This document shows positions 1-64,000 of a stretch of DNA of 64,000 nt, piece by piece. The stretch covers positions 62,001 to 126,000 of the forward strand of contig JAFLBH010000001.1 of the NCBI GenBank assembly GCA_017303905.1, given 5' to 3'. The notes below the pieces were generated by a model. That model did not search any database. It was given only the letters and a program-made list of their open reading frames with translations, and was not told the origin of the DNA. Position numbers and translations under genes: made by a program. How positions within the stretch are numbered: the first letter of the stretch is position 1; each line of letters begins with the position of its first letter. Source of the DNA: Bacteroidota bacterium (lineage in GTDB: Bacteria; Bacteroidota; Bacteroidia; B-17B0; Aurantibacillaceae).

Positions 1-273
1 CTGAACACTTTCGCCTTTTGAAACAGAATAAGAATAAACATCTGATTGGTTGTCTTCGCGAATACTCACATATAAAATAGATTTATCGTCGGGTGTAAAA
101 ACAGGTTGATTGTCGTACCCTTTCCGCGAAGTGATGTTTTTGCCTTCTGTCAATTGTAACAATCCATCTTTGCTTTTGATCTTAAAATGCCACAAATCCG
201 TTTCAGGCAACTGGGCTTTTATCATTCCGGTTACAAAAACAATAAATAAGATATGATAGATTCTACTCTGCAC
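1..273 (-). CDS. PD40/TolB-like repeat protein, N-terminal part, cut by the window edge
   Basis: This is the first 91 codons of a gene that runs off the left edge. My translation starts at a GTG and gives a signal peptide (MQSRIYHILFIVFVTGMIKA, cleaved before QLPE). It continues with a segment typical of PD40/WD40-like beta-propeller repeats, in which DNQPVFTPDDKSILYVS is followed by a DVYSYSV strand. Such propellers are found in TolB and in exported Bacteroidota proteins that bind other proteins or peptidoglycan. No ATG lies upstream in frame, and the internal ATG at codon 17 would destroy the signal peptide, so GTG is preferred. It overlaps the end of the upstream phosphatase gene by 11 bp, suggesting one operon with it and RNase R. 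The function of the missing part is unknown. Confidence 0.7.
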   Translation of the reverse strand, partial: MQSRIYHILFIVFVTGMIKAQLPETDLWHFKIKSKDGLLQLTEGKNITSRKGYDNQPVFTPDDKSILYVSIREDNQSDVYSYSVSKGESVQ

Positions 274-835
274 TTTGTCGTTTATATATATATCTAAACA
301 ACTGATAAGCTAAATACCCAAATAATAATCCATCCGCAAAGCCAAACAAAATGTCACTCGGATAATGTACGCCCAAATAAATTCGACTGTACCCTACCAG
401 CACCGGCCATAAAAATAAAAGATAACGATAGCGAGGTCTTAACCACGCTAACATAAAAAACAAAAACGAAGCGACACCAAATGTATTTGCTGCATGGCCG
501 GAGAAAAATCCGAACTTACCACCTCTGTAATCATTAACGGTATGCACCTTGCCGCCAATCTCCGTATTGTGGGTCGGACGGTATCGTTGTACTGCCTTTT
601 TTATTCGCGTAGAGGATTGATCTGTAAAAGCGATTAAAACAATCATGCATACAATTCCTGTAAGAAGAAATTTTAAGCTTTTAATTTTGAAAATATAATA
701 AGCAATGAATAGCCACAATGGAGTAAAAACCCAACCAGCCGATACCAACCAGAAGAACTCATCTGCTAATGGCGCATGAAATCCATTAATAGCTAAAAAT
801 AAATCGCGGTCAATATGTTTAAACCATTCTATCAT
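263..835 (-). CDS. PAP2-family membrane phosphatase
   Basis: This 190-residue integral membrane protein belongs to the type 2 phosphatidic acid phosphatase superfamily. All three signature motifs are visible: K79-x6-RP (ending RYRP at 84-87), SGH at 112-114, and SR at 150-151 followed by H157 and D161. Family members hydrolyse lipid phosphates such as undecaprenyl pyrophosphate (BacA-independent carrier recycling), phosphatidylglycerol phosphate or lipid A 1-phosphate. The sequence does not say which substrate is used. About five hydrophobic segments surround the motifs, with the active site expected on the periplasmic side. The ATG shares one base with the RNase R stop (TAATG), so translational coupling is likely. 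Confidence 0.88.
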   Translation of the reverse strand: MIEWFKHIDRDLFLAINGFHAPLADEFFWLVSAGWVFTPLWLFIAYYIFKIKSLKFLLTGIVCMIVLIAFTDQSSTRIKKAVQRYRPTHNTEIGGKVHTVNDYRGGKFGFFSGHAANTFGVASFLFFMLAWLRPRYRYLLFLWPVLVGYSRIYLGVHYPSDILFGFADGLLFGYLAYQLFRYIYKRQSAE

Positions 836-3054
836 TAACGTCTTCTTTTCTTTTTAGAACCTTTACCACCCTGATCCATTTGTTGCTTATCTGAATCATC
901 GATAAACGCGTAATCCAATTGCTTCTTTAATAAATCAGCTTTCCTTACCTTAATCATTACTTTATCCCCCAGCGCGTACACTTTTCCTTTGTGTCTACCA
1001 ACGTAACGATAATTTTCCTCATCAAAAATGTAAGCATCATCATTCATCTCTCTGGCCTTGATCATCCCCTCACATTTATTTTCAGTAATCTCTACATAAA
1101 TTCCCCACTCTGTCACTCCACTAATGACACCTTCAAATACTTGTCCGATTTTATCCGACATATATTCTACTTGTTTGTATTTAATGGAAGCCCGCTCTGC
1201 CTCTGCAGCCAACTTCTCCATTTCAGAAGAATGCTTACATAACAACTCCAATTCATCCTTCGACGCATAATGCGTACCATTTAATTTTGCTTCCAACAAA
1301 CGGTGCACCATCACATCGGGATAACGACGGATTGGTGATGTAAAATGTGTATAGTAATCGAAGCCCAATCCGTAATGTCCAGCATTTTTCGTTGAATAGA
1401 TTGCTTTTGGCATACTACGAACAGCTAACAATTCTATCATCCCTGCTTCCTTTTTATTTTTTACATCCACCAATAATTTATTGATTGATTGTGCTGTCTT
1501 TTGTTTGTTACCCAAACTCATTTGATAACCAAAGCGCGCTACAAAATTACTGAGCTCCGTCATCTTCTCATCGTTAGGTGTATCATGCACACGATAAACA
1601 CTTACCGGACCATCATTCTTTTTCTTCGATTTATTTTGCGTTAAGGGCTGTCCGCTTGTTCCAATATCGCTGAGATACTCAGATACTTTTCGGTTAGCCA
1701 ATAACATAAAATCTTCAATGAGTTTATGCGCGTCCTGTTGTGTTTTGAAATAAACGCCTGTAGGATTTCCTTCTTCATCCAGGTGAAATTTAACTTCTGC
1801 TTTATCGAAAACTATCGAACCTTTTCTCAAACGATCGGCACGCAATTTTTTCGCCAACTTATCTAAAACAAGAATCTCATCCTTGTATTCGCCCTCTTCC
1901 GTTTCAATGATTTTCTGCACTTCTTCATAAGCAAAACGATGGTCGCTATAGATAACAGTGCGCCCAAACCATTGATCGTGAATTTGCGCATCATCATCCA
2001 TTTGAAACACCGCGCTGAAACAATATTTTTCTTCCTTTGGTCGGAGTGAACAAGCAAAATTACTCAGCACTTCAGGCAACATAGGAATACAACGATCTAC
2101 CAGATACACCGACGTAGCACGCTGAATAGCTTCTTTATCCAAAATGGAACCGGGTTTAATGTAATGTGATACATCAGCTATGTGTACACCAATCTCCCAC
2201 AATCCATTTTCCAATTTCTGTATCGACAATGCATCATCAAAGTCCTTTGCATCCACCGGATCGATTGTCATGGTGGTTATCTTTCTAAAATCTCTTCTCT
2301 TCGCAATTTCTTTATCCGTTATTTCTGTCGCTAATTTTTTAGCAGCAGCTTCCACCTCACTCGGAAATTCTTCCGGTAAACCATACTCTGCCATGATAGC
2401 GTGCATTTCTGTTTTATGCTCGCCCGGATTTCCAAATACGCTTACGATTTCTCCTGTAGGATTTTGATCGCCGCTTCTCCATTCCTTAAAACGAACCAAA
2501 ACTTTTTGTCCGTCTTCAGCATCCATTATATCTTCCTTGCGAACAAAAAAATCAACGTGAATTTTTCCATTATCAGGAATTACAAAAGCAAATTTCGGCA
2601 TGATTTTTACCGTACCAACAAAATCAGTTTTAGCACGCTTAATTACTTCGGTTACTTCACCTTCCTTTCGCCGACCCGACCTGCGTGAGTCAACCGTTAT
2701 CTTTACTAAATCACCATTAAGCGCGTCCTTCGTTTTTTTGAAAGGAATAAAAACATCATCCTGCCCTTCACCAATGACAACAAATGCTGTGCCTTGCTGG
2801 GTAAAATCAATCGTACCTGAAACAAATTGCTTGGTTGATTTACTTTGAAATTTTCCCACTTCAGTTTCTTTTACAAAACCTTGCTGCTTTAACGCTTCTA
2901 ATACTTCGATTAACTCCAACCGCTCGCCATCGGTGTTTAATTCCATGGCGGCTCCAATCTGCTTGTAATTAAATGTTTTTTCTGAATTGTGTTGCAAAAA
3001 AGCCAACACTTGCTCGAATAGATATTTTTTTATTTGTTTTTTCTTCTTAGCCAT
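835..3054 (-). CDS. rnr: Ribonuclease R (3'-5' exoribonuclease)
   Basis: This 739-residue protein has the RNase II/R layout: an N-terminal helix-turn-helix-like region (about 1-65), two cold-shock OB domains (about 75-230), the catalytic RNB domain, and a C-terminal S1 domain (about 640-715) with a basic tail ending KKKRRR. The RNB active site is seen at 264-275 (IDPVDAKDFDDA), with acidic residues D265, D271, D273 and D274 placed to bind magnesium. RNase R degrades structured RNA processively. The basic ends (KKKKQIKK at the start and the lysine/arginine tail) suit RNA binding. It is followed with 1-bp overlap by the PAP2 gene. The length is normal for the family. Confidence 0.96.
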   Translation of the reverse strand: MAKKKKQIKKYLFEQVLAFLQHNSEKTFNYKQIGAAMELNTDGERLELIEVLEALKQQGFVKETEVGKFQSKSTKQFVSGTIDFTQQGTAFVVIGEGQDDVFIPFKKTKDALNGDLVKITVDSRRSGRRKEGEVTEVIKRAKTDFVGTVKIMPKFAFVIPDNGKIHVDFFVRKEDIMDAEDGQKVLVRFKEWRSGDQNPTGEIVSVFGNPGEHKTEMHAIMAEYGLPEEFPSEVEAAAKKLATEITDKEIAKRRDFRKITTMTIDPVDAKDFDDALSIQKLENGLWEIGVHIADVSHYIKPGSILDKEAIQRATSVYLVDRCIPMLPEVLSNFACSLRPKEEKYCFSAVFQMDDDAQIHDQWFGRTVIYSDHRFAYEEVQKIIETEEGEYKDEILVLDKLAKKLRADRLRKGSIVFDKAEVKFHLDEEGNPTGVYFKTQQDAHKLIEDFMLLANRKVSEYLSDIGTSGQPLTQNKSKKKNDGPVSVYRVHDTPNDEKMTELSNFVARFGYQMSLGNKQKTAQSINKLLVDVKNKKEAGMIELLAVRSMPKAIYSTKNAGHYGLGFDYYTHFTSPIRRYPDVMVHRLLEAKLNGTHYASKDELELLCKHSSEMEKLAAEAERASIKYKQVEYMSDKIGQVFEGVISGVTEWGIYVEITENKCEGMIKAREMNDDAYIFDEENYRYVGRHKGKVYALGDKVMIKVRKADLLKKQLDYAFIDDSDKQQMDQGGKGSKKKRRR

Positions 3055-3154
3055 AGTTTACACCCTTAAATATAAGGGTAATATGGCCGTAAAAATCAAA
3101 ACTTATTAACCTGTTATGAGGTAAAAAAGCACAGAAATTAATAATGAAAAGCCA

Positions 3155-3535
3155 TTACTTAACAGGTGTAGAACCAATCTCTACCGCTTCGAATTTAACG
3201 GTAATAAAAGTGTTGGTTTTAGGTTTCAATGTAATTGGTTTTGAATCGACGTCATACCAATACTTCACAAAGAAATTAAACGTGTAAGTGCCGGGGTTCA
3301 ACTTCATGACATAAGTACCGGTTTTATCAATTTCAGGCTGTACTAAACTATCACCATTTACTTTAAATGCCACTCTGCTGGTGGCGGGTTTTCCTTGCGG
3401 ATTGATAAACTTTATAGTGAGTTTTGATTTGGAAGATGGATCGGCTACCACTTTGGTTGGCTTACAATATCCTTTAGGTATTTGTGCCATTAGTGTAGTT
3501 CCGAAAAACAAGAAAATAACGAATAATTTTTGCAT
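3155..3535 (-). CDS. Small secreted protein, beta-sandwich type
   Basis: This 126-residue protein begins with a clear signal peptide (MQKLFVIFLFFGTTLMA, cut before QIPKG). The mature part is about 108 residues of alternating strands, with KLTIKFINPQGKPA, GTYVMKLNPGTYTFNF and TFITVKFEAVEIG. The G-x-Y-x-x-x-L-x-P-G-x-Y-x-F pattern resembles carboxypeptidase-regulatory-like (CarboxypepD_reg/PEGA-like) domains of Bacteroidota exported proteins, but it is too short and divergent to name. It lies between RNase R and purN on the same strand with only 24 bp to purN, so it may be read from the purN promoter. Function unknown. Confidence 0.7.
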   Translation of the reverse strand: MQKLFVIFLFFGTTLMAQIPKGYCKPTKVVADPSSKSKLTIKFINPQGKPATSRVAFKVNGDSLVQPEIDKTGTYVMKLNPGTYTFNFFVKYWYDVDSKPITLKPKTNTFITVKFEAVEIGSTPVK

Positions 3536-3559
3536 TTAACTAACGTATTAAATTATTTC

Positions 3560-4123
3560 CTACAATAATTTTTCAATTGCTTTAGGAAAATTCTCCATTT
3601 CCAATTCGTGAATTTTGGCTGCTAAAGTTTCAGCGGTATCGCTCTTTTCTACAAGGCATTTTGCCTGTAATATAATTTCACCTTTATCGTACTCTTCATT
3701 CACGAAATGAATGGTGATTCCGCTTTCGGTTTCGCCTGACTGAATCACCGCTTGGTGAACGTGCATACCATACATGCCTTTCCCTCCGAATTTTGGCAAT
3801 AAAGAAGGATGGATATTAATAATTTTATTCGGGAAAGCTTTTACAAAGGCCTCAGGAATTTTTAAAAGAAAACCAGCTAAAATAATTAAATCAATTTTTT
3901 CGGTTTTTAAAAAATCTATTAACTGGTCAGCATAATTATTTAGCGAATCTTTACTGATGATTTGTACATTCTTTTTGTACTTCTCTGCGCGAGCTACAAC
4001 GCCGGCATTTTCATTATTCGTAAAAATTAATTTAATCTTTATGCGGGTATCGTTGGCAAAATATTTAATAATATTCTCGGCGTTTGTACCTCCGCCTGAA
4101 GCAAATATGGCAGCATTAATCAT
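3560..4123 (-). CDS. purN: Phosphoribosylglycinamide formyltransferase (GART, folate-dependent)
   Basis: This 187-residue enzyme transfers a formyl group from 10-formyltetrahydrofolate to GAR, the third step of purine synthesis. The active-site residues align with those of E. coli PurN: N103 and H105 in NIHPSLLPKF, and D146 in the EEYDKGEII segment. The substrate phosphate loop near the start (ASGGGTNAENI, 8-18) is present. The length is slightly short but complete. A promoter-like TATTTTTG ends five bases before the ATG. It is divergent from the secreted-protein gene at 4197, sharing a 73-bp spacer. Confidence 0.95.
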   Translation of the reverse strand: MINAAIFASGGGTNAENIIKYFANDTRIKIKLIFTNNENAGVVARAEKYKKNVQIISKDSLNNYADQLIDFLKTEKIDLIILAGFLLKIPEAFVKAFPNKIINIHPSLLPKFGGKGMYGMHVHQAVIQSGETESGITIHFVNEEYDKGEIILQAKCLVEKSDTAETLAAKIHELEMENFPKAIEKLL

Positions 4124-4128
4124 TACAG

Positions 4129-4136
4129 CAAAAATA
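4129..4136 (-). promoter_or_regulatory. TATTTTTG box close to the purN start
   Basis: Read on the minus strand, TATTTTTG fits the Bacteroidota -7 consensus TAnnTTTG and ends five bases before the purN ATG. If it is the -7 element, the mRNA would start at or within a few bases of the start codon. I found no TTTG -33 element at the usual distance of about 20 bp. Confidence 0.4.
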
Positions 4137-4196
4137 CCCTTTAATACGGATAAAGGAATCGGAAATTACTTATTACTTTTAAGGGAAATTTTAACA

Positions 4197-4976
4197 ATGA
4201 AAAAAATATTATTATCGGCTTTTATGCTTTCGGGCTTATGTGTATTTAGTCAGGAAAAAATTAAGTACGAAACTGTTTGCTTTGAAGACAATGCCGTTGA
4301 AACGAAGGAAGGGAAGTTTGCTTTACAAGATGGTATGGCTGAGAAAACTTTCATTAAAGGAAAATTAAAAGTTACCAATTACACTGATAAAGCTCTTGTG
4401 ATTAAGCCCAACGAATGTGTTTTTAGTAGCCCTCAAGGTGATATACCCTCTAACGATAAATGGATGGTGGTTGCGCCTCGCGATCAGGAGGCAAAAGTGA
4501 TTGATGTGAAAGGGTACAACATGAAGTGTAGCTCAACAACTTTAAAAATTAATGGCCTATACATTTGCAATAATACCGAAATCATAAGTAGTCCGGCAAT
4601 GCCGTTACCGCCGGCAAAGGAAATACGTATTGGTAGTTTCGCGCTGATTTTAGACGGATGGGATCGCGACGGGAAAGAAATCATGATTCGCTACAAGGTA
4701 AAATACCTTGGCGAAAAAATAGGCATGTTTAGTCCTGATAAGGTAATTTTAAAATCGCCGGAGGGCAATGAATACAAAAACCAAAAGGAAAAGGAGAAAA
4801 CCTATGCCTTTAAGCAATTCGACGATAGACTCTTTACATTCATTTATTTGAGTGATAGTAAAAAAGACAATGTTCTTGACTGGAAAGATGCTTTTTCTGA
4901 GGGGATTCCTGAGAAATTAAACAATCTCACAATTGATGTTAAAATGGATTTGGGTAAGACGAAAGACAAAAATTGA
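4197..4976 (+). CDS. Secreted protein of unknown function
   Basis: This protein has 259 residues from ATG 4197. A longer open frame extends upstream into purN, but only this ATG places a signal peptide at the N terminus (MKKILLSAFMLSGLCVFS, cleaved before QEKIKYE). The mature part is a mixed beta-rich region with recurring short strands around KVTNYTDKALVIKPNECVF and MIRYKVKYLGEKIGMFSPDK. The second of these looks like a DUF4352-like or immunoglobulin-type extracellular domain, but I cannot name the family. The last 60 residues are lysine/aspartate-rich and probably surface exposed. It is followed 36 bp later by lgt and is probably not a lipoprotein itself, since no lipobox is seen. Confidence 0.72.
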   Translation: MKKILLSAFMLSGLCVFSQEKIKYETVCFEDNAVETKEGKFALQDGMAEKTFIKGKLKVTNYTDKALVIKPNECVFSSPQGDIPSNDKWMVVAPRDQEAKVIDVKGYNMKCSSTTLKINGLYICNNTEIISSPAMPLPPAKEIRIGSFALILDGWDRDGKEIMIRYKVKYLGEKIGMFSPDKVILKSPEGNEYKNQKEKEKTYAFKQFDDRLFTFIYLSDSKKDNVLDWKDAFSEGIPEKLNNLTIDVKMDLGKTKDKN

Positions 4977-5000
4977 ATCTTAATGCAATTAGCTTTTTAG

Positions 5001-5008
5001 TATCTTCG
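5001..5008 (+). promoter_or_regulatory. TATCTTCG box close to the lgt start
   Basis: TATCTTCG differs from TAnnTTTG at one base and ends four bases before the lgt ATG. It is one member of a recurring near-start set in this window. The only TTG upstream (4973-4975) is 25 bp away, wider than the usual spacing. Confidence 0.3.
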
Positions 5009-5012
5009 GGAC

Positions 5013-5828
5013 ATGTTTCAGAATTTTATTCATTGGAATCCAAGTCCCGAAATTTTCACCATTCCGGGTATTGACTGGCCGGTAAGATGGTACGGTTTAA
5101 TGTGGGCACTTTCATTCATTGGAAGTCATTTTATCATGAATCGTATTTACAGAACTGAAGGTCGTACTGAAAAAGATCTTGATATTTTAACTCTGTATAT
5201 TATTATCGGCACTGTAGCCGGTGCTCGCTTAGGACACTGCTTATTCTATGATCCGGCTCATTATTTATCGCATCCATTAGATATTTTAAAAGTTTATGAG
5301 GGAGGATTAGCGAGTCACGGTGGTGCCATTGGGATTTTAGCAGGCATGTGGCTTTATTGCAGAAAGACCAAAGAGAGCTGGCTTTGGGTATTTGATAAAA
5401 TTGTAGTGGTAGCGCCACTGGCTGCTGCATTAATTCGTTTTGGCAACTTAATGAATTCGGAAATTATCGGTAAACCTACTGACGTTCCATGGGCTTTTGT
5501 GTTTGAAAGTGTAGACAAATTACCACGACACCCCGCTCAATTATACGAAAGTATATTTTGTTTGATATTGTTTTTTGTGATGTACTACTTATGGAAAAAC
5601 AAACGTCATCAATTTGGTCCGGGGTTTATGTTCGGATTAATGTGTGTTCTGTTATTTACAGAGCGTTTTATTGACGAGTTCTTTAAAGAAAATCAGGAAG
5701 CATTTGAGAATGCCATGACTTTAAACATGGGACAATTATTAAGCATTCCATTTGTAATTATTGGATTGTTTATGATGTGGCGCTCAACTAAGCTAATAAA
5801 CACTACTAAAGAATCGCCATCAGCTTAG
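5013..5828 (+). CDS. lgt: Prolipoprotein diacylglyceryl transferase
   Basis: This 271-residue inner-membrane enzyme transfers the diacylglyceryl group of phosphatidylglycerol to the lipobox cysteine of prolipoproteins, the first step of lipoprotein maturation. It shows the Lgt hallmark segments: RWYGLMWALSF near the N terminus, the GGLASHGGAIG signature in the middle, and the conserved loop RFGNLMNSEIIGKP with arginine and asparagine. Seven hydrophobic segments are visible and the length is normal. Substrates encoded nearby include the lipoproteins at 9998, 10341, 17777, 21360, 54245 and 55677. The matching last-step enzyme, Lnt, is at 26714. cysQ begins just after its stop and may be translationally coupled. 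Confidence 0.96.
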   Translation: MFQNFIHWNPSPEIFTIPGIDWPVRWYGLMWALSFIGSHFIMNRIYRTEGRTEKDLDILTLYIIIGTVAGARLGHCLFYDPAHYLSHPLDILKVYEGGLASHGGAIGILAGMWLYCRKTKESWLWVFDKIVVVAPLAAALIRFGNLMNSEIIGKPTDVPWAFVFESVDKLPRHPAQLYESIFCLILFFVMYYLWKNKRHQFGPGFMFGLMCVLLFTERFIDEFFKENQEAFENAMTLNMGQLLSIPFVIIGLFMMWRSTKLINTTKESPSA

Positions 5829-5836
5829 AATTACAT

Positions 5837-6649
5837 ATTTTACTTCACAAGGCCATTTTAGCAGCCGTAGAAGCCGGTAATGAAATACTGGAGGTGTACG
5901 ATACCGCTTTTAATGTACAATATAAAGAAGATGATACGCCGCTAACGCAAGCCGACCAACGCGCCAGTGATAAAATTATTGAGTTACTGCACGAAACCAA
6001 CATTCCTGTACTATCGGAAGAAGGTGAACATTTTTCTTTTGAAAAACGTAAATCACTTAAGCAATTATGGATAGTGGATCCATTGGACGGCACTAAAGAA
6101 TTTGTAAAGCGTAACGGAGAATTTACAGTAAACATCGCATTAATTGAAAATAACAAACCCGTAATTGGTGTAATTTTTTCGCCGGTATTTAAAGATTTAT
6201 ATTTCGCAGCAAAAGGTTTGGGTTCGTTTAAAATTAACCGTCACGATTTTATTGCCATTGAAAAGGGTTTATCAAAAATTCCTTTTGAAAATTTAATTAG
6301 TACTGCTTCTAAATTACCCCACACGAATTATCCGGAAGTTTATACCATTGTAGCAAGCCGCTCGCATCTTAGCAGCGAAACCTATGCTTACATTGAAGAA
6401 AAAAAACAACAACACGGCGAAGTAAATATTGTAAACACCGGAAGCAGTATTAAAATGTGTTGGGTGGCTGAGGGAATTGCTAATGAATATCCGCGTTTTG
6501 GTCCAACCATGGAGTGGGATACCGCGGCAGGACAAGCCATATTAGAAAATGCAAATTGTGAGTTAATTGATCTTTCCACTCAAAAACCCATGCTTTACAA
6601 CCGCGAAGAACTTCGCAATAATTGGTTTACAGCAAGAGGGAAATCTTAA
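5837..6649 (+). CDS. cysQ: 3'(2'),5'-bisphosphate nucleotidase
   Basis: This enzyme of the inositol-phosphatase-like family removes the 3' phosphate from PAP/PAPS, by-products of sulfate assimilation and phosphopantetheine transfer. The metal-site motifs are seen: SEEGEH, the signature VDPLDGTKEFV, and the C-terminal WDTAAGQA. The first usual start codon is GTG 5894, but it would remove a conserved helix. The frame upstream encodes LLHKAILAAVEAGNEILEV, which matches the N terminus of CysQ proteins. No ATG, GTG or TTG lies between the in-frame stop at 5807 and 5894. I place the start at ATT 5837, which gives 270 residues and aligns with E. coli Met1 to within one residue. ATC 5819, GTG 5894 or a sequence error are alternatives. 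Confidence 0.85.
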   Translation: MLLHKAILAAVEAGNEILEVYDTAFNVQYKEDDTPLTQADQRASDKIIELLHETNIPVLSEEGEHFSFEKRKSLKQLWIVDPLDGTKEFVKRNGEFTVNIALIENNKPVIGVIFSPVFKDLYFAAKGLGSFKINRHDFIAIEKGLSKIPFENLISTASKLPHTNYPEVYTIVASRSHLSSETYAYIEEKKQQHGEVNIVNTGSSIKMCWVAEGIANEYPRFGPTMEWDTAAGQAILENANCELIDLSTQKPMLYNREELRNNWFTARGKS

Positions 6650-7515
6650 AAATATAAATCGCTTGTTTTCAAACGAAGGTAGCGCATAACCGAGAACATC
6701 GCGCTTACTCCAGAGATAAAAATGCCAAGTAAAATGATGCCGCCAAATAAAACAGCCAGCATGTTTTCATCTTGCAATTGTAATAAATCAGGAATGTAAT
6801 TAGTACTTACCACTAAAAATCCAGCCAACAATGCACCGGCTAATATACCGGCAATTACACCCTGACGAATACCTTTAAATATAAATGGTTTGCTAATGAA
6901 AACACGCGTAGCACCCACCAAATACATGGTACGAATTAAAAAGCGCTGTGAATAAATTGAGAGACGAATGGTGTTGTTGATTAAAGCAATTGCAACTATC
7001 ATTAATAAGCCGCTGAAAATTAAAATATACAAACTCACCACCTTCGCATTTTCATTCACCTGCTTAATCATGTCTTTATGGTAAACGACTTCCTTCACAT
7101 AGGCTTTCTGAAGTAATCCCTTCTCAATTCCAATTAAAGAATCGGAATGCGCATAATCTTCATTTAGTTTTACATCTAAAGTAGATAGTAAAGGATTGTA
7201 CCCTAAAAATGAAATAAAATCTTCACCCAAATCTTCCTTTAATTTTTCTGCAGCTTGCTCCTTAGTGATGTGATTTATACTCTTCGCGAATGGTGCCGCG
7301 GTAATTTCCTGTTGCAATGCGTCGATTTGCGCGGCAGTAGTGGTATCCTTTAAAATAACCTGAAATCCGATATTTTCCTTAATGTGTTTTGAAAGTTTGC
7401 GGGCGTTTAACACCACTAATCCCAATAAGCCCAGCATGAATAAAACAAGCGCTAAGCTTACCACTACGGTAATGGAAGACGTTTTAACACGGCGTTTGGC
7501 AAGAGTATCTGACAC
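6646..7515 (-). CDS. ftsX: Cell division protein FtsX
   Basis: This 289-residue permease-like protein is the FtsX partner of the ATPase FtsE. Together they control septal peptidoglycan hydrolases. One N-terminal membrane segment (about 14-36) is followed by a periplasmic domain of about 130 residues, which contains GFQVILKDTTTAAQIDAL and FISFLGYNPLL, and then by three C-terminal membrane segments. The FtsX core motif is visible around INNTIRLSIYSQRFLIRTMYL as split segments and in the VGATRVFISKPF turn. The start is GTG at 7515. ftsE is not adjacent. It converges with cysQ and the two stop codons overlap by four bases, leaving no room for a terminator between them. Confidence 0.93.
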   Translation of the reverse strand: MSDTLAKRRVKTSSITVVVSLALVLFMLGLLGLVVLNARKLSKHIKENIGFQVILKDTTTAAQIDALQQEITAAPFAKSINHITKEQAAEKLKEDLGEDFISFLGYNPLLSTLDVKLNEDYAHSDSLIGIEKGLLQKAYVKEVVYHKDMIKQVNENAKVVSLYILIFSGLLMIVAIALINNTIRLSIYSQRFLIRTMYLVGATRVFISKPFIFKGIRQGVIAGILAGALLAGFLVVSTNYIPDLLQLQDENMLAVLFGGIILLGIFISGVSAMFSVMRYLRLKTSDLYF

Positions 7516-7606
7516 GGTAAATTTTTATACGAATTTACCAATGGAGGGGCTTCGGATAAGGCTCCTCAATTTTAATAATCAACAGACGGATGTTTGTAAC
7601 GGAAGT

Positions 7607-8560
7607 CTAAAATATTTCCTTGGCAACTTTACGGGTCGTTTCGCTGGTTCCCATAGTATAAAAATGCAAGCACGGAGCATTAGCCTTTACCAACTCTTTG
7701 CATTGCGCAATACACCACTCAATGCCGGCTTGTTTAACTGCAGCGTCGTCTTTGCATTTCTCTAAAATCTCGTAAAACTCGAATGGAATATCGATTTTAA
7801 AGATTTTAGGAAGAGCTTTAATCTGAGCTTTTGAAGTCAGGATTTTTAATCCGGGAATGATAGGAACATTAATATTATTCTTGCGACATAAATCCACAAA
7901 CTCAAAATATTTTTGATTATCGAAGAACATTTGCGTTACAATGTATTCTGCGCCCGAATCAACCTTCGCTTTTAACCATTTTAAATCGCTACCCATGTTA
8001 GCCGCTTCAAAATGTTTTTCGGGATAACCGGCTACTCCGATACAAAAATTGGTTGGAGCCGCATCTTTCATTTCTTCGTCGAGGTATTTCCCCTCATTCA
8101 TGTCTTTAATTTGCTTAACCAAATCAAGTGCGTAATGATGTCCGCCCGGTTCAGGTACAAAATTAGGTTCGGTTTTAATACTGTCGCCGCGTAAAGCCAA
8201 AACATTATCAATGCCTAAGAACTGTAAATCAATTAAAGCGTTTTCTGTTTCCTCGCGGGTAAAACCTCCGCAAATAATATGTGGTACTGCTTCAACATCG
8301 TATTTATTCATAATAGCCGCGCAAATACCAACAGTGCCGGGACGTTTACGAATACTTACTTTTTCCAAATAACCGCCTTCACGCTTTTTGTAAATATATT
8401 CTTCGCGGTGATAAGTTACATCAACAAATGCCGGTTTGAATTCCATTAAAGGATCAATGCCGTCGTAAATACTTTGAATGCTTTTACCTTTTAATGGCGG
8501 TAAAATTTCAATTGAAAAAAGTGTTTTTTTACTTTGTGAAAGTTTATCGATTAATTTCAT
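7607..8560 (-). CDS. metF: Methylenetetrahydrofolate reductase
   Basis: This 317-residue flavoenzyme of the MTHFR family reduces 5,10-methylene-THF to 5-methyl-THF for methionine synthesis. Typical segments are FSIEILPPLKGKSIQSIY at the start, FVDVTYHREE, and LALRGDSI with the arginine and aspartate of the folate/FAD barrel. QMFFDNQKYFEFV and VPIIPGLKIL follow further along. Gene length and the TIM-barrel order are normal. It lies 18 bp after the NifU-like gene in the same direction. ahcY, which belongs to the same methyl cycle, is far away at 43611. No SAM riboswitch is seen upstream. Confidence 0.95.
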   Translation of the reverse strand: MKLIDKLSQSKKTLFSIEILPPLKGKSIQSIYDGIDPLMEFKPAFVDVTYHREEYIYKKREGGYLEKVSIRKRPGTVGICAAIMNKYDVEAVPHIICGGFTREETENALIDLQFLGIDNVLALRGDSIKTEPNFVPEPGGHHYALDLVKQIKDMNEGKYLDEEMKDAAPTNFCIGVAGYPEKHFEAANMGSDLKWLKAKVDSGAEYIVTQMFFDNQKYFEFVDLCRKNNINVPIIPGLKILTSKAQIKALPKIFKIDIPFEFYEILEKCKDDAAVKQAGIEWCIAQCKELVKANAPCLHFYTMGTSETTRKVAKEIF

Positions 8561-8578
8561 AAATAGATTTTCAATTCA

Positions 8579-8815
8579 TTACACAGTAACAGATTCAATT
8601 CCTTTTATTTCGGGCACCGATTTCTTTATTGTTTCCTCGATACCGGCTCTCATCGTCATATGACTCATGTTACAAGTTTTGCAAGCGCCTTTTAATTCTA
8701 CTCGCACAATATTATCATCGGTGATTTCTACGATCTCTACATTTCCTCCGTCGGCTTCTAAATACGGACGGATGGTGTTGAGAGCTTCTTCTACTTTATG
8801 TTGTAAGGCGTGCAT
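8579..8815 (-). CDS. NifU-like C-terminal domain protein (Fe-S cluster carrier)
   Basis: This stand-alone NifU C-terminal domain has 78 residues. The cluster-binding CxxC is at C45 and C48 (GACKTCNMSHMTM), and the domain opening RPYLEADGGNVEIVEI is typical. Such proteins dimerise through a bridging 4Fe-4S cluster and pass it to target enzymes. It sits directly downstream of the Mrp-family ATPase gene with a 26-bp gap, and the two are often paired in Fe-S assembly. A perfect TATCTTTG box lies seven bases before its ATG, so it may also have its own promoter. Confidence 0.93.
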   Translation of the reverse strand: MHALQHKVEEALNTIRPYLEADGGNVEIVEITDDNIVRVELKGACKTCNMSHMTMRAGIEETIKKSVPEIKGIESVTV

Positions 8816-8822
8816 GCTAATT

Positions 8823-8830
8823 CAAAGATA
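8823..8830 (-). promoter_or_regulatory. TATCTTTG -7 box upstream of the NifU-like gene
   Basis: On the minus strand TATCTTTG matches TAnnTTTG exactly and ends seven bases before the ATG. It lies in the short gap after the Mrp gene. No TTTG is seen 19-21 bp upstream, so an internal promoter is only tentative. Confidence 0.35.
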
Positions 8831-8841
8831 TTAATTAAAGT

Positions 8842-9930
8842 TTAATTGGCTTCTACAGGTTGTTGCTGTGCATTTTTAATAGCAACCTGCTGCGCTACAT
8901 TTTGTGCCATTTCTATCATGGTAAGCGATGAATTGGCATTTGTGTTTAATACACTTGGTTTACCATCATCTGAAGCTTCGCGTATGCTTTGTACCAATGG
9001 AATTTGTGCTAAGAGAGGAATGTTTAATTCTTCCGCTAATTTTTTCACACCGTCTTTTCCAAAAATATAATACTTATTGCTCGGCAATTCTTCCGGAGTA
9101 AACCAAGCCATGTTTTCAATTAATCCCAATACAGGAACATTGATGGCCGGTAAATTAAATAAGGCAATTCCTTTTCGCGCATCGGCAATGGCAACTTCTT
9201 GCGGTGTACAAACCACAACAGCTCCGGTTAATGGAACCTGACTGCATAAAGTAATTTGAATATCGCCGGTACCCGGAGGTAAATCCACGATTAAATAATC
9301 TAATTCGCCCCAAGCGGTATCGTAAAACAATTGCGACAAAGCCTTAGAGGCCATTGGTCCGCGTAAGGCGATCGCTTGATTGGGTCCTGCCATAAAACCA
9401 ACTGAATTTAATTTTACGCCATAGGCTTCAACCGGTTTCATTTTTGACTGACCTTCAAACTGAGCTGAACCCGGCATGTCATTCGCCACGCCAAACATAA
9501 TTGGTTGTGAAGGACCATAAATATCTGCGTCTACCAATCCAACTTTTGCGCCTTGTTTTGCTAAACCCAATGCTAAATTGGCTGCAACGGTCGACTTCCC
9601 TACCCCACCTTTACCGGAAGCAACAGCAATAATGTTTTTTACATCACGCAAGGTTGTTTCATCTTTTCCTTTTTTGGTAGTTACCTGTGCAGTCATGTTA
9701 ATTTTCACATTCGCTTCTTTATCTACGTAATGTAAAATTGCATTCATACAGGCATTGTGAATCATGTCCTTCATCGGACAAGCCGGTGTGGTAAGAACTA
9801 CGGTAAACGAAATATCTTTTCCGCTTACAGCAACATCCTTCACCATTCCCAGCGTCACTAAATCTTTTTTGAGATCCGGATCATCCACATAACGTAATGC
9901 ATCCAAAACCTTATCAACCGTAATGCTCAT
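8842..9930 (-). CDS. Mrp/ApbC-family iron-sulfur cluster carrier ATPase
   Basis: This 362-residue P-loop ATPase is related to ApbC, Ind1 and NBP35. Residues 1-80 form a MIP18/DUF59 domain (DALRYVDDPDLKKDLVTLGM, with the ACPMKD cysteine). The deviant Walker A follows (ASGKGGVGKST) with VDADIYGPSQP as switch I, and DLPPGTGDIQITL as Walker B. It is expected to load Fe-S clusters onto apoproteins. The adjacent NifU-like scaffold fits that role. The last 15 residues are a glutamine/alanine tail. A TAACTTTA box lies 18 bp before the ATG at 9949-9956, leaving a short leader. Confidence 0.94.
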   Translation of the reverse strand: MSITVDKVLDALRYVDDPDLKKDLVTLGMVKDVAVSGKDISFTVVLTTPACPMKDMIHNACMNAILHYVDKEANVKINMTAQVTTKKGKDETTLRDVKNIIAVASGKGGVGKSTVAANLALGLAKQGAKVGLVDADIYGPSQPIMFGVANDMPGSAQFEGQSKMKPVEAYGVKLNSVGFMAGPNQAIALRGPMASKALSQLFYDTAWGELDYLIVDLPPGTGDIQITLCSQVPLTGAVVVCTPQEVAIADARKGIALFNLPAINVPVLGLIENMAWFTPEELPSNKYYIFGKDGVKKLAEELNIPLLAQIPLVQSIREASDDGKPSVLNTNANSSLTMIEMAQNVAQQVAIKNAQQQPVEAN

Positions 9931-9997
9931 GATAAAAATTTAAGAATATAAAGTTAGGTACTTATTACTAAATACCCTCTATAAAACCAATAAAAAA

Positions 9998-10228
9998 CTA
10001 TTTTGTTTGCGCCTTAGCCGAATCAACAGGTACAGCTTGAGGAGGAGCCTGTTGTAAATTAACATATTTGAGCGGCTCGTTAAGACTGCTATCGATAAGA
10101 TGAGCTAATGAATCAGACATGCGCTTTGCTAAACGATCCATTTGTTTTCTGTCTTCAGCGGCAGGACCACAGGAAATAAAAATTACAGCAACAAGGAGGG
10201 CAATGCTAAAAGTCTTTTTCATAATCAA
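9998..10228 (-). CDS. Small lipoprotein, paralogue of the next one upstream
   Basis: This predicted lipoprotein is 76 residues long, or 74 if the second ATG (MKKTFS) is used, which looks more natural. The signal peptide ends in the lipobox FISC, with the cysteine at position 18 of the shorter form followed by GPAAEDRKQ. The mature part is short, charged and probably helical, with RKQMDRLAKRMSDSLAHLI, and has a proline-rich end. The lipobox context CGPAAE and the helix resemble the lipoprotein at 10341-10586 (CGPSAEE), so the two look like a duplicated pair. Function unknown. It is read after a hairpin that separates it from its paralogue. Confidence 0.68.
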   Translation of the reverse strand: MIMKKTFSIALLVAVIFISCGPAAEDRKQMDRLAKRMSDSLAHLIDSSLNEPLKYVNLQQAPPQAVPVDSAKAQTK

Positions 10229-10283
10229 ATAATTGGAGCTTTAAAATTAATAAAAATGCGGGATATACCAATGCTATAAAGTA

Positions 10284-10316
10284 GAAAGGCCCTATCGGAA
10301 TCCGACAGGGCCTTTC
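10284..10316 (-). terminator. Strong hairpin between the paired lipoprotein genes
   Basis: Two 16-base arms (10284-10299 and 10301-10316) pair at 15 of 16 positions and carry GAAAGGCCCT/AGGGCCTTTC. No long T tract follows on the minus strand, so this may be an attenuator or mRNA-stabilising stem-loop rather than a full terminator for the lipoprotein gene at 10341. Confidence 0.6.
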
Positions 10317-10340
10317 AGCTAACTAACTAAACACAAATTC

Positions 10341-10586
10341 TTAGTGGTGAGCTTCTTCTTTTGGAGCTTCAGTAGCAGCAGCTTCAGTAGTAGCAGCAGC
10401 AGCTGAATCAACAGTAGCAGCAGCTTCTTCAACTGCAGTGTTTAAGCTTGCTTCTAAAGCTTTAGCGATAGAATCAGCAGTAGCTTTTGCAGCTTCTTCA
10501 GCTTTAGCTTTTTCTTCTGCAGATGGACCACAAGCAACTAATGTAGCTACAGCAGCTACAGCGATAATTGAAAATACTTTTTTCAT
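10341..10586 (-). CDS. Alanine-rich small lipoprotein
   Basis: This protein has 81 residues from ATG 10586. A longer frame upstream has no signal peptide at its start and is rejected. The signal peptide ends in the lipobox LVAC with C19, followed by GPSAEEKAKAEEAAKATADS. The mature protein is almost entirely alanine, glutamate, lysine and threonine, low in complexity and probably helical. It ends in a PKEEAHH tail. It is transcribed away from the ECF sigma gene, with a 238-bp gap between them, and resembles the neighbouring lipoprotein at 9998. It might be an abundant envelope spacer or a sigma-regulon member, but nothing in the sequence proves either. Confidence 0.7.
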   Translation of the reverse strand: MKKVFSIIAVAAVATLVACGPSAEEKAKAEEAAKATADSIAKALEASLNTAVEEAAATVDSAAAATTEAAATEAPKEEAHH

Positions 10587-10784
10587 GATTTTTTGAGTTT
10601 TAATGTTTGTAATTTGACTATTTATACCAAAACAGGATTTTGGTAACCCGTTTAAATAGAAAAAAACGGATATTTTTTGTAACTTATTGATTTTCAATAT
10701 ATAAAATTTGATTCTTTTTAAAGGTTACCTGTTTCACCAAAGCTCCAAAAAATAAAATAAGTGCTTTCTGCCATTAATTTGGGT

Positions 10785-10792
10785 TACCTTTG
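10785..10792 (+). promoter_or_regulatory. TACCTTTG -7 box of the sigma factor gene
   Basis: TACCTTTG is an exact TAnnTTTG match ending 32 bases before the sigma gene ATG, in the 238-bp divergent spacer. No clean TTTG lies 20 bp upstream, so the -33 region is degenerate or bound by another sigma. Confidence 0.45.
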
Positions 10793-10824
10793 GCGCAATT
10801 ACGAATTAATTAACAGACAGATTT

Positions 10825-11385
10825 ATGTCGGGCAAAAAAGCAGCGTACACCGATTTGGAATTTATTGATGGTTTAAGAACCGGAAATGAAGCTGCCTTAA
10901 AGGCCCTATATAAAAAGTACTATAACATCGTTCTTAAAATTGTTGTAAATAACAGCGGAGGCAGCGAAGCGGCTCAAGACGTTTATCAGGAAACAATTAT
11001 TGTTTTATTTGAAAACGTACAAAAGCCGGGGTTTGAATTAAATTGTCAGTTACAAACTTACATTTATTCGATCGCCAAACGTTTATGGTTAAAGCAGCTT
11101 CGAAACAACGGGCATTTAGTGAGGCTTGATGAAGACGAAGATGAAAGTGTAGATGTAGGGGAAGAAATTGCCGACCATGAACAAAAGGAAGCTGACCTGC
11201 TGAAAATGGCAAAAAGTTTGGAGGACTTAGGCGAACCATGTAAAACGATAATTAAAGATTTTTATGTGAATCGTTTAAGCATGGATGAAATATCAGAGAA
11301 GTTTGGTTATACCAATTCTGATAATGCCAAAACTCAAAAGTATAAATGCCTGCAACGATTGAAGAAAAGTTTTTTTGATAAGTAA
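10825..11385 (+). CDS. ECF-type RNA polymerase sigma factor
   Basis: This 186-residue sigma-70-family protein has only regions 2 and 4. Region 2 is about residues 15-80 (ALKALYKKYYNIVLKIV, then AQDVYQETIIVLFENV and IYSIAKRLWLKQLR). Region 4 is a helix-turn-helix at about 130-180 (LSMDEISEKFGYTNSDNAKTQ). The linker is acidic (DEDEDESVDVGEEIADHE). Such factors are normally held inactive by an anti-sigma encoded next door. The gene 21 bp downstream starts with an anti-sigma-like segment fused to a protease, which makes this a probable signalling pair. The divergent lipoprotein gene may belong to its regulon. Confidence 0.92.
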   Translation: MSGKKAAYTDLEFIDGLRTGNEAALKALYKKYYNIVLKIVVNNSGGSEAAQDVYQETIIVLFENVQKPGFELNCQLQTYIYSIAKRLWLKQLRNNGHLVRLDEDEDESVDVGEEIADHEQKEADLLKMAKSLEDLGEPCKTIIKDFYVNRLSMDEISEKFGYTNSDNAKTQKYKCLQRLKKSFFDK

Positions 11386-11406
11386 TTAAGAGAAGAAAGA
11401 TAGAAA

Positions 11407-12483
11407 ATGAAGAATACTGATTTATTTGACGATTATTTACGCGGAGATTTAAATACTGCCGATAAAGCTGATTTCGAGAATCGCTTAAACAATGATGCCG
11501 TTTTTGCTAATGCATTTAATGAACATAAAATTTTTGTTGACACGTTAGCAAAACATGAAAAGAGAAATGAATTAAGAAATGTTCTTAAATCCATTCACGC
11601 GAAAACATTTGGCAACGAACCAAAAATTCTTCCATTTAAACAAGAGAAGTTTTATCACAAGTTGGGTAAAAATGTGGCGATGGCGGCAGGTGTTGGTTTA
11701 GTTGCTGTTTTATCTACCCTTGCGCTTTTAAGTACCGGTGGCTATTTATTAACGAAACAAAGTAATGAAATCACCGATTTACGTCGCGAGGTAAGCGAAT
11801 TAAAATATACGCAGGATAACATCGTGGAAGTAATGGTGAAAGCGGCTGAAAAACCAAAATACGCACCGGCTAATTTTGAAGGAACCGGTTTTGCCATCAA
11901 CAACAAAGGTTACTTAGTAACCAGCTTACACATGATTAAAGGTGCTGATTCCATTTTCGTTGAAAACGGAACCACTACACGCACTTTAACTAAACTTGTA
12001 TTTAGCGATCCATCTATAGATATCGCCGTTTTAAAAATAGAAAACGAGGAATTATCAAAGGGATGGTCGGTTCCATTTATTTTCAGTAACCGCACTTTAG
12101 ATTTAGGAGAGAAAGTTTACACATTGGGCTACCCTCGCGAAGATGTGGTGTATGGCGAAGGTTCTTTAAGTTCCCTAAGCGGATTTAAAGGTGACACAAC
12201 CATGTATCAGATTTCTATTCCTGTAAACCCGGGTAATAGTGGCGGGCCATTATTAGACGAACAAGGCGCTGTTGTAGGTTTGGTAAGAGGTAAGATTACT
12301 TCTGCCGAGGCTACCGGTTTCGCGGTTAAATCGAAAGAAATCATTAATACCATTAACGCTTTTAATGAAGGCGAATTAAGTGTTCCAACTAAAAAGAATG
12401 CGCTAAAAAATGTTAAACGTAACGAGCAAATCAAAAAGATTAACCCCTACGTTTTTAACATTTTAGTTTATAAGTCTAATTAA
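11407..12483 (+). CDS. Membrane protein joining an anti-sigma-like cytoplasmic segment to a periplasmic HtrA-type serine protease
   Basis: This protein has 358 residues. Residues 1-70 (FDDYLRGDLNTADKADFENRL and on) resemble the N-terminal segments of Bacteroidota anti-sigma factors. A single membrane segment spans about 89-115, followed by a short coiled coil (about 117-138). A trypsin-like S1C domain runs from about 155 to 320. The catalytic triad is complete: H175 (TSLHMIKG), D205 (PSIDIAVLK) and S278 (NPGNSGGPLLD). No PDZ domain follows, and the C terminus is short and basic. The topology puts the protease outside the inner membrane and the anti-sigma-like part inside. It is directly downstream of the ECF sigma gene and followed by a terminator. 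A plain HtrA-like quality-control protease is the alternative reading. Confidence 0.85.
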   Translation: MKNTDLFDDYLRGDLNTADKADFENRLNNDAVFANAFNEHKIFVDTLAKHEKRNELRNVLKSIHAKTFGNEPKILPFKQEKFYHKLGKNVAMAAGVGLVAVLSTLALLSTGGYLLTKQSNEITDLRREVSELKYTQDNIVEVMVKAAEKPKYAPANFEGTGFAINNKGYLVTSLHMIKGADSIFVENGTTTRTLTKLVFSDPSIDIAVLKIENEELSKGWSVPFIFSNRTLDLGEKVYTLGYPREDVVYGEGSLSSLSGFKGDTTMYQISIPVNPGNSGGPLLDEQGAVVGLVRGKITSAEATGFAVKSKEIINTINAFNEGELSVPTKKNALKNVKRNEQIKKINPYVFNILVYKSN

Positions 12484-12510
12484 ACCTTTCCCATATACTA
12501 AAGTCTAACT

Positions 12511-12540
12511 AAAGCCGTTTGTAACATAACGGCTTTTTTT
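12511..12540 (+). terminator. Intrinsic terminator after the sigma/protease operon
   Basis: Nine-base arms AAAGCCGTT (12511-12519) and AACGGCTTT (12528-12536) surround an 8-base loop and run into a T tract reaching 12540. It separates the sigma/protease pair from the outer-membrane protein genes. Confidence 0.85.
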
Positions 12541-12556
12541 ATCGTCTTATTATAGT

Positions 12557-12564
12557 TAACTTTA
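12557..12564 (+). promoter_or_regulatory. TAACTTTA box just before the GTG start of the next gene
   Basis: TAACTTTA matches TAnnTTTG except for the last base and ends four bases before GTG 12569. It lies only 20 bases after the preceding terminator, where a fresh promoter is expected. Confidence 0.35.
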
Positions 12565-12568
12565 AACA

Positions 12569-13432
12569 GTGCTAAAATTGAAACAAATATTATTTGGGCT
12601 CTTGTTAATCTTAAACCTTGGCATTAAGGCTCAAGACTTAATTTACCTGAACAGCGGCAGCAAGTTTGAAGCTCTAGTGAAGGAAATCACTGAAACATCC
12701 ATAAAATATAAAAACATTAATAATCCGGAAGGTCCAACTTATGTGATAGCTAAAACGGATGTTTTATTTATTGAATACAAAAATGGAAACGTTGATGTGA
12801 TTAATAAAAATCCCGCTCCGGTTAGTCCAAAATCTACTACTCCTTCCGCCGGCGAGAGCAAAGAAACAAAATTAGCGAAACCCTCAGACGTTTATTACAT
12901 GAACAAAAATTCCTTCATGATAAACGGACTTGCACTCACAAATGCCGATATAACATTAATGTACGAGCGGGATTTATTGCAAAATCACTTAGGCGTAATG
13001 GTTTTAGGTTCCTATAATTTTAATACACGAACTACTTGGCCAAATTTATATTTAATGGATTTAGCTAATACCAAGAAAAATTACGATATAGGTTTAGGTT
13101 TAAACTTCTATCCTTCCGTAAGAAAAAAATCACAATACTTTGTTGGCGTTTTAGTGAAGTACATGAATTATTCGTTTGACCGCGAGATAACAGTGCAGGA
13201 AGAAATTGGCGGTTTTATTTTTGAAAAAATTGAAATTCAAAAAGCACAGGGCTACCAACTGGCTACTATGATTGTAAATGGATTTCAGGTACGCATTACA
13301 CCTACCTTTACTTACAAAGCATTTGTGGGTATTGGTCCGTTTAGCGGTGATGCCGATTTAATGAAAACAGAACTTGCACAAACAGGATTACCCAAAATGT
13401 ATTTAGGACTTTGCTTTGGTTACCGTTTTTAA
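12569..13432 (+). CDS. Outer-membrane-type protein, first of a tandem pair
   Basis: This 287-residue protein starts at GTG 12569. It has a signal peptide (KQILFGLLLILNLGIKA, cut before QDLIY). It opens with a domain of about 65 residues: a strand (DLIYLNSGSKFEALVKEI), then TSIKYKNINNPEGPTYVI, ending FIEYKNGNVDVI. The next gene repeats this domain. After a low-complexity linker rich in serine and proline, the rest is strand-rich and ends in aromatic GLCFGYRF, as in outer-membrane beta barrels. The head domain pattern (exported, preceding a barrel) is known in many Bacteroidota proteins of unknown function. Only 3 bp separate it from its paralogue. Confidence 0.72.
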   Translation: MLKLKQILFGLLLILNLGIKAQDLIYLNSGSKFEALVKEITETSIKYKNINNPEGPTYVIAKTDVLFIEYKNGNVDVINKNPAPVSPKSTTPSAGESKETKLAKPSDVYYMNKNSFMINGLALTNADITLMYERDLLQNHLGVMVLGSYNFNTRTTWPNLYLMDLANTKKNYDIGLGLNFYPSVRKKSQYFVGVLVKYMNYSFDREITVQEEIGGFIFEKIEIQKAQGYQLATMIVNGFQVRITPTFTYKAFVGIGPFSGDADLMKTELAQTGLPKMYLGLCFGYRF

Positions 13433-13435
13433 TTC

Positions 13436-14251
13436 ATGAAGACTCTATACTACATACTCATTTTATTTTGCGTTGGCACTTTTGTTAAAGGGCAAGATAA
13501 AGTTGTTTTCAAGAACGGTAAAAAACTTAATTGCAAAATTGTTTCCATCAATCCGAGCACCGTCACTTATAAAGACAGTACCTCAGCCGGTAACATGATT
13601 ACAGTTTCTAAGAATGAAATCTTAATGGCTGAATTTAGCAGCGGCAATGTTTATATTTTCGGAACAACAACAAACACATCGGTTGCCGCGCCATCGAGTT
13701 CTAGTAATAAACCTCTTGACAGAAAAGCACAGATCCGCGAGAAAGAAAAAGAGTTTAAAGACAACATTATTGGTATTCAAATCCCGGATGTTGTATTTGG
13801 AAGGTTAACACTTACCTACGAACGATTATTTTTTGACAAACAAATCGGCATTACACTTCCGGTGAGTATGAGCTACGACAGACGTGTGATGTTTCTCGGA
13901 TTTAGTTCAGATACTTCTGCTAACACTTCTGCCAGTACTGTGAGACGTAATGTTAATTTTATTACGGGCTTAGATCTTAATTATTATTTCGAATCTAAAT
14001 CACACACTAAATTTTTTATTGGTCCCCGTTTTAGATACGGTACGGATGTTACCATGGAAAACATTACTGCTTATTCGGTTCAGATGCAAAACGGTATTTT
14101 AATTGCCAGTCGTAATGGAAAAATGGCAAGCACCCTAGCTCTTGGATTTGGCTTTGTCAGAATTGTAGCTTCTCCTTTTGGTGGTGGAATTAATCCGAAA
14201 CAATCTTACCCTTGGGGCTCATTCACATTCCGCTTAGGATTTAGAGCATAA
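13436..14251 (+). CDS. Outer-membrane-type protein, second of a tandem pair
   Basis: This 271-residue protein has a signal peptide (MKTLYYILILFCVGTFVKG). It carries the same head domain as the gene before it: DKVVFKNGKKLNCKIVSI, then STVTYKDS and a strand ending MAEFSSGNVYIF. A serine-rich linker and a strand-rich C-terminal half follow, with alternating segments such as RLTLTYERLFF and KFFIGPRFRYG, and an end in FRLGFRA. The pair looks like a tandem duplication that has diverged strongly in the barrel part. Its last 46 bases overlap the 3' end of the convergent PLP-enzyme gene. Function unknown. Confidence 0.72.
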   Translation: MKTLYYILILFCVGTFVKGQDKVVFKNGKKLNCKIVSINPSTVTYKDSTSAGNMITVSKNEILMAEFSSGNVYIFGTTTNTSVAAPSSSSNKPLDRKAQIREKEKEFKDNIIGIQIPDVVFGRLTLTYERLFFDKQIGITLPVSMSYDRRVMFLGFSSDTSANTSASTVRRNVNFITGLDLNYYFESKSHTKFFIGPRFRYGTDVTMENITAYSVQMQNGILIASRNGKMASTLALGFGFVRIVASPFGGGINPKQSYPWGSFTFRLGFRA

Positions 14252-15087
14252 CGGTCTTCATACCCCCTATTACCTTGTAAACCGCCGCTGTGCACAATCA
14301 AAATTCTTCCTTCAATGCTTCCTGATCTTATGAGATCTGTTGCTCCGTAAAATAATTTTGAGGTATAAACATAATCTAATGGGATTTGTGTTTGTGCTTC
14401 GAAACTTTCCTTGAACTCCAATAATTCATTGGTATGTTTAGCATAGCCACTAAAATGATACTCCGCATTTACATTAGCGTTTGTATTTAAATCGCCCACT
14501 CCCTTCAACACACTGATACCAATTATTTTTTGTGAAGGTTTTAATGAACTTGAAATGCCTTTCAATGTTGTTCCGGTACCACAAGCGCATAGGATGATAT
14601 CGAAGTTGTTTTGCATTGGTAAAATTTCTTCGCAACCCTTTGCTCCCAATTCATTATCACCTCCCTCAGGCACCAAATAGAAATTGCCGAATCTTTCACT
14701 TAATGATTTTATAAATCCGAGATCCTGCTTTTTATTGTAATCTTCACGCGACACAAAGAACAACTGCATGCCATTGGCAGCTGCATCACTTAAGGTATAA
14801 TTACTAATTGAGCTTGGCTCGCTTCTAATGACACCAATGCTTTTGAATCCGGCTTGCTTGCTGGCAACAGCTGTAGCATGAATATGATTACTGAATGCTC
14901 CGCCGAAGGTAAGAATGGTGTCTTGACCTAATCGCTTTGCTTCCTCTAAATTATACTTAAGTTTAAACCATTTATTACCGCTGATTTGAGGATGAATTAA
15001 ATCCAGTCGCAAAACAGACACATCTACTTTCTTTTCAGAAAATAAATCAGAATTGATTTTTTGAATTATGGGATTATAATTTAACAT
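14206..15087 (-). CDS. PLP-dependent ACC deaminase/D-cysteine desulfhydrase family enzyme
   Basis: This 293-residue fold-type II PLP enzyme has its cofactor lysine in the SGNKWFKLKYN segment near residue 40. The phosphate-holding loop follows at FGGAFSNHIHATA. The glycine loop CGTGTTLKGI and the late HSGGLQGNRGY segment complete the site. Relatives desulfhydrate D-cysteine or open 1-aminocyclopropane-1-carboxylate. The two cannot be told apart here, and D-cysteine desulfhydrase is the commoner activity. It is slightly shorter than DcyD (about 328 residues). The 3' end overlaps the gene at 13436 tail to tail by 46 bp, which is unusual but both frames look intact. Confidence 0.85.
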   Translation of the reverse strand: MLNYNPIIQKINSDLFSEKKVDVSVLRLDLIHPQISGNKWFKLKYNLEEAKRLGQDTILTFGGAFSNHIHATAVASKQAGFKSIGVIRSEPSSISNYTLSDAAANGMQLFFVSREDYNKKQDLGFIKSLSERFGNFYLVPEGGDNELGAKGCEEILPMQNNFDIILCACGTGTTLKGISSSLKPSQKIIGISVLKGVGDLNTNANVNAEYHFSGYAKHTNELLEFKESFEAQTQIPLDYVYTSKLFYGATDLIRSGSIEGRILIVHSGGLQGNRGYEDRYALNPKRNVNEPQG

Positions 15088-15093
15088 CCGCGC

Positions 15094-15165
15094 TCATCCG
15101 TGAAATCTGCGGGAAACAATTTTTGGGAGAGAATTCCCGCTGATCACGCAGATTTCCGCAGACAT
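15094..15165. repeat. Intergenic inverted repeat of the dispersed GCAGATTTCCGC type
   Basis: The gap between peptidase T and the PLP enzyme holds a segment with ATCCGTGAAATCTGCGGGAA on the left and an inverted, imperfect counterpart (TTCCCGCTGATCACGCAGAT, then TTCCGCAGA) on the right. The arms share ATCTGCG and GCGGGAA. This wording is typical of dispersed intergenic repeats seen in many environmental bacteria. It could fold as a stem-loop. No second full copy is seen in this window. Confidence 0.45.
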
Positions 15166-16413
15166 TTATGATTTCTCTTCCCAAATATTCACCAAATGAA
15201 CAATGGTTTCTACGGCCTTTTGCATATCCTGAACACTCACCCACTCCTGTTTGCTGTGAAAAGCATGCTCGCCTGCGTAAATATTCGGACAAGGCATTCC
15301 CATGAATGAAAAACGGGAGCCATCGGTACCGCCGCGTATACTGGATAAAACCGGAGTAATGCCTGTTCGTTTTATAGCTTCCATAGCGTAATCTACAACA
15401 TGCGGACACTTCGCTAATACTTCACCCATGTTACGGTACTGCTCAGTAACAATAAAATCAAACGAGCATTTATTGTAATTAGAAATTACTTTCGCAGTGA
15501 TCTGTTTTAATTCTTCTTCTAAAGCTTTTAAGGTTGGTGTATCAAATGCACGAATGATGAATTTAATCTCCACTTGCTCCAATCCGCCGTTAATAGAAGT
15601 CGGATGAATGAATGGCTCTTTTTTCTCCGTGGTTTCCGGCGTTTTGTTTTTAGGAATTTGATTCACGATTTCGGCCGCGATTTTAATTGCATGCTGCATT
15701 TTATCTTTCGCGAAACCCGGATGTGTAGGAAAACCTTTTACAACAATCGTTACCGCATCCGCGCTAAACGTTTCATTTTCGATGTGACCAATGGTTTCTC
15801 CATCCATGGTATAACCAAACTCTGCGCCTAACTTTTTCATATCGGCCTTGTCGGTTCCTCTTCCGATTTCTTCATCCGGTGTAAATAAAATCCGAATTTT
15901 ACCATGCTTTACTTCAGGATGCGTCATTAAATAATGAGCAGCATCCATAATTTCTGCTACGCCCGCCTTATTATCCGCGCCCAGCAAAGTTGTACCATCA
16001 GTTGTGATAATATCGTTACCGATTTGTCCGGCTAAAGCCACATGCTCACTGAATTTTATGACTTGCGATTTATCATTCGGTAAAACAATATCCGTTCCCT
16101 GATAATTTTTATGGATCACCGGATTAACATTTGTACCGCTGCAATCCGGTGAAGTATCCACGTGCGAACAAAAACAAATAACCGGCACATTTTTACTTGT
16201 GTTGGAAGGAATGGTAGCATACACATAACCATGTTCATCCAATTCCGCATCACTAATGCCGATGGCTTTTAATTCTTCCACCAATAAGCGGCTTAAGTTT
16301 TTTTGCTTCTCCGTACTAGGACAAGTTTTTGATAATGGATCGGATTGTGTGTCGATTTTTGCGTAACGGATAAAACGATTGGTTACGGTAAAGTTATAGC
16401 TAATAAAGTTCAT
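15166..16413 (-). CDS. pepT: Peptidase T (tripeptide aminopeptidase)
   Basis: This 415-residue M20B metallopeptidase removes N-terminal residues from tripeptides in the cytoplasm. The dizinc-site motifs are present in order: CFCSHVDTSPDCSG with its histidine and aspartate, DGTTLLGADNKAGV with the bridging aspartate, and FTPDEEIGRGTDKAD with the catalytic glutamates. A late YAGEHAFHSKQEWV segment supplies the final histidine. The length fits PepT (about 408). It is transcribed toward the PLP-enzyme gene with a repeat-filled gap of about 80 bp. Confidence 0.96.
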   Translation of the reverse strand: MNFISYNFTVTNRFIRYAKIDTQSDPLSKTCPSTEKQKNLSRLLVEELKAIGISDAELDEHGYVYATIPSNTSKNVPVICFCSHVDTSPDCSGTNVNPVIHKNYQGTDIVLPNDKSQVIKFSEHVALAGQIGNDIITTDGTTLLGADNKAGVAEIMDAAHYLMTHPEVKHGKIRILFTPDEEIGRGTDKADMKKLGAEFGYTMDGETIGHIENETFSADAVTIVVKGFPTHPGFAKDKMQHAIKIAAEIVNQIPKNKTPETTEKKEPFIHPTSINGGLEQVEIKFIIRAFDTPTLKALEEELKQITAKVISNYNKCSFDFIVTEQYRNMGEVLAKCPHVVDYAMEAIKRTGITPVLSSIRGGTDGSRFSFMGMPCPNIYAGEHAFHSKQEWVSVQDMQKAVETIVHLVNIWEEKS

Positions 16414-16455
16414 TGGTTTATTTTTTAGTGCTTGTGCTAAATTAATGATTTATTA

Positions 16456-16487
16456 TTTGCTTTTTAAACTTTCATTTTTTACATTTA
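16456..16487 (+). promoter_or_regulatory. Bacteroidota-type promoter of the surface-protein operon
   Basis: TTTG (16456-16459), a 20-bp spacer and TACATTTA (16480-16487) fit the -33/-7 pattern TTTG-N20-TAnnTTTG with one mismatch at the last base. Transcription would start near 16493, about 14 bases before the first ATG of the five-gene run. Confidence 0.55.
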
Positions 16488-16506
16488 TTTATACAAAAGA
16501 AAAATC

Positions 16507-17775
16507 ATGATTTTAAAACGCAAAACGCAAAACGCAAAAGCTGTAAGCTTAAAGCCGATTTTAGCTTTTCTATTACTTCCTTTATTAAATTATTCGCAAA
16601 GTACCATTCCAACCACTACTGTTAGTGGTTGCTTAAAGGTTGATAGCACCATGAGTACTTCCGGTAATTTGCAAGTTACAGGTACTTCTAACTTTGACAG
16701 TACCATTGTAGTTAATGATGCCGTAAAAACAGAAGATATTGAAGTAAGCGGAAGTGCAAAAATAGCCGGTGATATTAATCTAAGTGGTAAATTATTTTTT
16801 AATACTTCCAGCGGTATAGCTTTTAATAACGGCAGCAGTTCTGCACCAGATGCTTTTACATTTGGTAAATTAGGTAACCCACTTCCAACATTTAATCCCT
16901 GCCTTGCCCCAACTCAGGACCCTTGGTTTTATTTTGGCGGGAGAATCCAGCTATTTGACCAAGCCAGCAATGTAGCATTAACAATGGGTTCTGATGGTGT
17001 ACAAAGTTCAATCGACGCGTCAGGCAATAACGGACTACTCATTAACTATTATTGTGGTAAAAATATTTATCTGGGAGGTGGAACAGGTAGCGGAGGCTCT
17101 GCCGGTACTGCAGGGGCAAAAGTTTACACAGGTGATGAATTCTATGTAAGGAAATACGCGCAAATTGGAGCAAACAACACAGCCATTGACCCGAACGTAA
17201 TACTCAATCTTTTTGATATTAATAATACAGGTATTAAATTATCACCTACTAACAATAGCGCAAAAATTATTGGCACCAATAATAATCAATTTACGGTTTA
17301 CGGCGATGGGAAAACTGTTTTAAAAGCAGGCGCAACAAACGATGCGTTTGAAGTAATTAATACAAGTAATAACAAAACAACATTTCTAATTCAAAGCTCA
17401 GGTAAGGTTTTTATTGGTGAGAAAAAAATACAAAGCACGAATGTGCACGCCAATAATACACTCATGCAAATTGGAGGTAAACTAGTTTGCCAGGAACTAG
17501 TGGTTTTAGACCCTGTGAAATGGGCCGACTATGTGTTTGAAAAAGATTACAAACTGCCAACCCTAGAAGAAGCGGAAACTTTTTATTTAAAAAACAAACA
17601 TTTAATAGATGTGCCTAGTGCTAAAGATGTAAAACTAAACGGGATAAACAGTGCAGAGATGGATGCCATTCTTTTACAAAAAATTGAAGAACTGACGTTA
17701 TATACCGTTGAGTTGAATAAGCAAGTACAAGAGCTTAAAAAAGAAAATGCATACTTAAAGAAAAAAAGGAAATAG
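16507..17775 (+). CDS. Surface protein with repetitive beta region and C-terminal coiled coil
   Basis: This 422-residue protein starts at ATG 16507. A basic N terminus (KRKTQNAKAVS) precedes a hydrophobic signal segment (ILAFLLLPLLNYS, cut before QSTIP). The body is rich in glycine, serine, threonine and asparagine and reads like tail-fibre or beta-helix repeats (GNLQVTGTSNFDS, VSGSAKIAGDINLSGKL). The last 90 residues hold the WADYVFEKDYKLPTLEE module. This is followed by IPT-like spacing, an LLQKIEELTLYTVELNKQ coiled coil and a lysine tail. That end module recurs in many Bacteroidota surface proteins of unknown role. The first codons contain three copies of the heptamer AAAACGC (see findings). 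It starts the five-gene run. Confidence 0.75.
   Translation: MILKRKTQNAKAVSLKPILAFLLLPLLNYSQSTIPTTTVSGCLKVDSTMSTSGNLQVTGTSNFDSTIVVNDAVKTEDIEVSGSAKIAGDINLSGKLFFNTSSGIAFNNGSSSAPDAFTFGKLGNPLPTFNPCLAPTQDPWFYFGGRIQLFDQASNVALTMGSDGVQSSIDASGNNGLLINYYCGKNIYLGGGTGSGGSAGTAGAKVYTGDEFYVRKYAQIGANNTAIDPNVILNLFDINNTGIKLSPTNNSAKIIGTNNNQFTVYGDGKTVLKAGATNDAFEVINTSNNKTTFLIQSSGKVFIGEKKIQSTNVHANNTLMQIGGKLVCQELVVLDPVKWADYVFEKDYKLPTLEEAETFYLKNKHLIDVPSAKDVKLNGINSAEMDAILLQKIEELTLYTVELNKQVQELKKENAYLKKKRK
16515..16535 (+). repeat. Heptanucleotide tandem repeat (AAAACGC)x3 inside the coding start
   Basis: Three exact head-to-tail copies of AAAACGC occupy 16515-16521, 16522-16528 and 16529-16535, followed by the partial unit AAAAGC. 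They encode residues 3-10 of the surface protein. Seven is not a multiple of three, so losing or gaining one unit would shift the reading frame right after the start. Confidence 0.8.
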
Positions 17776-17776
17776 T

Positions 17777-18220
17777 ATGTTTAAGTTTTTTAAATATTGT
17801 TTATTAGCACTATTGGTGGTTGTAGTTTTTACCACTTGCAAAAAATATCCAGAAAACACCCTTTGGTTTAGAAAACCGGAAGCTATGATTCAAACTTCCT
17901 GGAAATTGGATAAATACTACGTTAACGGCGTAGACTCCGGTATATATGAAGATACTAAAATGTATCGCGAGAAAGAGATGTATTTTGGTCAATCATCGAT
18001 TACTTACTATGAGCAATTTCAAGGTTCATGGAAATTACTTAAAAAAAAGAAAGAAATAGTTATTTCTGCAACACATGCAGGCAACCTCATTCTCTACACA
18101 GCACAAAAAAACATATTCCATTCAAACTCTAAATGGTCAATCAAAAAATTAAACAGCGAAGCATTTTGGTTAAACACCACCACAAACAATAATTCATATG
18201 AGATTCGTTTATCAAATTAG
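17777..18220 (+). CDS. Small lipoprotein with lipocalin-like region
   Basis: This 147-residue protein begins two bases after the previous stop. It has a hydrophobic signal and lipobox FTTC, with C21 followed by KKYPENT. The rest is strand-rich. WKLDKYYVNGVDS and ITYYEQFQGSWKLLKKKKEI follow the pattern of small lipocalin-like domains in Bacteroidota lipoproteins, which describe unmet ligand-binding folds. Substrate unknown. Its last 23 bases overlap the start of the T9SS gene downstream, pointing to coupled translation. Confidence 0.68.
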   Translation: MFKFFKYCLLALLVVVVFTTCKKYPENTLWFRKPEAMIQTSWKLDKYYVNGVDSGIYEDTKMYREKEMYFGQSSITYYEQFQGSWKLLKKKKEIVISATHAGNLILYTAQKNIFHSNSKWSIKKLNSEAFWLNTTTNNNSYEIRLSN

Positions 18221-20633
18221 CATAATTATAAATGTATTAACTTTATATAATGTACAGGCGCAAGGTGACGGAATCAATTTGCAAAAGTACTGGTATTATA
18301 AAACTAGGTTTAATAATGATTTTATAAAAATTGGAAAAAACCTAGGTGAAAGTGTTCCTTTTAACCAGCGTGGCTCAACACAAACCGGTTATCCTAGTTC
18401 AACTAACAACCAACAAACTCTTAAAACCGGAGATGCTGTATCTAGTATAGGCATACATTTAGCGGCGCTAGCAACAGAATATGCACTCTTAAAGAACGCC
18501 AATCAAAACACCGACTCCGTTAAGCATGAGATATTTTGTGCCCTAAATGCAATAAACAGGATTGACCATATTTCCGAGCCAATGTGGTATTGGGCAGGAG
18601 GAACTACTGTTCCTTTAAATGGTTTTTTAATAAGAGACGATATTCCAGTTGACTTTGTTGCCAAAAACTATGGGCACTTTAATTATTATAATAATGGCTA
18701 TAATTATAATTCTTCCACAGGCGATGCCAATCCAAATTCGCAACTCAACGATAGAGGCTTTTGTACCTTGCAAACGATTGGACAAGCACTTGTAGAGTCG
18801 AGCTATCAAGACCTAACGAAAAGCGGCTCTACAGAATCACCAGACAACGAAACTTTAAGTCATGACCATTACATTACCTTATTAACTGGCTTGGCTTTAA
18901 TCAATAAATTAGTTGATTATAGCGCAACTGATAATGGCGAAATTTTCCCTTATGAAAATTTAGGTGTCAGTAGTTTAAAGCAAGAAGCATGGAATATTAC
19001 AGATAGATTTGCACAACATTTTAAAAACGACGTATTCTTTGATTATCGTAATCCAGTCACAGGTCAGATTGTGCAACCCGGCGGAAGTAGCATTGCTCTT
19101 GGTTACGGAATTGCTGAAGCCAGCTGCATAAGCGCTGGGAATACAAGTTTCCCTATCAATCCATATATCCCCCTGATTAGTTCAACAAGTATAAATCCTA
19201 AAACCTGCAATTATGTAACGCCATATGTTAATACAGTATTATTTAGTAACTGGTTAGGTTTTATAGGGGTGCCTTCAACCTCTGTTGATAATGCTGTGTT
19301 TAAAGTAGATTTATTAGCTGTTGGGAACTGCGGATGGCAAGCAGGTCAAGTAAGTGGCTTAAGTTACATTTGTAATCAAATACAAACACAAGTTTGTAGT
19401 AATGCCCCATGGCCGTTGAACTATTTATGTAATATTGTGACAAGCATAGTGTGCGGTAATTCAATAGTAATGCTTCCGGGTTTTCACAACAAAACTTCCA
19501 ATTTTATCGATTTGGCCGGTCAAGATCCTTATTCGCCTCAAGAGGCTTTAAAAGAAAATACTCCTAGACATTATGACTTGTGGCATGCGCCACTTCTGCA
19601 TCGCGTTCTTTTTCCAACACAAAACACATCCTATTCAGCATATCTACCAAAAATTAAAACAATGCTAGATAATGCTCCTTGTGAAGGTCCTTATAATTTT
19701 GGTCAATTTGCCAGACCAAACTTTGAATGGACATGTGAGAACAGAATTGAAAAAACAATTAACCGTTATGATTGGAACGAACCAACTTTTGGCTGGCATG
19801 GCAGTAGCGGAAGTGACCCACTTGCTAAAACAGGACAGAAAGGTGAGTATAACGGAACAGATTATATGCTATATCATAATTTGTACTGGTTAAATGCCAG
19901 CAATGTAGGTTCAGCTAACTACATAAATCTTAGTCACAGATATATTAATGTTCCTTTTCCCAATCCTAATGCTAATCATTGTATAAAACCCAGCACCTGT
20001 TTAATACGCGCATTTGAAACTATTACAGCTGACAACACCATTAACAGTAACGCAGATGTAAGTTATAAGGCAGGTAAAGTAATAGTATTAAAGCCTGGTT
20101 TTAATGTGGTAAGTGGTGCTGACTTTCACGCCTATATTCAAAGAGCCGATTGCAGCAGCGGCGCTTCCGGATTAAGAACAGCAGTTACTGATTCAACCAA
20201 AGGGCCTGAAAACACTTTTTATGGCTACGATGATATGGGTGATAATATTGTAACGCACTACGTTGATTACAGCAATATTAAAGATAGCGTGCGTGAAGAC
20301 ATACTAAGCTTTTTAAATCCAAATAATACGGAGACACAGGAAATGCCTATTTTGCCGCCGGAAGAAATTAATTATGATAAAATAAATTCTTTTAATGTAT
20401 ATCCAAACCCTGCGGATAATTTCTCCACTGTTGAGTTTAGTCTACAGGAAAAAGAGAATGCCCAACTTGTTATCTTAAATAACCTTGGTCAAATTGTTGC
20501 CGCTGATGTTGTTTCAGATATAAATACCTACCGTAAAACTTTTTATACGGCCGATTTAGCTAAAGGCATTTACCTGATTAAAATAATAACTAGCACAAAC
20601 AGACTTCTAATTAAAAAATTAACTATACAATAA
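18198..20633 (+). CDS. Large secreted protein with C-terminal T9SS sorting domain
   Basis: This 811-residue protein has a signal peptide (ISIIINVLTLYNVQA, cut before QGDGI). The long middle part (about 25-560) has many tryptophans and histidines, including WHAPLLHRVLFP and an LWLxNLYWLN-type segment, and looks helical rather than repetitive. A short module at about 595-645 carries VIVLKPGFNVVSGADFHAYI, a stacked-strand motif seen before T9SS signals in Bacteroidota surface proteins. The last 80 residues form a type A sorting domain (FNVYPNPADNFSTVEF, ending LLIKKLTIQ), so it should cross the outer membrane by the type IX system. The catalytic role, if any, is not recognisable. Confidence 0.82.
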   Translation: MRFVYQISIIINVLTLYNVQAQGDGINLQKYWYYKTRFNNDFIKIGKNLGESVPFNQRGSTQTGYPSSTNNQQTLKTGDAVSSIGIHLAALATEYALLKNANQNTDSVKHEIFCALNAINRIDHISEPMWYWAGGTTVPLNGFLIRDDIPVDFVAKNYGHFNYYNNGYNYNSSTGDANPNSQLNDRGFCTLQTIGQALVESSYQDLTKSGSTESPDNETLSHDHYITLLTGLALINKLVDYSATDNGEIFPYENLGVSSLKQEAWNITDRFAQHFKNDVFFDYRNPVTGQIVQPGGSSIALGYGIAEASCISAGNTSFPINPYIPLISSTSINPKTCNYVTPYVNTVLFSNWLGFIGVPSTSVDNAVFKVDLLAVGNCGWQAGQVSGLSYICNQIQTQVCSNAPWPLNYLCNIVTSIVCGNSIVMLPGFHNKTSNFIDLAGQDPYSPQEALKENTPRHYDLWHAPLLHRVLFPTQNTSYSAYLPKIKTMLDNAPCEGPYNFGQFARPNFEWTCENRIEKTINRYDWNEPTFGWHGSSGSDPLAKTGQKGEYNGTDYMLYHNLYWLNASNVGSANYINLSHRYINVPFPNPNANHCIKPSTCLIRAFETITADNTINSNADVSYKAGKVIVLKPGFNVVSGADFHAYIQRADCSSGASGLRTAVTDSTKGPENTFYGYDDMGDNIVTHYVDYSNIKDSVREDILSFLNPNNTETQEMPILPPEEINYDKINSFNVYPNPADNFSTVEFSLQEKENAQLVILNNLGQIVAADVVSDINTYRKTFYTADLAKGIYLIKIITSTNRLLIKKLTIQ

Positions 20634-21358
20634 TGAAAATAACTGTTTCAAATTTAATTGTATTACTCTTTCTCTTTTTAGTTTCATTTACAATCAAAAA
20701 AGATGGTGGCAATCAAAACGGTTGTCCTAGTTACAGCATGTCTAATACTGATGGTGTTTTTACATTATATTATGTTACTCAAGATTTTAATTTTGGTCAA
20801 CCTGCGGTTGATTTCAAAAAATACGTAGCTTACTTTTTAGCTACACGCGGTGACACAACTACAAAAACTCATGGTGGCAATTTAAGTTTTAGTAACGAGC
20901 CATTACAATTCATTTCAAACAGCAATTATTACATAGATGATAACTCGGTAAGCAATGGCAATGGCGACAAAAAATGGGTTTGTACAGGAAACGGTAATTT
21001 TAATTCATTTAATTATCATTATCAGCGCGGTCTTGCATTTGTTGAAATAAAAGATCAATATAAAATTAAAGACACTATTAAAACAACAGAAGGGCTTAGC
21101 ATAAACCTGAGTAAGGTGAAAAATGCCGATTCAGTTCTCGTTACATTAAGTGGATTTAATGGTGTAACCATAAATAAAAGATACAATGGATTAGTTGAAG
21201 TTTCGAATTTTAGCGCTACAGAACTAAGTCCGTTTATCACCGGAGGCATTATTAGTGTGACCGCTTTTAATATAGTACCGGAAACTATTCAAAACAAAAA
21301 CTATCTTTTTGGATCAGTTCATCAATATTTAAAACTTGCTTATTTTAAAAATCAATAA
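20633..21358 (+). CDS. Secreted protein of unknown function
   Basis: This 241-residue protein's ATG shares one base with the preceding stop (TAATG). The signal peptide is short (SNLIVLLFLFLVSFTI) and is followed by KKDGGNQNGCPSYS, with no good lipobox. The mature part mixes polar loops and strands, including SFNYHYQRGLAFVEIKDQY and VLVTLSGFNGVTINKRYNG. No family is recognised. Co-transcription with the T9SS protein and two lipoproteins suggests a shared cell-surface assembly. Confidence 0.66.
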   Translation: MKITVSNLIVLLFLFLVSFTIKKDGGNQNGCPSYSMSNTDGVFTLYYVTQDFNFGQPAVDFKKYVAYFLATRGDTTTKTHGGNLSFSNEPLQFISNSNYYIDDNSVSNGNGDKKWVCTGNGNFNSFNYHYQRGLAFVEIKDQYKIKDTIKTTEGLSINLSKVKNADSVLVTLSGFNGVTINKRYNGLVEVSNFSATELSPFITGGIISVTAFNIVPETIQNKNYLFGSVHQYLKLAYFKNQ

Positions 21359-21359
21359 T

Positions 21360-22109
21360 ATGAAAAAACTTATTTTACTTTTATCCGTTGTCGGCTTATT
21401 AATCACTTCCTGTAAAAAGAAAGAAGACAATGCTCCGGCACCATCATCCACCACTACAGGGAGCACACCGACACCTTCTGCCGAAAAGTTCGGCGCTTTA
21501 TTTTCCAATCAATTAGTTCATAGCATTTTTGGAGCTACTACTTTTACATTGAGTTATGGACAAAATTACGCATTGGCTTCTTCTTCTAACTTTGATAATT
21601 TTAATATGCCTTTGGGAACTTTTTTAAGTATGGGCAATGTTTCTTCAAATGGTGTTACCTTCAAAAACTTTTTTGGTTATTACTTAGACAGTACTAATGC
21701 TGCACAAGCTTCGCCTTTTGTATGGCAAATTACAGGTGGCGCGGTCGCAGCTTTTACCTATACAAATTCAGCAGGTTTTTCTACTTACTCTAATTACACA
21801 TCATGGCCGGATACATTGAGCAAGAGCGCAGGTTTTTCCATTCCTTTGAGCGGCATCACTAATGCTGTAGAAGCACAAATTTATATTTCAAGTGTTGGAA
21901 GCACTACACCTGCACTTACAGCTTCGGTTGTATTGGGAAGTGGTGGTTCTTTCAATGTAAGTTCATCTTCGTTAAGCTCTGTATCAACTTCAACAAGTGC
22001 CTCCATTCAAATTGATTTATACAGAAACAACATACAAACCATTAATGGTATTAAAATGAATTTCAGGAATGTAACCAGCTATGTAAAAACTGTACCTGTT
22101 AAAAATTAA
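21360..22109 (+). CDS. Lipoprotein of unknown function, last gene of the surface run
   Basis: This protein has 249 residues from ATG 21360, one base after the previous stop. An in-frame earlier start would spoil the signal peptide. The lipobox is LITSC with C18, followed by a charged and threonine/proline-rich tether (KKKEDNAPAPSSTTTGSTP). The globular part is rich in serine, threonine and aromatic residues, with short strands such as TFTLSYGQNYALA and ASIQIDLYRNN. This suits an extracellular beta-sandwich. No enzyme motif is visible. About 80 bp separate its end from the convergent clpX. Confidence 0.68.
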   Translation: MKKLILLLSVVGLLITSCKKKEDNAPAPSSTTTGSTPTPSAEKFGALFSNQLVHSIFGATTFTLSYGQNYALASSSNFDNFNMPLGTFLSMGNVSSNGVTFKNFFGYYLDSTNAAQASPFVWQITGGAVAAFTYTNSAGFSTYSNYTSWPDTLSKSAGFSIPLSGITNAVEAQIYISSVGSTTPALTASVVLGSGGSFNVSSSSLSSVSTSTSASIQIDLYRNNIQTINGIKMNFRNVTSYVKTVPVKN

Positions 22110-22189
22110 ATGGTGTAAAAGATTTCAACGATTCATTAAAATAAAAATTCCGCATTTCTACGAACTCCGAACTCTATACTTTCAACTAA

Positions 22190-23434
22190 CTAAGCCGCTT
22201 TCAAATGGCTTAGTCTTGCATTTTTTAATTTATCAGCGGCGTAATCCAATGTAATGGTAAAAGATTTTGGCGCTTTTTCGTTACTTGGCAAATCGTACAT
22301 TAAATCGAGCATAATGGCTTCGCAAATACCACGTAAACCTCGGGCGCCTAATTTAAACTCGGTTGCCTTATCTACAATTAAATCCAATACCTCATCTTCA
22401 AACTCGAGTTTAATGCCTTCCATTTTAAACAAATGCTTGTATTGTTTAATTAGCGCATTCTTTGGCTCGGTTAAAATTCTGCGTAAAGCTGATTTATCCA
22501 ATGGCTGCAGATAAGTTAAAATCGGTAAACGTCCGATGAGCTCCGGAATTAATCCAAATGATTTTAAATCCTGAGGAGAAATATATTGCAATAAATTACT
22601 TCTATCTACTTCCTCTGAAGAAACAGACGCCGAATAACCAACGGCTTGTGTGTTTAAACGACTGGCAATCTTTTTCTCAATGCCGTCAAAAGCGCCACCG
22701 CAAATAAATAAAATATTCTTGGTGTTCACCTGAATCATTTTTGCATCCGGATGTTTTCTTCCGCCTTGAGGCGGAACGTTTACAGATGAGCCTTCCAATA
22801 ATTTCAACATGGCTTGCTGCACACCTTCACCGCTCACATCACGGGTAATACTCGGATTATCACTCTTACGTGCAATCTTATCAATCTCATCAATGAATAC
22901 AATACCTCTCTCTGCTGCGGCTGTATCATAATCGGCAGCCTGCAACAAACGGGTTAAAATACTTTCCACATCTTCACCCACATATCCCGCTTCGGTTAAT
23001 ACCGTTGCATCTGCAATACAAAAAGGAACATTCAATAATTTAGCAATGCTTCGCGCCAATAAAGTTTTTCCGGTTCCGGTTTCTCCAACCAAAATCACAT
23101 TCGATTTTTCGATTTCGATTTCCTCTTTATCATTGGAAGCGTGTGATACGCGTTTGAAGTGATTGTATACAGCCACGCTTAATACTTTCTTGGCTTCATC
23201 CTGCCCAATCACATACTCATCCAAATACGTTTTAATAGCGTTTGGCTTTAATAAGTTGAGTGCTTGCTGAACTTTTTGTTTGGTCTCCGCATTGCCTTCC
23301 TCACTTATCATTTTATAGGCTTGCGAAATACAACTGTCACAAATATGACCGCTGATTCCTGCAATTAATATTTTCACGTCTTTTTTATCGCGGTTACAAA
23401 ACGAACACACGATGGGTCCTGCTGCTTTTGCCAT
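22190..23434 (-). CDS. clpX: ClpX, ATPase subunit of the ClpXP protease
   Basis: This 414-residue AAA+ unfoldase recognises tagged substrates and feeds them to ClpP. The N-terminal zinc-binding domain has cysteines 10, 13, 32 and 35. Walker A is GETGTGKT (117-124), Walker B is [12 protein letters not shown], and sensor 2 lies in [11 protein letters not shown]. The ClpP-binding loop is the usual short IGF-like turn in [18 protein letters not shown]-type context. clpP is not next door. A TAAATTTG box ends four bases before its ATG, and two secreted paralogues lie upstream in the same direction. Confidence 0.97.
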
Positions 23435-23438
23435 GCTA

Positions 23439-23446
23439 CAAATTTA
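23439..23446 (-). promoter_or_regulatory. TAAATTTG box four bases before the clpX start
   Basis: Exact match to TAnnTTTG on the minus strand, followed by TAGC and then the ATG. The clpX mRNA would be leaderless or nearly so if this is the -7 element. No TTTG was found about 20 bp upstream. Confidence 0.45.
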
Positions 23447-23452
23447 CAAAAT

Positions 23453-23890
23453 TTACGGCTGATTATAGTATTCGGCTTTGGTGCGCCTGAGTGTATACAT
23501 ACCACCGCCCTTTTTAGCTTCTACAATAAAATAATGCGAGCTTTTACCGGTAGAAATATGCATAATCAGGTTTTTTAGTCCGTATGTGGCGGGTGAATTA
23601 CAATCAAGTTTGTTAACGATCACTTCATTGCCCTTATCATCAAAAGCCGATTGGTAAACCGAATCGCAGCGATGTAAAACAGTTCCCGTTGCAAAGGTAT
23701 ACACGCGGTACGGCACCGATGGATTCCGCTTACGCAACAATTTTACCACACTATCCTGGAGATTACCTTCTACAAACCATTTGCCTTTCACTAAATCATC
23801 CACCACTACTTTTTGGGCCGATGCCGCAAAGCTTATAAAAATAAAAACCGGGATGATTTTTAAGAAGCGTTTATCTCCGTTAAAAAACAT
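23453..23890 (-). CDS. Small secreted protein, tandem paralogue pair member
   Basis: This 145-residue protein has a signal peptide after a short basic lead (FLKIIPVFIFISFAASA, cut before QKVVV). The mature domain contains KGKWFVEGNL near its start, then a YTFATGTVLHRCDS strand-turn and a HYFIVEAKKGGGMYTLRR end. The gene upstream shares the same order (KSWFVTGDL, then SLYNCNT and KYYRVTML), so both belong to one small family with a W-F-V-x-G-x-L opening. A lipocalin-like or similar beta fold is possible. It is followed by clpX with an 18-bp gap. Confidence 0.66.
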   Translation of the reverse strand: MFFNGDKRFLKIIPVFIFISFAASAQKVVVDDLVKGKWFVEGNLQDSVVKLLRKRNPSVPYRVYTFATGTVLHRCDSVYQSAFDDKGNEVIVNKLDCNSPATYGLKNLIMHISTGKSSHYFIVEAKKGGGMYTLRRTKAEYYNQP

Positions 23891-23914
23891 CCCGGTTCAA
23901 TTAGGACAGATAGT

Positions 23915-24334
23915 TTATTTAAAGTCTGCTGCTGTAGCAGGAACCAGCTCCAAACCTTCGCTGTTTGGTAACATGGTTACACGATAATATTTTGATTTAT
24001 CAGTATTAATCTGAATAACATCATTTTTAATTTTATAATTCTGGCTCAATGAATCGCAGTAATAAGTTCCAGCTTTCACTTCAATTCCTGTTGGATCAAC
24101 CACATTAGTTTTTAAAGTATTGCAGTTATATAAACTTCCTGTGGAAGAAAATTTAGCTTCCCATGCTGTTCCGTTTTTAGGTTGTGTTGGGGATAATTTT
24201 AAAGCTCCGTTAGAGTTTAAATCACCGGTTACAAACCAAGATTTTGATTGTAATTGATTGGCTGTTTTTTGAGCAAAAGCACCAAATGCTAAAAAGGCAA
24301 ATACAGCTGTTAAAAGAATAGATTTCATATTCAT
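23915..24334 (-). CDS. Small secreted protein, tandem paralogue pair member
   Basis: This 139-residue protein is the upstream member of the pair. It has a signal peptide (MKSILLTAVFAFLAFGAFA, cut before QKTANQ) and then KSWFVTGDLNSNGALKLSP. Two cysteines (YNCNT and YYCDSLS) may form a disulfide, and a third-strand region KYYRVTMLPNSEGLELVP closes the domain. The start at MNMKS or its internal methionine changes only two residues. No family can be named. It lies 24 bp ahead of its paralogue and after a repeat-filled gap of 234 bp downstream of lpdA. Confidence 0.66.
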   Translation of the reverse strand: MNMKSILLTAVFAFLAFGAFAQKTANQLQSKSWFVTGDLNSNGALKLSPTQPKNGTAWEAKFSSTGSLYNCNTLKTNVVDPTGIEVKAGTYYCDSLSQNYKIKNDVIQINTDKSKYYRVTMLPNSEGLELVPATAADFK

Positions 24335-24450
24335 GAATTTAATAGCTTAAATATAGCCAAGAATACCTAACTATTCAAGGTTTTTGAGTGAAATTTGGTT
24401 AATTGTGAGGGAAATAGGGATAAAAGCTACTGGGAACCCCTCCGCCCTTT

Positions 24451-24565
24451 GGGCACCTCCCCTTAAAAAAGGGGAGGATTAAATTGAAAGGTTGGGCACC
24501 TCCCCTTAAGAAATGGATGGAATTAAACTGTACTATCTACAACTCCCTTTTTATGGGGAGGATTA
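24451..24565. repeat. Intergenic C/G-tract palindromic repeat
   Basis: GGGCACCTCCCCTTAA occurs twice (24451-24466 and 24494-24509). The first copy folds with CCTCCCC at 24456-24462 and GGGGAGG at 24471-24477. A third degenerate copy, ACTCCCTTTTTATGGGGAGG, follows at about 24542-24561. This pattern of CTCCCC/GGGGAG stems is common in intergenic repeats of Bacteroidota. It also may end transcripts from either side. Confidence 0.6.
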
Positions 24566-24568
24566 AGA

Positions 24569-25975
24569 TTAAATATGCAGAGCGCGTTTAGCGGTTGCGT
24601 CTAAACAAGCTTCTTTGAAACTTTCAGTGAAGGTTGGATGCGCATGACAAATACGTGCGATGTCTTCGGCGCTGGCACGGTATTCCATGGCCACCACAGC
24701 TTCCATAATCATATCGGCTGTACGCGGACCAATCATATGTACACCTAAAATTTCGTCGGTTGCTTCATCACTTAATACTTTGATGAAACCATCGGTATCC
24801 ATGCTCGCGCGTGCACGACCACTTGCTTTGAATGGGAAACTACCTACTTTATATTTTTTTCCTTGTTCTTTTAATTGCTCTTCCGTGTATCCTACTGCAG
24901 CTACTTCAGGCCAAGTATATACTACCCCAGGAATTAAATTGTAATTCATGTGTGGTTTTTGTCCGGCCATTTGCTCTGCTACATACACACCTTCTTCTTC
25001 CGCCTTATGAGCTAACATCGCGCCACGCACTACATCGCCAATTGCGTAAATACCTTCAACATTTGTTTTTAAATGATCATCTACGTTTACACGTCCGCGA
25101 TCATCTAATTTTACGCCGGCTTTATCCAATCCTAAATTATCGGTATACGGACGACGACCTACAGATACTAATACATAATCACCTTTTAATTCTACCTTCT
25201 CGCCTTTATCGTTATCCGCACTAACGGTTACCTCCTTGCCTTTATTCGCTACACCCGTAACTTTATGCTTCATGTAGAATTCGAAGCCTAAGTTTTTCTT
25301 TAATACACGTTGTAATTCTTTTCCAAGAGCCGCATCCATACCAGGAATTAAACGGTCCATGAATTCAACCACGCTTACTTTAGAACCTAAGCGTGCGTAA
25401 ACACTTCCCAATTCCAATCCGATTACACCACCGCCAATAACAATCAGATGTTTTGGAACTTCTTTTAATTCTAAAGCTTCGGTAGAAGTAATAATTCTTT
25501 CTTTATCAATTTTTATAAATGGTAATGAAGAAGGTTTTGAGCCTGTAGCAATGATTGATTTTGCTGCTTCAATTTGTTCTTTGCTGCCATCTGCTTTGGC
25601 GATTTCAATTACGTTTTTGCTAACGTAAGTACCATGACCTGTATAAACGGTGATTTTATTTTTCTTCATTAAAAAGTTGATGCCATCGCAAGTCATTTTT
25701 ACAACACCACGTTTGCGCTCAACCATTTGTTTTAAATTAACCTTAGGGTTTTTCACTTCGATGCCATGCTCTTCAAAATGATGTACCGCATTATAATAAT
25801 GCTCAGATGAATCAAGCATTGCCTTAGAAGGAATACATCCAACATTTAAACAAGTACCACCAAGCGTATTGTATTTTTCGATAAGTGCTGTTTTCATTCC
25901 TAATTGGGCACAACGAATTGCGGCTACGTATCCACCGGGACCTGAACCAATAATTGCTACATCAAATTTTTCCAT
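24569..25975 (-). CDS. lpdA: Dihydrolipoyl dehydrogenase (E3)
   Basis: This 468-residue FAD disulfide reductase reoxidises dihydrolipoamide in pyruvate, 2-oxoglutarate or branched-chain dehydrogenase complexes or the glycine cleavage system. The FAD loop is GSGPGG at 10-15. The redox cysteines are C42 and C47 in GGTCLNVGCIPSK. The NAD-binding loop is GGGVIGLELGS and the second FAD motif is YAIGDVVRGAMLAH. The dimer-interface histidine and glutamate are seen in HAHPTFTESF. The length is normal and no complex partner is adjacent. Confidence 0.97.
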   Translation of the reverse strand: MEKFDVAIIGSGPGGYVAAIRCAQLGMKTALIEKYNTLGGTCLNVGCIPSKAMLDSSEHYYNAVHHFEEHGIEVKNPKVNLKQMVERKRGVVKMTCDGINFLMKKNKITVYTGHGTYVSKNVIEIAKADGSKEQIEAAKSIIATGSKPSSLPFIKIDKERIITSTEALELKEVPKHLIVIGGGVIGLELGSVYARLGSKVSVVEFMDRLIPGMDAALGKELQRVLKKNLGFEFYMKHKVTGVANKGKEVTVSADNDKGEKVELKGDYVLVSVGRRPYTDNLGLDKAGVKLDDRGRVNVDDHLKTNVEGIYAIGDVVRGAMLAHKAEEEGVYVAEQMAGQKPHMNYNLIPGVVYTWPEVAAVGYTEEQLKEQGKKYKVGSFPFKASGRARASMDTDGFIKVLSDEATDEILGVHMIGPRTADMIMEAVVAMEYRASAEDIARICHAHPTFTESFKEACLDATAKRALHI

Positions 25976-26060
25976 AAGGTTTGTTTTTGTATTCTTTTCG
26001 TATTATAAAAACAGAAGATAAATGCAGGCGCTAATTTAATGATTTTTACGAATTTTATTG

Positions 26061-26068
26061 TAAATTTG
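26061..26068 (+). promoter_or_regulatory. TAAATTTG box three bases before the small-gene start
   Basis: Exact TAnnTTTG match ending three bases before ATG 26072. It suggests a promoter dedicated to the small protein/nucleotidyltransferase pair, with an essentially leaderless mRNA. Confidence 0.42.
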
Positions 26069-26071
26069 CTT

Positions 26072-26269
26072 ATGTTTAAACTCGACCGAAGCGCGCATAA
26101 AACATATAATTTCAAGGAGATACAAAAGGAGTCCGATAATTATTTTTCACTTTCGGCGGAAGAAAGATTTAAGGTCTTTGCCTATCTGCAGAGTGTAGCT
26201 TACAATTTCTCACAAAACAATCCTCCTAAAATGGACAAAACCATTCATTCTTACCGAAAGCATGGGTAA
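26072..26269 (+). CDS. Small protein upstream of a nucleotidyltransferase, putative antitoxin-like partner
   Basis: This protein has 65 residues from ATG 26072. An earlier in-frame ATG at 26039 would place the promoter-like box inside the gene. The protein reads MFKLDRSAHKTYNFKEIQKE, then a helical segment ERFKVFAYLQSVAYNF, and ends DKTIHSYRKHG. I recall this N-terminal F-K-L-D-R-S...T-Y-x-F-K-E pattern and the RKHG end from short Bacteroidota proteins encoded directly before nucleotidyltransferases. It overlaps that gene by 8 bp (ATGGGTAA). The function is not proven. It might be the regulator or antidote of a two-gene module. Confidence 0.7.
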   Translation: MFKLDRSAHKTYNFKEIQKESDNYFSLSAEERFKVFAYLQSVAYNFSQNNPPKMDKTIHSYRKHG

Positions 26270-26717
26270 TATTTTCAATGATGATTTTCAGGAATTTCTA
26301 TTAGCGCTAAATAAGTGCGGCGTAAAATATGTTTTAGTGGGTGGTTATTCTGTAATATATTATGGTTTTCCCAGAACAACCGGCGACCTTGACATATTCG
26401 TTGAAGTAAGCAGAGACAATTACAAAAAACTGGAAAACGCATTTGATCATTTTAGAATGCCTGTTTTCGATATGACAGAGGAGAATTTTCTATACAACCA
26501 ATCAATGACAGTTTTTTCGTTTGGAAGAGCGCCCGTATCGATTGAAATTTTGAAAGAAATCAGCGGCATAAGTTTTGAAGAGGTTTATAAAAACGCAAAT
26601 GAAGTGTTGTTTGAAAATATTCCTTTAAAAATAATCAGACTTTCAGATCTAAAAAAAAATAAAAAAGCTAGTGGCAGAGCAAAAGATTTGAATGACCTGG
26701 AAAACTTACCGGATTAG
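26262..26717 (+). CDS. Small nucleotidyltransferase (MNT/AbiEii-like superfamily)
   Basis: This 151-residue protein has the polymerase-beta nucleotidyltransferase signature. It opens with VLVGGYSVIYYGFPRTT, where hydrophobic-GGYS replaces the usual GS. The metal-binding aspartates follow in GDLDIFVEV, and a candidate third acid is in SIEILKEI. The C-terminal helix pair ends in KKASGRAKDLNDLENL, where the K-x-R-x-K-D pattern is typical of this family. Relatives AMPylate or otherwise nucleotidylate proteins or tRNA in toxin-antitoxin systems. This one is coupled by an 8-bp overlap to the small upstream gene. The TAG stop shares three bases with the convergent lnt stop. Confidence 0.82.
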   Translation: MGNIFNDDFQEFLLALNKCGVKYVLVGGYSVIYYGFPRTTGDLDIFVEVSRDNYKKLENAFDHFRMPVFDMTEENFLYNQSMTVFSFGRAPVSIEILKEISGISFEEVYKNANEVLFENIPLKIIRLSDLKKNKKASGRAKDLNDLENLPD

Positions 26718-28303
26718 TGTTTTCTAAGGCGTAAATATTGTGAATACAGAAGGATAAGTGCAGCCAAAAACACTGAGACATAAGAGATTAAATCGCCAAA
26801 CCGAACAAAGAAAGTTTTAACCGAATTAAGCGACACATTTTGGTTGATGACAGCAAACTCCCAATATGGTTGAGGCTGTGTAATGTTTCCCATTTCATCA
26901 ATAAAACAACTGATGCCTGTATTCGCTGAACGGATAATGTGTTTACGTGTTTCTATAGCGCGTAATTTGGCGTAGGCTAAATGCTGACGGTGACCGGGAG
27001 TGTTGCCCCACCAGCCATCATTGGTGATAATAGAAATGATGTTGGCACCTTTACGAATATACTCCGCCATAAAATCGCCGTATACACTTTCGTAACAAAC
27101 GGCCGGAGCCACATTTACATCATAGATTTGATCGCTTAAAACAGTACGCTCCTCTTGCGTAGCTAAACTTCCGCTGGTTCCTCCCAATTCAATGGCATAC
27201 TTTTCGAAATACTTAAAAATTCCGGGGAATGGCATGCGCTCAACGCCCGGTACCAATTTCGATTTATGATAGAATGTACATTTTCGGTTAGTGTCGATAT
27301 ACAAAGCTGTATTATACATATCGTAATATTCTTCCGCATCATGAAACTTGCGTGCAGTAGCTGTTATTTCCTCGCCCTTCTCAAACACATGATAGGTACT
27401 CGCGCCTGTTAAGATGGCTGCTTTAGGAAAATGAATTTTCATTAAAGTGATAAGATTGGTAATTTCCTCAGATGATTGATAATCGTTTTCACGCACATCT
27501 TCGATGATAAAAGTTTCAGGCAACACTACAAGTTCAGTATTTGCATTGATCTTTGTTTGAAGAAGCTGTTGATGCAATTGATTTAACTGCGAATTAAAAT
27601 CAAGAACAAATTTTTCTCCGTATGGATCAATATTGGGCTGAATAACCGTTACATTAAGTTCTTTCTCCGGATTAACAGCACGTATAGAAAGAATAAAGAT
27701 GGACACTAAAACGGGAATTATCACGAGCGCGATCGGCTTCACATAAGATTTAATATTCTTATACTCGCTGTTGGCTACATTGAAAAGCAAAATGTTTACT
27801 GCCAACACCCAGAGTGAACCACCGCTGGTTCCTGTTAACTCATACCATTGTACGAATGATGTTGTGTTTGCGAAAACGTTACCGATGCTTAGCCATGGCC
27901 AGGTTAAATCCCATAAGGTGTGTCCGTATTCAAAGGTTAACCATAAAGGAACCAACAACCAAAATTTTAATTCGCTGCCAAATACACGTTGAATGCGGTA
28001 CCAAATTAAATACACCCAACTCATGAGAAGCGCATTACATACTATAGCCATGATAGCGCCTTCAAGAGAAGCATTATAAATCCACCAGGTTGAAATTAAA
28101 TTCCAGAAAAAGAAAGCCAGATAGCTTAGTCCCCACACCTTTAAACTGCGACGGGAAGTTGTAACCTCGTGAAGATTTTTTGTAGCGATAAATAAGGGAA
28201 CAAATCCTACAAATATTAATAAGGTAAATGGCGAAAACCAAGAAGCGGCCAAAATGAGGCCGCTTACTATTACTAAAAATAAATTAGATGCTCTGTTAAG
28301 CAT
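26714..28303 (-). CDS. lnt: Apolipoprotein N-acyltransferase
   Basis: This 529-residue inner-membrane enzyme adds the third acyl chain to the lipoprotein amino terminus after Lgt and signal peptidase II have acted. About seven membrane segments fill residues 1-205. A carbon-nitrogen hydrolase domain follows with the catalytic triad glutamate (VLPETFII), lysine (YHKSKLVPGVE) and cysteine (PAVCYESVYGDF). A final membrane segment ends the protein. lgt is encoded at 5013. It follows secA with an 11-bp gap and may be co-transcribed with it. Confidence 0.95.
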   Translation of the reverse strand: MLNRASNLFLVIVSGLILAASWFSPFTLLIFVGFVPLFIATKNLHEVTTSRRSLKVWGLSYLAFFFWNLISTWWIYNASLEGAIMAIVCNALLMSWVYLIWYRIQRVFGSELKFWLLVPLWLTFEYGHTLWDLTWPWLSIGNVFANTTSFVQWYELTGTSGGSLWVLAVNILLFNVANSEYKNIKSYVKPIALVIIPVLVSIFILSIRAVNPEKELNVTVIQPNIDPYGEKFVLDFNSQLNQLHQQLLQTKINANTELVVLPETFIIEDVRENDYQSSEEITNLITLMKIHFPKAAILTGASTYHVFEKGEEITATARKFHDAEEYYDMYNTALYIDTNRKCTFYHKSKLVPGVERMPFPGIFKYFEKYAIELGGTSGSLATQEERTVLSDQIYDVNVAPAVCYESVYGDFMAEYIRKGANIISIITNDGWWGNTPGHRQHLAYAKLRAIETRKHIIRSANTGISCFIDEMGNITQPQPYWEFAVINQNVSLNSVKTFFVRFGDLISYVSVFLAALILLYSQYLRLRKH

Positions 28304-28313
28304 AGTTTATAAT

Positions 28314-31300
28314 TTACACAACCCCTACCCCATGGCAGTTTTTGTATTTTTTGCCGCTGCCGCAAGGACAAGGATCATTACGTCCTATTTTTTGCTCAAC
28401 GCGTACCGGTTGTTGCTTTGGCTTTTGCTGTTCTTTTTGTTGTTGTATTTCTTCTTCACTGCGTGACTCAACCAATTTCTCTTTCTTTGGTTCAGGCTTT
28501 ACTTCTTGCGTGAACTTAGCTTGCTTTACTTCCTGCTGATTGCCCTCAACAGGTAAACCACCTTTCATCAAGAAAGAAATAATGTCTTTACTGGTTTTCG
28601 CAATCATGTCGCGGAACAAGTTAAACGATTCCAATTTGTAAATTACCAATGGATCCTTTTGTTCTAATGATGCGTTTTGTACCGCTTGTTTTAAATCATC
28701 TAATTCACGTAAATGTTCTTTCCATGAATCATCAATCATAGCTAAAACAACAGTTTTCTCGAAGGCCAATACCATCTCGCGTCCTTTAGTCTCATACGAC
28801 TTCTTCAGGTTGGCCATTATTTGCAATCCTCTTACTCCATCCGTAAATGGCGTAATGATATTCTCATACTGATTATTCGGATTGGTGTAAACATCTTTAA
28901 TAGTCGGGAATACTGCATCAGCAATGCTTTGCGACTTTACCTGATATTGTTTTAAAGCAACATCAAATAATTTTTCGGTAACATCTGCTTCACGTAAAGA
29001 ATTAAATTCTTTTTCGTTAACCGGACTTTCAACTCCAAATACTTTGATACATTCTAATTCGAAACTTTCAAAATCCTTACTAGGTTGAAATTCGGATACC
29101 ATGTTCTCCGATACTTCAAATAACATGTTGGCGATATCGATACTTAAACGATCTCCATACAAAGCATTACGACGACGTTTGTAAATTACATCACGTTGCG
29201 CGTTCATAACATCATCATACTCAATTAAACGTTTACGCGTACCGAAGTGGTTTTCCTCCACCTTCTTTTGTGCACGTTCAATAGATTTGGTGATCATGCT
29301 ATGCTGAATAACTTCACCTTCTTGTAATCCCATGCGATCCATTAACGAAGCAATTCTCTCGCTTCCGAATAAACGCATTAAGTTATCTTCTAAGGAAACA
29401 AAGAATTGAGATGAACCCGGATCACCCTGACGACCTGCACGACCGCGTAACTGACGGTCGACACGCCTGCTCTCGTGACGTTCAGTACCAATAATCGCTA
29501 AACCGCCGGCATCTTTTACTCCTGGACCTAACTTAATATCCGTACCACGACCAGCCATGTTGGTGGCAATGGTTACAGTTCCTGCCTTACCTGCTTCCGC
29601 AACAATTTCAGCTTCCTTCTGATGTAATTTCGCGTTTAACACATTGTGCTTAATGTTGCGTAACTTCAACATACGGCTTAATAACTCGGAAATCTCAACT
29701 GAAGTCGTACCAACTAAAACCGGACGACCTGCTGCTACTAATTTTGCAGTCTCTTCAATTACCGCGTTATATTTTTCGCGTTTTGTTTTGTAAACTAAAT
29801 CTTGCTCGTCTTTACGGGAAATAGCGCGGTTGGTTGGAATAACAACCACATCTAATTTGTAAATGTCCCAGAACTCTTGTGCTTCCGTTTCAGCAGTACC
29901 GGTCATACCGGCGAGCTTGTTATACATACGGAAATAATTCTGTAAAGTAATCGTAGCGTAGGTTTGAGTTGCTGCTTCAATCTTCACGTTCTCTTTCGCT
30001 TCAATCGCCTGATGTAAGCCATCGCTGTAACGACGACCTTCCATGATACGACCGGTTTGCTCATCAACAATTTTAATTTGTCCTCCATCAATTACATACT
30101 CAACATCTTTTTCAAAAACAGTATATGCTTTCAATAATTGATTTACTGTATGAATACGCTCACTCTTTACTGAGAAATCGCGCATTACAACTTCCTTTCT
30201 TGCTGTTTTTTCCTTTGGATCAGTAACTGTCTTTTCAATATCTGCAATTTCATCACCCACATTTGGAATGATAAAGAATTTCGGATCGTCAGTATTAGCT
30301 GTAATTAATTCTATTCCCTTTTCACACAAATCAACAGAGTTGTGCTTTTCATCAATAACGAAATATAATTCGGCATCAATTTTATGCATTTCCTTGTTTT
30401 GGTCTTGCATATAATGATTTTCCGTTTTTTGCAATAAAGCTCTTACACCATTCTCACTTAAGAATTTAATTAAGGCGCTGTTCTTTGGTAATCCGCGATA
30501 AGCACGTAATAACGGAATACCTGCTTCTTTCTCTTTTCCTTCAGCAAATAATTTTTTCGCGTCTGCTAAGCAGGTAAGAACATATTGCTTTTGAGCATTC
30601 ACTAATTTCTCAACACGCGGCTTGAACTCATTAAATTCATGTTTATCGCCTTGTGGTGTTGGTCCGGATATAATCAAAGGTGTACGTGCATCATCAATTA
30701 ATACCGAGTCAACCTCATCCACAATAGCAAAATTATGTTTGCGCTGTACCAATTCATCCACACCGCGCGACATGTTATCACGCAAGTAATCGAAACCAAA
30801 TTCGTTATTGGTACCGTAAGTAATATCACAATTGTAGGCATCACGACGCTCTTGTGTGTGCGGCTCGTGCTTGTCAATACAATCTACGCTCAATCCATGA
30901 AACTGGAATAAAGGAGCATTCCACTCACTGTCGCGCTTTGCAAGGTAATTGTTAACGGTTACCACATGTACCCCACGACCGGCCAATGCATTTAAGAAAA
31001 CCGGAAGTGTTGATACCAAAGTTTTACCTTCACCGGTAGCCATCTCCGAAATTTTCCCCTGATGCAAAACAATACCACCGATTAACTGCACATCATAGTG
31101 CACCATGTCCCAAGTGATATCTGCTCCAGCGGCTTTCCATGTATTTTTCCAATACGCCTTTCCGCCTCTGATTTCTACATTTGAATGTGTTTTTGAAATT
31201 TTCGTATCAAAATCGTTGGCAACAACTTCTAACTCCTGATTTTCTTTAAAACGACGCGCTGTTTCCTTTAACACAGCAAATGCTTCCGGTAAAATATCGT

Positions 31301-31613
31301 TAAGTACATCTTCAATTTTCTTTGTAATCTCTTCCTCAATCTCATCAATCTCCTTATACAATTCTTCCTTGGTATTTACATCCATGTTTGCATCTGCATC
31401 CATTTTAGATTGAATACCTGCAATTTTGGATTTCTCCTCAGCGATGTGTGCCTGAATTTGCTCTTTAAGCTTTGTTACTTTGTTACGTAATTCATCGTTA
31501 GAAAGCGATGAAAGTGTTGGATAAATTTTCTTAATCTCTTCAACAATGGGTTCAATATCGCGAATGTCTTTTTCCGACTTTGTTCCAAATACTTTTTTAA
31601 GGAAACCAAACAT
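28314..31613 (-). CDS. secA: SecA, protein translocase ATPase
   Basis: This 1099-residue motor drives preproteins through SecYEG. The nucleotide sites are ATGEGKT in the first ATPase domain and the [16 protein letters not shown] region (DEAD-like). The preprotein-crosslinking domain and the helical wing are intact, with [15 protein letters not shown] in the second motor domain. The C terminus carries a QQQK/proline linker and the zinc-binding tail [17 protein letters not shown], which binds SecB and lipid. It is about 200 residues longer than E. coli SecA, as usual in Bacteroidota because of inserts in the N-terminal half. A TACCTTTG box lies 26 bases upstream. Confidence 0.98.
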
Positions 31614-31639
31614 AGTTTTGTGTAAATTTTATAAGCTAT

Positions 31640-31647
31640 CAAAGGTA
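31640..31647 (-). promoter_or_regulatory. TACCTTTG -7 box of secA
   Basis: Exact TAnnTTTG match on the minus strand, 26 bases before the secA ATG. No TTTG is seen about 20 bp upstream. The 179-bp divergent spacer to the kinase gene also holds a 10-base A/T-rich inverted repeat. Confidence 0.45.
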
Positions 31648-31773
31648 ATAAAAAAAGCCCAGCGTCACTGAGGTAAAATAGGTTTGATAACCAATAAATT
31701 GGCTTTTTTTAACCATTTACAAGTTCAAAGCTGCCATTTGTTTAGCGGGCTTTTGAGTTTGTTTTTAAAAGCC

Positions 31774-31781
31774 TATTTTTA
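31774..31781 (+). promoter_or_regulatory. TATTTTTA box of the propeller kinase gene
   Basis: TATTTTTA differs from TAnnTTTG only in the last base and lies 11 bases before the ATG. A TTTG at 31752-31755 precedes it by 18 bp, slightly shorter than the usual 19-21. Confidence 0.4.
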
Positions 31782-31792
31782 GCTTATCATAT

Positions 31793-34756
31793 ATGTCTAA
31801 ACGTGTATTAAGATATTCATTTCTGTTGTTACTATTGGTTTCACGTTTAGCCTTTGCACAACAATATAATTTCAAAAACTACTCCGCCGAAAACGGAATG
31901 CCCTTTGTGCAAGTATCTTGCATGATCCAGGACAAGCAAGGTTATTTGTGGATTGGGGGCTATGGAGGATTAAGCAGATTTGACGGGAAAGTATTTTTGA
32001 ACTTCTCACCCAAAAACGGATTGATTAATCACTATGTGAACGCGGTTTGTAGCAGTGACTCCGGTGTGATTTATTGCGGAACAGCGGAGGGATTAAGCAT
32101 TATCAATAATAAAAAAATCACTAATTATAATGGCAATAACGGATTAAAAAACACCAACATATCGTCGCTGTGTTATGATGAAAAAAACGGACTTTACATT
32201 GGTACCAGGGAGGGTGTTTACATTCTGTTTCAACAAAAATTTATAGAGCTTCCTGATTTCAGGGGCATGGAAATTAAAACTTTACACCGAACAAGAAGCG
32301 GTACAATTTGTGTGGGAACCACGGTGGGATTATTTTATTACAACCACGTTGAAAAAAAATCCTTTAAGCAAAAAAATCTGGCAGGCGAAAATATTAATTG
32401 CATTGCCGAATGCCCTGAAACCGGTCATTTATTAATTGGTACAACCGAAGGATTTAGTAAGGTAATGGTACCTGGAGATCAACCCATCAATCTTCACATA
32501 GAAAACGGACTTATCGATGAAAATATCAGCTCTATCTGGTGCGAAGGCCCTGAAAACGTTTGGATAGGTTCGGCAAACGGCTTATTAAAATACAATGGAA
32601 AAGCCTTTGATTTTTACAATTTGTATAACGACAATAACGCGAATCATATTCGTTGTTTACTAAAGGATTCAGAAGAAAATATTTGGGTAGGTACACACAG
32701 TGGAATTTATCGTTACCGCGATAACGCCTTCTCGAGCTTTGACAAAAGCACCGGTATCGGAAACGCCTTTGTATATAAAATTTTAAAGGATAAAGAAGGA
32801 AACATTTGGTTTTGTACCGACGGTAGCGGTATTTATAAATACGCGCAAGGCTTTTTTAAAAACTACACTATTAAGGATGGGCTACCAGACAATTCTTGTC
32901 ATAGTGCTACCCTCATGGAAGATGGTTCTATTTGGTTTGGAACGAATAACGGATTGTCTGTTTTCAAAAACAATCATTTCGAAAGCTTCGTTGGTAATAA
33001 ACAATTGAAAGTACGGGGAACATTGTCTTTGCAGTATCTTGCCGTTGACGGAACGCTTTGGATTGGTGGACAAAACGGCGCTGAAGCCATCAAAAAAGAA
33101 AACGGTATTTACAAAGCTTCATTCTATAAAATTCCTGAGTTATTGAAAGAATCGGGTGTACAATCCATAGTAGAAGATAAGAATGGCAATTTATGGTTAG
33201 GAACATTTTTAGGTGGTTTATTTAAATTAGAAAACAATGAATTTGTTTATCAAAACAAAAAACTTAATATCAAAGCAGAATCATTTTTCACATTACTCGT
33301 TAACAAACACAATGTCATGTTTGGAGCTACGTTAAACGGTGTTTGGATCTATGATTTAAATAAAGGGACACAGCAATACATTACCGATAAAGATGGATTA
33401 AATTCGGAATTGATTTACTCTTTACATCTGAGTGATAATGAAAATATTTTATGGGTAGGTACCAATCAGGGTATCAATAAATTTGATCTTAAAAAATTTA
33501 GAGAGTCGGGAAATATTTACATTCAATCATTCGGAAAAACAGAAGGCTTTACCGGCGTTGAGTGTAATAATTATGGCGTAATGGAAGAAGAAGACGGTAC
33601 ACTTTGGTTCGGAACCGTGAGTGGCGTTGTACGACACAATCCCAAATCGATAAAAACAAATTCAAAATTACCGGATACCTATATTCAAAACATTAAGCTT
33701 TTAAGTGAAGACACTTTACTTGCCAACGGATCCATTCTGCCTTACAATTACAATAACATTACTTTTTACTACAGAGGCATTTGTTATACCAATCCCGAAA
33801 AAGTTCGTTATATGAAAATGTTGGAAGGTTACGAAACCTCATGGTCGGAACCAAGTAATGAAGACTACAGTAAATACGCCAACTTACCGGCAGGCAAATA
33901 CACTTTCAAAGTAAAAAGCTGTAATAACGAAGGTATTTGGAGTGAGGAACCGGCTTCGTTTTCGTTCGAAATTCTATTGCCGTTTTATAAAACATGGTGG
34001 TTCATCTCATTATTAGTTATTAGCATTTCATCTCTAATCATTATTGTATTTAGAGTGAGGCTGCAAAACATACGTAAGAAACAAAGGGAAGAGTTTGAGA
34101 AAAAAGTAGAGATTTCCAAAGTGGAATTAAAAGCTTTACGTGCCCAGATGAATCCGCATTTTGTATTTAACTCTCTTAACTCCATTCAACATTACATTCT
34201 TAACAGCAACAGCGAAGAGGCGGCACGCTACCTCAACAAATTTGCCAAATTAATGCGTGTGATTTTAAACAATACTGAAAAATCAATGGTAACCATTAAT
34301 GAGGATGTTGAATCGTTACGTTTATACTTGGAATTAGAACAAATGCGCTTTGACGGCAAATTTGATTATTCCATTAATATTCATCCTTCGGTAGATGGGG
34401 ATTATGATGAAATTCCTCCCATGTTAATGCAACCTTATATTGAAAACGCTATTTTACACGGATTAAACCCAAAACCGGAGAAAGGTCATTTAGTTATTGA
34501 TATTTTCGCAAAAGACAATTACATTGTATGCAGAATTAAAGATGATGGAATTGGCCGTGATAGTGCGGGTGAAATAAAAAGAACGCAACCCGGACAAAAA
34601 CACAAATCATTGGGTATGAAAATTACCAGTGAACGCGTTAGGATTTTGAACGACATTAATAAATCCAACCTCAGTGTTTTGGTTACGGATTTAAAAGACA
34701 ATAACGAAAAACCATGCGGAACCATGGTTGAATTATTTATACCACACGTAAATTAA
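31793..34756 (+). CDS. Sensor histidine kinase with a two-component regulator propeller (LytS type)
   Basis: This 987-residue membrane kinase has a signal peptide (RLAFAQQYNF cleavage region). About 14 reg_prop repeats (W-I-G-T/S-x-x-G-L) then form a periplasmic beta-propeller pair up to about residue 630. A Y_Y_Y domain follows (SWSEPSNEDYSKYANLPAGK), then a membrane segment at about 733-754 and a LytS-type kinase. The phosphorylated histidine is H789 in NPHFVFNSLNS, and the ATP-binding motif is in IPPMLMQPYIENAILHG. It lacks a DNA-binding domain, so it is not a hybrid. The LytTR regulator five bases downstream is the evident partner. The signal is unknown. Confidence 0.93.
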   Translation: MSKRVLRYSFLLLLLVSRLAFAQQYNFKNYSAENGMPFVQVSCMIQDKQGYLWIGGYGGLSRFDGKVFLNFSPKNGLINHYVNAVCSSDSGVIYCGTAEGLSIINNKKITNYNGNNGLKNTNISSLCYDEKNGLYIGTREGVYILFQQKFIELPDFRGMEIKTLHRTRSGTICVGTTVGLFYYNHVEKKSFKQKNLAGENINCIAECPETGHLLIGTTEGFSKVMVPGDQPINLHIENGLIDENISSIWCEGPENVWIGSANGLLKYNGKAFDFYNLYNDNNANHIRCLLKDSEENIWVGTHSGIYRYRDNAFSSFDKSTGIGNAFVYKILKDKEGNIWFCTDGSGIYKYAQGFFKNYTIKDGLPDNSCHSATLMEDGSIWFGTNNGLSVFKNNHFESFVGNKQLKVRGTLSLQYLAVDGTLWIGGQNGAEAIKKENGIYKASFYKIPELLKESGVQSIVEDKNGNLWLGTFLGGLFKLENNEFVYQNKKLNIKAESFFTLLVNKHNVMFGATLNGVWIYDLNKGTQQYITDKDGLNSELIYSLHLSDNENILWVGTNQGINKFDLKKFRESGNIYIQSFGKTEGFTGVECNNYGVMEEEDGTLWFGTVSGVVRHNPKSIKTNSKLPDTYIQNIKLLSEDTLLANGSILPYNYNNITFYYRGICYTNPEKVRYMKMLEGYETSWSEPSNEDYSKYANLPAGKYTFKVKSCNNEGIWSEEPASFSFEILLPFYKTWWFISLLVISISSLIIIVFRVRLQNIRKKQREEFEKKVEISKVELKALRAQMNPHFVFNSLNSIQHYILNSNSEEAARYLNKFAKLMRVILNNTEKSMVTINEDVESLRLYLELEQMRFDGKFDYSINIHPSVDGDYDEIPPMLMQPYIENAILHGLNPKPEKGHLVIDIFAKDNYIVCRIKDDGIGRDSAGEIKRTQPGQKHKSLGMKITSERVRILNDINKSNLSVLVTDLKDNNEKPCGTMVELFIPHVN

Positions 34757-34761
34757 TTGTT

Positions 34762-35511
34762 ATGATTAAAGCATTAATTATAGAAGACGAACAAAAGAGC
34801 CGCGAGATGTTGGCCATGCTCGTTGAAAAAAATTGTCCGCAATTAGAAATAATCGGATTAGGTAAAAACGTAAAAGAAGGTATTGACTTAATCAATAGCA
34901 CCAAACCTGATTTAGTTTTTCTGGATATATCAATGCCCGACGGAACAGGTTTTGATTTATTGGAAGCTGTGGCCGGTAAAAAGTTTGAATTAATCTTTAC
35001 AACCGCAACCGATAAGCATGCTTTAAAGGCTATTAAATATAGCGCGTGTGATTATTTATTGAAACCAATCGATATCGATGAGTTAAAACAGGCCGTAGAA
35101 AAAGTATCGCAGAAGAAAAACGCGGCACCATCTATGGATAATCTTCAGTTCTTAATTCAACAGCTAAAAAAAGCCGACGATAATTATCAGAAAATCACTT
35201 TACCTACAGGTAATGCCTACGAAATCATTAATATAAAAGATATTATTCGCTGCGAAGCGGATGCCAGCTATACCCATTTCCATTTAGTAGGTGGCAAAAA
35301 ATTAATGGTTTCGGCAAGTTTAAAGCATTATGAAGACCTTTTGCCTGAAAACGAATTCATCAGGGTTCACCATCAGCACCTTATTAATATGCAACACGTT
35401 ACGAGGTATTTAAAGCAAGACGGAGGCTATGCGGTGATGAGCGACGGCACGCAAATTGAGATTTCACGCCGTAAAAAAGATGCTTTTATGGAGCGATTAA
35501 ACAGGATTTAG
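34762..35511 (+). CDS. LytTR-type response regulator
   Basis: This 249-residue regulator has a receiver domain (1-120) with phosphoacceptor D55 (LVFLDISMPDG) and lysine 107-region KPIDIDEL. A LytTR DNA-binding domain follows in the last 100 residues (IIRCEADASYTHFHL, then EFIRVHHQHLINMQHV and a DGTQIEISRRKKDAF end). Partner of the propeller kinase. LytTR proteins bind pairs of direct repeats. A 13-bp direct repeat with a 32-bp period lies just downstream, ahead of the T9SS gene at 35572. Confidence 0.93.
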   Translation: MIKALIIEDEQKSREMLAMLVEKNCPQLEIIGLGKNVKEGIDLINSTKPDLVFLDISMPDGTGFDLLEAVAGKKFELIFTTATDKHALKAIKYSACDYLLKPIDIDELKQAVEKVSQKKNAAPSMDNLQFLIQQLKKADDNYQKITLPTGNAYEIINIKDIIRCEADASYTHFHLVGGKKLMVSASLKHYEDLLPENEFIRVHHQHLINMQHVTRYLKQDGGYAVMSDGTQIEISRRKKDAFMERLNRI

Positions 35512-35528
35512 TTTAGTTGCTTTAGATA

Positions 35529-35573
35529 TATTTTAATATATTTATTTAAGGGAATAATAGTATTTTAATATAT
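35529..35573 (+). promoter_or_regulatory. Direct repeat TATTTTAATATAT before the T9SS gene
   Basis: TATTTTAATATAT occurs exactly at 35529-35541 and 35561-35573, a 32-bp period equal to about three helical turns. The second copy ends at the start codon. It could be a binding site for the LytTR regulator encoded just before, or an accident of an AT-rich spacer. Confidence 0.35.
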
Positions 35574-38500
35574 GAAGTCGATTTATATCTGCATTTTAAC
35601 TTTTTTCTTTTATACATTAAATTCTCAAAGTAGCTTTTTGAGAACATATAGTTCTTTGTCTAGTATTGAACCTTCAAGTATTATACAATTACCAGATAGC
35701 GGATATATTATTTATAGCACAACTAATGCAGGAGGAGGAGATAATAATCAAGAGCTTCGTCGCATAGATAAAAACGGCAACGTTATCTGGAATAAACAAT
35801 TAGTAATTCCTGTCACGTCGGAAAAAGCAGGTGGAATATATCTCACCAAAAAAAATCAAATATTAATATCTGGTTCCCTAAACAATTCCGTTAATTTGTT
35901 CTGCCTTGACTTCAATGGTAACATCATTTTCCAGAAATCGATTAGCGGCGGAATGGGATTTCCAACCAAGATAGAGCAAAGTAATTGGGGAGATATTACT
36001 GTATTATTGAACGATGAAGTTATAAGAACAGACTCATTAGGTAATTTAAAATGGCGAAAAAAGTATACAATTAATAAAATTAAATCCATTGTATATTTAT
36101 CTAACAAAAAATCTATATTAATAGGGCACCTGTATAATATGCTTGGAATGCCAAGTAATGAAGATATTGTACATATTTTTATTGATTCTACTGGAAAAAC
36201 AATTACACAGAAAGCTTTTGGCACAACTGTAGCATGGGAGCAAGTTTATGATGCTTTTCAAGATTCTTCTTCTAGGATAATCACAATTTTTAACTATCAA
36301 AATTACCCTGAAAACAAATTTGCGCTTGGGATGATGTGTTCCGATACTACTGGAAAACAAATTTGGGCAAAGCTTCTAGATGGGAAGTTTGGTAATCAAA
36401 TATCAGGGGCTCTACTGAAAGATAAATCTATTGAATGTGTTGCAGTCGAAACACCATCTTTATCTGGTTTGTTTCATTTGATTCATGCCACGGGTAACGG
36501 AAAAATATTAGAGGACAAGACCATTACTTCAACGACAAGTTTTTCTACATCGAATTTTAGTTCATTTGGTGCTACCAACGATGGCGGGTGTTTTTTGTTA
36601 GGAAATTATGGCTCAACAAGTCTTTCGTCGTTCGTTAAGCTGAATTCAGGAATAAGCACTTCATGTCTAAGTTTTGTTCAGAAAAAAATAAATGAAAGAA
36701 TGGTTGTTTTTGATGAAATTGATTATTACATTCCTGTTCAAACTATTTCTGCTGCATCTTCAAATGTAAGTTTCAACTTTAGTTCATTAACATCCACGAT
36801 AGTTAGTTCATGCACATCAACCTGCAACACAATCGCCTCTTTTGTTTGCTCTTCTGGAAGTTCCTGTTTAAATAGTAATTTAACCTTCACAAACAACAGC
36901 CAAAATTTCTCATCCTCAGTTTGGAAAGTAAATAATGTTGTTTCAGGAACAAGTAATAATTTATCTTATTTATTTGGTAATGCTGGTACATATACAATTA
37001 CTCTTGTTGCTTCAGGCTCGTGTATAGATTCGAGTAAGCAGGTAATTTATATTGATAGTTTTCCTAATCCCAATTTCAACGTTTCTAATATTCAGCTTAA
37101 AGCCAGATTAATGCCTACAAAAATCAAAAATAACACAAGTTTTATATGGGATTTTGGGGATAAGTCACCACTTAATACTTGGCACGATACTGTTTTGCAT
37201 AATTATACAAGTAACGGCAATTATACTGTATGTTTGACAGAAAAGAATACATGTGGTGTCACCAAAATCTGCAAAATCATTAACCTTAACTTTAATTATT
37301 CTAATGCGTTTTACCGTGCATACGTAAGTCCTACTAGTTGGCCAAACACTTCACAATATGGTTCAGCGGTAGCGCAGATGTCTGATGGAACATTCTTTTT
37401 AACAGGCATGGATGATTCGTATGGGTCAACGGGTGCGGATGGATTAGTTAATAAACTTGATTCGTCCGGAAAAACTTTAAACTCAGTGGTAATCGATTTT
37501 GGCAATTCTCCTGAATCCATAGACAATATTTTTCCAAGTAGCGATGGCGGTTTAATCTTTTCGGGGTCGAATAATTCGGGCAACTTTATTGCCTATGGCA
37601 AGGTAGACTCGGCTGGTAGATTAGTTTATTTAAGATCTTTTACATCTAATGTTAACGATAAACCGGGAAATGTAGTTGAGTTAAAAGATGGTAGATGTCT
37701 TTTTACAGGTGGGTATTTTTCACAAGGATATATTATGGGCTTAAGGAAGAATTTTAGTTTGCAATTTTTCAAAAGATATACAGCATTTCGTAATATACGA
37801 AATGTGCTAAAGCATCCAACATGTAATGATTACTTTGTATTTGGTACGGATTTTTCAAACTCAGATCCTGTATTAATGAAATTAGATTCATCAATGAATA
37901 TCGTTTGGACCAAAAAATTTGATTTTGGTTCTAATATAACTTACGCTACAGACATGAAAATTTCGAGCAGTGGAAAGATTTACCTCACAGGAGTCAACTT
38001 TGGTATAGGATTGTTGGTTTTTGCTGCAGATACCTCAGGAAATAATTTATGGTCAAAATATTACCCTAGTGGTATGCCCAAATCGATAGAAATAGGTAAA
38101 AAAAACCAACTTTATGTTTTTGGTAATGCAGTTCTTGAAATTGACACTTTGGGTAACTTAAAAAATTCATGGCAACCTAAAATTGCCGGAGGGAAGGCAT
38201 TTTTAACCTACGATAACGGCCTTGCAATAGCAGGTAATTATAGTACAAGTACTACTTCAAGTATATCCATTGTTAAAACTGATTCAACAGGATTCTTCTC
38301 TTGTGCATCGATTACTTTTTCTGTTTCTCCAATATCAACTAATCCCATAATATCTAATGTATCAGGTGCGGTTTTAACATCCACTCCTACACTTAGTACC
38401 GGAAATCAGTATCAATACACAGCTATAGATACATTATTCTGCAGTTCTATCATAACTGACAACAATGAATCTATACATAATATCGTCAAATCTATGAGTA

Positions 38501-38724
38501 TTTCTCCAAATCCTTTCAGTGATGAGATTCATGTTAGTTTTTATAATGAAAACACAGATACAATCGAGTTATATAATATTAAAGGACAACTATTAGAGAA
38601 AAGGAAAGTTGTTGGTGTCGTTACAATATTAGATATGAGTAAATATTCCGAAGGTATGTATATAATTCGATCAGTAAATAAGGATGGATCAACTTCTGTA
38701 AAAAAGGCCATTAAACAGCAATAA
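35572..38724 (+). CDS. Giant T9SS-secreted protein with PKD domains and beta-propeller-like repeats
   Basis: This 1050-residue protein has a signal peptide (MKSIYICILTFFFYTLNS). Repeating strands run through residues 25-400 and 600-880 (G-G-x-x-L-x-R-I-D-K-x-G-N-V-I-W, DSTGKTITQKAF). They look like beta-propeller repeats of the kind found in adhesins. Two PKD-like domains lie between (around 420-500, LFGNAGTYTITLVASGSC; around 515-570, FIWDFGDKSPLNTW). The C terminus is a type A T9SS sorting domain (MSISPNPFSDEIHVSF, ending VNKDGSTSVKKAIKQQ). It follows the two-component pair with 60 bp between and is a plausible target of it. Expected at the cell surface or outside. Confidence 0.86.
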   Translation: MKSIYICILTFFFYTLNSQSSFLRTYSSLSSIEPSSIIQLPDSGYIIYSTTNAGGGDNNQELRRIDKNGNVIWNKQLVIPVTSEKAGGIYLTKKNQILISGSLNNSVNLFCLDFNGNIIFQKSISGGMGFPTKIEQSNWGDITVLLNDEVIRTDSLGNLKWRKKYTINKIKSIVYLSNKKSILIGHLYNMLGMPSNEDIVHIFIDSTGKTITQKAFGTTVAWEQVYDAFQDSSSRIITIFNYQNYPENKFALGMMCSDTTGKQIWAKLLDGKFGNQISGALLKDKSIECVAVETPSLSGLFHLIHATGNGKILEDKTITSTTSFSTSNFSSFGATNDGGCFLLGNYGSTSLSSFVKLNSGISTSCLSFVQKKINERMVVFDEIDYYIPVQTISAASSNVSFNFSSLTSTIVSSCTSTCNTIASFVCSSGSSCLNSNLTFTNNSQNFSSSVWKVNNVVSGTSNNLSYLFGNAGTYTITLVASGSCIDSSKQVIYIDSFPNPNFNVSNIQLKARLMPTKIKNNTSFIWDFGDKSPLNTWHDTVLHNYTSNGNYTVCLTEKNTCGVTKICKIINLNFNYSNAFYRAYVSPTSWPNTSQYGSAVAQMSDGTFFLTGMDDSYGSTGADGLVNKLDSSGKTLNSVVIDFGNSPESIDNIFPSSDGGLIFSGSNNSGNFIAYGKVDSAGRLVYLRSFTSNVNDKPGNVVELKDGRCLFTGGYFSQGYIMGLRKNFSLQFFKRYTAFRNIRNVLKHPTCNDYFVFGTDFSNSDPVLMKLDSSMNIVWTKKFDFGSNITYATDMKISSSGKIYLTGVNFGIGLLVFAADTSGNNLWSKYYPSGMPKSIEIGKKNQLYVFGNAVLEIDTLGNLKNSWQPKIAGGKAFLTYDNGLAIAGNYSTSTTSSISIVKTDSTGFFSCASITFSVSPISTNPIISNVSGAVLTSTPTLSTGNQYQYTAIDTLFCSSIITDNNESIHNIVKSMSISPNPFSDEIHVSFYNENTDTIELYNIKGQLLEKRKVVGVVTILDMSKYSEGMYIIRSVNKDGSTSVKKAIKQQ

Positions 38725-38904
38725 TCGATGTTAGTTTTTTGTCGGTTAACGACAATTTCTTCAGTTTAAAGTTGTGATTTTCAATTAAATAATTAACTGA
38801 GGCAGCTTAAATTTACATTATCTCAGGACAAAATGGCTCGAACAACATGAGTTTACTTTCGCAATATTTAAATTATCAGATCCTAAACAACCAGATATAA
38901 AGAA

Positions 38905-38938
38905 AAACCCGCCACTTGTTAGGCGGGTATTTTTTTGC
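38905..38938 (+). terminator. Intrinsic terminator downstream of the giant T9SS gene
   Basis: ACCCGCC (38907-38913) and GGCGGGT (38922-38928) form a 7-bp GC stem with an 8-base loop, preceded by A and followed by ATTTTTTT. It would end the T9SS mRNA about 200 bp after its stop. Confidence 0.75.
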
Positions 38939-39015
38939 CCCTTTTGTGGGTATATCTTTACGGTACGTTCTTTGCTAAGGGTTTTTGTTTAGTTTATAAC
39001 TAAACCTTAAAAAAT

Positions 39016-39064
39016 AAAAGCCATCAATATGTTTCGCGGGGATGTACATATTGGTGGCTTTTTT
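39016..39064 (+). terminator. Terminator-like 16-bp stem
   Basis: AAAAGCCATCAATATG (39016-39031) pairs with CATATTGGTGGCTTTT (39047-39062) at all positions if one G-U is allowed, with a 15-base loop and T run to 39065. It is the second terminator within 130 bp and has no gene between them. Confidence 0.65.
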
Positions 39065-39131
39065 ATTTGCAATAATTTCACCTCATCCATTTCTTCAGTT
39101 CTTCTTATTTTGTAAATAGAAGTATCGGAAA

Positions 39132-39170
39132 TAAAAAAATCCGGTCCTTCGACAAGCTCAGGAACCGGAC
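39132..39170 (-). terminator. Terminator on the minus strand after slyD-like gene
   Basis: On the minus strand TCCGGT at 39169-39164 pairs with ACCGGA at 39145-39140 around a CTGAGCTTGTCGAAGG core and is followed by TTTTTTTAT. The core CTTCGACAAGCTCAGG is a known dispersed Bacteroidota word and appears as CTTCGACAAGC again at 43443. Confidence 0.6.
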
Positions 39171-39205
39171 TAATTATGTTTATTGATATTTTTTACCTCT
39201 CTAGA

Positions 39206-39223
39206 TCCTGATAGCTATCGGGA
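39206..39223. repeat. Palindromic repeat, intergenic copy
   Basis: TCCTGATAGCTATCGGGA is an 18-base near-palindrome (one mismatched pair). A perfect version lies at 42053-42070 inside a gene. Two copies within 3 kb suggest a dispersed family. Confidence 0.6.
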
Positions 39224-39240
39224 CGAGAACCACTCACTAA

Positions 39241-39753
39241 TTAATGATGGTGGCCATGCGGACCATGTACGTGTCCGTGATCTAATTCTTCAGCTGTAGC
39301 ATCGCGTACTTCTAACACTTCGCCAACAAAGTGTAAATCATGCCCTGCTAAAGGATGGTTGAAATCCATGGTTACATGTGCTTCTGCAATCTCCATTACT
39401 TTTCCGATTAACTGATTGCCATCCTGATCGTGCATTGCAATATCTTCACCCACTTTTACGCGCGCATCGTCAAATTTTCCATCAACAATAAATGCTTGCT
39501 TATTTACTTTTACTACATAATCTTGCTCTACTAATCCATAACCATTCGCCGCAGTAATTCTGAAGTCAAATTTATCTCCCACTTGTTTACCTTCTAATGC
39601 TGCTTCAAAATCCGGCAACAATTGTCCGAATCCAAATAAAAATACAAATGGATGTTCGTTACTGGTTTGTTCAACTAATTCCTCAGGACCATTGTTTTTG
39701 CTTGCAGTTAAATGGTAATTTACCGAAACCGCTTTGTTGTCTGCTATCTTCAT
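39241..39753 (-). CDS. SlyD-like FKBP-type peptidyl-prolyl isomerase
   Basis: This 170-residue protein has the SlyD layout: FKBP halves (VSVNYHLTASKNNGPEEL, and EEHHVTMDFNHPLAGHDLHF in the second part) around an insert-in-flap domain of about 60 residues (DYVVKVNKQAFIVDGKF). Its histidine-rich C-terminal tail (HVHGPHGHHH) suits metal binding. SlyD proteins speed proline isomerisation, act as chaperones and insert nickel in some bacteria. No nickel enzyme is nearby. The distance to the next gene on this strand is 61 bp, with a repeat-type word (GCGCAGAGGCGCAG) in the gap. Confidence 0.9.
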   Translation of the reverse strand: MKIADNKAVSVNYHLTASKNNGPEELVEQTSNEHPFVFLFGFGQLLPDFEAALEGKQVGDKFDFRITAANGYGLVEQDYVVKVNKQAFIVDGKFDDARVKVGEDIAMHDQDGNQLIGKVMEIAEAHVTMDFNHPLAGHDLHFVGEVLEVRDATAEELDHGHVHGPHGHHH

Positions 39754-39814
39754 TTTGTTTTGTTTTTAATTTCGCGCAGAGGCGCAGTGCCCGCTGAGGA
39801 AATGGTTATTTATA

Positions 39815-41341
39815 TTAATTAATATCGAATTTTATTCCTTGAGCTAAAGGTAATTTTTTACCCCAGTTAATCGTATTGGTTTGACGGCGCATGTAAACTT
39901 TCCAAGCATCCGATCCGCTTTCACGTCCGCCACCGGTTTCTTTTTCACCACCAAATGCACCACCAATTTCGGCACCGGAAGTTCCGATGTTTACGTTAGC
40001 AATACCGCAGTCGCTACCAACTGCTGATAAAAATTCTTCCGCTTCACGCATGTTTAAAGTCATAATAGAAGAAGACAATCCTTGAGGAACTCCATTCTGC
40101 ATAGCAATTGCTTCTTCAATGGTTTTATACTTCATGATGTAAAGAATTGGCGCGAAAGTTTCGTGCTGCACAATCGCGAAATCATTCTTTGCCTCAATGA
40201 TGGCAGGCTTCACATAACATCCGCTCTCATAACCTTTACCTTCTAACACACCACCAGGAACGATTGTTTTACCGCCTTCCGTAATAGCTTTCTCTAATGC
40301 GTTTTTATAATTGTTTACGGCATCCTTATCAATTAACGGACCAACATGATTGTTTTCATCCAATGGATTTCCGATACGTAATTGTCCGTATGCTTTCACT
40401 AAACGCTCTTTAAATTTATCGTAAATGCTTTCGTGAATAATTAAACGGCGTGTAGTTGTACAACGTTGTCCTGCTGTACCTACTGCACCAAATACCGCTG
40501 CAGTAATTGCAATTTCCTGATCAGCATTTTCAGAAACGATGATAGCATTGTTACCACCCAACTCCAAAAGAGATTTACCAAAACGTTCTGCCACTTTCGC
40601 ACCAACAATTTTTCCCATACGAGTAGAACCCGTTGCGCTGATTAATGGCATACGGTGATCGGCTGTCATAAATTCACCAACCGTATAATTACCATTGATG
40701 ATACATGAAATACCTTCCGGTAAATTATTTTCAGCCGCCACTTCATTCCAAATATTCTGACAAGCTACCGAACATAAAGGTGTTTTTTCTGATGGTTTCC
40801 ATACACACACATCTCCGCAAATCCATGCTAAAGCTGTATTCCAGCTCCACACAGCAACAGGGAAATTAAATGCGCTGATAATACCAACAACTCCTAATGG
40901 ATGGTATTGTTCGTACATACGATGCTGAGCGCGCTCGCTGTGCATCGTTAAACCGTATAATTGACGAGATAATCCAACCGCGAAATCGCAGATGTCGATC
41001 ATCTCCTGCACTTCACCTAAACCTTCTTGTAATGATTTTCCCATTTCATAGGAAACCAACTGACCTAATTCGTTTTTCTTAGCGCGCAATTTATCGCCGA
41101 ACTGACGAACATATTCACCACGCTTTGGTGCCGGAATAGTGCGCCAATGTAAAAAAGCTTCGTTTGCCGCTTTCATTACTTTGTCGTAATCGGCTTTGGT
41201 GGCCGATTTAACTTTAGCTATTAACTTTCCGTCAACCGGACTATATGATTCGATTAAATCGCCGCCAGAAAACCAGTTTTTACCGGTTGAGCAGCCTTCG
41301 TTTACTTCTTTAATGCCTAATGCTTTTAATACTTTTTCCAT
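39815..41341 (-). CDS. ALDH7-type aldehyde dehydrogenase (probable alpha-aminoadipic semialdehyde dehydrogenase)
   Basis: This 508-residue NAD-dependent enzyme has catalytic C294 ([12 protein letters not shown]) and general base E260 ([11 protein letters not shown]). The end segment [20 protein letters not shown] and the C-terminal [15 protein letters not shown] match the ALDH7/AmaB group rather than general ALDHs. That group oxidises 2-aminoadipate 6-semialdehyde to aminoadipate in lysine breakdown. The partner lysine genes are not in the window, so the role rests on similarity. A TACATTTA box lies 21 bases before its ATG. Confidence 0.92.
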
Positions 41342-41441
41342 GTGCTAAAAAATTGAGGAGTGTAAATGTACTAAATTAATGATGGGATTTGAGTTATATT
41401 TATCACAATTAAGCTAAATTTATTTTATATATTTCTGAGGC

Positions 41442-42464
41442 TTGTTCAGTGATAAAACCATATTTATTGCCCCTTTAGATTGGGGCCTCGGTCACGCGAC
41501 CCGCTGTGTACCAATCATTAAGGAATTACTAAAACATAACAGGGTAATTTTAGGGATAACGCCACTTACCAAACCGATATTTGAGGAGGAATTTCCTGGA
41601 GTTAAAATGATTGAGATTCCTGCTTACAACATTACCTACTCGAAGCATCTTCCCCTTTGGTTAAAATTAGGGATTAGCTATCCGAAAATTTCAAAGATTA
41701 TAACCAACGAAAATAAACTTCTTGAAAAAATAATTAACGATTATAAAATTGATGTTGTGATTAGTGACAACCGCTTTGGTTTACATTCCAAAAACGTACA
41801 TTGTGTCTTCATCACCCATCAATTATTTTTAAAAGCACCGGTATTTGAAAATTTTGCCCAGAAACAAAATAAAAAATACATTTTAAATTTTGATGAAGTA
41901 TGGGTTCCGGATTATGAAACTTCCGATGCTTCAATAAGCTCAGTGTCGGTTAAAAATCTGAGCGGAGAATTATCTCACGATAAACACTTTCACAAAAACG
42001 TAAAATATATTGGTCCGCAAAGCAGATTAACAGATGTCATTTGTGAAGTAGATCCCGATAGCTATCGGGAAAACAAATATTCATATTTGATTTTATTGTC
42101 GGGGCCCGAGCCGGGGAGAACCACCTTAGAGGATGAACTTTTATTAAAAGCCAAAAATTCAAATAAAAAAATCGCTTTAGTAAGGGGTACGAGAATGATG
42201 ACTCAAGATTTGAGATTTGAAGGAATTGATACTTTTGATTTTCCGAAAAAAGAAGAATTAAAAAGACTGATTTTATCTTCTGACAAAATTATCTGCAGAA
42301 GCGGCTACAGTACTTTAATGGATATGTATTTACTAGGCAAAAAAGAATTAATTTTAATCCCAACAACCGGACAAAGTGAACAAGAATATTTGGCGGAATA
42401 TTGGCAGCAACATTTTAATTCGAAAATGATATTAGAAAAAAACTTAACGCAATTTACATTATGA
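41442..42464 (+). CDS. Glycosyltransferase-like protein (GT28/MurG-type fold)
   Basis: This 340-residue protein is related to the UDP-sugar glycosyltransferase fold. It starts with the loop FIAPLDWGLGHATRCVPII, followed by helices and VISDNRFGLHS. The nucleotide-sugar end motifs are LLSGPEPGRTTLED, then KIICRSGYSTLMDM and LIPTTGQSEQEYLAEYWQ. The first in-frame start after a stop is TTG 41442, and no ATG is upstream. An 18-bp palindrome (42053-42070) lies in the reading frame, encoding DPDSYRE at about residues 204-210, and may be an insertion. Substrate unknown. Its stop overlaps the next gene (ATGA). Confidence 0.8.
   Translation: MFSDKTIFIAPLDWGLGHATRCVPIIKELLKHNRVILGITPLTKPIFEEEFPGVKMIEIPAYNITYSKHLPLWLKLGISYPKISKIITNENKLLEKIINDYKIDVVISDNRFGLHSKNVHCVFITHQLFLKAPVFENFAQKQNKKYILNFDEVWVPDYETSDASISSVSVKNLSGELSHDKHFHKNVKYIGPQSRLTDVICEVDPDSYRENKYSYLILLSGPEPGRTTLEDELLLKAKNSNKKIALVRGTRMMTQDLRFEGIDTFDFPKKEELKRLILSSDKIICRSGYSTLMDMYLLGKKELILIPTTGQSEQEYLAEYWQQHFNSKMILEKNLTQFTL
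42053..42070. repeat. Perfect palindrome inside a coding sequence
   Basis: TCCCGATAGCTATCGGGA is a perfect 18-bp palindrome that lies in frame in the glycosyltransferase gene. A second copy with one change is intergenic at 39206-39223. Confidence 0.75.
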
Positions 42465-42919
42465 AAAATTTAATTTTAATTCTTGGTGTCTTAATCGGCT
42501 CTTCATTATTTGGTCAAACCAACGACAAGCCCATTTACGATTCTATACTCGCTAAAAAACTAGGCGCGGATGAACTAGGCATGAAGAAATATGTTTTCTG
42601 TATTTTAAAAACCGGTCCGGCTAACATTAGCGACAAAGCAAAAAAAGACAGTTTATTCGCCGGACACATGAGTAATATTGGAAGAATGGCGGATGAAGGA
42701 AAGTTAGCCATAGCGGGACCGTTTATGAAAAACGACAGACAGTACAGAGGCATTTACATTTTCAATGTAAGCACTATTGAAGAAGCGGAGAAACTGACTC
42801 AATCTGACCCCGCTATTAAGGCAGGCGTTTTTGTGGTTGAATTAACCGAATGGTATGGTTCTGCCGCATTGATGGCAACGCCTGAACTACATAAAAAAAT
42901 ACAGAAAAAAGGATTTTAA
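42461..42919 (+). CDS. Exported YciI-like protein
   Basis: This 152-residue protein overlaps the glycosyltransferase by four bases (ATGA). It has a signal peptide (MKNLILILGVLIGSSLFG, cut before QTNDK). A YciI-like domain follows: YVFCILKTGPANISDK, LFAGHMSNIGRMADEGKLAI, and AGPFMKNDRQYRGIYIFN. The conserved H in GHMSNI is kept. YciI proteins are usually cytosolic. An exported one is uncommon, and its role is unknown. Confidence 0.82.
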   Translation: MKNLILILGVLIGSSLFGQTNDKPIYDSILAKKLGADELGMKKYVFCILKTGPANISDKAKKDSLFAGHMSNIGRMADEGKLAIAGPFMKNDRQYRGIYIFNVSTIEEAEKLTQSDPAIKAGVFVVELTEWYGSAALMATPELHKKIQKKGF

Positions 42920-42928
42920 TTAATTGCT

Positions 42929-42936
42929 TAACTTTA
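42929..42936 (+). promoter_or_regulatory. TAACTTTA box four bases before the purE start
   Basis: TAACTTTA matches TAnnTTTG except the last base, with CAGC and then ATG. It is a member of the near-start set. No TTTG is seen 20 bp upstream. Confidence 0.35.
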
Positions 42937-42940
42937 CAGC

Positions 42941-43432
42941 ATGAGCACAGCACAAGTCGGAATAATTATGGGTAGTCAAAGTGATTTAAACATCATGAAT
43001 GCCGCTGCCGAAGTTTTACAAAAGTTTAATATCCCTTTTGAGATTGACATCGTATCAGCACATCGAACACCCGATAAAATGTTTGATTATGCAAAAAGCG
43101 CCGTTGATCGCGGATTAAAAGTAATTATTGCAGGTGCAGGTGGAGCTGCGCATTTACCCGGCATGGTTGCTTCTCTTACGCCGCTTCCTGTAATAGGTGT
43201 ACCTGTAAAAAGCAGCAACAGCATTGATGGTTGGGATTCTCTATTATCGATTGTACAGATGCCTAACGGTGTGCCCGTTGCTACCGTTGCCGTAAATGCA
43301 GCGCAAAACGCAGGTATATTAGCTGTTCAGATTATCGGCTCAAATAATAAAGATGTATTAAAACAATTGGCTGCTTTTAAAGAAGAATTAAAAGAAAAAG
43401 TAAACAAATCTTCTTCTGAAATGAAGAAATAA
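42941..43432 (+). CDS. purE: N5-carboxyaminoimidazole ribonucleotide mutase
   Basis: This 163-residue class I PurE converts N5-CAIR to CAIR in purine synthesis. Typical motifs are [22 protein letters not shown] (with the catalytic histidine) and [14 protein letters not shown]. It forms an octamer in other bacteria. Its purK partner is not next to it. purN, of the same pathway, is at 3560. The tail is lysine/glutamate-rich. It is followed by the 120-bp repeat and a bidirectional terminator. Confidence 0.97.
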
Positions 43433-43440
43433 TTGAACAT

Positions 43441-43560
43441 CGCTTCGACAAGCCTGTCCGCCGACTAGGCGGGCTCAGCGACCAATCATTGTCAGTTCGA
43501 GCGGAGTCGAGAACTTGAGTGATCTTAAACATGTCTCGACTCCGCTCGACATGACACAAT
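43441..43560. repeat. Composite palindromic repeat (TCGAGCGGAGTCGAG type)
   Basis: Two inverted arms at 43491-43512 and 43534-43555 match at 20 of 22 positions (core TCGAGCGGAGTCGAGA). A further stem CCGCC-GACTA-GGCGG sits at about 43459-43473 and the word CTTCGACAAGC at 43443. Repeats with this wording are widespread between genes in Bacteroidota. The element lies between purE and its terminator. Confidence 0.75.
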
Positions 43561-43563
43561 AAA

Positions 43564-43590
43564 AAAATCCCGCCTTGTGAGCGGGATTTT
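43564..43590. terminator. Bidirectional terminator between purE and ahcY
   Basis: AAAATCCCGC (43564-43573) and GCGGGATTTT (43581-43590) form a perfect 10-bp stem with a 7-base loop. It has A tracts before and T tracts after, so it can stop both the plus-strand purE and the minus-strand ahcY mRNAs. Confidence 0.85.
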
Positions 43591-43610
43591 TTGTTGGAAT
43601 ATAATCTTGA

Positions 43611-44930
43611 TTAGTAACGGTAGTGTTCAGGTTTGTAAGGACCTTGAACTTTCACACCGATGTAATCAGCTTGTTCTTGATTTAATACATCTAACTCAGC
43701 ACCAAGTTTACCTAAATGCAACATAGCAACTTTCTCATCTAAATGCTTTGGTAAAGTATAAACTTTCTTCTCGTATTTAGAAGTGTTAGTCCATAATTCT
43801 AATTGAGCTAAAGTTTGGTTGGTAAATGAATTACTCATTACAAAGCTTGGGTGACCGGTAGCACAACCTAAGTTTACTAAACGACCTTCAGCTAACACAA
43901 TGATGTCTTTTCCGTCAATGGTATATTTATCAACCTGAGGTTTGATGGTGTCTTTAGTTTTTCCGTAATTTTTATTTAACCAAGCCATATCAATTTCAGT
44001 ATCGAAGTGACCAATGTTACAAACGATAGCGTTATGCTTCATCATTTTGAAGTGACGGTCAACGATAATGTCTTTGTTACCTGTAGTTGTAACTAAGATA
44101 TCAGCGATTTTAGCTGCATTATCCATTTTCATTACTTGGTAACCATCCATACAAGCTTGTAAAGCACAGATTGGATCGATTTCAGTTACGATAACACGAA
44201 CACCTTGAGAAGATAAAGATTGAGCTGAACCTTTTCCAACATCACCATAACCAGCAACCACTGCAACTTTACCGGCTAACATGATATCAGTAGCACGACG
44301 GATAGCATCCACTAATGATTCGCGGCAACCGTACTTATTATCGAATTTAGATTTAGTAACTGAGTCGTTAACGTTAATAGCAGGTAACAATAAAGTTCCT
44401 TTAGCCATACGCTCGTATAAACGGTGAACACCGGTAGTTGTTTCTTCAGATAAACCGCGGATGCCTGCAGCTAATTCAGTGTATTTATCAAACACCATAT
44501 TAGTTAAATCACCACCATCATCTAAAATCATATTTAATGGCTGACGGCTTTCACCGAACCATAATGTTTGTTCGATACACCAGTCAAATTCTTCAGCAGT
44601 TTGACCTTTCCAGGCATAAACCTGAATGCCTGCAGCAGCAATAGCAGCAGCAGCATGATCTTGTGTTGAGAAAATATTACATGAACTCCAGGTAACCTCA
44701 GCACCTAGTTCAACTAAAGTTTCAATTAAAACTGCAGTTTGAATAGTCATGTGCAAACATCCTGCGATACGTGCACCTTTTAACGGTTTTGACGGACCAT
44801 ATTCTTTACGTAATGCCATTAAGCCCGGCATTTCTTCTTCGGCTAATTTAATTTCTTTACGTCCCCACTCTGCTAAAGACATATCTTTAACTTTATAAGG
44901 AAGGTACTTTGTTGCGGTTACTGTTGACAT
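43611..44930 (-). CDS. ahcY: Adenosylhomocysteinase
   Basis: This 439-residue enzyme splits S-adenosylhomocysteine to adenosine and homocysteine, keeping methylation running and linking to metF at 7607. The NAD-binding loop is [14 protein letters not shown]. Active-site segments are [33 protein letters not shown] and [12 protein letters not shown], with the catalytic lysine in that last region. It ends in the conserved PYKPEHYRY tail that reaches into the neighbour subunit. A full TTTG-N20-TATCTTTG promoter is found upstream. Confidence 0.98.
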
Positions 44931-44967
44931 GATTTTATATTATTTATATTTATTTTTTAAAGGATAA

Positions 44968-44999
44968 CAAAGATAAGCCATAAGTTTGTAACACTCAAA
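44968..44999 (-). promoter_or_regulatory. Promoter of ahcY
   Basis: On the minus strand TTTG (44999-44996), exactly 20 bp and TATCTTTG (44975-44968) form a textbook Bacteroidota promoter. It gives a leader of about 30 bases before the ATG at 44930. Confidence 0.7.
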
Positions 45000-45011
45000 A
45001 AAATAACAGAT

Positions 45012-45593
45012 TTGCACCGCATAAGTTCAATACACGCTCATGGCCGCTTAGGAGTGCTGCATTTGCCTGATTTCGCGAAACTTATGAAGTTGGAAGCTAA
45101 GCGGGATATTGAGAAAGGAGGTACCGCCTACTTGTTAGAAAGGCTTTTTGATCACCCTGTTGAATTACTTTACACGAATGAAGGCAAGCCCTATTTAAAC
45201 AATAAAACTTGTCATATTTCCATAACTCATTCGCACGATAAACTGGCAATTGTAATAAATGAAAACAGCGAAGTTGGTGTGGATATCGAATTAATTCGCG
45301 ATAAGGTTTTAAAAATTAAACATAAGTTTTTATCCGAAACCGAGTTAAAGAGCTGTAAAGATGATGTACAAAAACTGATTACGTATTGGGCCTGTAAAGA
45401 AGCGATGTATAAATATTACAGCAAAAAGGAAGTAGATTTCATTGAGCATTTGTTTGTTCACCCAATCGTTGAAAAGGACAAAGGCCTTACTGTTGGTGAA
45501 ATTAAAATTGGAAACTTCAATAAAAAATTAAATCTTCACTACGAGAAAACCGACGAATACATGTTGGTTTACACATTGGATGAAATTAGATAA
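45012..45593 (+). CDS. 4'-phosphopantetheinyl transferase superfamily protein
   Basis: This protein of about 193 residues has the Sfp/HetI-type motifs. SITHSHDKLAIVIN holds the histidine, VGVDIELIRDK the magnesium-binding aspartate and glutamate, and LITYWACKEAMYKYYSK the W-x-x-K-E-A signature. It would attach 4'-phosphopantetheine to carrier proteins. The first start codon is TTG 45012, but it lies inside a CAGATTTG promoter-like box. ATA 45021 or GTG 45051 are possible starts. The divergent spacer to ahcY is 81 bp. It overlaps the next gene by 14 bp. Confidence 0.87.
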   Translation: MHRISSIHAHGRLGVLHLPDFAKLMKLEAKRDIEKGGTAYLLERLFDHPVELLYTNEGKPYLNNKTCHISITHSHDKLAIVINENSEVGVDIELIRDKVLKIKHKFLSETELKSCKDDVQKLITYWACKEAMYKYYSKKEVDFIEHLFVHPIVEKDKGLTVGEIKIGNFNKKLNLHYEKTDEYMLVYTLDEIR

Positions 45594-46284
45594 ACTTATA
45601 CCCCAAACTATAAAAGCCAAGTTAGTTGTACTGATTGACCCTGATAAATTCAATCCGGATTTAATTAAGTTATGCAATAAAAGTAAGGTGGCTTTTTTCT
45701 TAGTTGGTGGTAGTGAGTTAAAGAAAAATAATTTGAGTGAGGTAATTTCTTCCATTAAAAAAATAAGCAAAAAACCTGTCATCATATTTCCCGGTAACGA
45801 AACTCAAATTTCTAAAAACGCGGATGGAATGCTTTTGTTGAATTTAATTTCAGGAAGAAATCCCGATTACTTAATAGGTAAACACGTGAAGGCCGCAAAA
45901 ACAATCGTTCGCAGCAAAATTGAAACATGGCCAACCGGTTATATTTTGATTCATGGTTCAAAAATTTCAACGACCCAAAGAGTAACCAAAACAGAGGCTC
46001 TAAAAAATTTAGATGAAATAGTAAGCACTGCTCTTGCGGGAGAATTACTGGGTTCAAAAGCCATCTATTTAGAAGCAGGAAGCGGGGCTAAAGAGGAAGT
46101 AAACACAAAAATCATTAAGGCTGTTAGAAAAGAAATATCACTTCCTTTATTTGTTGGCGGAGGCATTAACTCCTACTCAAAAGCAAAAAAAGCAGCTGAT
46201 GCGGGTGCGAATTTTGTGGTTGTTGGGAATGCTTTAGAAAAAAACATATATTTATTGACAGAAATTGAAAAAGCATTTAAGTAA
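45580..46284 (+). CDS. Geranylgeranylglyceryl/heptaprenylglyceryl phosphate synthase (PcrB/GGGPS)
   Basis: This 234-residue TIM barrel condenses glycerol-1-phosphate with a long prenyl diphosphate to make an ether lipid precursor. Group motifs are seen: KLVVLIDPDKFNPDLI at the start, then YLEAGSGAKEEVN, and the phosphate-binding PLFVGGGINSYSKAKKAADA followed by FVVVGNALEKN. This family is known from archaea and in two bacterial groups (Firmicutes PcrB and Bacteroidota). Product chain length cannot be read off. It overlaps the PPTase gene by 14 bp and the ThiE-like gene by 1 bp. Confidence 0.9.
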   Translation: MKLDKLIPQTIKAKLVVLIDPDKFNPDLIKLCNKSKVAFFLVGGSELKKNNLSEVISSIKKISKKPVIIFPGNETQISKNADGMLLLNLISGRNPDYLIGKHVKAAKTIVRSKIETWPTGYILIHGSKISTTQRVTKTEALKNLDEIVSTALAGELLGSKAIYLEAGSGAKEEVNTKIIKAVRKEISLPLFVGGGINSYSKAKKAADAGANFVVVGNALEKNIYLLTEIEKAFK

Positions 46285-46916
46285 TGGAGTTAACCGTAAT
46301 TACTTCCTCAAAAAAGAACGATGACGAACCAGCTGTGGTCACCAAACTTTTTGAAGCAGGATTAAGCACACTTCATTTAAGAAAGCCTCGCTTTTCTACC
46401 AAGCAACTTTCAGCTTATATCGAAAAAATTCCAACGCATTTTCACAACCGTATTATCATCCATTCACATCACGATTTAATTTTTAAGTATAACTTAAAAG
46501 GTGTTCATTTTACGGATGTACATTTAGAGAGAAAATTTAAAAAATGGTGGTTCTTACGGAAATTACGCGTGAGGAATAAAAAAATATTTTCTTCGCGTTC
46601 TTACCATAAACTATCTGAAGTTTATAACACTGAAGAAATCAAGTTTAATTATTATTTATTGGGAACAGTGTTTAATGCGCTCACCAATACATTTTACAGC
46701 GGGTTCTATGAACATGGTTTAACGGCGGCAATCAAAACTTCCGGTAAAGATTTCATTGCGCGTGGTGGTATTAACGAACAAACCATCGAGAAGGCTTATC
46801 ATTTAGGCTTCAAAGGCGCTGCACTCAACAGCTATCTTTGGAAAAGCGAAAATCCATTTCAGAAATACGTAGAAATACTCGACTTCTGTAAAGAAAAAGG
46901 AATACCTGTTGATTAA
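46284..46916 (+). CDS. Thiamine-phosphate synthase-like (ThiE/TenI) protein
   Basis: This 210-residue TIM barrel shares a base with the GGGPS stop (TAATG). ThiE-type segments are visible: LSTLHLRKPRFSTKQLSAYI for the opening, HFTDVHLERKFK in the pyrophosphate loop, and LLGTVFNALTNTF in place of the GPVFxTxTK motif. The loop words are more degenerate than in genuine ThiE, so a TenI-like or other pyrophosphate-binding role is possible. It does not lie with thiamine genes. It overlaps convergently by 4 bp with the membrane-protein gene. Confidence 0.72.
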   Translation: MELTVITSSKKNDDEPAVVTKLFEAGLSTLHLRKPRFSTKQLSAYIEKIPTHFHNRIIIHSHHDLIFKYNLKGVHFTDVHLERKFKKWWFLRKLRVRNKKIFSSRSYHKLSEVYNTEEIKFNYYLLGTVFNALTNTFYSGFYEHGLTAAIKTSGKDFIARGGINEQTIEKAYHLGFKGAALNSYLWKSENPFQKYVEILDFCKEKGIPVD

Positions 46917-47884
46917 TTCTTACGTTGATTTAACATCAACGACACTTCTTTTCCTATCCCCGTAAACGAAACAAAGTTTAATGGGAATTCTAAGAACACA
47001 TGCAAGAAACTTAAAAAGAATAAGGCATGCATTCCTACATTGTAGTCATAAATATAAAGCCCAACAGAAATTAACCAAACCGTTAATGTGAAAATCAAAT
47101 TTTTCTTTGGCACCTGATGCCACTTAATAACAGAGGTTTTAGAAAACCAATTTAAATAGTGATAGGTGTAAGAAAAAGCTATGAACCGCATCACCACAAA
47201 TCCTGCGTTCGTTTTAAAAATTTCACTTACATCTTTTAATTGATCTAAGTGCAGAAAATTAATGAGGTAGAAATTCAGTAAATCAAACATTCGGTAACTT
47301 CCCTGAATGTATGCGTTCACTGTATAGTTTAAACTATTAGATTGAATAACAAAAAAAGAAATCGCGCAAACAATTAACACAATCACTGAAATAAATCCGG
47401 ACTTGGATTTCTCCTTTAAAACTCCATACAACATAAATAGCCAAGTGAAAATAAATACGTGAATAATAGTAGGCAAAAACACACCAATCCACATGAAATA
47501 ACTGTTTGAGTTGTTTAGAAAACCAATAACCACAACGGTAAGAAGCGCGAGTACACCTCTGTACAACCAATCTTTAATAAAAACGAAAATGAGTGAGATT
47601 AAAAAACCAAACAACATTAAATCAGGAACAAGAGTTGCGTCGCGTGTAGGTTTTATGAAACTGATATAAAACAAAATGGCACACAACACCACTAAAAACA
47701 AAAAGTCGTATTTACCTTTTGTATAATAATTCTTTTTATGAAGCCAGCCAATTTCGGTTAAATAGTGTAACGGACCCAGTACACCGTATGAAAATAAAAA
47801 CAATTCGAACGGAATGAAAAACGCTACAATACAAGAAAGTATAATTAATCCTGTGTTTATATAGTTGATGCGGTCGTTGTTCAT
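46913..47884 (-). CDS. Polytopic membrane protein of unknown function
   Basis: This 323-residue protein has about nine to ten hydrophobic segments (for example IILSCIVAFFIPFELFLFS, FLISLIFVFIKDW, and LTVVVIGFLNN). Conserved-looking polar groups in the membrane region are GPLHYLTEIGWLHKKNY near the start and HYLNWFSKTSVIKWHQVP near the end. Several histidines sit at the membrane edge, as in di-iron or haem membrane enzymes, but I cannot name a family. It is directly downstream of the double-thioredoxin gene with a 2-bp gap. Confidence 0.7.
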   Translation of the reverse strand: MNNDRINYINTGLIILSCIVAFFIPFELFLFSYGVLGPLHYLTEIGWLHKKNYYTKGKYDFLFLVVLCAILFYISFIKPTRDATLVPDLMLFGFLISLIFVFIKDWLYRGVLALLTVVVIGFLNNSNSYFMWIGVFLPTIIHVFIFTWLFMLYGVLKEKSKSGFISVIVLIVCAISFFVIQSNSLNYTVNAYIQGSYRMFDLLNFYLINFLHLDQLKDVSEIFKTNAGFVVMRFIAFSYTYHYLNWFSKTSVIKWHQVPKKNLIFTLTVWLISVGLYIYDYNVGMHALFFLSFLHVFLEFPLNFVSFTGIGKEVSLMLNQRKN

Positions 47885-47886
47885 TC

Positions 47887-48903
47887 TTATTTAGCCTTTT
47901 TTGGTGTTGGGTTATTATATTCCGCAATAAAATCAGTCCACTTTTTAGTTTTGTATTGGTCGCTGCCGAAAAAATAAAGTATTGGCTTTAAACTTTTCGG
48001 ATTCTGGTAGGTTTGTAAAACGTCTATTACTTGCAGTTTTTCATCTAATACAGCCACAGCTGGCAATGCAAATCTTCCTGCTGTTACTTCCACTGCAAAC
48101 GTATTAAACGGGTAACCATTCACTACTTGCTTAAAATGTTTTTTGCCGTTAAACAAAATAGTGTCATTTGATTCGGCATCAAAATTCACTAAGTAAAAAT
48201 TCTTGTTGATGTAATTTGCAATAAGAGTATCGTTAAACGTTGTTGCTTTTTGCACTTTACAGGAATTACAAAAATTAGTATACAGATTCATCAAGATTTT
48301 CTTTGGTTTCTTTTTGTTTAATTCAAGTACTTCTTTAACGCTATAAGACTTTACAGGAACTTTAGCATAAACTGTATCATAGAACGCGTGATTAAAACCT
48401 GCCGAGAAATCCTCGAACGGACAACTACGATACACGTTTTCGAGAATGTAGATTAATACCGGCTCAATTTTCTTCTCGTCTAAAAAACCTTGTGTGAGTA
48501 AATTGTATTCGTAATTATTTGTTACAAATACAGTAGAAGGATAGCTTAAATTGTTACCCAAAAACTTTAAAGCCAACTGATGTGGTGTTTTTGGTGCAGT
48601 TGAAGTAGGAAAATATTTTTGTCCTTGGTACTCTACAGTGTCTTTTGTCTCGGCATTAAATTTTACAGGATAAAAGTTTTGATTAATATAACCTGCCAAA
48701 CCAGGATTGGAATACGTGGTTTTCATCATATGCTTACACCAACCGCACCAATCGGTATAAAAATCAATAATAAAAGGCTTCGGGACTGTTTTGTTTTTTT
48801 CTTGTGCCTCCTTTATAGTGAGCCAATTAACTAAGCCGTTTTCACTTTGCGCCTGTGCGCTTATTGCTGCCACAACAAATATTAACAATAACTTAATCCG
48901 CAT
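47887..48903 (-). CDS. Exported protein with two thioredoxin-like domains
   Basis: This protein has 338 residues from ATG 48903. A TTG directly before it is an alternative. The signal peptide is RIKLLLIFVVAAISAQA. Domain 1 has DFYTDWCGWCKHMM (cysteines 53 and 56) and domain 2 has LYTNFCNSCKVQKATTF (212 and 215). Each keeps the WCxxC/FCxxC redox pair with surrounding thioredoxin helix, and proline after the second strand pair. It is likely a periplasmic disulfide reductase or DsbD-like partner. It is co-transcribed with the following membrane protein, whose substrate may be redox-active. Confidence 0.86.
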   Translation of the reverse strand: MRIKLLLIFVVAAISAQAQSENGLVNWLTIKEAQEKNKTVPKPFIIDFYTDWCGWCKHMMKTTYSNPGLAGYINQNFYPVKFNAETKDTVEYQGQKYFPTSTAPKTPHQLALKFLGNNLSYPSTVFVTNNYEYNLLTQGFLDEKKIEPVLIYILENVYRSCPFEDFSAGFNHAFYDTVYAKVPVKSYSVKEVLELNKKKPKKILMNLYTNFCNSCKVQKATTFNDTLIANYINKNFYLVNFDAESNDTILFNGKKHFKQVVNGYPFNTFAVEVTAGRFALPAVAVLDEKLQVIDVLQTYQNPKSLKPILYFFGSDQYKTKKWTDFIAEYNNPTPKKAK

Positions 48904-48919
48904 CAAAGGCTTTTTTTAC

Positions 48920-48927
48920 TACTTTTG
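48920..48927 (+). promoter_or_regulatory. TACTTTTG -7 box of the T9SS gene at 48949
   Basis: Exact TAnnTTTG match, 21 bases before the ATG at 48949, in the short divergent spacer to the thioredoxin gene. No TTTG lies about 20 bp upstream. Confidence 0.4.
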
Positions 48928-48948
48928 GAATACCAAAAATACTTAATC

Positions 48949-49902
48949 ATGATTAAAAATTTACTATCAGCATCACTTTTATTTTTAAGCCTTAGCGTTT
49001 TTTCGCAAGCGTTTAACGGAATGTATCCGTTCTCAGGCGTTATGTCGGGAACAGCAAGCACAGGACCAACAGACCCAACTCCTCCTCCTACAGCAACCGG
49101 ATTAACCTTCGGAGCTTTTTCGGCAGTAGGAACAGGTACAGCGCCTTCTGCAGGCGGTGTGTTTTCTTTTTCAGGATGGGATGTAAGCATTACCAACGGA
49201 AATGATGCGTATGCAACGTACACCGGTGCCATTAATCCGGGAAAATATTATGAAGTATCATTAACACCGGCTGCTAACTATGGTGTGGATTTAACTTCAA
49301 TCACCTTTAACATGTTACGTTCTGGAACCGGTCCACGTAATTGGTCTGTTCGCTCTAATAAAGACAGTTATACAGCTAATTTACCTGCATCAGTAGGAAG
49401 TAACACCGCTATCTCTGTTGTAGGAAGCGATATTTTCTTCTGGAACCTAGATGCTACGAGCAATACTATTCAACAAAAAGGAAGCACAATAACGTTAAGT
49501 GGTCCGAATTTTTCGACACAAACTTCTCCTTATACTTTCCGTTTTTATGCATGGAATGCAGAGAATGTTGCAGGTACTTTCCGTTTAGACACAGTAATTT
49601 TCAACGGACTGGCAACAATGGGTGCAGGTATTGCTGACATTACACACGATTTAAACGCATCGTTTAAAGTTTACCCAAATCCTTCTCAAGATGGAATCAT
49701 CTACATTGACGCGAAGAAATTAAATTACAACAAAATTGAAGTGGTAAATGTGTTAGGAACAACTGTTGCAGTTGAAAATAAAGAAGTAGCTCCAAATGAA
49801 AAAGCTAAGCTTGACTTAAACACATTACCGGCCGGCACCTACTTTGTAAGAATAAGCTCAGGAGGTAAAGTTTATACCGAAAGATTTTTCATCACGAAAT
49901 AA
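48949..49902 (+). CDS. T9SS-sorted secreted protein
   Basis: This protein has 317 residues from ATG 48949, chosen because the following peptide is a clean signal (IKNLLSASLLFLSLSVFS, before QAFNG). A glycine/threonine/proline-rich stretch follows (STGPTDPTPPPTATG). The middle resembles a beta-sandwich of the jelly-roll or discoidin type (GKYYEVSLTPAANYGVDL, then TLSGPNFSTQTSP). The C-terminal 80 residues are a type A sorting domain (FKVYPNPSQDGIIYIDA, ending GKVYTERFFITK). It likely sits on the cell surface. No catalytic motif is seen. Confidence 0.82.
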   Translation: MIKNLLSASLLFLSLSVFSQAFNGMYPFSGVMSGTASTGPTDPTPPPTATGLTFGAFSAVGTGTAPSAGGVFSFSGWDVSITNGNDAYATYTGAINPGKYYEVSLTPAANYGVDLTSITFNMLRSGTGPRNWSVRSNKDSYTANLPASVGSNTAISVVGSDIFFWNLDATSNTIQQKGSTITLSGPNFSTQTSPYTFRFYAWNAENVAGTFRLDTVIFNGLATMGAGIADITHDLNASFKVYPNPSQDGIIYIDAKKLNYNKIEVVNVLGTTVAVENKEVAPNEKAKLDLNTLPAGTYFVRISSGGKVYTERFFITK

Positions 49903-49926
49903 GCTTTTAAAAGTTTAATTTTGTTA

Positions 49927-49952
49927 ATACCCGGGCCTCATCGTCCGGGTAT
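49927..49952 (+). terminator. Intrinsic terminator after the T9SS gene
   Basis: ATACCCGG (49927-49934) and CCGGGTAT (49945-49952) form an 8-bp stem with a 10-base loop, followed by TTTATTTT. It lies 25 bases after the T9SS stop. Confidence 0.8.
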
Positions 49953-49977
49953 TTTATTTTAAGCCTGTTATTTATAT

Positions 49978-49985
49978 TATCTTTG
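49978..49985 (+). promoter_or_regulatory. TATCTTTG box four bases before the sensor kinase start
   Basis: Exact TAnnTTTG match immediately after the preceding terminator, ending four bases before GTG 49990. It is the clearest plus-strand example of a near-start box with no room for a 5' leader. Confidence 0.45.
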
Positions 49986-49989
49986 CTTC

Positions 49990-51519
49990 GTGAATAAGCA
50001 AAATGTAAGTTTCATATCCTTTGTAGTTTCGCTGGCCTTCCTGGCTCTTATTGCCATTCAACTATATTGGATTAGGAATGATCATGAATTAAAAGTGGAT
50101 CAGTTTGCCCTTAAAGTATATGACGCTTTAAATAATGCCCGGCACAAACTTGAAAAGCATGTTTACGCTGATAAAATTTCTAAAAAGGTAAAGCGTACCC
50201 AAGGTGTTAGCGATGGAAATAAAGTAAAAATTTATTCGATTTTAAGTACCGATTCAAATGGCGTATCCACTAATCTTTATTCGCAAAAAGAATTTTTACG
50301 TACGGACACGAGTATAAAATACAACAAAGAAATTCCGGCCGATTTACGTAACGTTGATACAGCAAAAGCCATCGAGAACGTAAGGAATGAACTCATCAAG
50401 CAAAAAACGGATATCGTAAATGATATTTATGATGAGTTAGAAATTATTAATGTTTATAAGAATTATAAACCAAATATTGATAAAGACAAACTGGATGAAA
50501 TCTTACGAAAAGAATTGCGCGATCAGGGCATACAAATGAAGTATTACTACTCTATCTCCTCGCATTATCCGGGTAGTATAAAATCAAACAATTTAAGTGA
50601 GGCGGAATCAGAAGTGGATTCGATGGGCTTGGGTTTTAAAGTAAACCTGACACCTAATAATATTTACATTCAGCCGCAGTATTTAACTGTTTATTTTCCT
50701 GATCAGCAAAAATATATTTTAAAAGCGATGGGACCCATGTTAATGGTGTCGGGGATGGTAATCGTGATTCTGATTTTTTCCTTTTATTATTTTATTGCCA
50801 CTATTTTGCGTCAGAAAAAATTATCGGCTATTAAAAATGATTTCATTAGCAACATGACACATGAATTCAAAACTCCAATTAGTACCATTTCGCTAGCTTC
50901 AGAAATGTTAGGAGATGATTCTGTTGTGAAAACACCTGAAAAGCAAGCACGCTTTTTAAAAATGATTAAAGATGAGAATAAGCGCTTAAGTGTTCTTGTA
51001 GAAAGCATTTTACAAACTGCGATTTTAGATAAAGGCGAATTTAAATTGAAATTAAACGAACTCGATATACATGAAATCATAAACACAGCGATTAACAACA
51101 CGCACTTATTAATTGATCACCGCAGCGGAAAAATCAATACTCAATTGAATGCGACAAAAGTAAAAATGCAGGCCGACAGAGTGCATCTTACTAACATTGT
51201 TTTCAATTTGATTGATAATGCAATCAAGTATTCGAAAGATGCGCCTGAAATTTGTGTAAAAACGGAAGATGCGGAAAACGGAATTAATATCTATATAAAA
51301 GATAACGGAATCGGCATCAGCAAAGAGAACCAACGAAAAATATTTGATAAATTTTACCGCGTGCCTACCGGCAATGTACACAATGTAAAAGGCTTCGGAT
51401 TAGGTCTTTCGTATGTACAAGCAGTAGTGCAAAAGCATGGAGGTGAGATAAGTGTACAAAGTGAACTCGGAAAAGGGAGCACATTCAAGGTGTTTTTACC
51501 ATTTGATAATAAATGTTAA
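49990..51519 (+). CDS. Membrane sensor histidine kinase
   Basis: This 509-residue kinase starts at GTG 49990. It has two membrane segments (about 8-27 and 248-272) around a periplasmic domain of about 220 residues with no clear fold match. Then come a HisKA dimer domain with H291 (SNMTHEFKTPIST) and an HATPase domain (NLIDNAIKYSKDA, DNGIGISKENQ, KGFGLGLSYVQAVV). No HAMP domain is evident between. The OmpR-type regulator 51 bp downstream is its partner. The signal is unknown. Confidence 0.93.
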   Translation: MNKQNVSFISFVVSLAFLALIAIQLYWIRNDHELKVDQFALKVYDALNNARHKLEKHVYADKISKKVKRTQGVSDGNKVKIYSILSTDSNGVSTNLYSQKEFLRTDTSIKYNKEIPADLRNVDTAKAIENVRNELIKQKTDIVNDIYDELEIINVYKNYKPNIDKDKLDEILRKELRDQGIQMKYYYSISSHYPGSIKSNNLSEAESEVDSMGLGFKVNLTPNNIYIQPQYLTVYFPDQQKYILKAMGPMLMVSGMVIVILIFSFYYFIATILRQKKLSAIKNDFISNMTHEFKTPISTISLASEMLGDDSVVKTPEKQARFLKMIKDENKRLSVLVESILQTAILDKGEFKLKLNELDIHEIINTAINNTHLLIDHRSGKINTQLNATKVKMQADRVHLTNIVFNLIDNAIKYSKDAPEICVKTEDAENGINIYIKDNGIGISKENQRKIFDKFYRVPTGNVHNVKGFGLGLSYVQAVVQKHGGEISVQSELGKGSTFKVFLPFDNKC

Positions 51520-51570
51520 AACACTGAATTCGGCTCGATTTATGATTAATTTTATTTAAAATTTTGATTT

Positions 51571-52272
51571 ATGGACGCAGTTAAAACCAGAGTACTTTTA
51601 GTAGAAGATGACCCGAGTTTAGGTACCTTATTGGAGGAATATCTGAATGCAAAAGGTTTCGAAACAAAGCTAGCCGACGACGGAAACAAGGGATATGATG
51701 CATTTTGTAAAGGTACTTTTGACCTTTTACTTTTAGACGTCATGATGCCACACAAAGATGGTATCACTTTAGCGAAGGAAATTCGTTTAAACGATAAAAA
51801 TATTCCAATCATTTTCCTCACTGCAAAAAGCATGAAGGAAGATACTATCGAAGGATTTAATGCAGGTGGTGATGATTATATCACAAAACCATTCAGCATG
51901 GAAGAATTGATGGTGCGTATCAACGCGGTTTTACGTCGCAGTAATAAACAACGCGCGCAAGATAGTGATGAGTCGTCATTTAATATTGGCAATTACACTT
52001 TCAATTCCGAGAAACAGGTTTTAATGCATGGCGGACAAGATCAAAAACTTACAACAAAAGAAAGTCAATTGCTTCGTTTGTTGTGTGTACATAAAAACGA
52101 TGTGTTAGATAGAAACTTTGCTTTAAAAACTATTTGGCACGATGATAACTATTTTAACGGACGAAGCATGGATGTTTACATTGCTAAGCTGCGTAAGTAT
52201 TTAAAAGACGATCCTAAAGTGGAAATCATAAACATTCACGGAAAGGGATTTAAATTATTAGTGAATTCTTAA
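51571..52272 (+). CDS. OmpR/PhoB-type response regulator
   Basis: This 233-residue regulator has a receiver domain with phosphoacceptor D56 (LLLLDVMMPHKDGIT) and the threonine/lysine pair in FLTAKSMKED and DYITKPFSMEEL. A winged-helix domain follows (TTKESQLLRLLCVHKNDV, ending NIHGKGFKLLVNS). Partner of the kinase just upstream. Followed by a strong terminator. Confidence 0.95.
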   Translation: MDAVKTRVLLVEDDPSLGTLLEEYLNAKGFETKLADDGNKGYDAFCKGTFDLLLLDVMMPHKDGITLAKEIRLNDKNIPIIFLTAKSMKEDTIEGFNAGGDDYITKPFSMEELMVRINAVLRRSNKQRAQDSDESSFNIGNYTFNSEKQVLMHGGQDQKLTTKESQLLRLLCVHKNDVLDRNFALKTIWHDDNYFNGRSMDVYIAKLRKYLKDDPKVEIINIHGKGFKLLVNS

Positions 52273-52291
52273 GAAGAAAATAAATGAAAGT

Positions 52292-52322
52292 AAAAAGGCT
52301 ATCGTAACGATAGCCTTTTTTA
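52292..52322. terminator. Bidirectional terminator
   Basis: Perfect 13-bp stem (52292-52304 and 52308-52320, AAAAAGGCTATCG) with a 3-base loop, T-rich on one side and A-rich on the other. It closes the two-component operon and the convergent EVE gene. Confidence 0.85.
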
Positions 52323-52324
52323 TT

Positions 52325-52732
52325 TTATAATCCGCCTAAGAGACAAACTTTATCAAACTCTTCCTTCTTTACAACACTCACAGATAAGCGTCCGATTCTT
52401 ACGAACTGCATGTCTTTTAAAAGTGGGTCTGCTTTTAATTGAGCCAAAGTAGGCGGATTCTTTAATTGCTTATACGGCTTTACATCTACACATACCCAGG
52501 CTTCCTCCTTCGTTGTTGGATCTTGATAAGCAGTTTTTACAACTTCAGCTATACCAACGATACACAATCCCTCATTACTATGATAAAACAAACACAAATC
52601 GCCCTTTTGCATCGCGCGCAAATTATTTCTCGCGGCATAATTTCTTACTCCGGTCCACGCTGTTTTCTTATCCTTTTTAAACTGCTCCCAACTGTAAGCA
52701 GAAGGCTCTGATTTAATCAACCAATAATTCAT
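52325..52732 (-). CDS. EVE-domain protein
   Basis: This 135-residue protein is a stand-alone EVE domain of the PUA-like family. It starts MNYWLIKSEPSAYSWEQF, contains the aromatic-cage word ARNNLRAMQKGDLCLFYHSN and the EEAWVCVDVKPYKQL stretch. EVE domains bind modified bases such as methylcytosine in RNA or DNA. The function of this small form in bacteria is not settled. A TATTTTTA box lies four bases before its ATG. Confidence 0.92.
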   Translation of the reverse strand: MNYWLIKSEPSAYSWEQFKKDKKTAWTGVRNYAARNNLRAMQKGDLCLFYHSNEGLCIVGIAEVVKTAYQDPTTKEEAWVCVDVKPYKQLKNPPTLAQLKADPLLKDMQFVRIGRLSVSVVKKEEFDKVCLLGGL

Positions 52733-52736
52733 GACA

Positions 52737-52744
52737 TAAAAATA
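52737..52744 (-). promoter_or_regulatory. TATTTTTA box four bases before the EVE gene start
   Basis: On the minus strand, TATTTTTA differs from TAnnTTTG at the last base, followed by TGTC and the ATG. No TTTG lies about 20 bp upstream. Confidence 0.35.
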
Positions 52745-52845
52745 AGAGCTTTATTTAATTCACATCGTCTGTTTTATAATTAATTTTTTCGCATTTGAAA
52801 AGCCGTAAAAATGAGCTACCTTAGTGATTTGATATTAGAAAGAAT

Positions 52846-54270
52846 ATGGGTTGCGGAAATTGTAATACAGGAAGAGGAAATCATAATACAGGTAGCGGAA
52901 TCCCCGCAGGTTGTAATAATAACGGATCGTGTGGCACAACAGGTGGCTGCAATAAGTTAAATGTGTTCGATTGGTTAGGAAACATGAGTTTACCGGCCGG
53001 TCAGCAAGCATTTGATATGGTTGAAATCCGTTTTAAAAATTCTCGAAAAGACTTTTTTAAAAACACGAATGCACTTGCTCTTAATGTTGGCGATATAGTG
53101 GCTGTTGAGGCGAGTCCTGGTCACGACATAGGTGTTGTTTCCTTAACCGGTGAACTAGTGCGCCTTCAGATGAAAAAGAAGGGTGTTAGTTTTGATAGCG
53201 AAGAAACTAAAAAAATTTATCGTAAAGCTAAACAACAGGATATTGATAAATGGCGCGAAGCACAAAGTTTGGAAGTTGCTACCATGTACAAAGCTCGCAC
53301 CATTGCTTTACAGCTTGGCTTACAAATGAAGTTAAGTGATGTAGAGTACCAAGGTGATAAATCAAAAGCTATATTTTATTACACCGCTGATGAGCGCGTT
53401 GACTTTCGTGAACTGATTAAAAAATTAGCGGAAGAATTCAAGGTACGTATTGAAATGCGTCAGATTGGTGCGCGACAAGAGGCTGCCCGATTAGGTGCTA
53501 TTGGCGCATGCGGACGTGAATTATGTTGCAGTACGTGGTTAACAGATTTCCGTACGGTGAGCACCTCTGCAGCACGTTACCAGCAGTTATCGTTAAATCC
53601 ACTCAAATTAGCCGGACAATGCGGAAAACTGAAGTGTTGTTTAAATTATGAGTTGGATGCTTATCAAGACGCCTTGAAAGAATTTCCTCAGATAGATAAC
53701 AAAAAATTACATACGCAAAAAGGTGATGCCTTTTTACAAAAAACAGATATTTTCAGACGATTGCTTTGGTGGTCGTATACGACCGATACGGATGTTTTTA
53801 TTCCTTTAAGTATTAAGCGTGTTAAAGAAATATTAGAGCTCAATGCTAAAGGAGAGAAACCGGAAGATTTGGCTGAAGCTAAAGATTACAGCTCAGCTAA
53901 AATTGCGGTGAAGGAGCCTGATTTCCAAAATGTGGTTGGGCAAGATAGCTTAACGCGTTTTGATTCGAGAAAAAATCAAAATAAAAACAAGAATAAAAAA
54001 CCGCAACACAATAAAGGCGGACAACAAGGTGGCAACAAGAAGCCAAACAATCCACAACAGACCCAGGGAAATAAACAACAAGGTGCTTCAAATAAACCAA
54101 ATAATCAGCAACAAAACAAAGGAACACAACAACAAGGACAAGGTAACAAGCAAAACGCAAAGCCTAATTCAAATAAGCCGCAACAAAAACATCAGCATAA
54201 ACCAAATCCTAATAAAGGTAACCAGCAAAAAGGCAACACTCCCAATGACAATAAGCCAAAAAATAATTAA
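52846..54270 (+). CDS. PSP1/RicT-like protein with low-complexity C-terminal tail
   Basis: This 474-residue protein has a cysteine/glycine/asparagine-rich N terminus (CGNCNTGRGNHNTGSG). A PSP1/RicT domain follows (VEIRFKNSRKDFFKN, MYKARTIALQLGLQM and the cysteine-rich signature GRELCCSTWLTDF, AGQCGKLKCCLNYE). RicT (YaaT) partners help RNase Y maturation in Bacillus. The cysteines there hold Fe-S clusters. The last 110 residues are lysine/asparagine/glutamine/proline-rich and disordered. The end overlaps gldH by 26 bp. This PSP1-gldH adjacency recurs in Bacteroidota. Confidence 0.88.
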   Translation: MGCGNCNTGRGNHNTGSGIPAGCNNNGSCGTTGGCNKLNVFDWLGNMSLPAGQQAFDMVEIRFKNSRKDFFKNTNALALNVGDIVAVEASPGHDIGVVSLTGELVRLQMKKKGVSFDSEETKKIYRKAKQQDIDKWREAQSLEVATMYKARTIALQLGLQMKLSDVEYQGDKSKAIFYYTADERVDFRELIKKLAEEFKVRIEMRQIGARQEAARLGAIGACGRELCCSTWLTDFRTVSTSAARYQQLSLNPLKLAGQCGKLKCCLNYELDAYQDALKEFPQIDNKKLHTQKGDAFLQKTDIFRRLLWWSYTTDTDVFIPLSIKRVKEILELNAKGEKPEDLAEAKDYSSAKIAVKEPDFQNVVGQDSLTRFDSRKNQNKNKNKKPQHNKGGQQGGNKKPNNPQQTQGNKQQGASNKPNNQQQNKGTQQQGQGNKQNAKPNSNKPQQKHQHKPNPNKGNQQKGNTPNDNKPKNN

Positions 54271-54730
54271 ACTAGTTTTTGTTGCGATAATTATTACTTT
54301 TTTGTCGGCATGCAATAATGGTGTTGTTTACAGCAAGTATCAGAATCTTGAAAACAATGAGTGGTATGCAAAAAACAAACTCACTTTCGAAACGGAAGTA
54401 ACCGACGGAAGTTCGTTGCACGATATCAGCTTATTGGTGCGTCATGCCGATTCGTATCCTTACAGCAATTTGTTTTTGTTTTTAACGACTACCTACCCCG
54501 ACGGAAAAATAACTGTTGACACGTTAGAATGTGTTTTAGCGAACGGTAAAGGTGAGTGGCAAGGCAATGGTGCCGGCGATATTTTTGATGCCATTATTCC
54601 TTTGAAAAAGAGTGTACGCTTCCCATTAACAGGCAAATACAGTTTCACATTTGAACAAGCGATGCGTACGGATCCATTACCCATGATAATGGATTTCGGA
54701 ATGGAAATTAAAAAATCAAAAGTGAATTAA
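54245..54730 (+). CDS. gldH: Gliding motility lipoprotein GldH
   Basis: This protein has 161 residues from ATG 54245, which lies inside the end of the PSP1 gene. The lipobox is LSAC with C23 ([20 protein letters not shown], then [12 protein letters not shown]). The mature part fits GldH ([19 protein letters not shown], then [18 protein letters not shown] and [20 protein letters not shown]). GldH is needed for Bacteroidota gliding and for T9SS function in Flavobacterium. This agrees with the T9SS cargo genes in the window. Longer frames upstream are low-complexity shadow. Confidence 0.92.
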
Positions 54731-55629
54731 TCCCTTTTAAAAAACTCCGCTTCTGTAAGTTTAGGAATTGTTTTTAAAAGAGTGTCACTAAGCGAAAAAG
54801 ACCATCCGTTGGTTTTGGATAAATCAAGTGAATAAAACCCCTTCGAATCTTCAAAACCGCCAATTACATCAGATGTTTTATACTCCTTACCTCCATTCCA
54901 TTGTGTGCCGGCCGTTAGATTAATATGCGTTAAAATATTGGGTAATTGTTCTATTTGAACAACATAACCTGATTTAATTACACAACTTCTCACGAATTTG
55001 TTTTTAGTGGTGTAAATATTGAGGATAAAATCCAAATCGGATGTATTCTTTATTTCAAGTACGCGACTCACAACCGTATCATAAATAGGTAATTTAAAAA
55101 ACGAAGTGTAAGGGTCTGCACTCATTTTTATTTCTTGATAACGCACCTTTTCATTTTCAGAGGAAGAACTTGTTTCATCGCTTGAATTAAAAGCATTGAC
55201 TATAAAAAGTAGAAGTGCGACTGCGAGTGGTGCCGCAAATAAAATATACTTGTACTCATTATATGTACTGCCGGACTTTGCATCGACTTTAGCCTTCGCG
55301 TACTTTTCGTATTCTTTTTTGTAATATTCTTGGTAGTATTGTCGTCGTTTTAATTCCTCCTCATTAAAGCTCCAGTTTTTTTGTCCGCTGCTTTGTGTCT
55401 TTTTCTTAACCGCATCGCTGCTCGCGAAACCCTTCAATCGCTGATCGTATTTATAACGACTCGTACTATCAATTAAGATTTCATAAGCGGTGAGGATTTT
55501 CTCAAACTGCTCCTTTCCATTCGGATTTTTATCCGGATGATAAAGCTTAGCCAATCGCCTAAAGGCCGCTTTAATTTGCTCATCGGTAGCGCTAGTTGAA
55601 ACTCCTAATATTTCGTAATGTGTTTGCAA
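54727..55629 (-). CDS. Membrane J-domain protein
   Basis: The first 70 residues are a J domain with [20 protein letters not shown] and the HPD motif ([14 protein letters not shown]). A charged [11 protein letters not shown] stretch leads to a membrane segment (about 130-150, [18 protein letters not shown]). The remaining 150 residues lie outside the membrane, probably in the periplasm. J-proteins stimulate Hsp70 ATPases. A membrane-anchored one may tie DnaK to a membrane process. TTG 55629 (MQTHYEIL) is chosen because TTG 55638 falls in the terminator T tract of the preceding gene. Confidence 0.85.
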
Positions 55630-55637
55630 TAAAAACA

Positions 55638-55660
55638 AAAAGCCCCGTTATGGGGCTTTC
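55638..55660 (-). terminator. Terminator of the oligopeptide-binding gene
   Basis: GAAAGCCCC (minus strand, 55660-55652) and GGGGCTTTTT (55646-55637) form an 8-bp stem with a 5-base loop, then TTTTTGTTTTTA. The J-protein start codon sits in the T tract, so the two genes are packed closely. Confidence 0.75.
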
Positions 55661-55676
55661 AGATAAGTAAGATAAA

Positions 55677-57413
55677 TTATTTCTTTTCTCCTTTATTCTC
55701 TTCTGGACTCGAAATCATAACACGTGTCAAATCAATGTAACGCATCGGGTTCACATTAAAGTTTTTCAAACGTGAACTAATTAAACGGTAATTACTTTCG
55801 TACCAAAGTACAATAAGAGGTGCTTCATCCATGAGAATTTGCTCAGCACGAAGAAAGTTCACATAAGAACTATCGCGATTACGCGCATCACGACCTGCTT
55901 TGTAATATTTATCAAACTCAGCGTTAACGTAACGTTGCGTGTTTGGATAAGATACTTTTCCTGTATCTGTAGGCACAGGCTCTCCATAGAAAACAGATAA
56001 GAAAGATTCCGGACTTGGGTAATCGGCAATCCATCCATCGCGGAAAATATGTCCTTGACCCTTAACCTGTAAATTAAATTTATCCCCGTTTGGTAATGAT
56101 TCGAAAGTGATATTTACACCAAGCACTTCTTTTATTTGTTTTTGTATTTCAGCTGCCACAGTATTGTTACGTGAGTTTCCTGAATTTACCAATAATGAAA
56201 CCTCAGGGAAACCAACTCCTTTAGGATAACCTGCTTCAATTAATAATTTACGTGCTTTCTCAGGATCGAAAGAATACCCTTTAATTTGAGAAACTTTGTA
56301 AGTATTGAATGTAGGAGGGGTTATACCGTAAGTACCCGGACCATATGCCTGACCTTGTAAAACCTTATCGATAATTTTATCGCGATCAATCGCATAGTTA
56401 AACGCCTGACGAACTTTTACGTTGTTAAATGGAGCCTTATTGATATTAAACACATAATACTGACTCACCATTTCAGAGCTTCTCTCAAGTATAAATGCAG
56501 GCGGATGATTTTCAAAATCCTTAATATTTTCCTCTACAATCATACGAACACTGTTTGAAGGAATAGTACCAATGTATTCACATTTACCCTCTTTAAACGC
56601 TGTTAATCCTTCCTCTGTAGAGTTTAGAATATTGATGATAACACTATCTAAATATGGCAATGAATTTCCTTTTTCATCCTTGCCATAATAGTTTTCGTTT
56701 CGCGTTAAAACAATATGTTTCGGATTCGAATATTTTGTGTTGTAAACGAATGGACCGGCTCCAACTTTCAAGTTTTCATAATTCACTTTGTAAGCCTCTT
56801 CGCTTATGATCGAAGTAACCGGATTCGCCAAAATTTGAAGAAATATACCGGATGCATTATTAAGCGTTATACTGAAAGTATACTTATCTATCAACTTAAA
56901 CCCTTTAAGCTCAGATTTTTGTCCTTTTGATGTAGCTTCAAAATATTCGTTTGCGCCTAAAATTCGATCTTTACAAACCGTAGCAAAATGCATGTTACTT
57001 GGACGATCCGTACAAAGTAATTCAAAAGTAAATTTCACATCATTGGCAGTTACTTCTGCACCTTTACCGCCCTCATTTTCAGGATTTTGAAAATATACCC
57101 CTTTTCTTAAATGAAAGGTTATAGTCTTGCCGTCTTCCGAAATATCCCATTTTTCAGCTAAACCCGGAATTGGTTCTAAAGTTTTAGGATTTAATCGCAC
57201 CAAGCCCTCATGAATTTGACCTGCGACTAAACCTTCAATATAATTAGTTGTGGCCTGAGGAAATATACTTTTAGGCAATGTTACCTCGGAAATCCTTAAA
57301 AAACCGCCACTTCCCTCTGATCTTTGCCCGTTACTATCGTCTTTTTGTCCGCCACAAGCCGCAAGTACCGCTGAAAAGGCAATAATTTGGCTGTATTTCA
57401 ATAGGATATTCAT
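55677..57413 (-). CDS. Oligopeptide/dipeptide ABC-transporter substrate-binding lipoprotein
   Basis: This 578-residue SBP family 5 protein has lipobox VLAAC with C20 followed by GGQKDDSNG. The family signature AEKWDISEDGKTITFHLRKG is present, along with TANDVKFTFELLC and PFNNVKVRQAFNYAIDRDK further along. Partner permeases and ATPases are not near. In Bacteroidota such orphan SBPs are common. It has its own promoter (TTTG-N20-TAGATTTG). Likely peptide scavenging or murein peptide recycling. The exact ligand is unknown. Confidence 0.93.
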   Translation of the reverse strand: MNILLKYSQIIAFSAVLAACGGQKDDSNGQRSEGSGGFLRISEVTLPKSIFPQATTNYIEGLVAGQIHEGLVRLNPKTLEPIPGLAEKWDISEDGKTITFHLRKGVYFQNPENEGGKGAEVTANDVKFTFELLCTDRPSNMHFATVCKDRILGANEYFEATSKGQKSELKGFKLIDKYTFSITLNNASGIFLQILANPVTSIISEEAYKVNYENLKVGAGPFVYNTKYSNPKHIVLTRNENYYGKDEKGNSLPYLDSVIINILNSTEEGLTAFKEGKCEYIGTIPSNSVRMIVEENIKDFENHPPAFILERSSEMVSQYYVFNINKAPFNNVKVRQAFNYAIDRDKIIDKVLQGQAYGPGTYGITPPTFNTYKVSQIKGYSFDPEKARKLLIEAGYPKGVGFPEVSLLVNSGNSRNNTVAAEIQKQIKEVLGVNITFESLPNGDKFNLQVKGQGHIFRDGWIADYPSPESFLSVFYGEPVPTDTGKVSYPNTQRYVNAEFDKYYKAGRDARNRDSSYVNFLRAEQILMDEAPLIVLWYESNYRLISSRLKNFNVNPMRYIDLTRVMISSPEENKGEKK

Positions 57414-57429
57414 AAAAAAAATTTATTTG

Positions 57430-57461
57430 CAAATCTACCTAAAGATAAAGCAATTTTCAAA
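57430..57461 (-). promoter_or_regulatory. Promoter of the substrate-binding lipoprotein gene
   Basis: On the minus strand TTTG (57461-57458), exactly 20 bp and TAGATTTG (57437-57430) form a full Bacteroidota promoter with a leader of roughly 11 bases. Confidence 0.7.
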
Positions 57462-57549
57462 ATCAGGCAAATCCGTAATTTTTTTGAAATTTATTTTGTT
57501 ATTTTAAAATATCGTTTTAATATTGCAACGCCGTTAATGCGGGCATTTT

Positions 57550-57557
57550 TAGATTTA
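57550..57557 (+). promoter_or_regulatory. TAGATTTA box four bases before the secreted-protein start
   Basis: TAGATTTA differs from TAnnTTTG at the last base and is followed by GTCG and ATG 57562. The nearest TTG upstream is 24 bp away. Confidence 0.35.
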
Positions 57558-57561
57558 GTCG

Positions 57562-58374
57562 ATGAAAAAAATATTTCTATACGTTTTTGCGCTTGGGTCG
57601 TTCTCCTATAACGCCTTTTCACAAGGCGGCGTTATTATCTTAGAAGGTAACTATCAAGGTAAGAACCTTTACGTACAGAATCCTTACGGTAGTGGTGGTG
57701 TTGGTTTCTGCGTATCAGAGGTATTAGTTAATGGTAACATTACAACCGATGAGACTAACTCGAGTGCATTTGAAATCGACTTCAAACCTCACAAATTAAC
57801 CATTGGTGAGAAAGTTGAAATTAAGATTAAACATAAAGAAGATTGCAAACCAAAAGTATTGAACCCTGAGGTTTTAAAACCAAAGAGTACTTTTGAGGTG
57901 ATTAGCATGAGTGTTGATAAAGATGGTACTGTTAAATGGGAAACCAAATCTGAAACCGGAAAGTTACCTTTTGCTGTTGAACAATTCCGTTGGAATAAAT
58001 GGGTAAAAGTTGGTGAGGTTGACGGAAACGGTACGCCTACAACCAATCCTTATTCTTTCAAAATTCAACCACATTCAGGTAAAAATCAGGTGCGTGTTCG
58101 TCAAACTGATTATAGTGGTCAGCCTCGTTTATCTAAGCCGGTTGATTTTATGTCAGATGTTCCTGAAATCAACTTTGCGCCATTAAAAGCTTCTAAAAAC
58201 ATTAATTTCTACACTTCCGGCGAAAAACCTATTGAAACAATGTATGAGATTTACGATCAATATGGTAATATCGTTAAAAAAGGTTTTGGTTCTATCGTAG
58301 ATGTATCTAACCTTCCAAAAGGCGGTTATTTCTTAAACTTTGATAACAAAATGGGTGAATTCGTTAAGAAGTAA
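57562..58374 (+). CDS. Secreted protein of unknown function
   Basis: This 270-residue protein has a signal peptide (MKKIFLYVFALGSFSYNAFS, cut before QGGVI). The mature part starts GVIILEGNYQGKNLYVQNPY and has a strand-rich domain with the cysteine pair VGFCVSEV and KEDCKPKV. A second domain resembles a fibronectin-like sandwich (FAVEQFRWNKWVKVGEV). The C-terminal 60 residues (YEIYDQYGNIVKKGFGS, then VDVSNLPKGGYFLNF) look like a short T9SS type A sorting domain, but the YPNP word is missing. Function unknown. Confidence 0.75.
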   Translation: MKKIFLYVFALGSFSYNAFSQGGVIILEGNYQGKNLYVQNPYGSGGVGFCVSEVLVNGNITTDETNSSAFEIDFKPHKLTIGEKVEIKIKHKEDCKPKVLNPEVLKPKSTFEVISMSVDKDGTVKWETKSETGKLPFAVEQFRWNKWVKVGEVDGNGTPTTNPYSFKIQPHSGKNQVRVRQTDYSGQPRLSKPVDFMSDVPEINFAPLKASKNINFYTSGEKPIETMYEIYDQYGNIVKKGFGSIVDVSNLPKGGYFLNFDNKMGEFVKK

Positions 58375-58397
58375 TCCAAACAAAAACAAATATTAAG

Positions 58398-58425
58398 AAA
58401 GCCTCCGATCTCGGAGGCTTTTTTG
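58398..58425 (+). terminator. Intrinsic terminator after the secreted-protein gene
   Basis: AAAGCCTCCGA (58398-58408) and TCGGAGGCTTT (58411-58421) form a perfect 11-bp stem with a 2-base loop, followed by TTTT. Confidence 0.85.
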
Positions 58426-58439
58426 TTGCTATAAATACC

Positions 58440-58447
58440 TAAATTTG
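58440..58447 (+). promoter_or_regulatory. TAAATTTG box five bases before the biotin carrier start
   Basis: Exact TAnnTTTG match ending five bases before ATG 58453. TTTG lies 14 bp upstream (58422-58425), shorter than the usual spacing. A leaderless mRNA is likely if the box is used. Confidence 0.42.
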
Positions 58448-58452
58448 CACCT

Positions 58453-58962
58453 ATGTATAAAGTATCCATTAACGGCAAAAAAGCCTTAAAAACCGATATA
58501 AAGGCTAAAAACGGAATCATTAACGGTACACTGAATGATGAAAAAATAGAGGCTTCTATTATTGAAACGAATCCTGGCGAATTTCATCTACTTTTCAATA
58601 ACAAATCTTACAACTTCAATATAGTTAAAGCCGATTTCTCCGAAAAAAAATTGGTTTTAAAAGTGAATGGGCAAAAATTCTACGTTGATGTAAAGGATAA
58701 ATTTGATGAGCTTCTTCATAACCTTGGAATGGATAATGTTGCCTCCAAAAAAGTAAATGATATCAAAGCCCCTATGCCAGGAATGGTATTAAATATTTTG
58801 GTTGGTGAAGGCCAAGCTGTAAAAAAAGGTGATTCTTTATTGGTACTCGAGGCTATGAAAATGGAGAACATTCTTAAATCCCCTGCCGACGGTGTTATAA
58901 AAAAAGTTGTCGCATCAAAAGGAACTGCTGTTGAAAAGAATCAATTATTAATTCAGTTTTAA
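58453..58962 (+). CDS. Biotin carboxyl carrier protein
   Basis: This 169-residue protein ends in a biotinyl domain with the target lysine K136 in LEAMKMENIL and the supporting glycine-rich loop PMPGMVLNILVGEGQAVKKG. The N-terminal 100 residues form another small domain (VNGQKFYVDVKDKFDELLH), as in carrier subunits of acyl-CoA carboxylases. The carboxylase subunits are not adjacent, so it may serve acetyl-CoA, propionyl-CoA or oxaloacetate carboxylase. It is the first gene of the carrier-SOD-aspS run. Confidence 0.92.
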   Translation: MYKVSINGKKALKTDIKAKNGIINGTLNDEKIEASIIETNPGEFHLLFNNKSYNFNIVKADFSEKKLVLKVNGQKFYVDVKDKFDELLHNLGMDNVASKKVNDIKAPMPGMVLNILVGEGQAVKKGDSLLVLEAMKMENILKSPADGVIKKVVASKGTAVEKNQLLIQF

Positions 58963-58963
58963 A

Positions 58964-59695
58964 ATGAGTCATCATCGTCGTGATTTTTTAAAGAAGAGCG
59001 CCTTACTTGGATTAGCAAGTATTGCAGGGAATTTAATTGGAGAAGAAAAATTAAAAACACTGGATGATTTAGCGTTCATTAACGAAACATCCCACACATT
59101 GCCCGCATTACCATATGCCTACAATGCCTTGGAGCCGTTTATTGACGCGCAAACCATGGAAATTCACCATAGCAAACATCATAAAGCTTACGTCGATAAA
59201 TTAAATGCTGCCTTAAAAGACTTTAAAGGTGATGCCGCCCTGGTCTCGTTGTTTGCGCAAGTTTCAAAACTAGATACCGCTATTCGAAACAATGGCGGCG
59301 GACATTACAATCATTCTCTTTTTTGGACTTTAATGCAACCTAATAAAGAAGGTAAAAAAATTATTGCTGAAGGAAAAATTGCGGAGGCTATTACAACACA
59401 CTTTCAATCATTCGAAAATTTCCAAAAAGAGTTTACTGAAAAAGCAACGAAAGTTTTTGGAAGCGGATGGTGCTGGTTAATCGAGCAAGACGGTAAATTA
59501 AAAATTACCACTACACCGAATCAGGACAATCCATTAATGGATGTTGTTAGCAATAAAGGGAAACCACTTTTGGCTCTCGATGTTTGGGAACATGCTTATT
59601 ATCTAAAATATCAAAACAAACGTGCCGATTACATCAGTAATTGGTGGAATGTGATAAACTGGGATAAAGTAAACGAATTATATACTACTAAATAA
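58964..59695 (+). CDS. Iron/manganese superoxide dismutase with Tat-type signal
   Basis: This 243-residue enzyme has metal ligands H68 (MEIHHSKHH), H117 (HYNHSLFW) and the aspartate and histidine of [15 protein letters not shown]. It starts with [20 protein letters not shown], a twin-arginine motif (RR-x-F-L-K) and hydrophobic stretch, so it should leave the cytoplasm folded. The [15 protein letters not shown] region begins the mature enzyme. Fe versus Mn cannot be decided from the motifs seen. One base separates it from the carrier gene. Confidence 0.93.
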
Positions 59696-59700
59696 ATTTT

Positions 59701-61467
59701 ATGTTACGTACTGCGACTTGCGGCGATCTTAGAATTACCGATGTGAATAAAGAAGTGACCTTGTGTGGCTGGGTTCAAAAAACACGCGACCTGGGCGGGA
59801 TGACTTTTATTGACCTTCGCGATCGATATGGTGTTACACAATTAACTTTTAATCCTGACTGGAATAAAACTTTGTGCGAGCAAGCGCGTTCGGTAAGTCG
59901 TGAATTTGTTTTACAAGTAAAGGGAATTGTTATTGAGCGCGAAAGTAAAAACAAAAATAATCCTACCGGCGAAATTGAAATTAAAGTTACTGAACTCAAT
60001 ATATTAAACGCAGCCATTACTCCACCATTCACCATTGAAGACGAAACGGATGGCGGTGATGAATTACGCATGAAATACCGTTACCTGGATTTGCGTCGTA
60101 ACATCGTAAGAAAAAATTTAGAGTTACGCCATCGTATGGCTATTGAAACGCGTAACTACTTAGACAAACAAAATTTCCTGGAAGTAGAAACTCCGGTACT
60201 TATTAAATCTACTCCTGAAGGCGCGCGTGATTTCGTTGTGCCTAGTCGTGTGCATAATGGATCCTTTTATGCTTTACCGCAAAGTCCGCAAACCTTTAAG
60301 CAATTACTTATGGTAAGTGGTTTCGATCGTTATTACCAAATCGTGAAATGTTTCCGTGATGAAGATTTGCGTGCTGACAGACAGCCTGAGTTTACACAGA
60401 TAGACTGTGAGATGAGTTTTGTGGAGCAAGAAGATATTTTACAAACCTTTGAAGGATTAGTAAAGCATCTTTTCAAAACAGTTAAAGGCGTTGATATTTC
60501 AACCATGCCACGCATGAGTTATGCTGATGCCATGAAATATTACGGCAACGATAAACCGGATACACGCTTTGAAATGAAGTTCGCGGAACTGAATGATGTT
60601 GTAAAGGGAAAAGATTTTAAAGTATTTAATGATGCTGAATTGGTTGTTGGTATTTGCGCTAAAGGAGCAGCAGACTATACGCGTAAACAATTAGATGAAT
60701 TAACTGAGTTTGTAAAACGCCCGCAAATTGGCGCTACCGGTTTAGTTTATGCGCGTTATAATACCGACGGAACAATTAAATCAAGTGTAGATAAATTTTA
60801 CACAGAAGAGGATTTAAAGAAATGGGCCGCGGCATTTAATGCACAGCCCGGTGATTTAATGTTGATCTTAGCCGGAAACGAAGAAAAAACACGCAAAGCA
60901 TTAAGCGAACTTCGATTAGAAATGGGAAGCCGCTTAGGTTTACGCGATAGAAATAAATTCTCCTGTTTGTGGGTGATTGATTTTCCATTATTGGAATGGA
61001 ATGAAAATGACACTAACTTACTGGAGTCATTACGCGGACGATGGGTGGCTAAACATCATCCGTTTACTTCACCAAAACCTGAAGATATTGCGTTACTCGA
61101 CAGCAATCCGGGAGCCGTTAGAGCCAATGCTTATGACATGGTAATTAATGGTGTTGAAGTGGGTGGCGGAAGTATCCGTATTTTCAGCAAAGATTTACAA
61201 GCCAAAATGTTTTCTGTACTTGGATTTAGTAAAGAGGAAGCTCAGAATCAATTTGGATTTTTAATGAATGCATTTGAGTTTGGTGCACCTCCGCACGGCG
61301 GAATTGCATTTGGATTTGATCGTTTATGCTCTTTATTTGGCGGGGTTGATTCTATCCGCGACTTTATCGCCTTCCCAAAAAATAATGCAGGAAAAGATAT
61401 GATGATTGAAAGTCCGAGTACAATCAGCGACGAGCAATTAAAAGAACTAGGAATAAAATTAGCCTAA
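59701..61467 (+). CDS. aspS: Aspartyl-tRNA synthetase
   Basis: This 588-residue bacterial-type class II synthetase has an OB anticodon domain ([20 protein letters not shown]) and the class II core ([17 protein letters not shown], then [18 protein letters not shown]). A GAD insert domain lies in the middle, and the C-terminal motif 3 is [15 protein letters not shown]. The length is normal. Last gene of the run, ended by a perfect 14-bp terminator. Confidence 0.97.
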
Positions 61468-61485
61468 ATAATTTTCGATTCAATA

Positions 61486-61515
61486 AAAAAGGCATCTCAA
61501 ATGAGATGCCTTTTT
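61486..61515. terminator. Bidirectional terminator between aspS and the M1 aminopeptidase
   Basis: AAAAAGGCATCTCA (61486-61499) and TGAGATGCCTTTTT (61502-61515) form a perfect 14-bp stem with a 2-base loop, suited to both convergent genes. Confidence 0.9.
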
Positions 61516-61532
61516 ATTAAATGAAGATTATA

Positions 61533-63530
61533 CTACTCCTTAATTAACTTGGAAGATCTAATTAAGTTACCGGATTTATCTTTTATACTTAAATAATAAA
61601 CGCCAGCCGCCTCCTTAGTAATGTCTATGTTATTATGGCTTTGTGCAACTTGACTTAAAATCAATTTTCCGCTTACATCATATACTTCAATACTTCCCTC
61701 TAAATTCTTTTCTGAACTAATTTCAAAGATACCATGACTTGGATTTGGCGTAATCAAAATATCATTTGCCCAAACAAAATTTTCATCCACACCTAAAGTA
61801 ATATCTTTTGAAGGACCGGTCACTTTGTTAATCACCCATTGGTTTGGATCCAATGTTACACTGGTAACTGTACCAAGCATAGAGATGGTGTAGTTCTCTG
61901 TAGCATTAGAATGCATCACACGAACAGTAGTATCAGGATAACCGGTGCGCGCAAATTTATATTCCATTGGCGTAATAAATAAAGGCACAGATGAAGGCAT
62001 AGATGTTGTTTGTACTGATTTTACGAATGCTTTTCCCGGCATAGAATTCCAGGTTACAGCAAATGTTGGGTAACCTTGTCCGTAATACCACTGATTAAAA
62101 AACTGAGTGAAGTTCATTCCGGTGAATGTTTGTGCGTAGTTCTTGAAATCAACAGTGGATGCTACAGAGTTTTTATAGGTATTTTGAAAGCCACGCAACA
62201 TTGGGAACCAAACAGAATCATTATTTACTTCAAACTGTAAAGTACGTACAATGGCGCCTCCTTTATCATAAGTTAATCGTCCGCTGAAAATGCGGTTAGT
62301 ATTCATTGTATCTGAATTAGTAAAATAAACACTTCCACCGTTTTGCGTCATTACATTATTATGCGCCGAATTCAGGCTTGTCATGAATGCAGATGGATTT
62401 AAATATTGATTGCATAAATGCTCGGTATAGGAAGCGAAGCCTTCATTGATCCATATATCACTCCAACTTTTACAAGTGACATTATCTCCCCACCACTGAT
62501 GTCCTAATTCATGGGCATCAATTTCAAAATCGAAAAATCCCATGCTCGACATAGTTTGATGTTCCATTCCTCCGCTAAAAGGGGCCATGCAATGTCCATA
62601 CTTCTCCTTATAATAAGGATACATACCATACTGGTTGCAAAGAAACTCCATGGTTTGCTTTATACGATCGAGCTGAACTTTTTGTCCTGAAATCCAGGTT
62701 GGATTATTAATTGCTCCATCGTAAATATAATTTTGAATAAATATAGAATCGCCTGCAAGATAAGTTGGCTTAGCATACATGTTGTATTCCTTATAACGTG
62801 CAACTGCTACAGAAATCAAATAGTAGTCAATCATTGAACGCGATTTCCATTCATATCGTTTTTTATTTCCAACGGTTACTACATTTTTCAGAATTCCATT
62901 AGAACCAACTTTGTTCGTAGAATCTGTAGTAACATAAACCCAACTTGAATCAATCTTATCAGTTAGCTCTTGTTTACATGGCCACCAATGATAGGCCACA
63001 AAACTTTCACTTAAACTCCATGTAGCTTGATTTCCCCAGCTTCCTGATGTACCTGTACTGTAACCGCTTCCGATTGCCGAACCACCGGTTGGAGCTGTTC
63101 CCTTATAATAAACAATGGTTGTAAATGTTTGTCCGCTTGTTAAAGTAGATGCCGTTTTCACTTTCACAATACTATCCTTACGAACAAATGATCGTTTAGC
63201 GCTATTGATGTAAATTGAATCAATCGTAAATGCCTGGTGTAATAAGCAGGCGAATGTATCGAGTGTTGCTAACGTAACTGTTTGAACACTTTTCACATTT
63301 CCACTAATGTATTTTGTGTTTCGCTCACAATTTAAGTTTAAGTGAACAAACTTCACATCATAAGCGCGTTCATGCGAAATCCAGGCTGTAGGCGCGCTCG
63401 CTTTATGTGCATTTTGTACTGCTAATTGATGATTGAGTGATTTTATTTTGCCTTCGGCGCAATAATGAGTTTTTTGAGCCGATGCAGAAACGCCTGCAAA
63501 TAAGGCTAAAGAAAGTAAAAGCTTTTTCAT
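61533..63530 (-). CDS. M1-family aminopeptidase with T9SS sorting domain
   Basis: This 665-residue zinc peptidase has a signal peptide (MKKLLLSLALFAGVSASA). The substrate-recognition word GGMEH (FSGGMEHQTMSS) is present, and zinc motif HELGH with a downstream ligand in NEGFASYTEH. The catalytic core reaches about residue 460. The C-terminal 80 residues are a T9SS type A signal (ILITPNPSHGIFEISSE, ending NLIRSSKLIKE), so it acts outside the cell or at its surface, releasing residues from peptides. Promoter TTTG-N19-TATCTTTA lies upstream. Confidence 0.94.
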   Translation of the reverse strand: MKKLLLSLALFAGVSASAQKTHYCAEGKIKSLNHQLAVQNAHKASAPTAWISHERAYDVKFVHLNLNCERNTKYISGNVKSVQTVTLATLDTFACLLHQAFTIDSIYINSAKRSFVRKDSIVKVKTASTLTSGQTFTTIVYYKGTAPTGGSAIGSGYSTGTSGSWGNQATWSLSESFVAYHWWPCKQELTDKIDSSWVYVTTDSTNKVGSNGILKNVVTVGNKKRYEWKSRSMIDYYLISVAVARYKEYNMYAKPTYLAGDSIFIQNYIYDGAINNPTWISGQKVQLDRIKQTMEFLCNQYGMYPYYKEKYGHCMAPFSGGMEHQTMSSMGFFDFEIDAHELGHQWWGDNVTCKSWSDIWINEGFASYTEHLCNQYLNPSAFMTSLNSAHNNVMTQNGGSVYFTNSDTMNTNRIFSGRLTYDKGGAIVRTLQFEVNNDSVWFPMLRGFQNTYKNSVASTVDFKNYAQTFTGMNFTQFFNQWYYGQGYPTFAVTWNSMPGKAFVKSVQTTSMPSSVPLFITPMEYKFARTGYPDTTVRVMHSNATENYTISMLGTVTSVTLDPNQWVINKVTGPSKDITLGVDENFVWANDILITPNPSHGIFEISSEKNLEGSIEVYDVSGKLILSQVAQSHNNIDITKEAAGVYYLSIKDKSGNLIRSSKLIKE

Positions 63531-63547
63531 GTGTGTTTTAAGGATTA

Positions 63548-63578
63548 TAAAGATATCATTCTGAACATGAAAAGCAAA
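63548..63578 (-). promoter_or_regulatory. Promoter of the M1 aminopeptidase gene
   Basis: On the minus strand TTTG (63578-63575), 19 bp and TATCTTTA (63555-63548) match the -33/-7 pattern with one change, about 17 bases before the ATG. Confidence 0.55.
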
Positions 63579-63621
63579 TGCCGCTTATCCAATTTATGCT
63601 GCCATTTATCTAATTAATGAG

Positions 63622-63629
63622 TAAATTTG
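63622..63629 (+). promoter_or_regulatory. TAAATTTG -7 box of hemE
   Basis: Exact TAnnTTTG match ending nine bases before the hemE ATG. No TTTG is seen about 20 bp upstream. The 108-bp spacer is divergent with the M1 aminopeptidase gene. Confidence 0.42.
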
Positions 63630-63638
63630 CTCCCGAAT

Positions 63639-64000
63639 ATGTTAAAAAACGATCTTATCTTAAAAGCTGCTCGTGGCGAAAAAACCGAAAGAGTTCCTGT
63701 TTGGTTAATGCGTCAGGCGGGTCGCGTTTTACCGGAATACCGTGCAACACGCAGCCGTGCAAAAAATTTTGTGGAGTTTGTAAAAAATCCTGAGCTCGCC
63801 TGTGAAGTTACCATCCAGCCGGTTGATATTTTAGGTGTAGATGCAGCCATTATATTTTCTGATATTCTTGTCATTCCTGAAGCAATGGGCTTGCCTTATC
63901 AAATGATTGAAGCTAAAGGTCCGTGGTTTGAAAAAACAATTAAAACGAAAGGTGATGTCGATGCTTTACACATTGCTAATGCAGGAGATTTAGATTATGT
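63639..64000 (+). CDS. hemE: Uroporphyrinogen decarboxylase, N-terminal part cut by the window edge
   Basis: The first 120 codons of hemE start at ATG 63639. The translation opens with [20 protein letters not shown], then the family signature [18 protein letters not shown] with the arginines that bind the porphyrin carboxylates. [18 protein letters not shown] follows. The enzyme removes four carboxyl groups from uroporphyrinogen III in haem synthesis. The frame stays open to base 64000. Nothing else can be said about the missing C-terminal two thirds. Confidence 0.96.

Follow-up and report, generated by a model that had tools for sequence, protein, structure and literature searches.

An ECF sigma factor gene in Bacteroidota adjoins a gene for a predicted anti-sigma factor joined to a PDZ-less HtrA-type protease

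Introduction

Envelope-stress signalling is known mainly from E. coli, where the inhibitor and the protease are separate proteins. The Bacteroidota locus that we describe here resembles the sigmaE-RseA-DegS-RseP cascade of that species (PMC8103513) in its ECF sigma factor, single-pass anti-sigma factor, membrane-anchored HtrA protease, predicted autoregulated operon and predicted envelope targets, and in the presence of an RseP-type site-2 protease in the genome. It differs from the cascade in that anti-sigma factor and HtrA protease form one chain, in that no PDZ domain is present to read the C-termini of unfolded proteins, and in that the operon consists of two genes and has no RseB-like gene. 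With DegS itself the fusion protein shares a membrane-anchored HtrA-type protease with an intact triad but not the C-terminal PDZ domain, and this absence rules out its being a DegS. Its N-terminal part resembles the ASDI family of anti-sigma factors, e.g., RsiW, ChrR, and RskA (PMC7406223), with a cytoplasmic helical domain showing the same pattern over helices 1-3, an adjoining ECF sigma gene, and one membrane span; unlike that family, it is joined to a protease, and helices 1-2 have been lost in part of one family of fusion proteins. RseA and RskA likewise lack the Hx3Cx2C zinc motif (PMC7406223), as does the fusion protein.

MarP (Rv3671c) is also a PDZ-less, membrane-anchored HtrA-like protease, and provides the best NCBIfam model and one of the top fold matches for the fusion protein. 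The MarP model (NF033740) scores 92.2 bits over residues 131-330, against a cut-off of 250 bits, which rules out membership of the MarP family; MarP has several membrane spans whereas the fusion protein has one, and we know of no anti-sigma domain in MarP. RsgI and the anti-sigma factors of cell-surface signalling undergo autoproteolysis without a protease domain of the kind found in the fusion protein. In RsgI of Clostridium (PMC12203970), and in the cell-surface signalling anti-sigma factors as far as they are described in the secondary account of Bastiaansen 2015 (cited in PMC7593790), the chain is cut by itself and RseP acts later, a sequence of events like the one we propose below; unlike these self-cutting anti-sigma factors, the fusion protein has a complete serine protease built in. 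HtrAw of Brevibacillus WF146 is a membrane-anchored HtrA as well, has a PDZ domain that the fusion protein lacks, and carries an anchor for which the available part of the report gives no anti-sigma role (PMC5359297). Merging of two components into one chain within an ECF signalling pathway is also seen in IutY of Pseudomonas putida (PMC7593790), where sigma and anti-sigma factor are merged rather than anti-sigma factor and protease. The EcfO/Reo and Dma anti-sigma factors of Bacteroides, like the fusion protein, belong to Bacteroidota pairs of ECF sigma and anti-sigma factor, their roles being in the envelope or in stress, and the accessible portion of that study does not report a protease fusion (PMC13088901).

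Our search of the open-access literature, which was not exhaustive, turned up no account of anti-sigma factors fused to HtrA proteases in Bacteroidota. Class I anti-sigma domains, PDZ-less HtrA proteases, and autoregulated ECF operons are known kinds; the one-chain merger of anti-sigma factor and HtrA protease is apparently undescribed; the predicted sigma promoter and lipoprotein regulon are also new here. A gene that is near-universal in at least one Bacteroidota order joins inhibitor and protease, so that two separate proteins would no longer have to recognize each other, and the fusion offers a simple model in which to study the gating of an HtrA protease that has no PDZ domain. An ASDI neighbour was found for only 6% of Bacteroidetes ECFs (PMC7406223), and the fusion may help to explain why so few anti-sigma partners are recognized in this phylum. 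With a promoter motif and target genes to work from, the pathway is open to direct tests.

Results

Within the window, i.e., the whole 64,000-nucleotide stretch of DNA that we analyzed, an earlier note made from the sequence alone had placed an ECF sigma gene 21 bp upstream of a frame combining anti-sigma factor and protease. Open reading frames and domain matches bore out both genes and their spacing, and showed them to be co-directional:

10825-11385, plus strand: ECF sigma factor, 186 aa, regions 2 and 4 (TIGR02937, 6.2e-20; Sigma70_r2, 1e-8)
11407-12483, plus strand: 358-aa fusion of predicted anti-sigma domain, membrane anchor, and HtrA protease
11407-11610, plus strand: predicted anti-sigma domain, residues 1-68, zinc motif absent (profile matches, structure model)
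11674-11736, plus strand: single membrane segment, residues ~90-110 (hydropathy)
11770-11844, plus strand: predicted periplasmic helix or short coiled coil, residues 122-146, low confidence (model m471c8d3552fc, pLDDT under ~60)
11878-12366, plus strand: PDZ-less HtrA-type serine protease, residues 158-320 (Trypsin_2, fold matches, triad)
12418-12471, plus strand: conserved C-terminal helix and strand, residues 338-355, EQIKK..PYVFN..VY (alignments; pLDDT ~81-90)
12511-12536, plus strand: terminator-like hairpin 3' of the protease gene

The fold of the sigma protein resembles sigmaE, AlgU, and SigK chains by structure comparison, and the hairpin downstream of the protease gene suggests a two-gene operon. 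From its N-terminus, the fusion protein consists of a helical domain, a single membrane span, the coiled coil, the HtrA-type protease without a PDZ domain, and the conserved C-terminal strand. The one membrane segment and short coiled coil described in the earlier note were both recovered, the latter as a low-confidence prediction, and the Lys-rich flank before the membrane segment fits an N-terminus located inside. Also as described there, the S1C triad is complete (H175, codon 11929-11931; D205, 12019-12021; S278, 12238-12240) within a Trypsin_2 match covering residues 159-292 (1.4e-22), and a PDZ domain is absent, with no Pfam match to one and only ~40 residues following the protease domain. 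The best folds for the protease are HtrA proteases, including DegS without its PDZ domain (DegS-deltaPDZ), MarP/Rv3671c, and MucD. Alignment of the stalk by eye showed no conserved site-1 cleavage motif, and stalk length and sequence vary.

The C-terminal tail (residues 338-355) ends in alternating hydrophobic residues and is kept throughout the aligned members. Frames of 509-592 aa without the anti-sigma domain also match the model to its end, tail included, so the tail seems to be part of the protease subfamily rather than of the fusion as such. We infer that this tail replaces the PDZ domain in a gating role. These longer frames (G786, G860, G840, G878, G760, and others) combine the same PDZ-less protease and tail with a different N-terminal part, and frames of the same size class ending in a PDZ-less protease, again with a different N-terminal part, were seen in G009:C52, G011:C16, G016:C146, and G027:C533. 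The only other HtrA match in the genome of the window is a 505-aa open frame.

The earlier note had also proposed that the first 70 residues are of anti-sigma type, and profile comparison upheld this. The whole-protein model places helices at residues 3-12, 17-29, and 31-68, with pLDDT of ~80-92 to residue 50, falling to ~65 by residue 70. Using hhalign against Bacteroidota zf-HC2 proteins, residues 3-53 aligned ungapped over 51 residues with a probability of 95.5 (E 1.5e-8), where 40 column-shuffled control profiles reached at most 0.5. In curated HMM libraries, residues 1-88 matched no Pfam or NCBIfam family above threshold, although the commonest sub-threshold matches among 30 members were to anti-sigma models, namely NF052375 (11/30), PRK13920 (8/30), and zf-HC2 (7/30). 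Sequence searches of the PDB with this domain gave matches to PPAR and to a retron effector, which we dismissed as chance. The Hx3Cx2C zinc motif that marks the ZAS subclass occurs neither in the window protein nor in its alignments. At the level of sequence profiles, this analysis identifies residues 3-53 as a predicted zinc-less class I anti-sigma (ASDI) domain. In genomes without the fusion, the same N-terminal domain follows related sigma genes and is linked by a membrane span to periplasmic parts that are TPR-like or of other kinds, the TPR label being our reading of the sequences and not a database match; the profile match between the two sets of N-terminal domains scores 98.8, with shuffled controls at 3.2 or less. 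Carriers of this domain thus appear to form a modular family of Bacteroidota anti-sigma factors. The joining to TPR-like or other parts is seen in L199, L205, L207, L208, L210-L213, L218, L221-L224, and L226.

Our survey of Bacteroidota genomes demonstrated that the pairing recurs in several families; the earlier note had proposed that sensor, anti-sigma factor, and protease share one chain here. The sigma gene adjoins the fusion gene, close and co-directional, in 209 of 209 non-redundant pairs, and the H, D, and S of the triad are intact in every one of these loci, a pairing far beyond chance. This set comprises the loci of the window's own family, matches from Sphingobacteriales, Mucilaginibacter, Pedobacter, Sphingobacterium, Hymenobacter, and Chitinophagaceae, and further genome searches. 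The gap between the two genes has a median of 7 bp and exceeds 150 bp only once, and the GNSG core is invariant in aligned members. In the window's own family the sigma gene lies immediately upstream in 30 of 30 loci, and in two of the genomes of this family without a full match the sigma gene runs off a contig edge. When the phylum was sampled evenly, sigma-linked relatives appeared in 29 of 395 genomes, and matches then fell off sharply to protease-only ones. The fusion protein was present in 248 of 250 genomes from the order of G061, which includes Sphingobacteriaceae since its locus L118 shares the first 150 residues with the Mucilaginibacter locus L036; among 199 genomes from the order of G075, full-length proteins are almost confined to one family.

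Alignment of upstream regions revealed a conserved motif, GGGTTACC-N-GTATTAA, just 5' of the sigma gene. The pattern GGTTACY-N13-15-GWATWAA occurs twice in the window, against 0.02 occurrences expected, once before the sigma gene and once before a divergent lipoprotein gene:

10782-10809, plus strand: predicted sigma-dependent promoter of the sigma operon, GGTTACC-N14-GAATTAA (motif, conserved across loci)
10621-10648, minus strand: divergent copy of the predicted promoter, GGTTACC-N14-GTATAAA, before the 81-aa lipoprotein gene (motif)
10341-10586, minus strand: small Ala-rich lipoprotein, 81 aa, predicted regulon member (divergent promoter)
10284-10316, minus strand: terminator-like hairpin, 15 pairs, between the lipoprotein genes
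9998-10222, minus strand: second small lipoprotein, 74 aa, beyond the strong hairpin

Of the 209 loci, 201 have a slightly relaxed form of the motif 5' of the sigma gene, among them loci from families outside the set used to define it; of 1700 mononucleotide-shuffled upstream regions, 0 have it. The earlier note had suggested the divergent lipoprotein pair as the target regulon; the first gene (10586-10341) has a predicted promoter, but the second (10222-9998) lies past the hairpin, has no sigma motif upstream of it within the window, and is probably its own transcript. The divergent copy is present in 46 of the 85 loci of our first set, and, with one exception among the cases listed, the first open reading frame behind it encodes a small lipoprotein-like protein of 58-93 aa. 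In G013 and G020, an unlinked small lipoprotein gene on another contig still carries the motif (L261, L262). The remaining exact-spacing site in the window's genome, together with sites in four relatives, precedes a coiled-coil lipoprotein of ~290-310 aa (L257, L258, L263, L265, L268), and in two more genomes the motif precedes another lipoprotein of ~295 aa (L259, L260). Genome-wide, the motif is otherwise only slightly above the control pattern, so the regulon is probably small. The conserved motif suggests autoregulation and an envelope-lipoprotein regulon. A further GGTTACC without a -10 element lies at ~10724, upstream of the sigma gene, and a palindrome, GGTTACTAAGTAACC, at 11908-11922 on the minus strand inside the protease coding sequence, presents the -35-like GGTTAC in both directions, also without a -10 element. 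Past the operon terminator, positions 12569-14251 encode two adjoining, possibly paralogous secreted proteins of 287 and 271 aa, the former with a sub-threshold DUF3575 match only; no sigma motif lies upstream of this pair.

We also modelled contact between the two proteins by folding sigma factor and N-terminal domain as one chain through readthrough of stops (table 6). In this model the linker forms a continuous helix (165-206), there is no native-like interface, structure-alignment rows barely cover the N-terminal domain, and the fit of the sigma domains to known complexes is only piecewise (rmsd ~24). Mean-field DCA of 196 pairs (Meff 109) gave sigma/N-domain couplings only slightly above sigma/protease couplings, and after entropy matching they were still closer to expectation.

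Discussion

We propose that the two genes form an autoregulated envelope-stress module in which the roles of RseA and DegS are united in one chain that would make the site-1 cut itself, with an RseP homologue acting at site 2; we put the probability of this reading at roughly 55%. Bound by the cytoplasmic anti-sigma domain, the sigma factor would stay at the inner membrane, and the periplasmic PDZ-less protease would stay inactive until an envelope signal, probably a misfolded or mislocalised envelope protein, reaches the protease or the C-terminal strand. The active protease would cut the periplasmic stalk, either its own or that of a neighbouring copy, in a step equivalent to site-1 cleavage of RseA by DegS; the RseP homologue would then cut the membrane helix at site 2, the anti-sigma fragment would be degraded, and the sigma factor would turn on its own operon and small lipoprotein genes. 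The architecture, the identity of the anti-sigma domain, the adjacency, the promoter and regulon prediction, and the presence of a site-2 protease all have computed support, the last as a candidate at C1:195952-197232, which is RseP-like with Peptidase_M50 (1.3e-48) and PDZ domains. The conserved motif before the sigma gene is the expectation for autoregulated sigma/anti-sigma operons, and so counts in favor of this mechanism. HtrAw cuts off its own membrane anchor between molecules when substrate is present (PMC5359297), so that the site-1 step proposed here has a precedent. What we infer is that the fusion protein binds the sigma factor, that this sigma factor recognizes the promoter, that protease activity is regulated and gated, that the chain cuts itself, and that the cascade follows this order. 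Weighing against the mechanism are 13 members of family f31 that lack helix 1 yet have the sigma gene, the one-chain fold with its lack of a native-like interface, the DCA couplings, which do not clearly exceed those of matched protease columns, and the stalk, where we saw no conserved cleavage site. Stated in full, as a self-contained envelope-stress sensor kept in several Bacteroidota lineages, with a single protein serving as anti-sigma factor, sensor, and site-1 protease, a C-terminal strand instead of a PDZ domain gating the protease, a cut in the protein's own stalk that frees the sigma factor, and a regulon of the operon and envelope lipoproteins, the proposal is more tentative and falls somewhat short of even odds.

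HtrA proteases usually degrade misfolded proteins, and the fusion protein could instead be an anti-sigma factor combined with a quality-control protease for other envelope proteins, with the sigma factor raising its level under stress, the anti-sigma domain providing negative feedback, and another protease making the site-1 cut. This is unlikely, if the most serious of the alternatives: the operon promoter would make the protease itself a main output and the missing conserved self-cleavage site would be accounted for, but a fusion kept without exception in 209 of 209 loci would be needless if the two roles were independent. That the protease-like domain is mainly a sensor or chaperone, with signalling by conformational change or through another protease, agrees with the TPR-like parts that replace the protease in related sigma-linked proteins, but is improbable, as some lineages should have lost catalytic residues if the domain were only a sensor, and H, D, and S, as well as the GNSG core, are invariant (209/209 for the triad). 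Just as doubtful is the possibility that the sigma gene merely drives expression of a membrane protease, for which the sub-threshold Pfam and NCBIfam calls, the f31 members without the first two helices, and the DCA, which gave no clear sigma contact (196 pairs, Meff 109), can be cited, but against which stand the shuffle-controlled profile matches to zf-HC2 proteins and to other sigma-linked N-terminal domains and the strict sigma adjacency.

For the proposed two-gene module, the shortened f31 members are of particular relevance. The 13 members (L183, L185-L191, L193-L195, L119, and L124) lack approximately the first 38 residues, i.e., anti-sigma helices 1-2, and retain the sigma neighbor, the protease, and the helix equivalent to residues 45-75; the promoter is retained too, with one exception among the cases listed. 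Five f31 members are full length. In the tree, the shortened rows surround the full-length f31 rows with moderate support, which is compatible with one or two losses of helices 1-2. The earlier note had held that protease homologues lacking the N-terminal segment while keeping the sigma neighbor would speak against its reading, and half of this was found, since these 13 members keep the neighbor but also the residue 45-75 helix. In class I anti-sigma factors helix 1 binds sigma region 4 and helix 4 binds region 2 (PMC7406223), so that, by analogy, partial sigma binding may be enough in the shortened members. These members represent a natural deletion experiment on which helix is essential.
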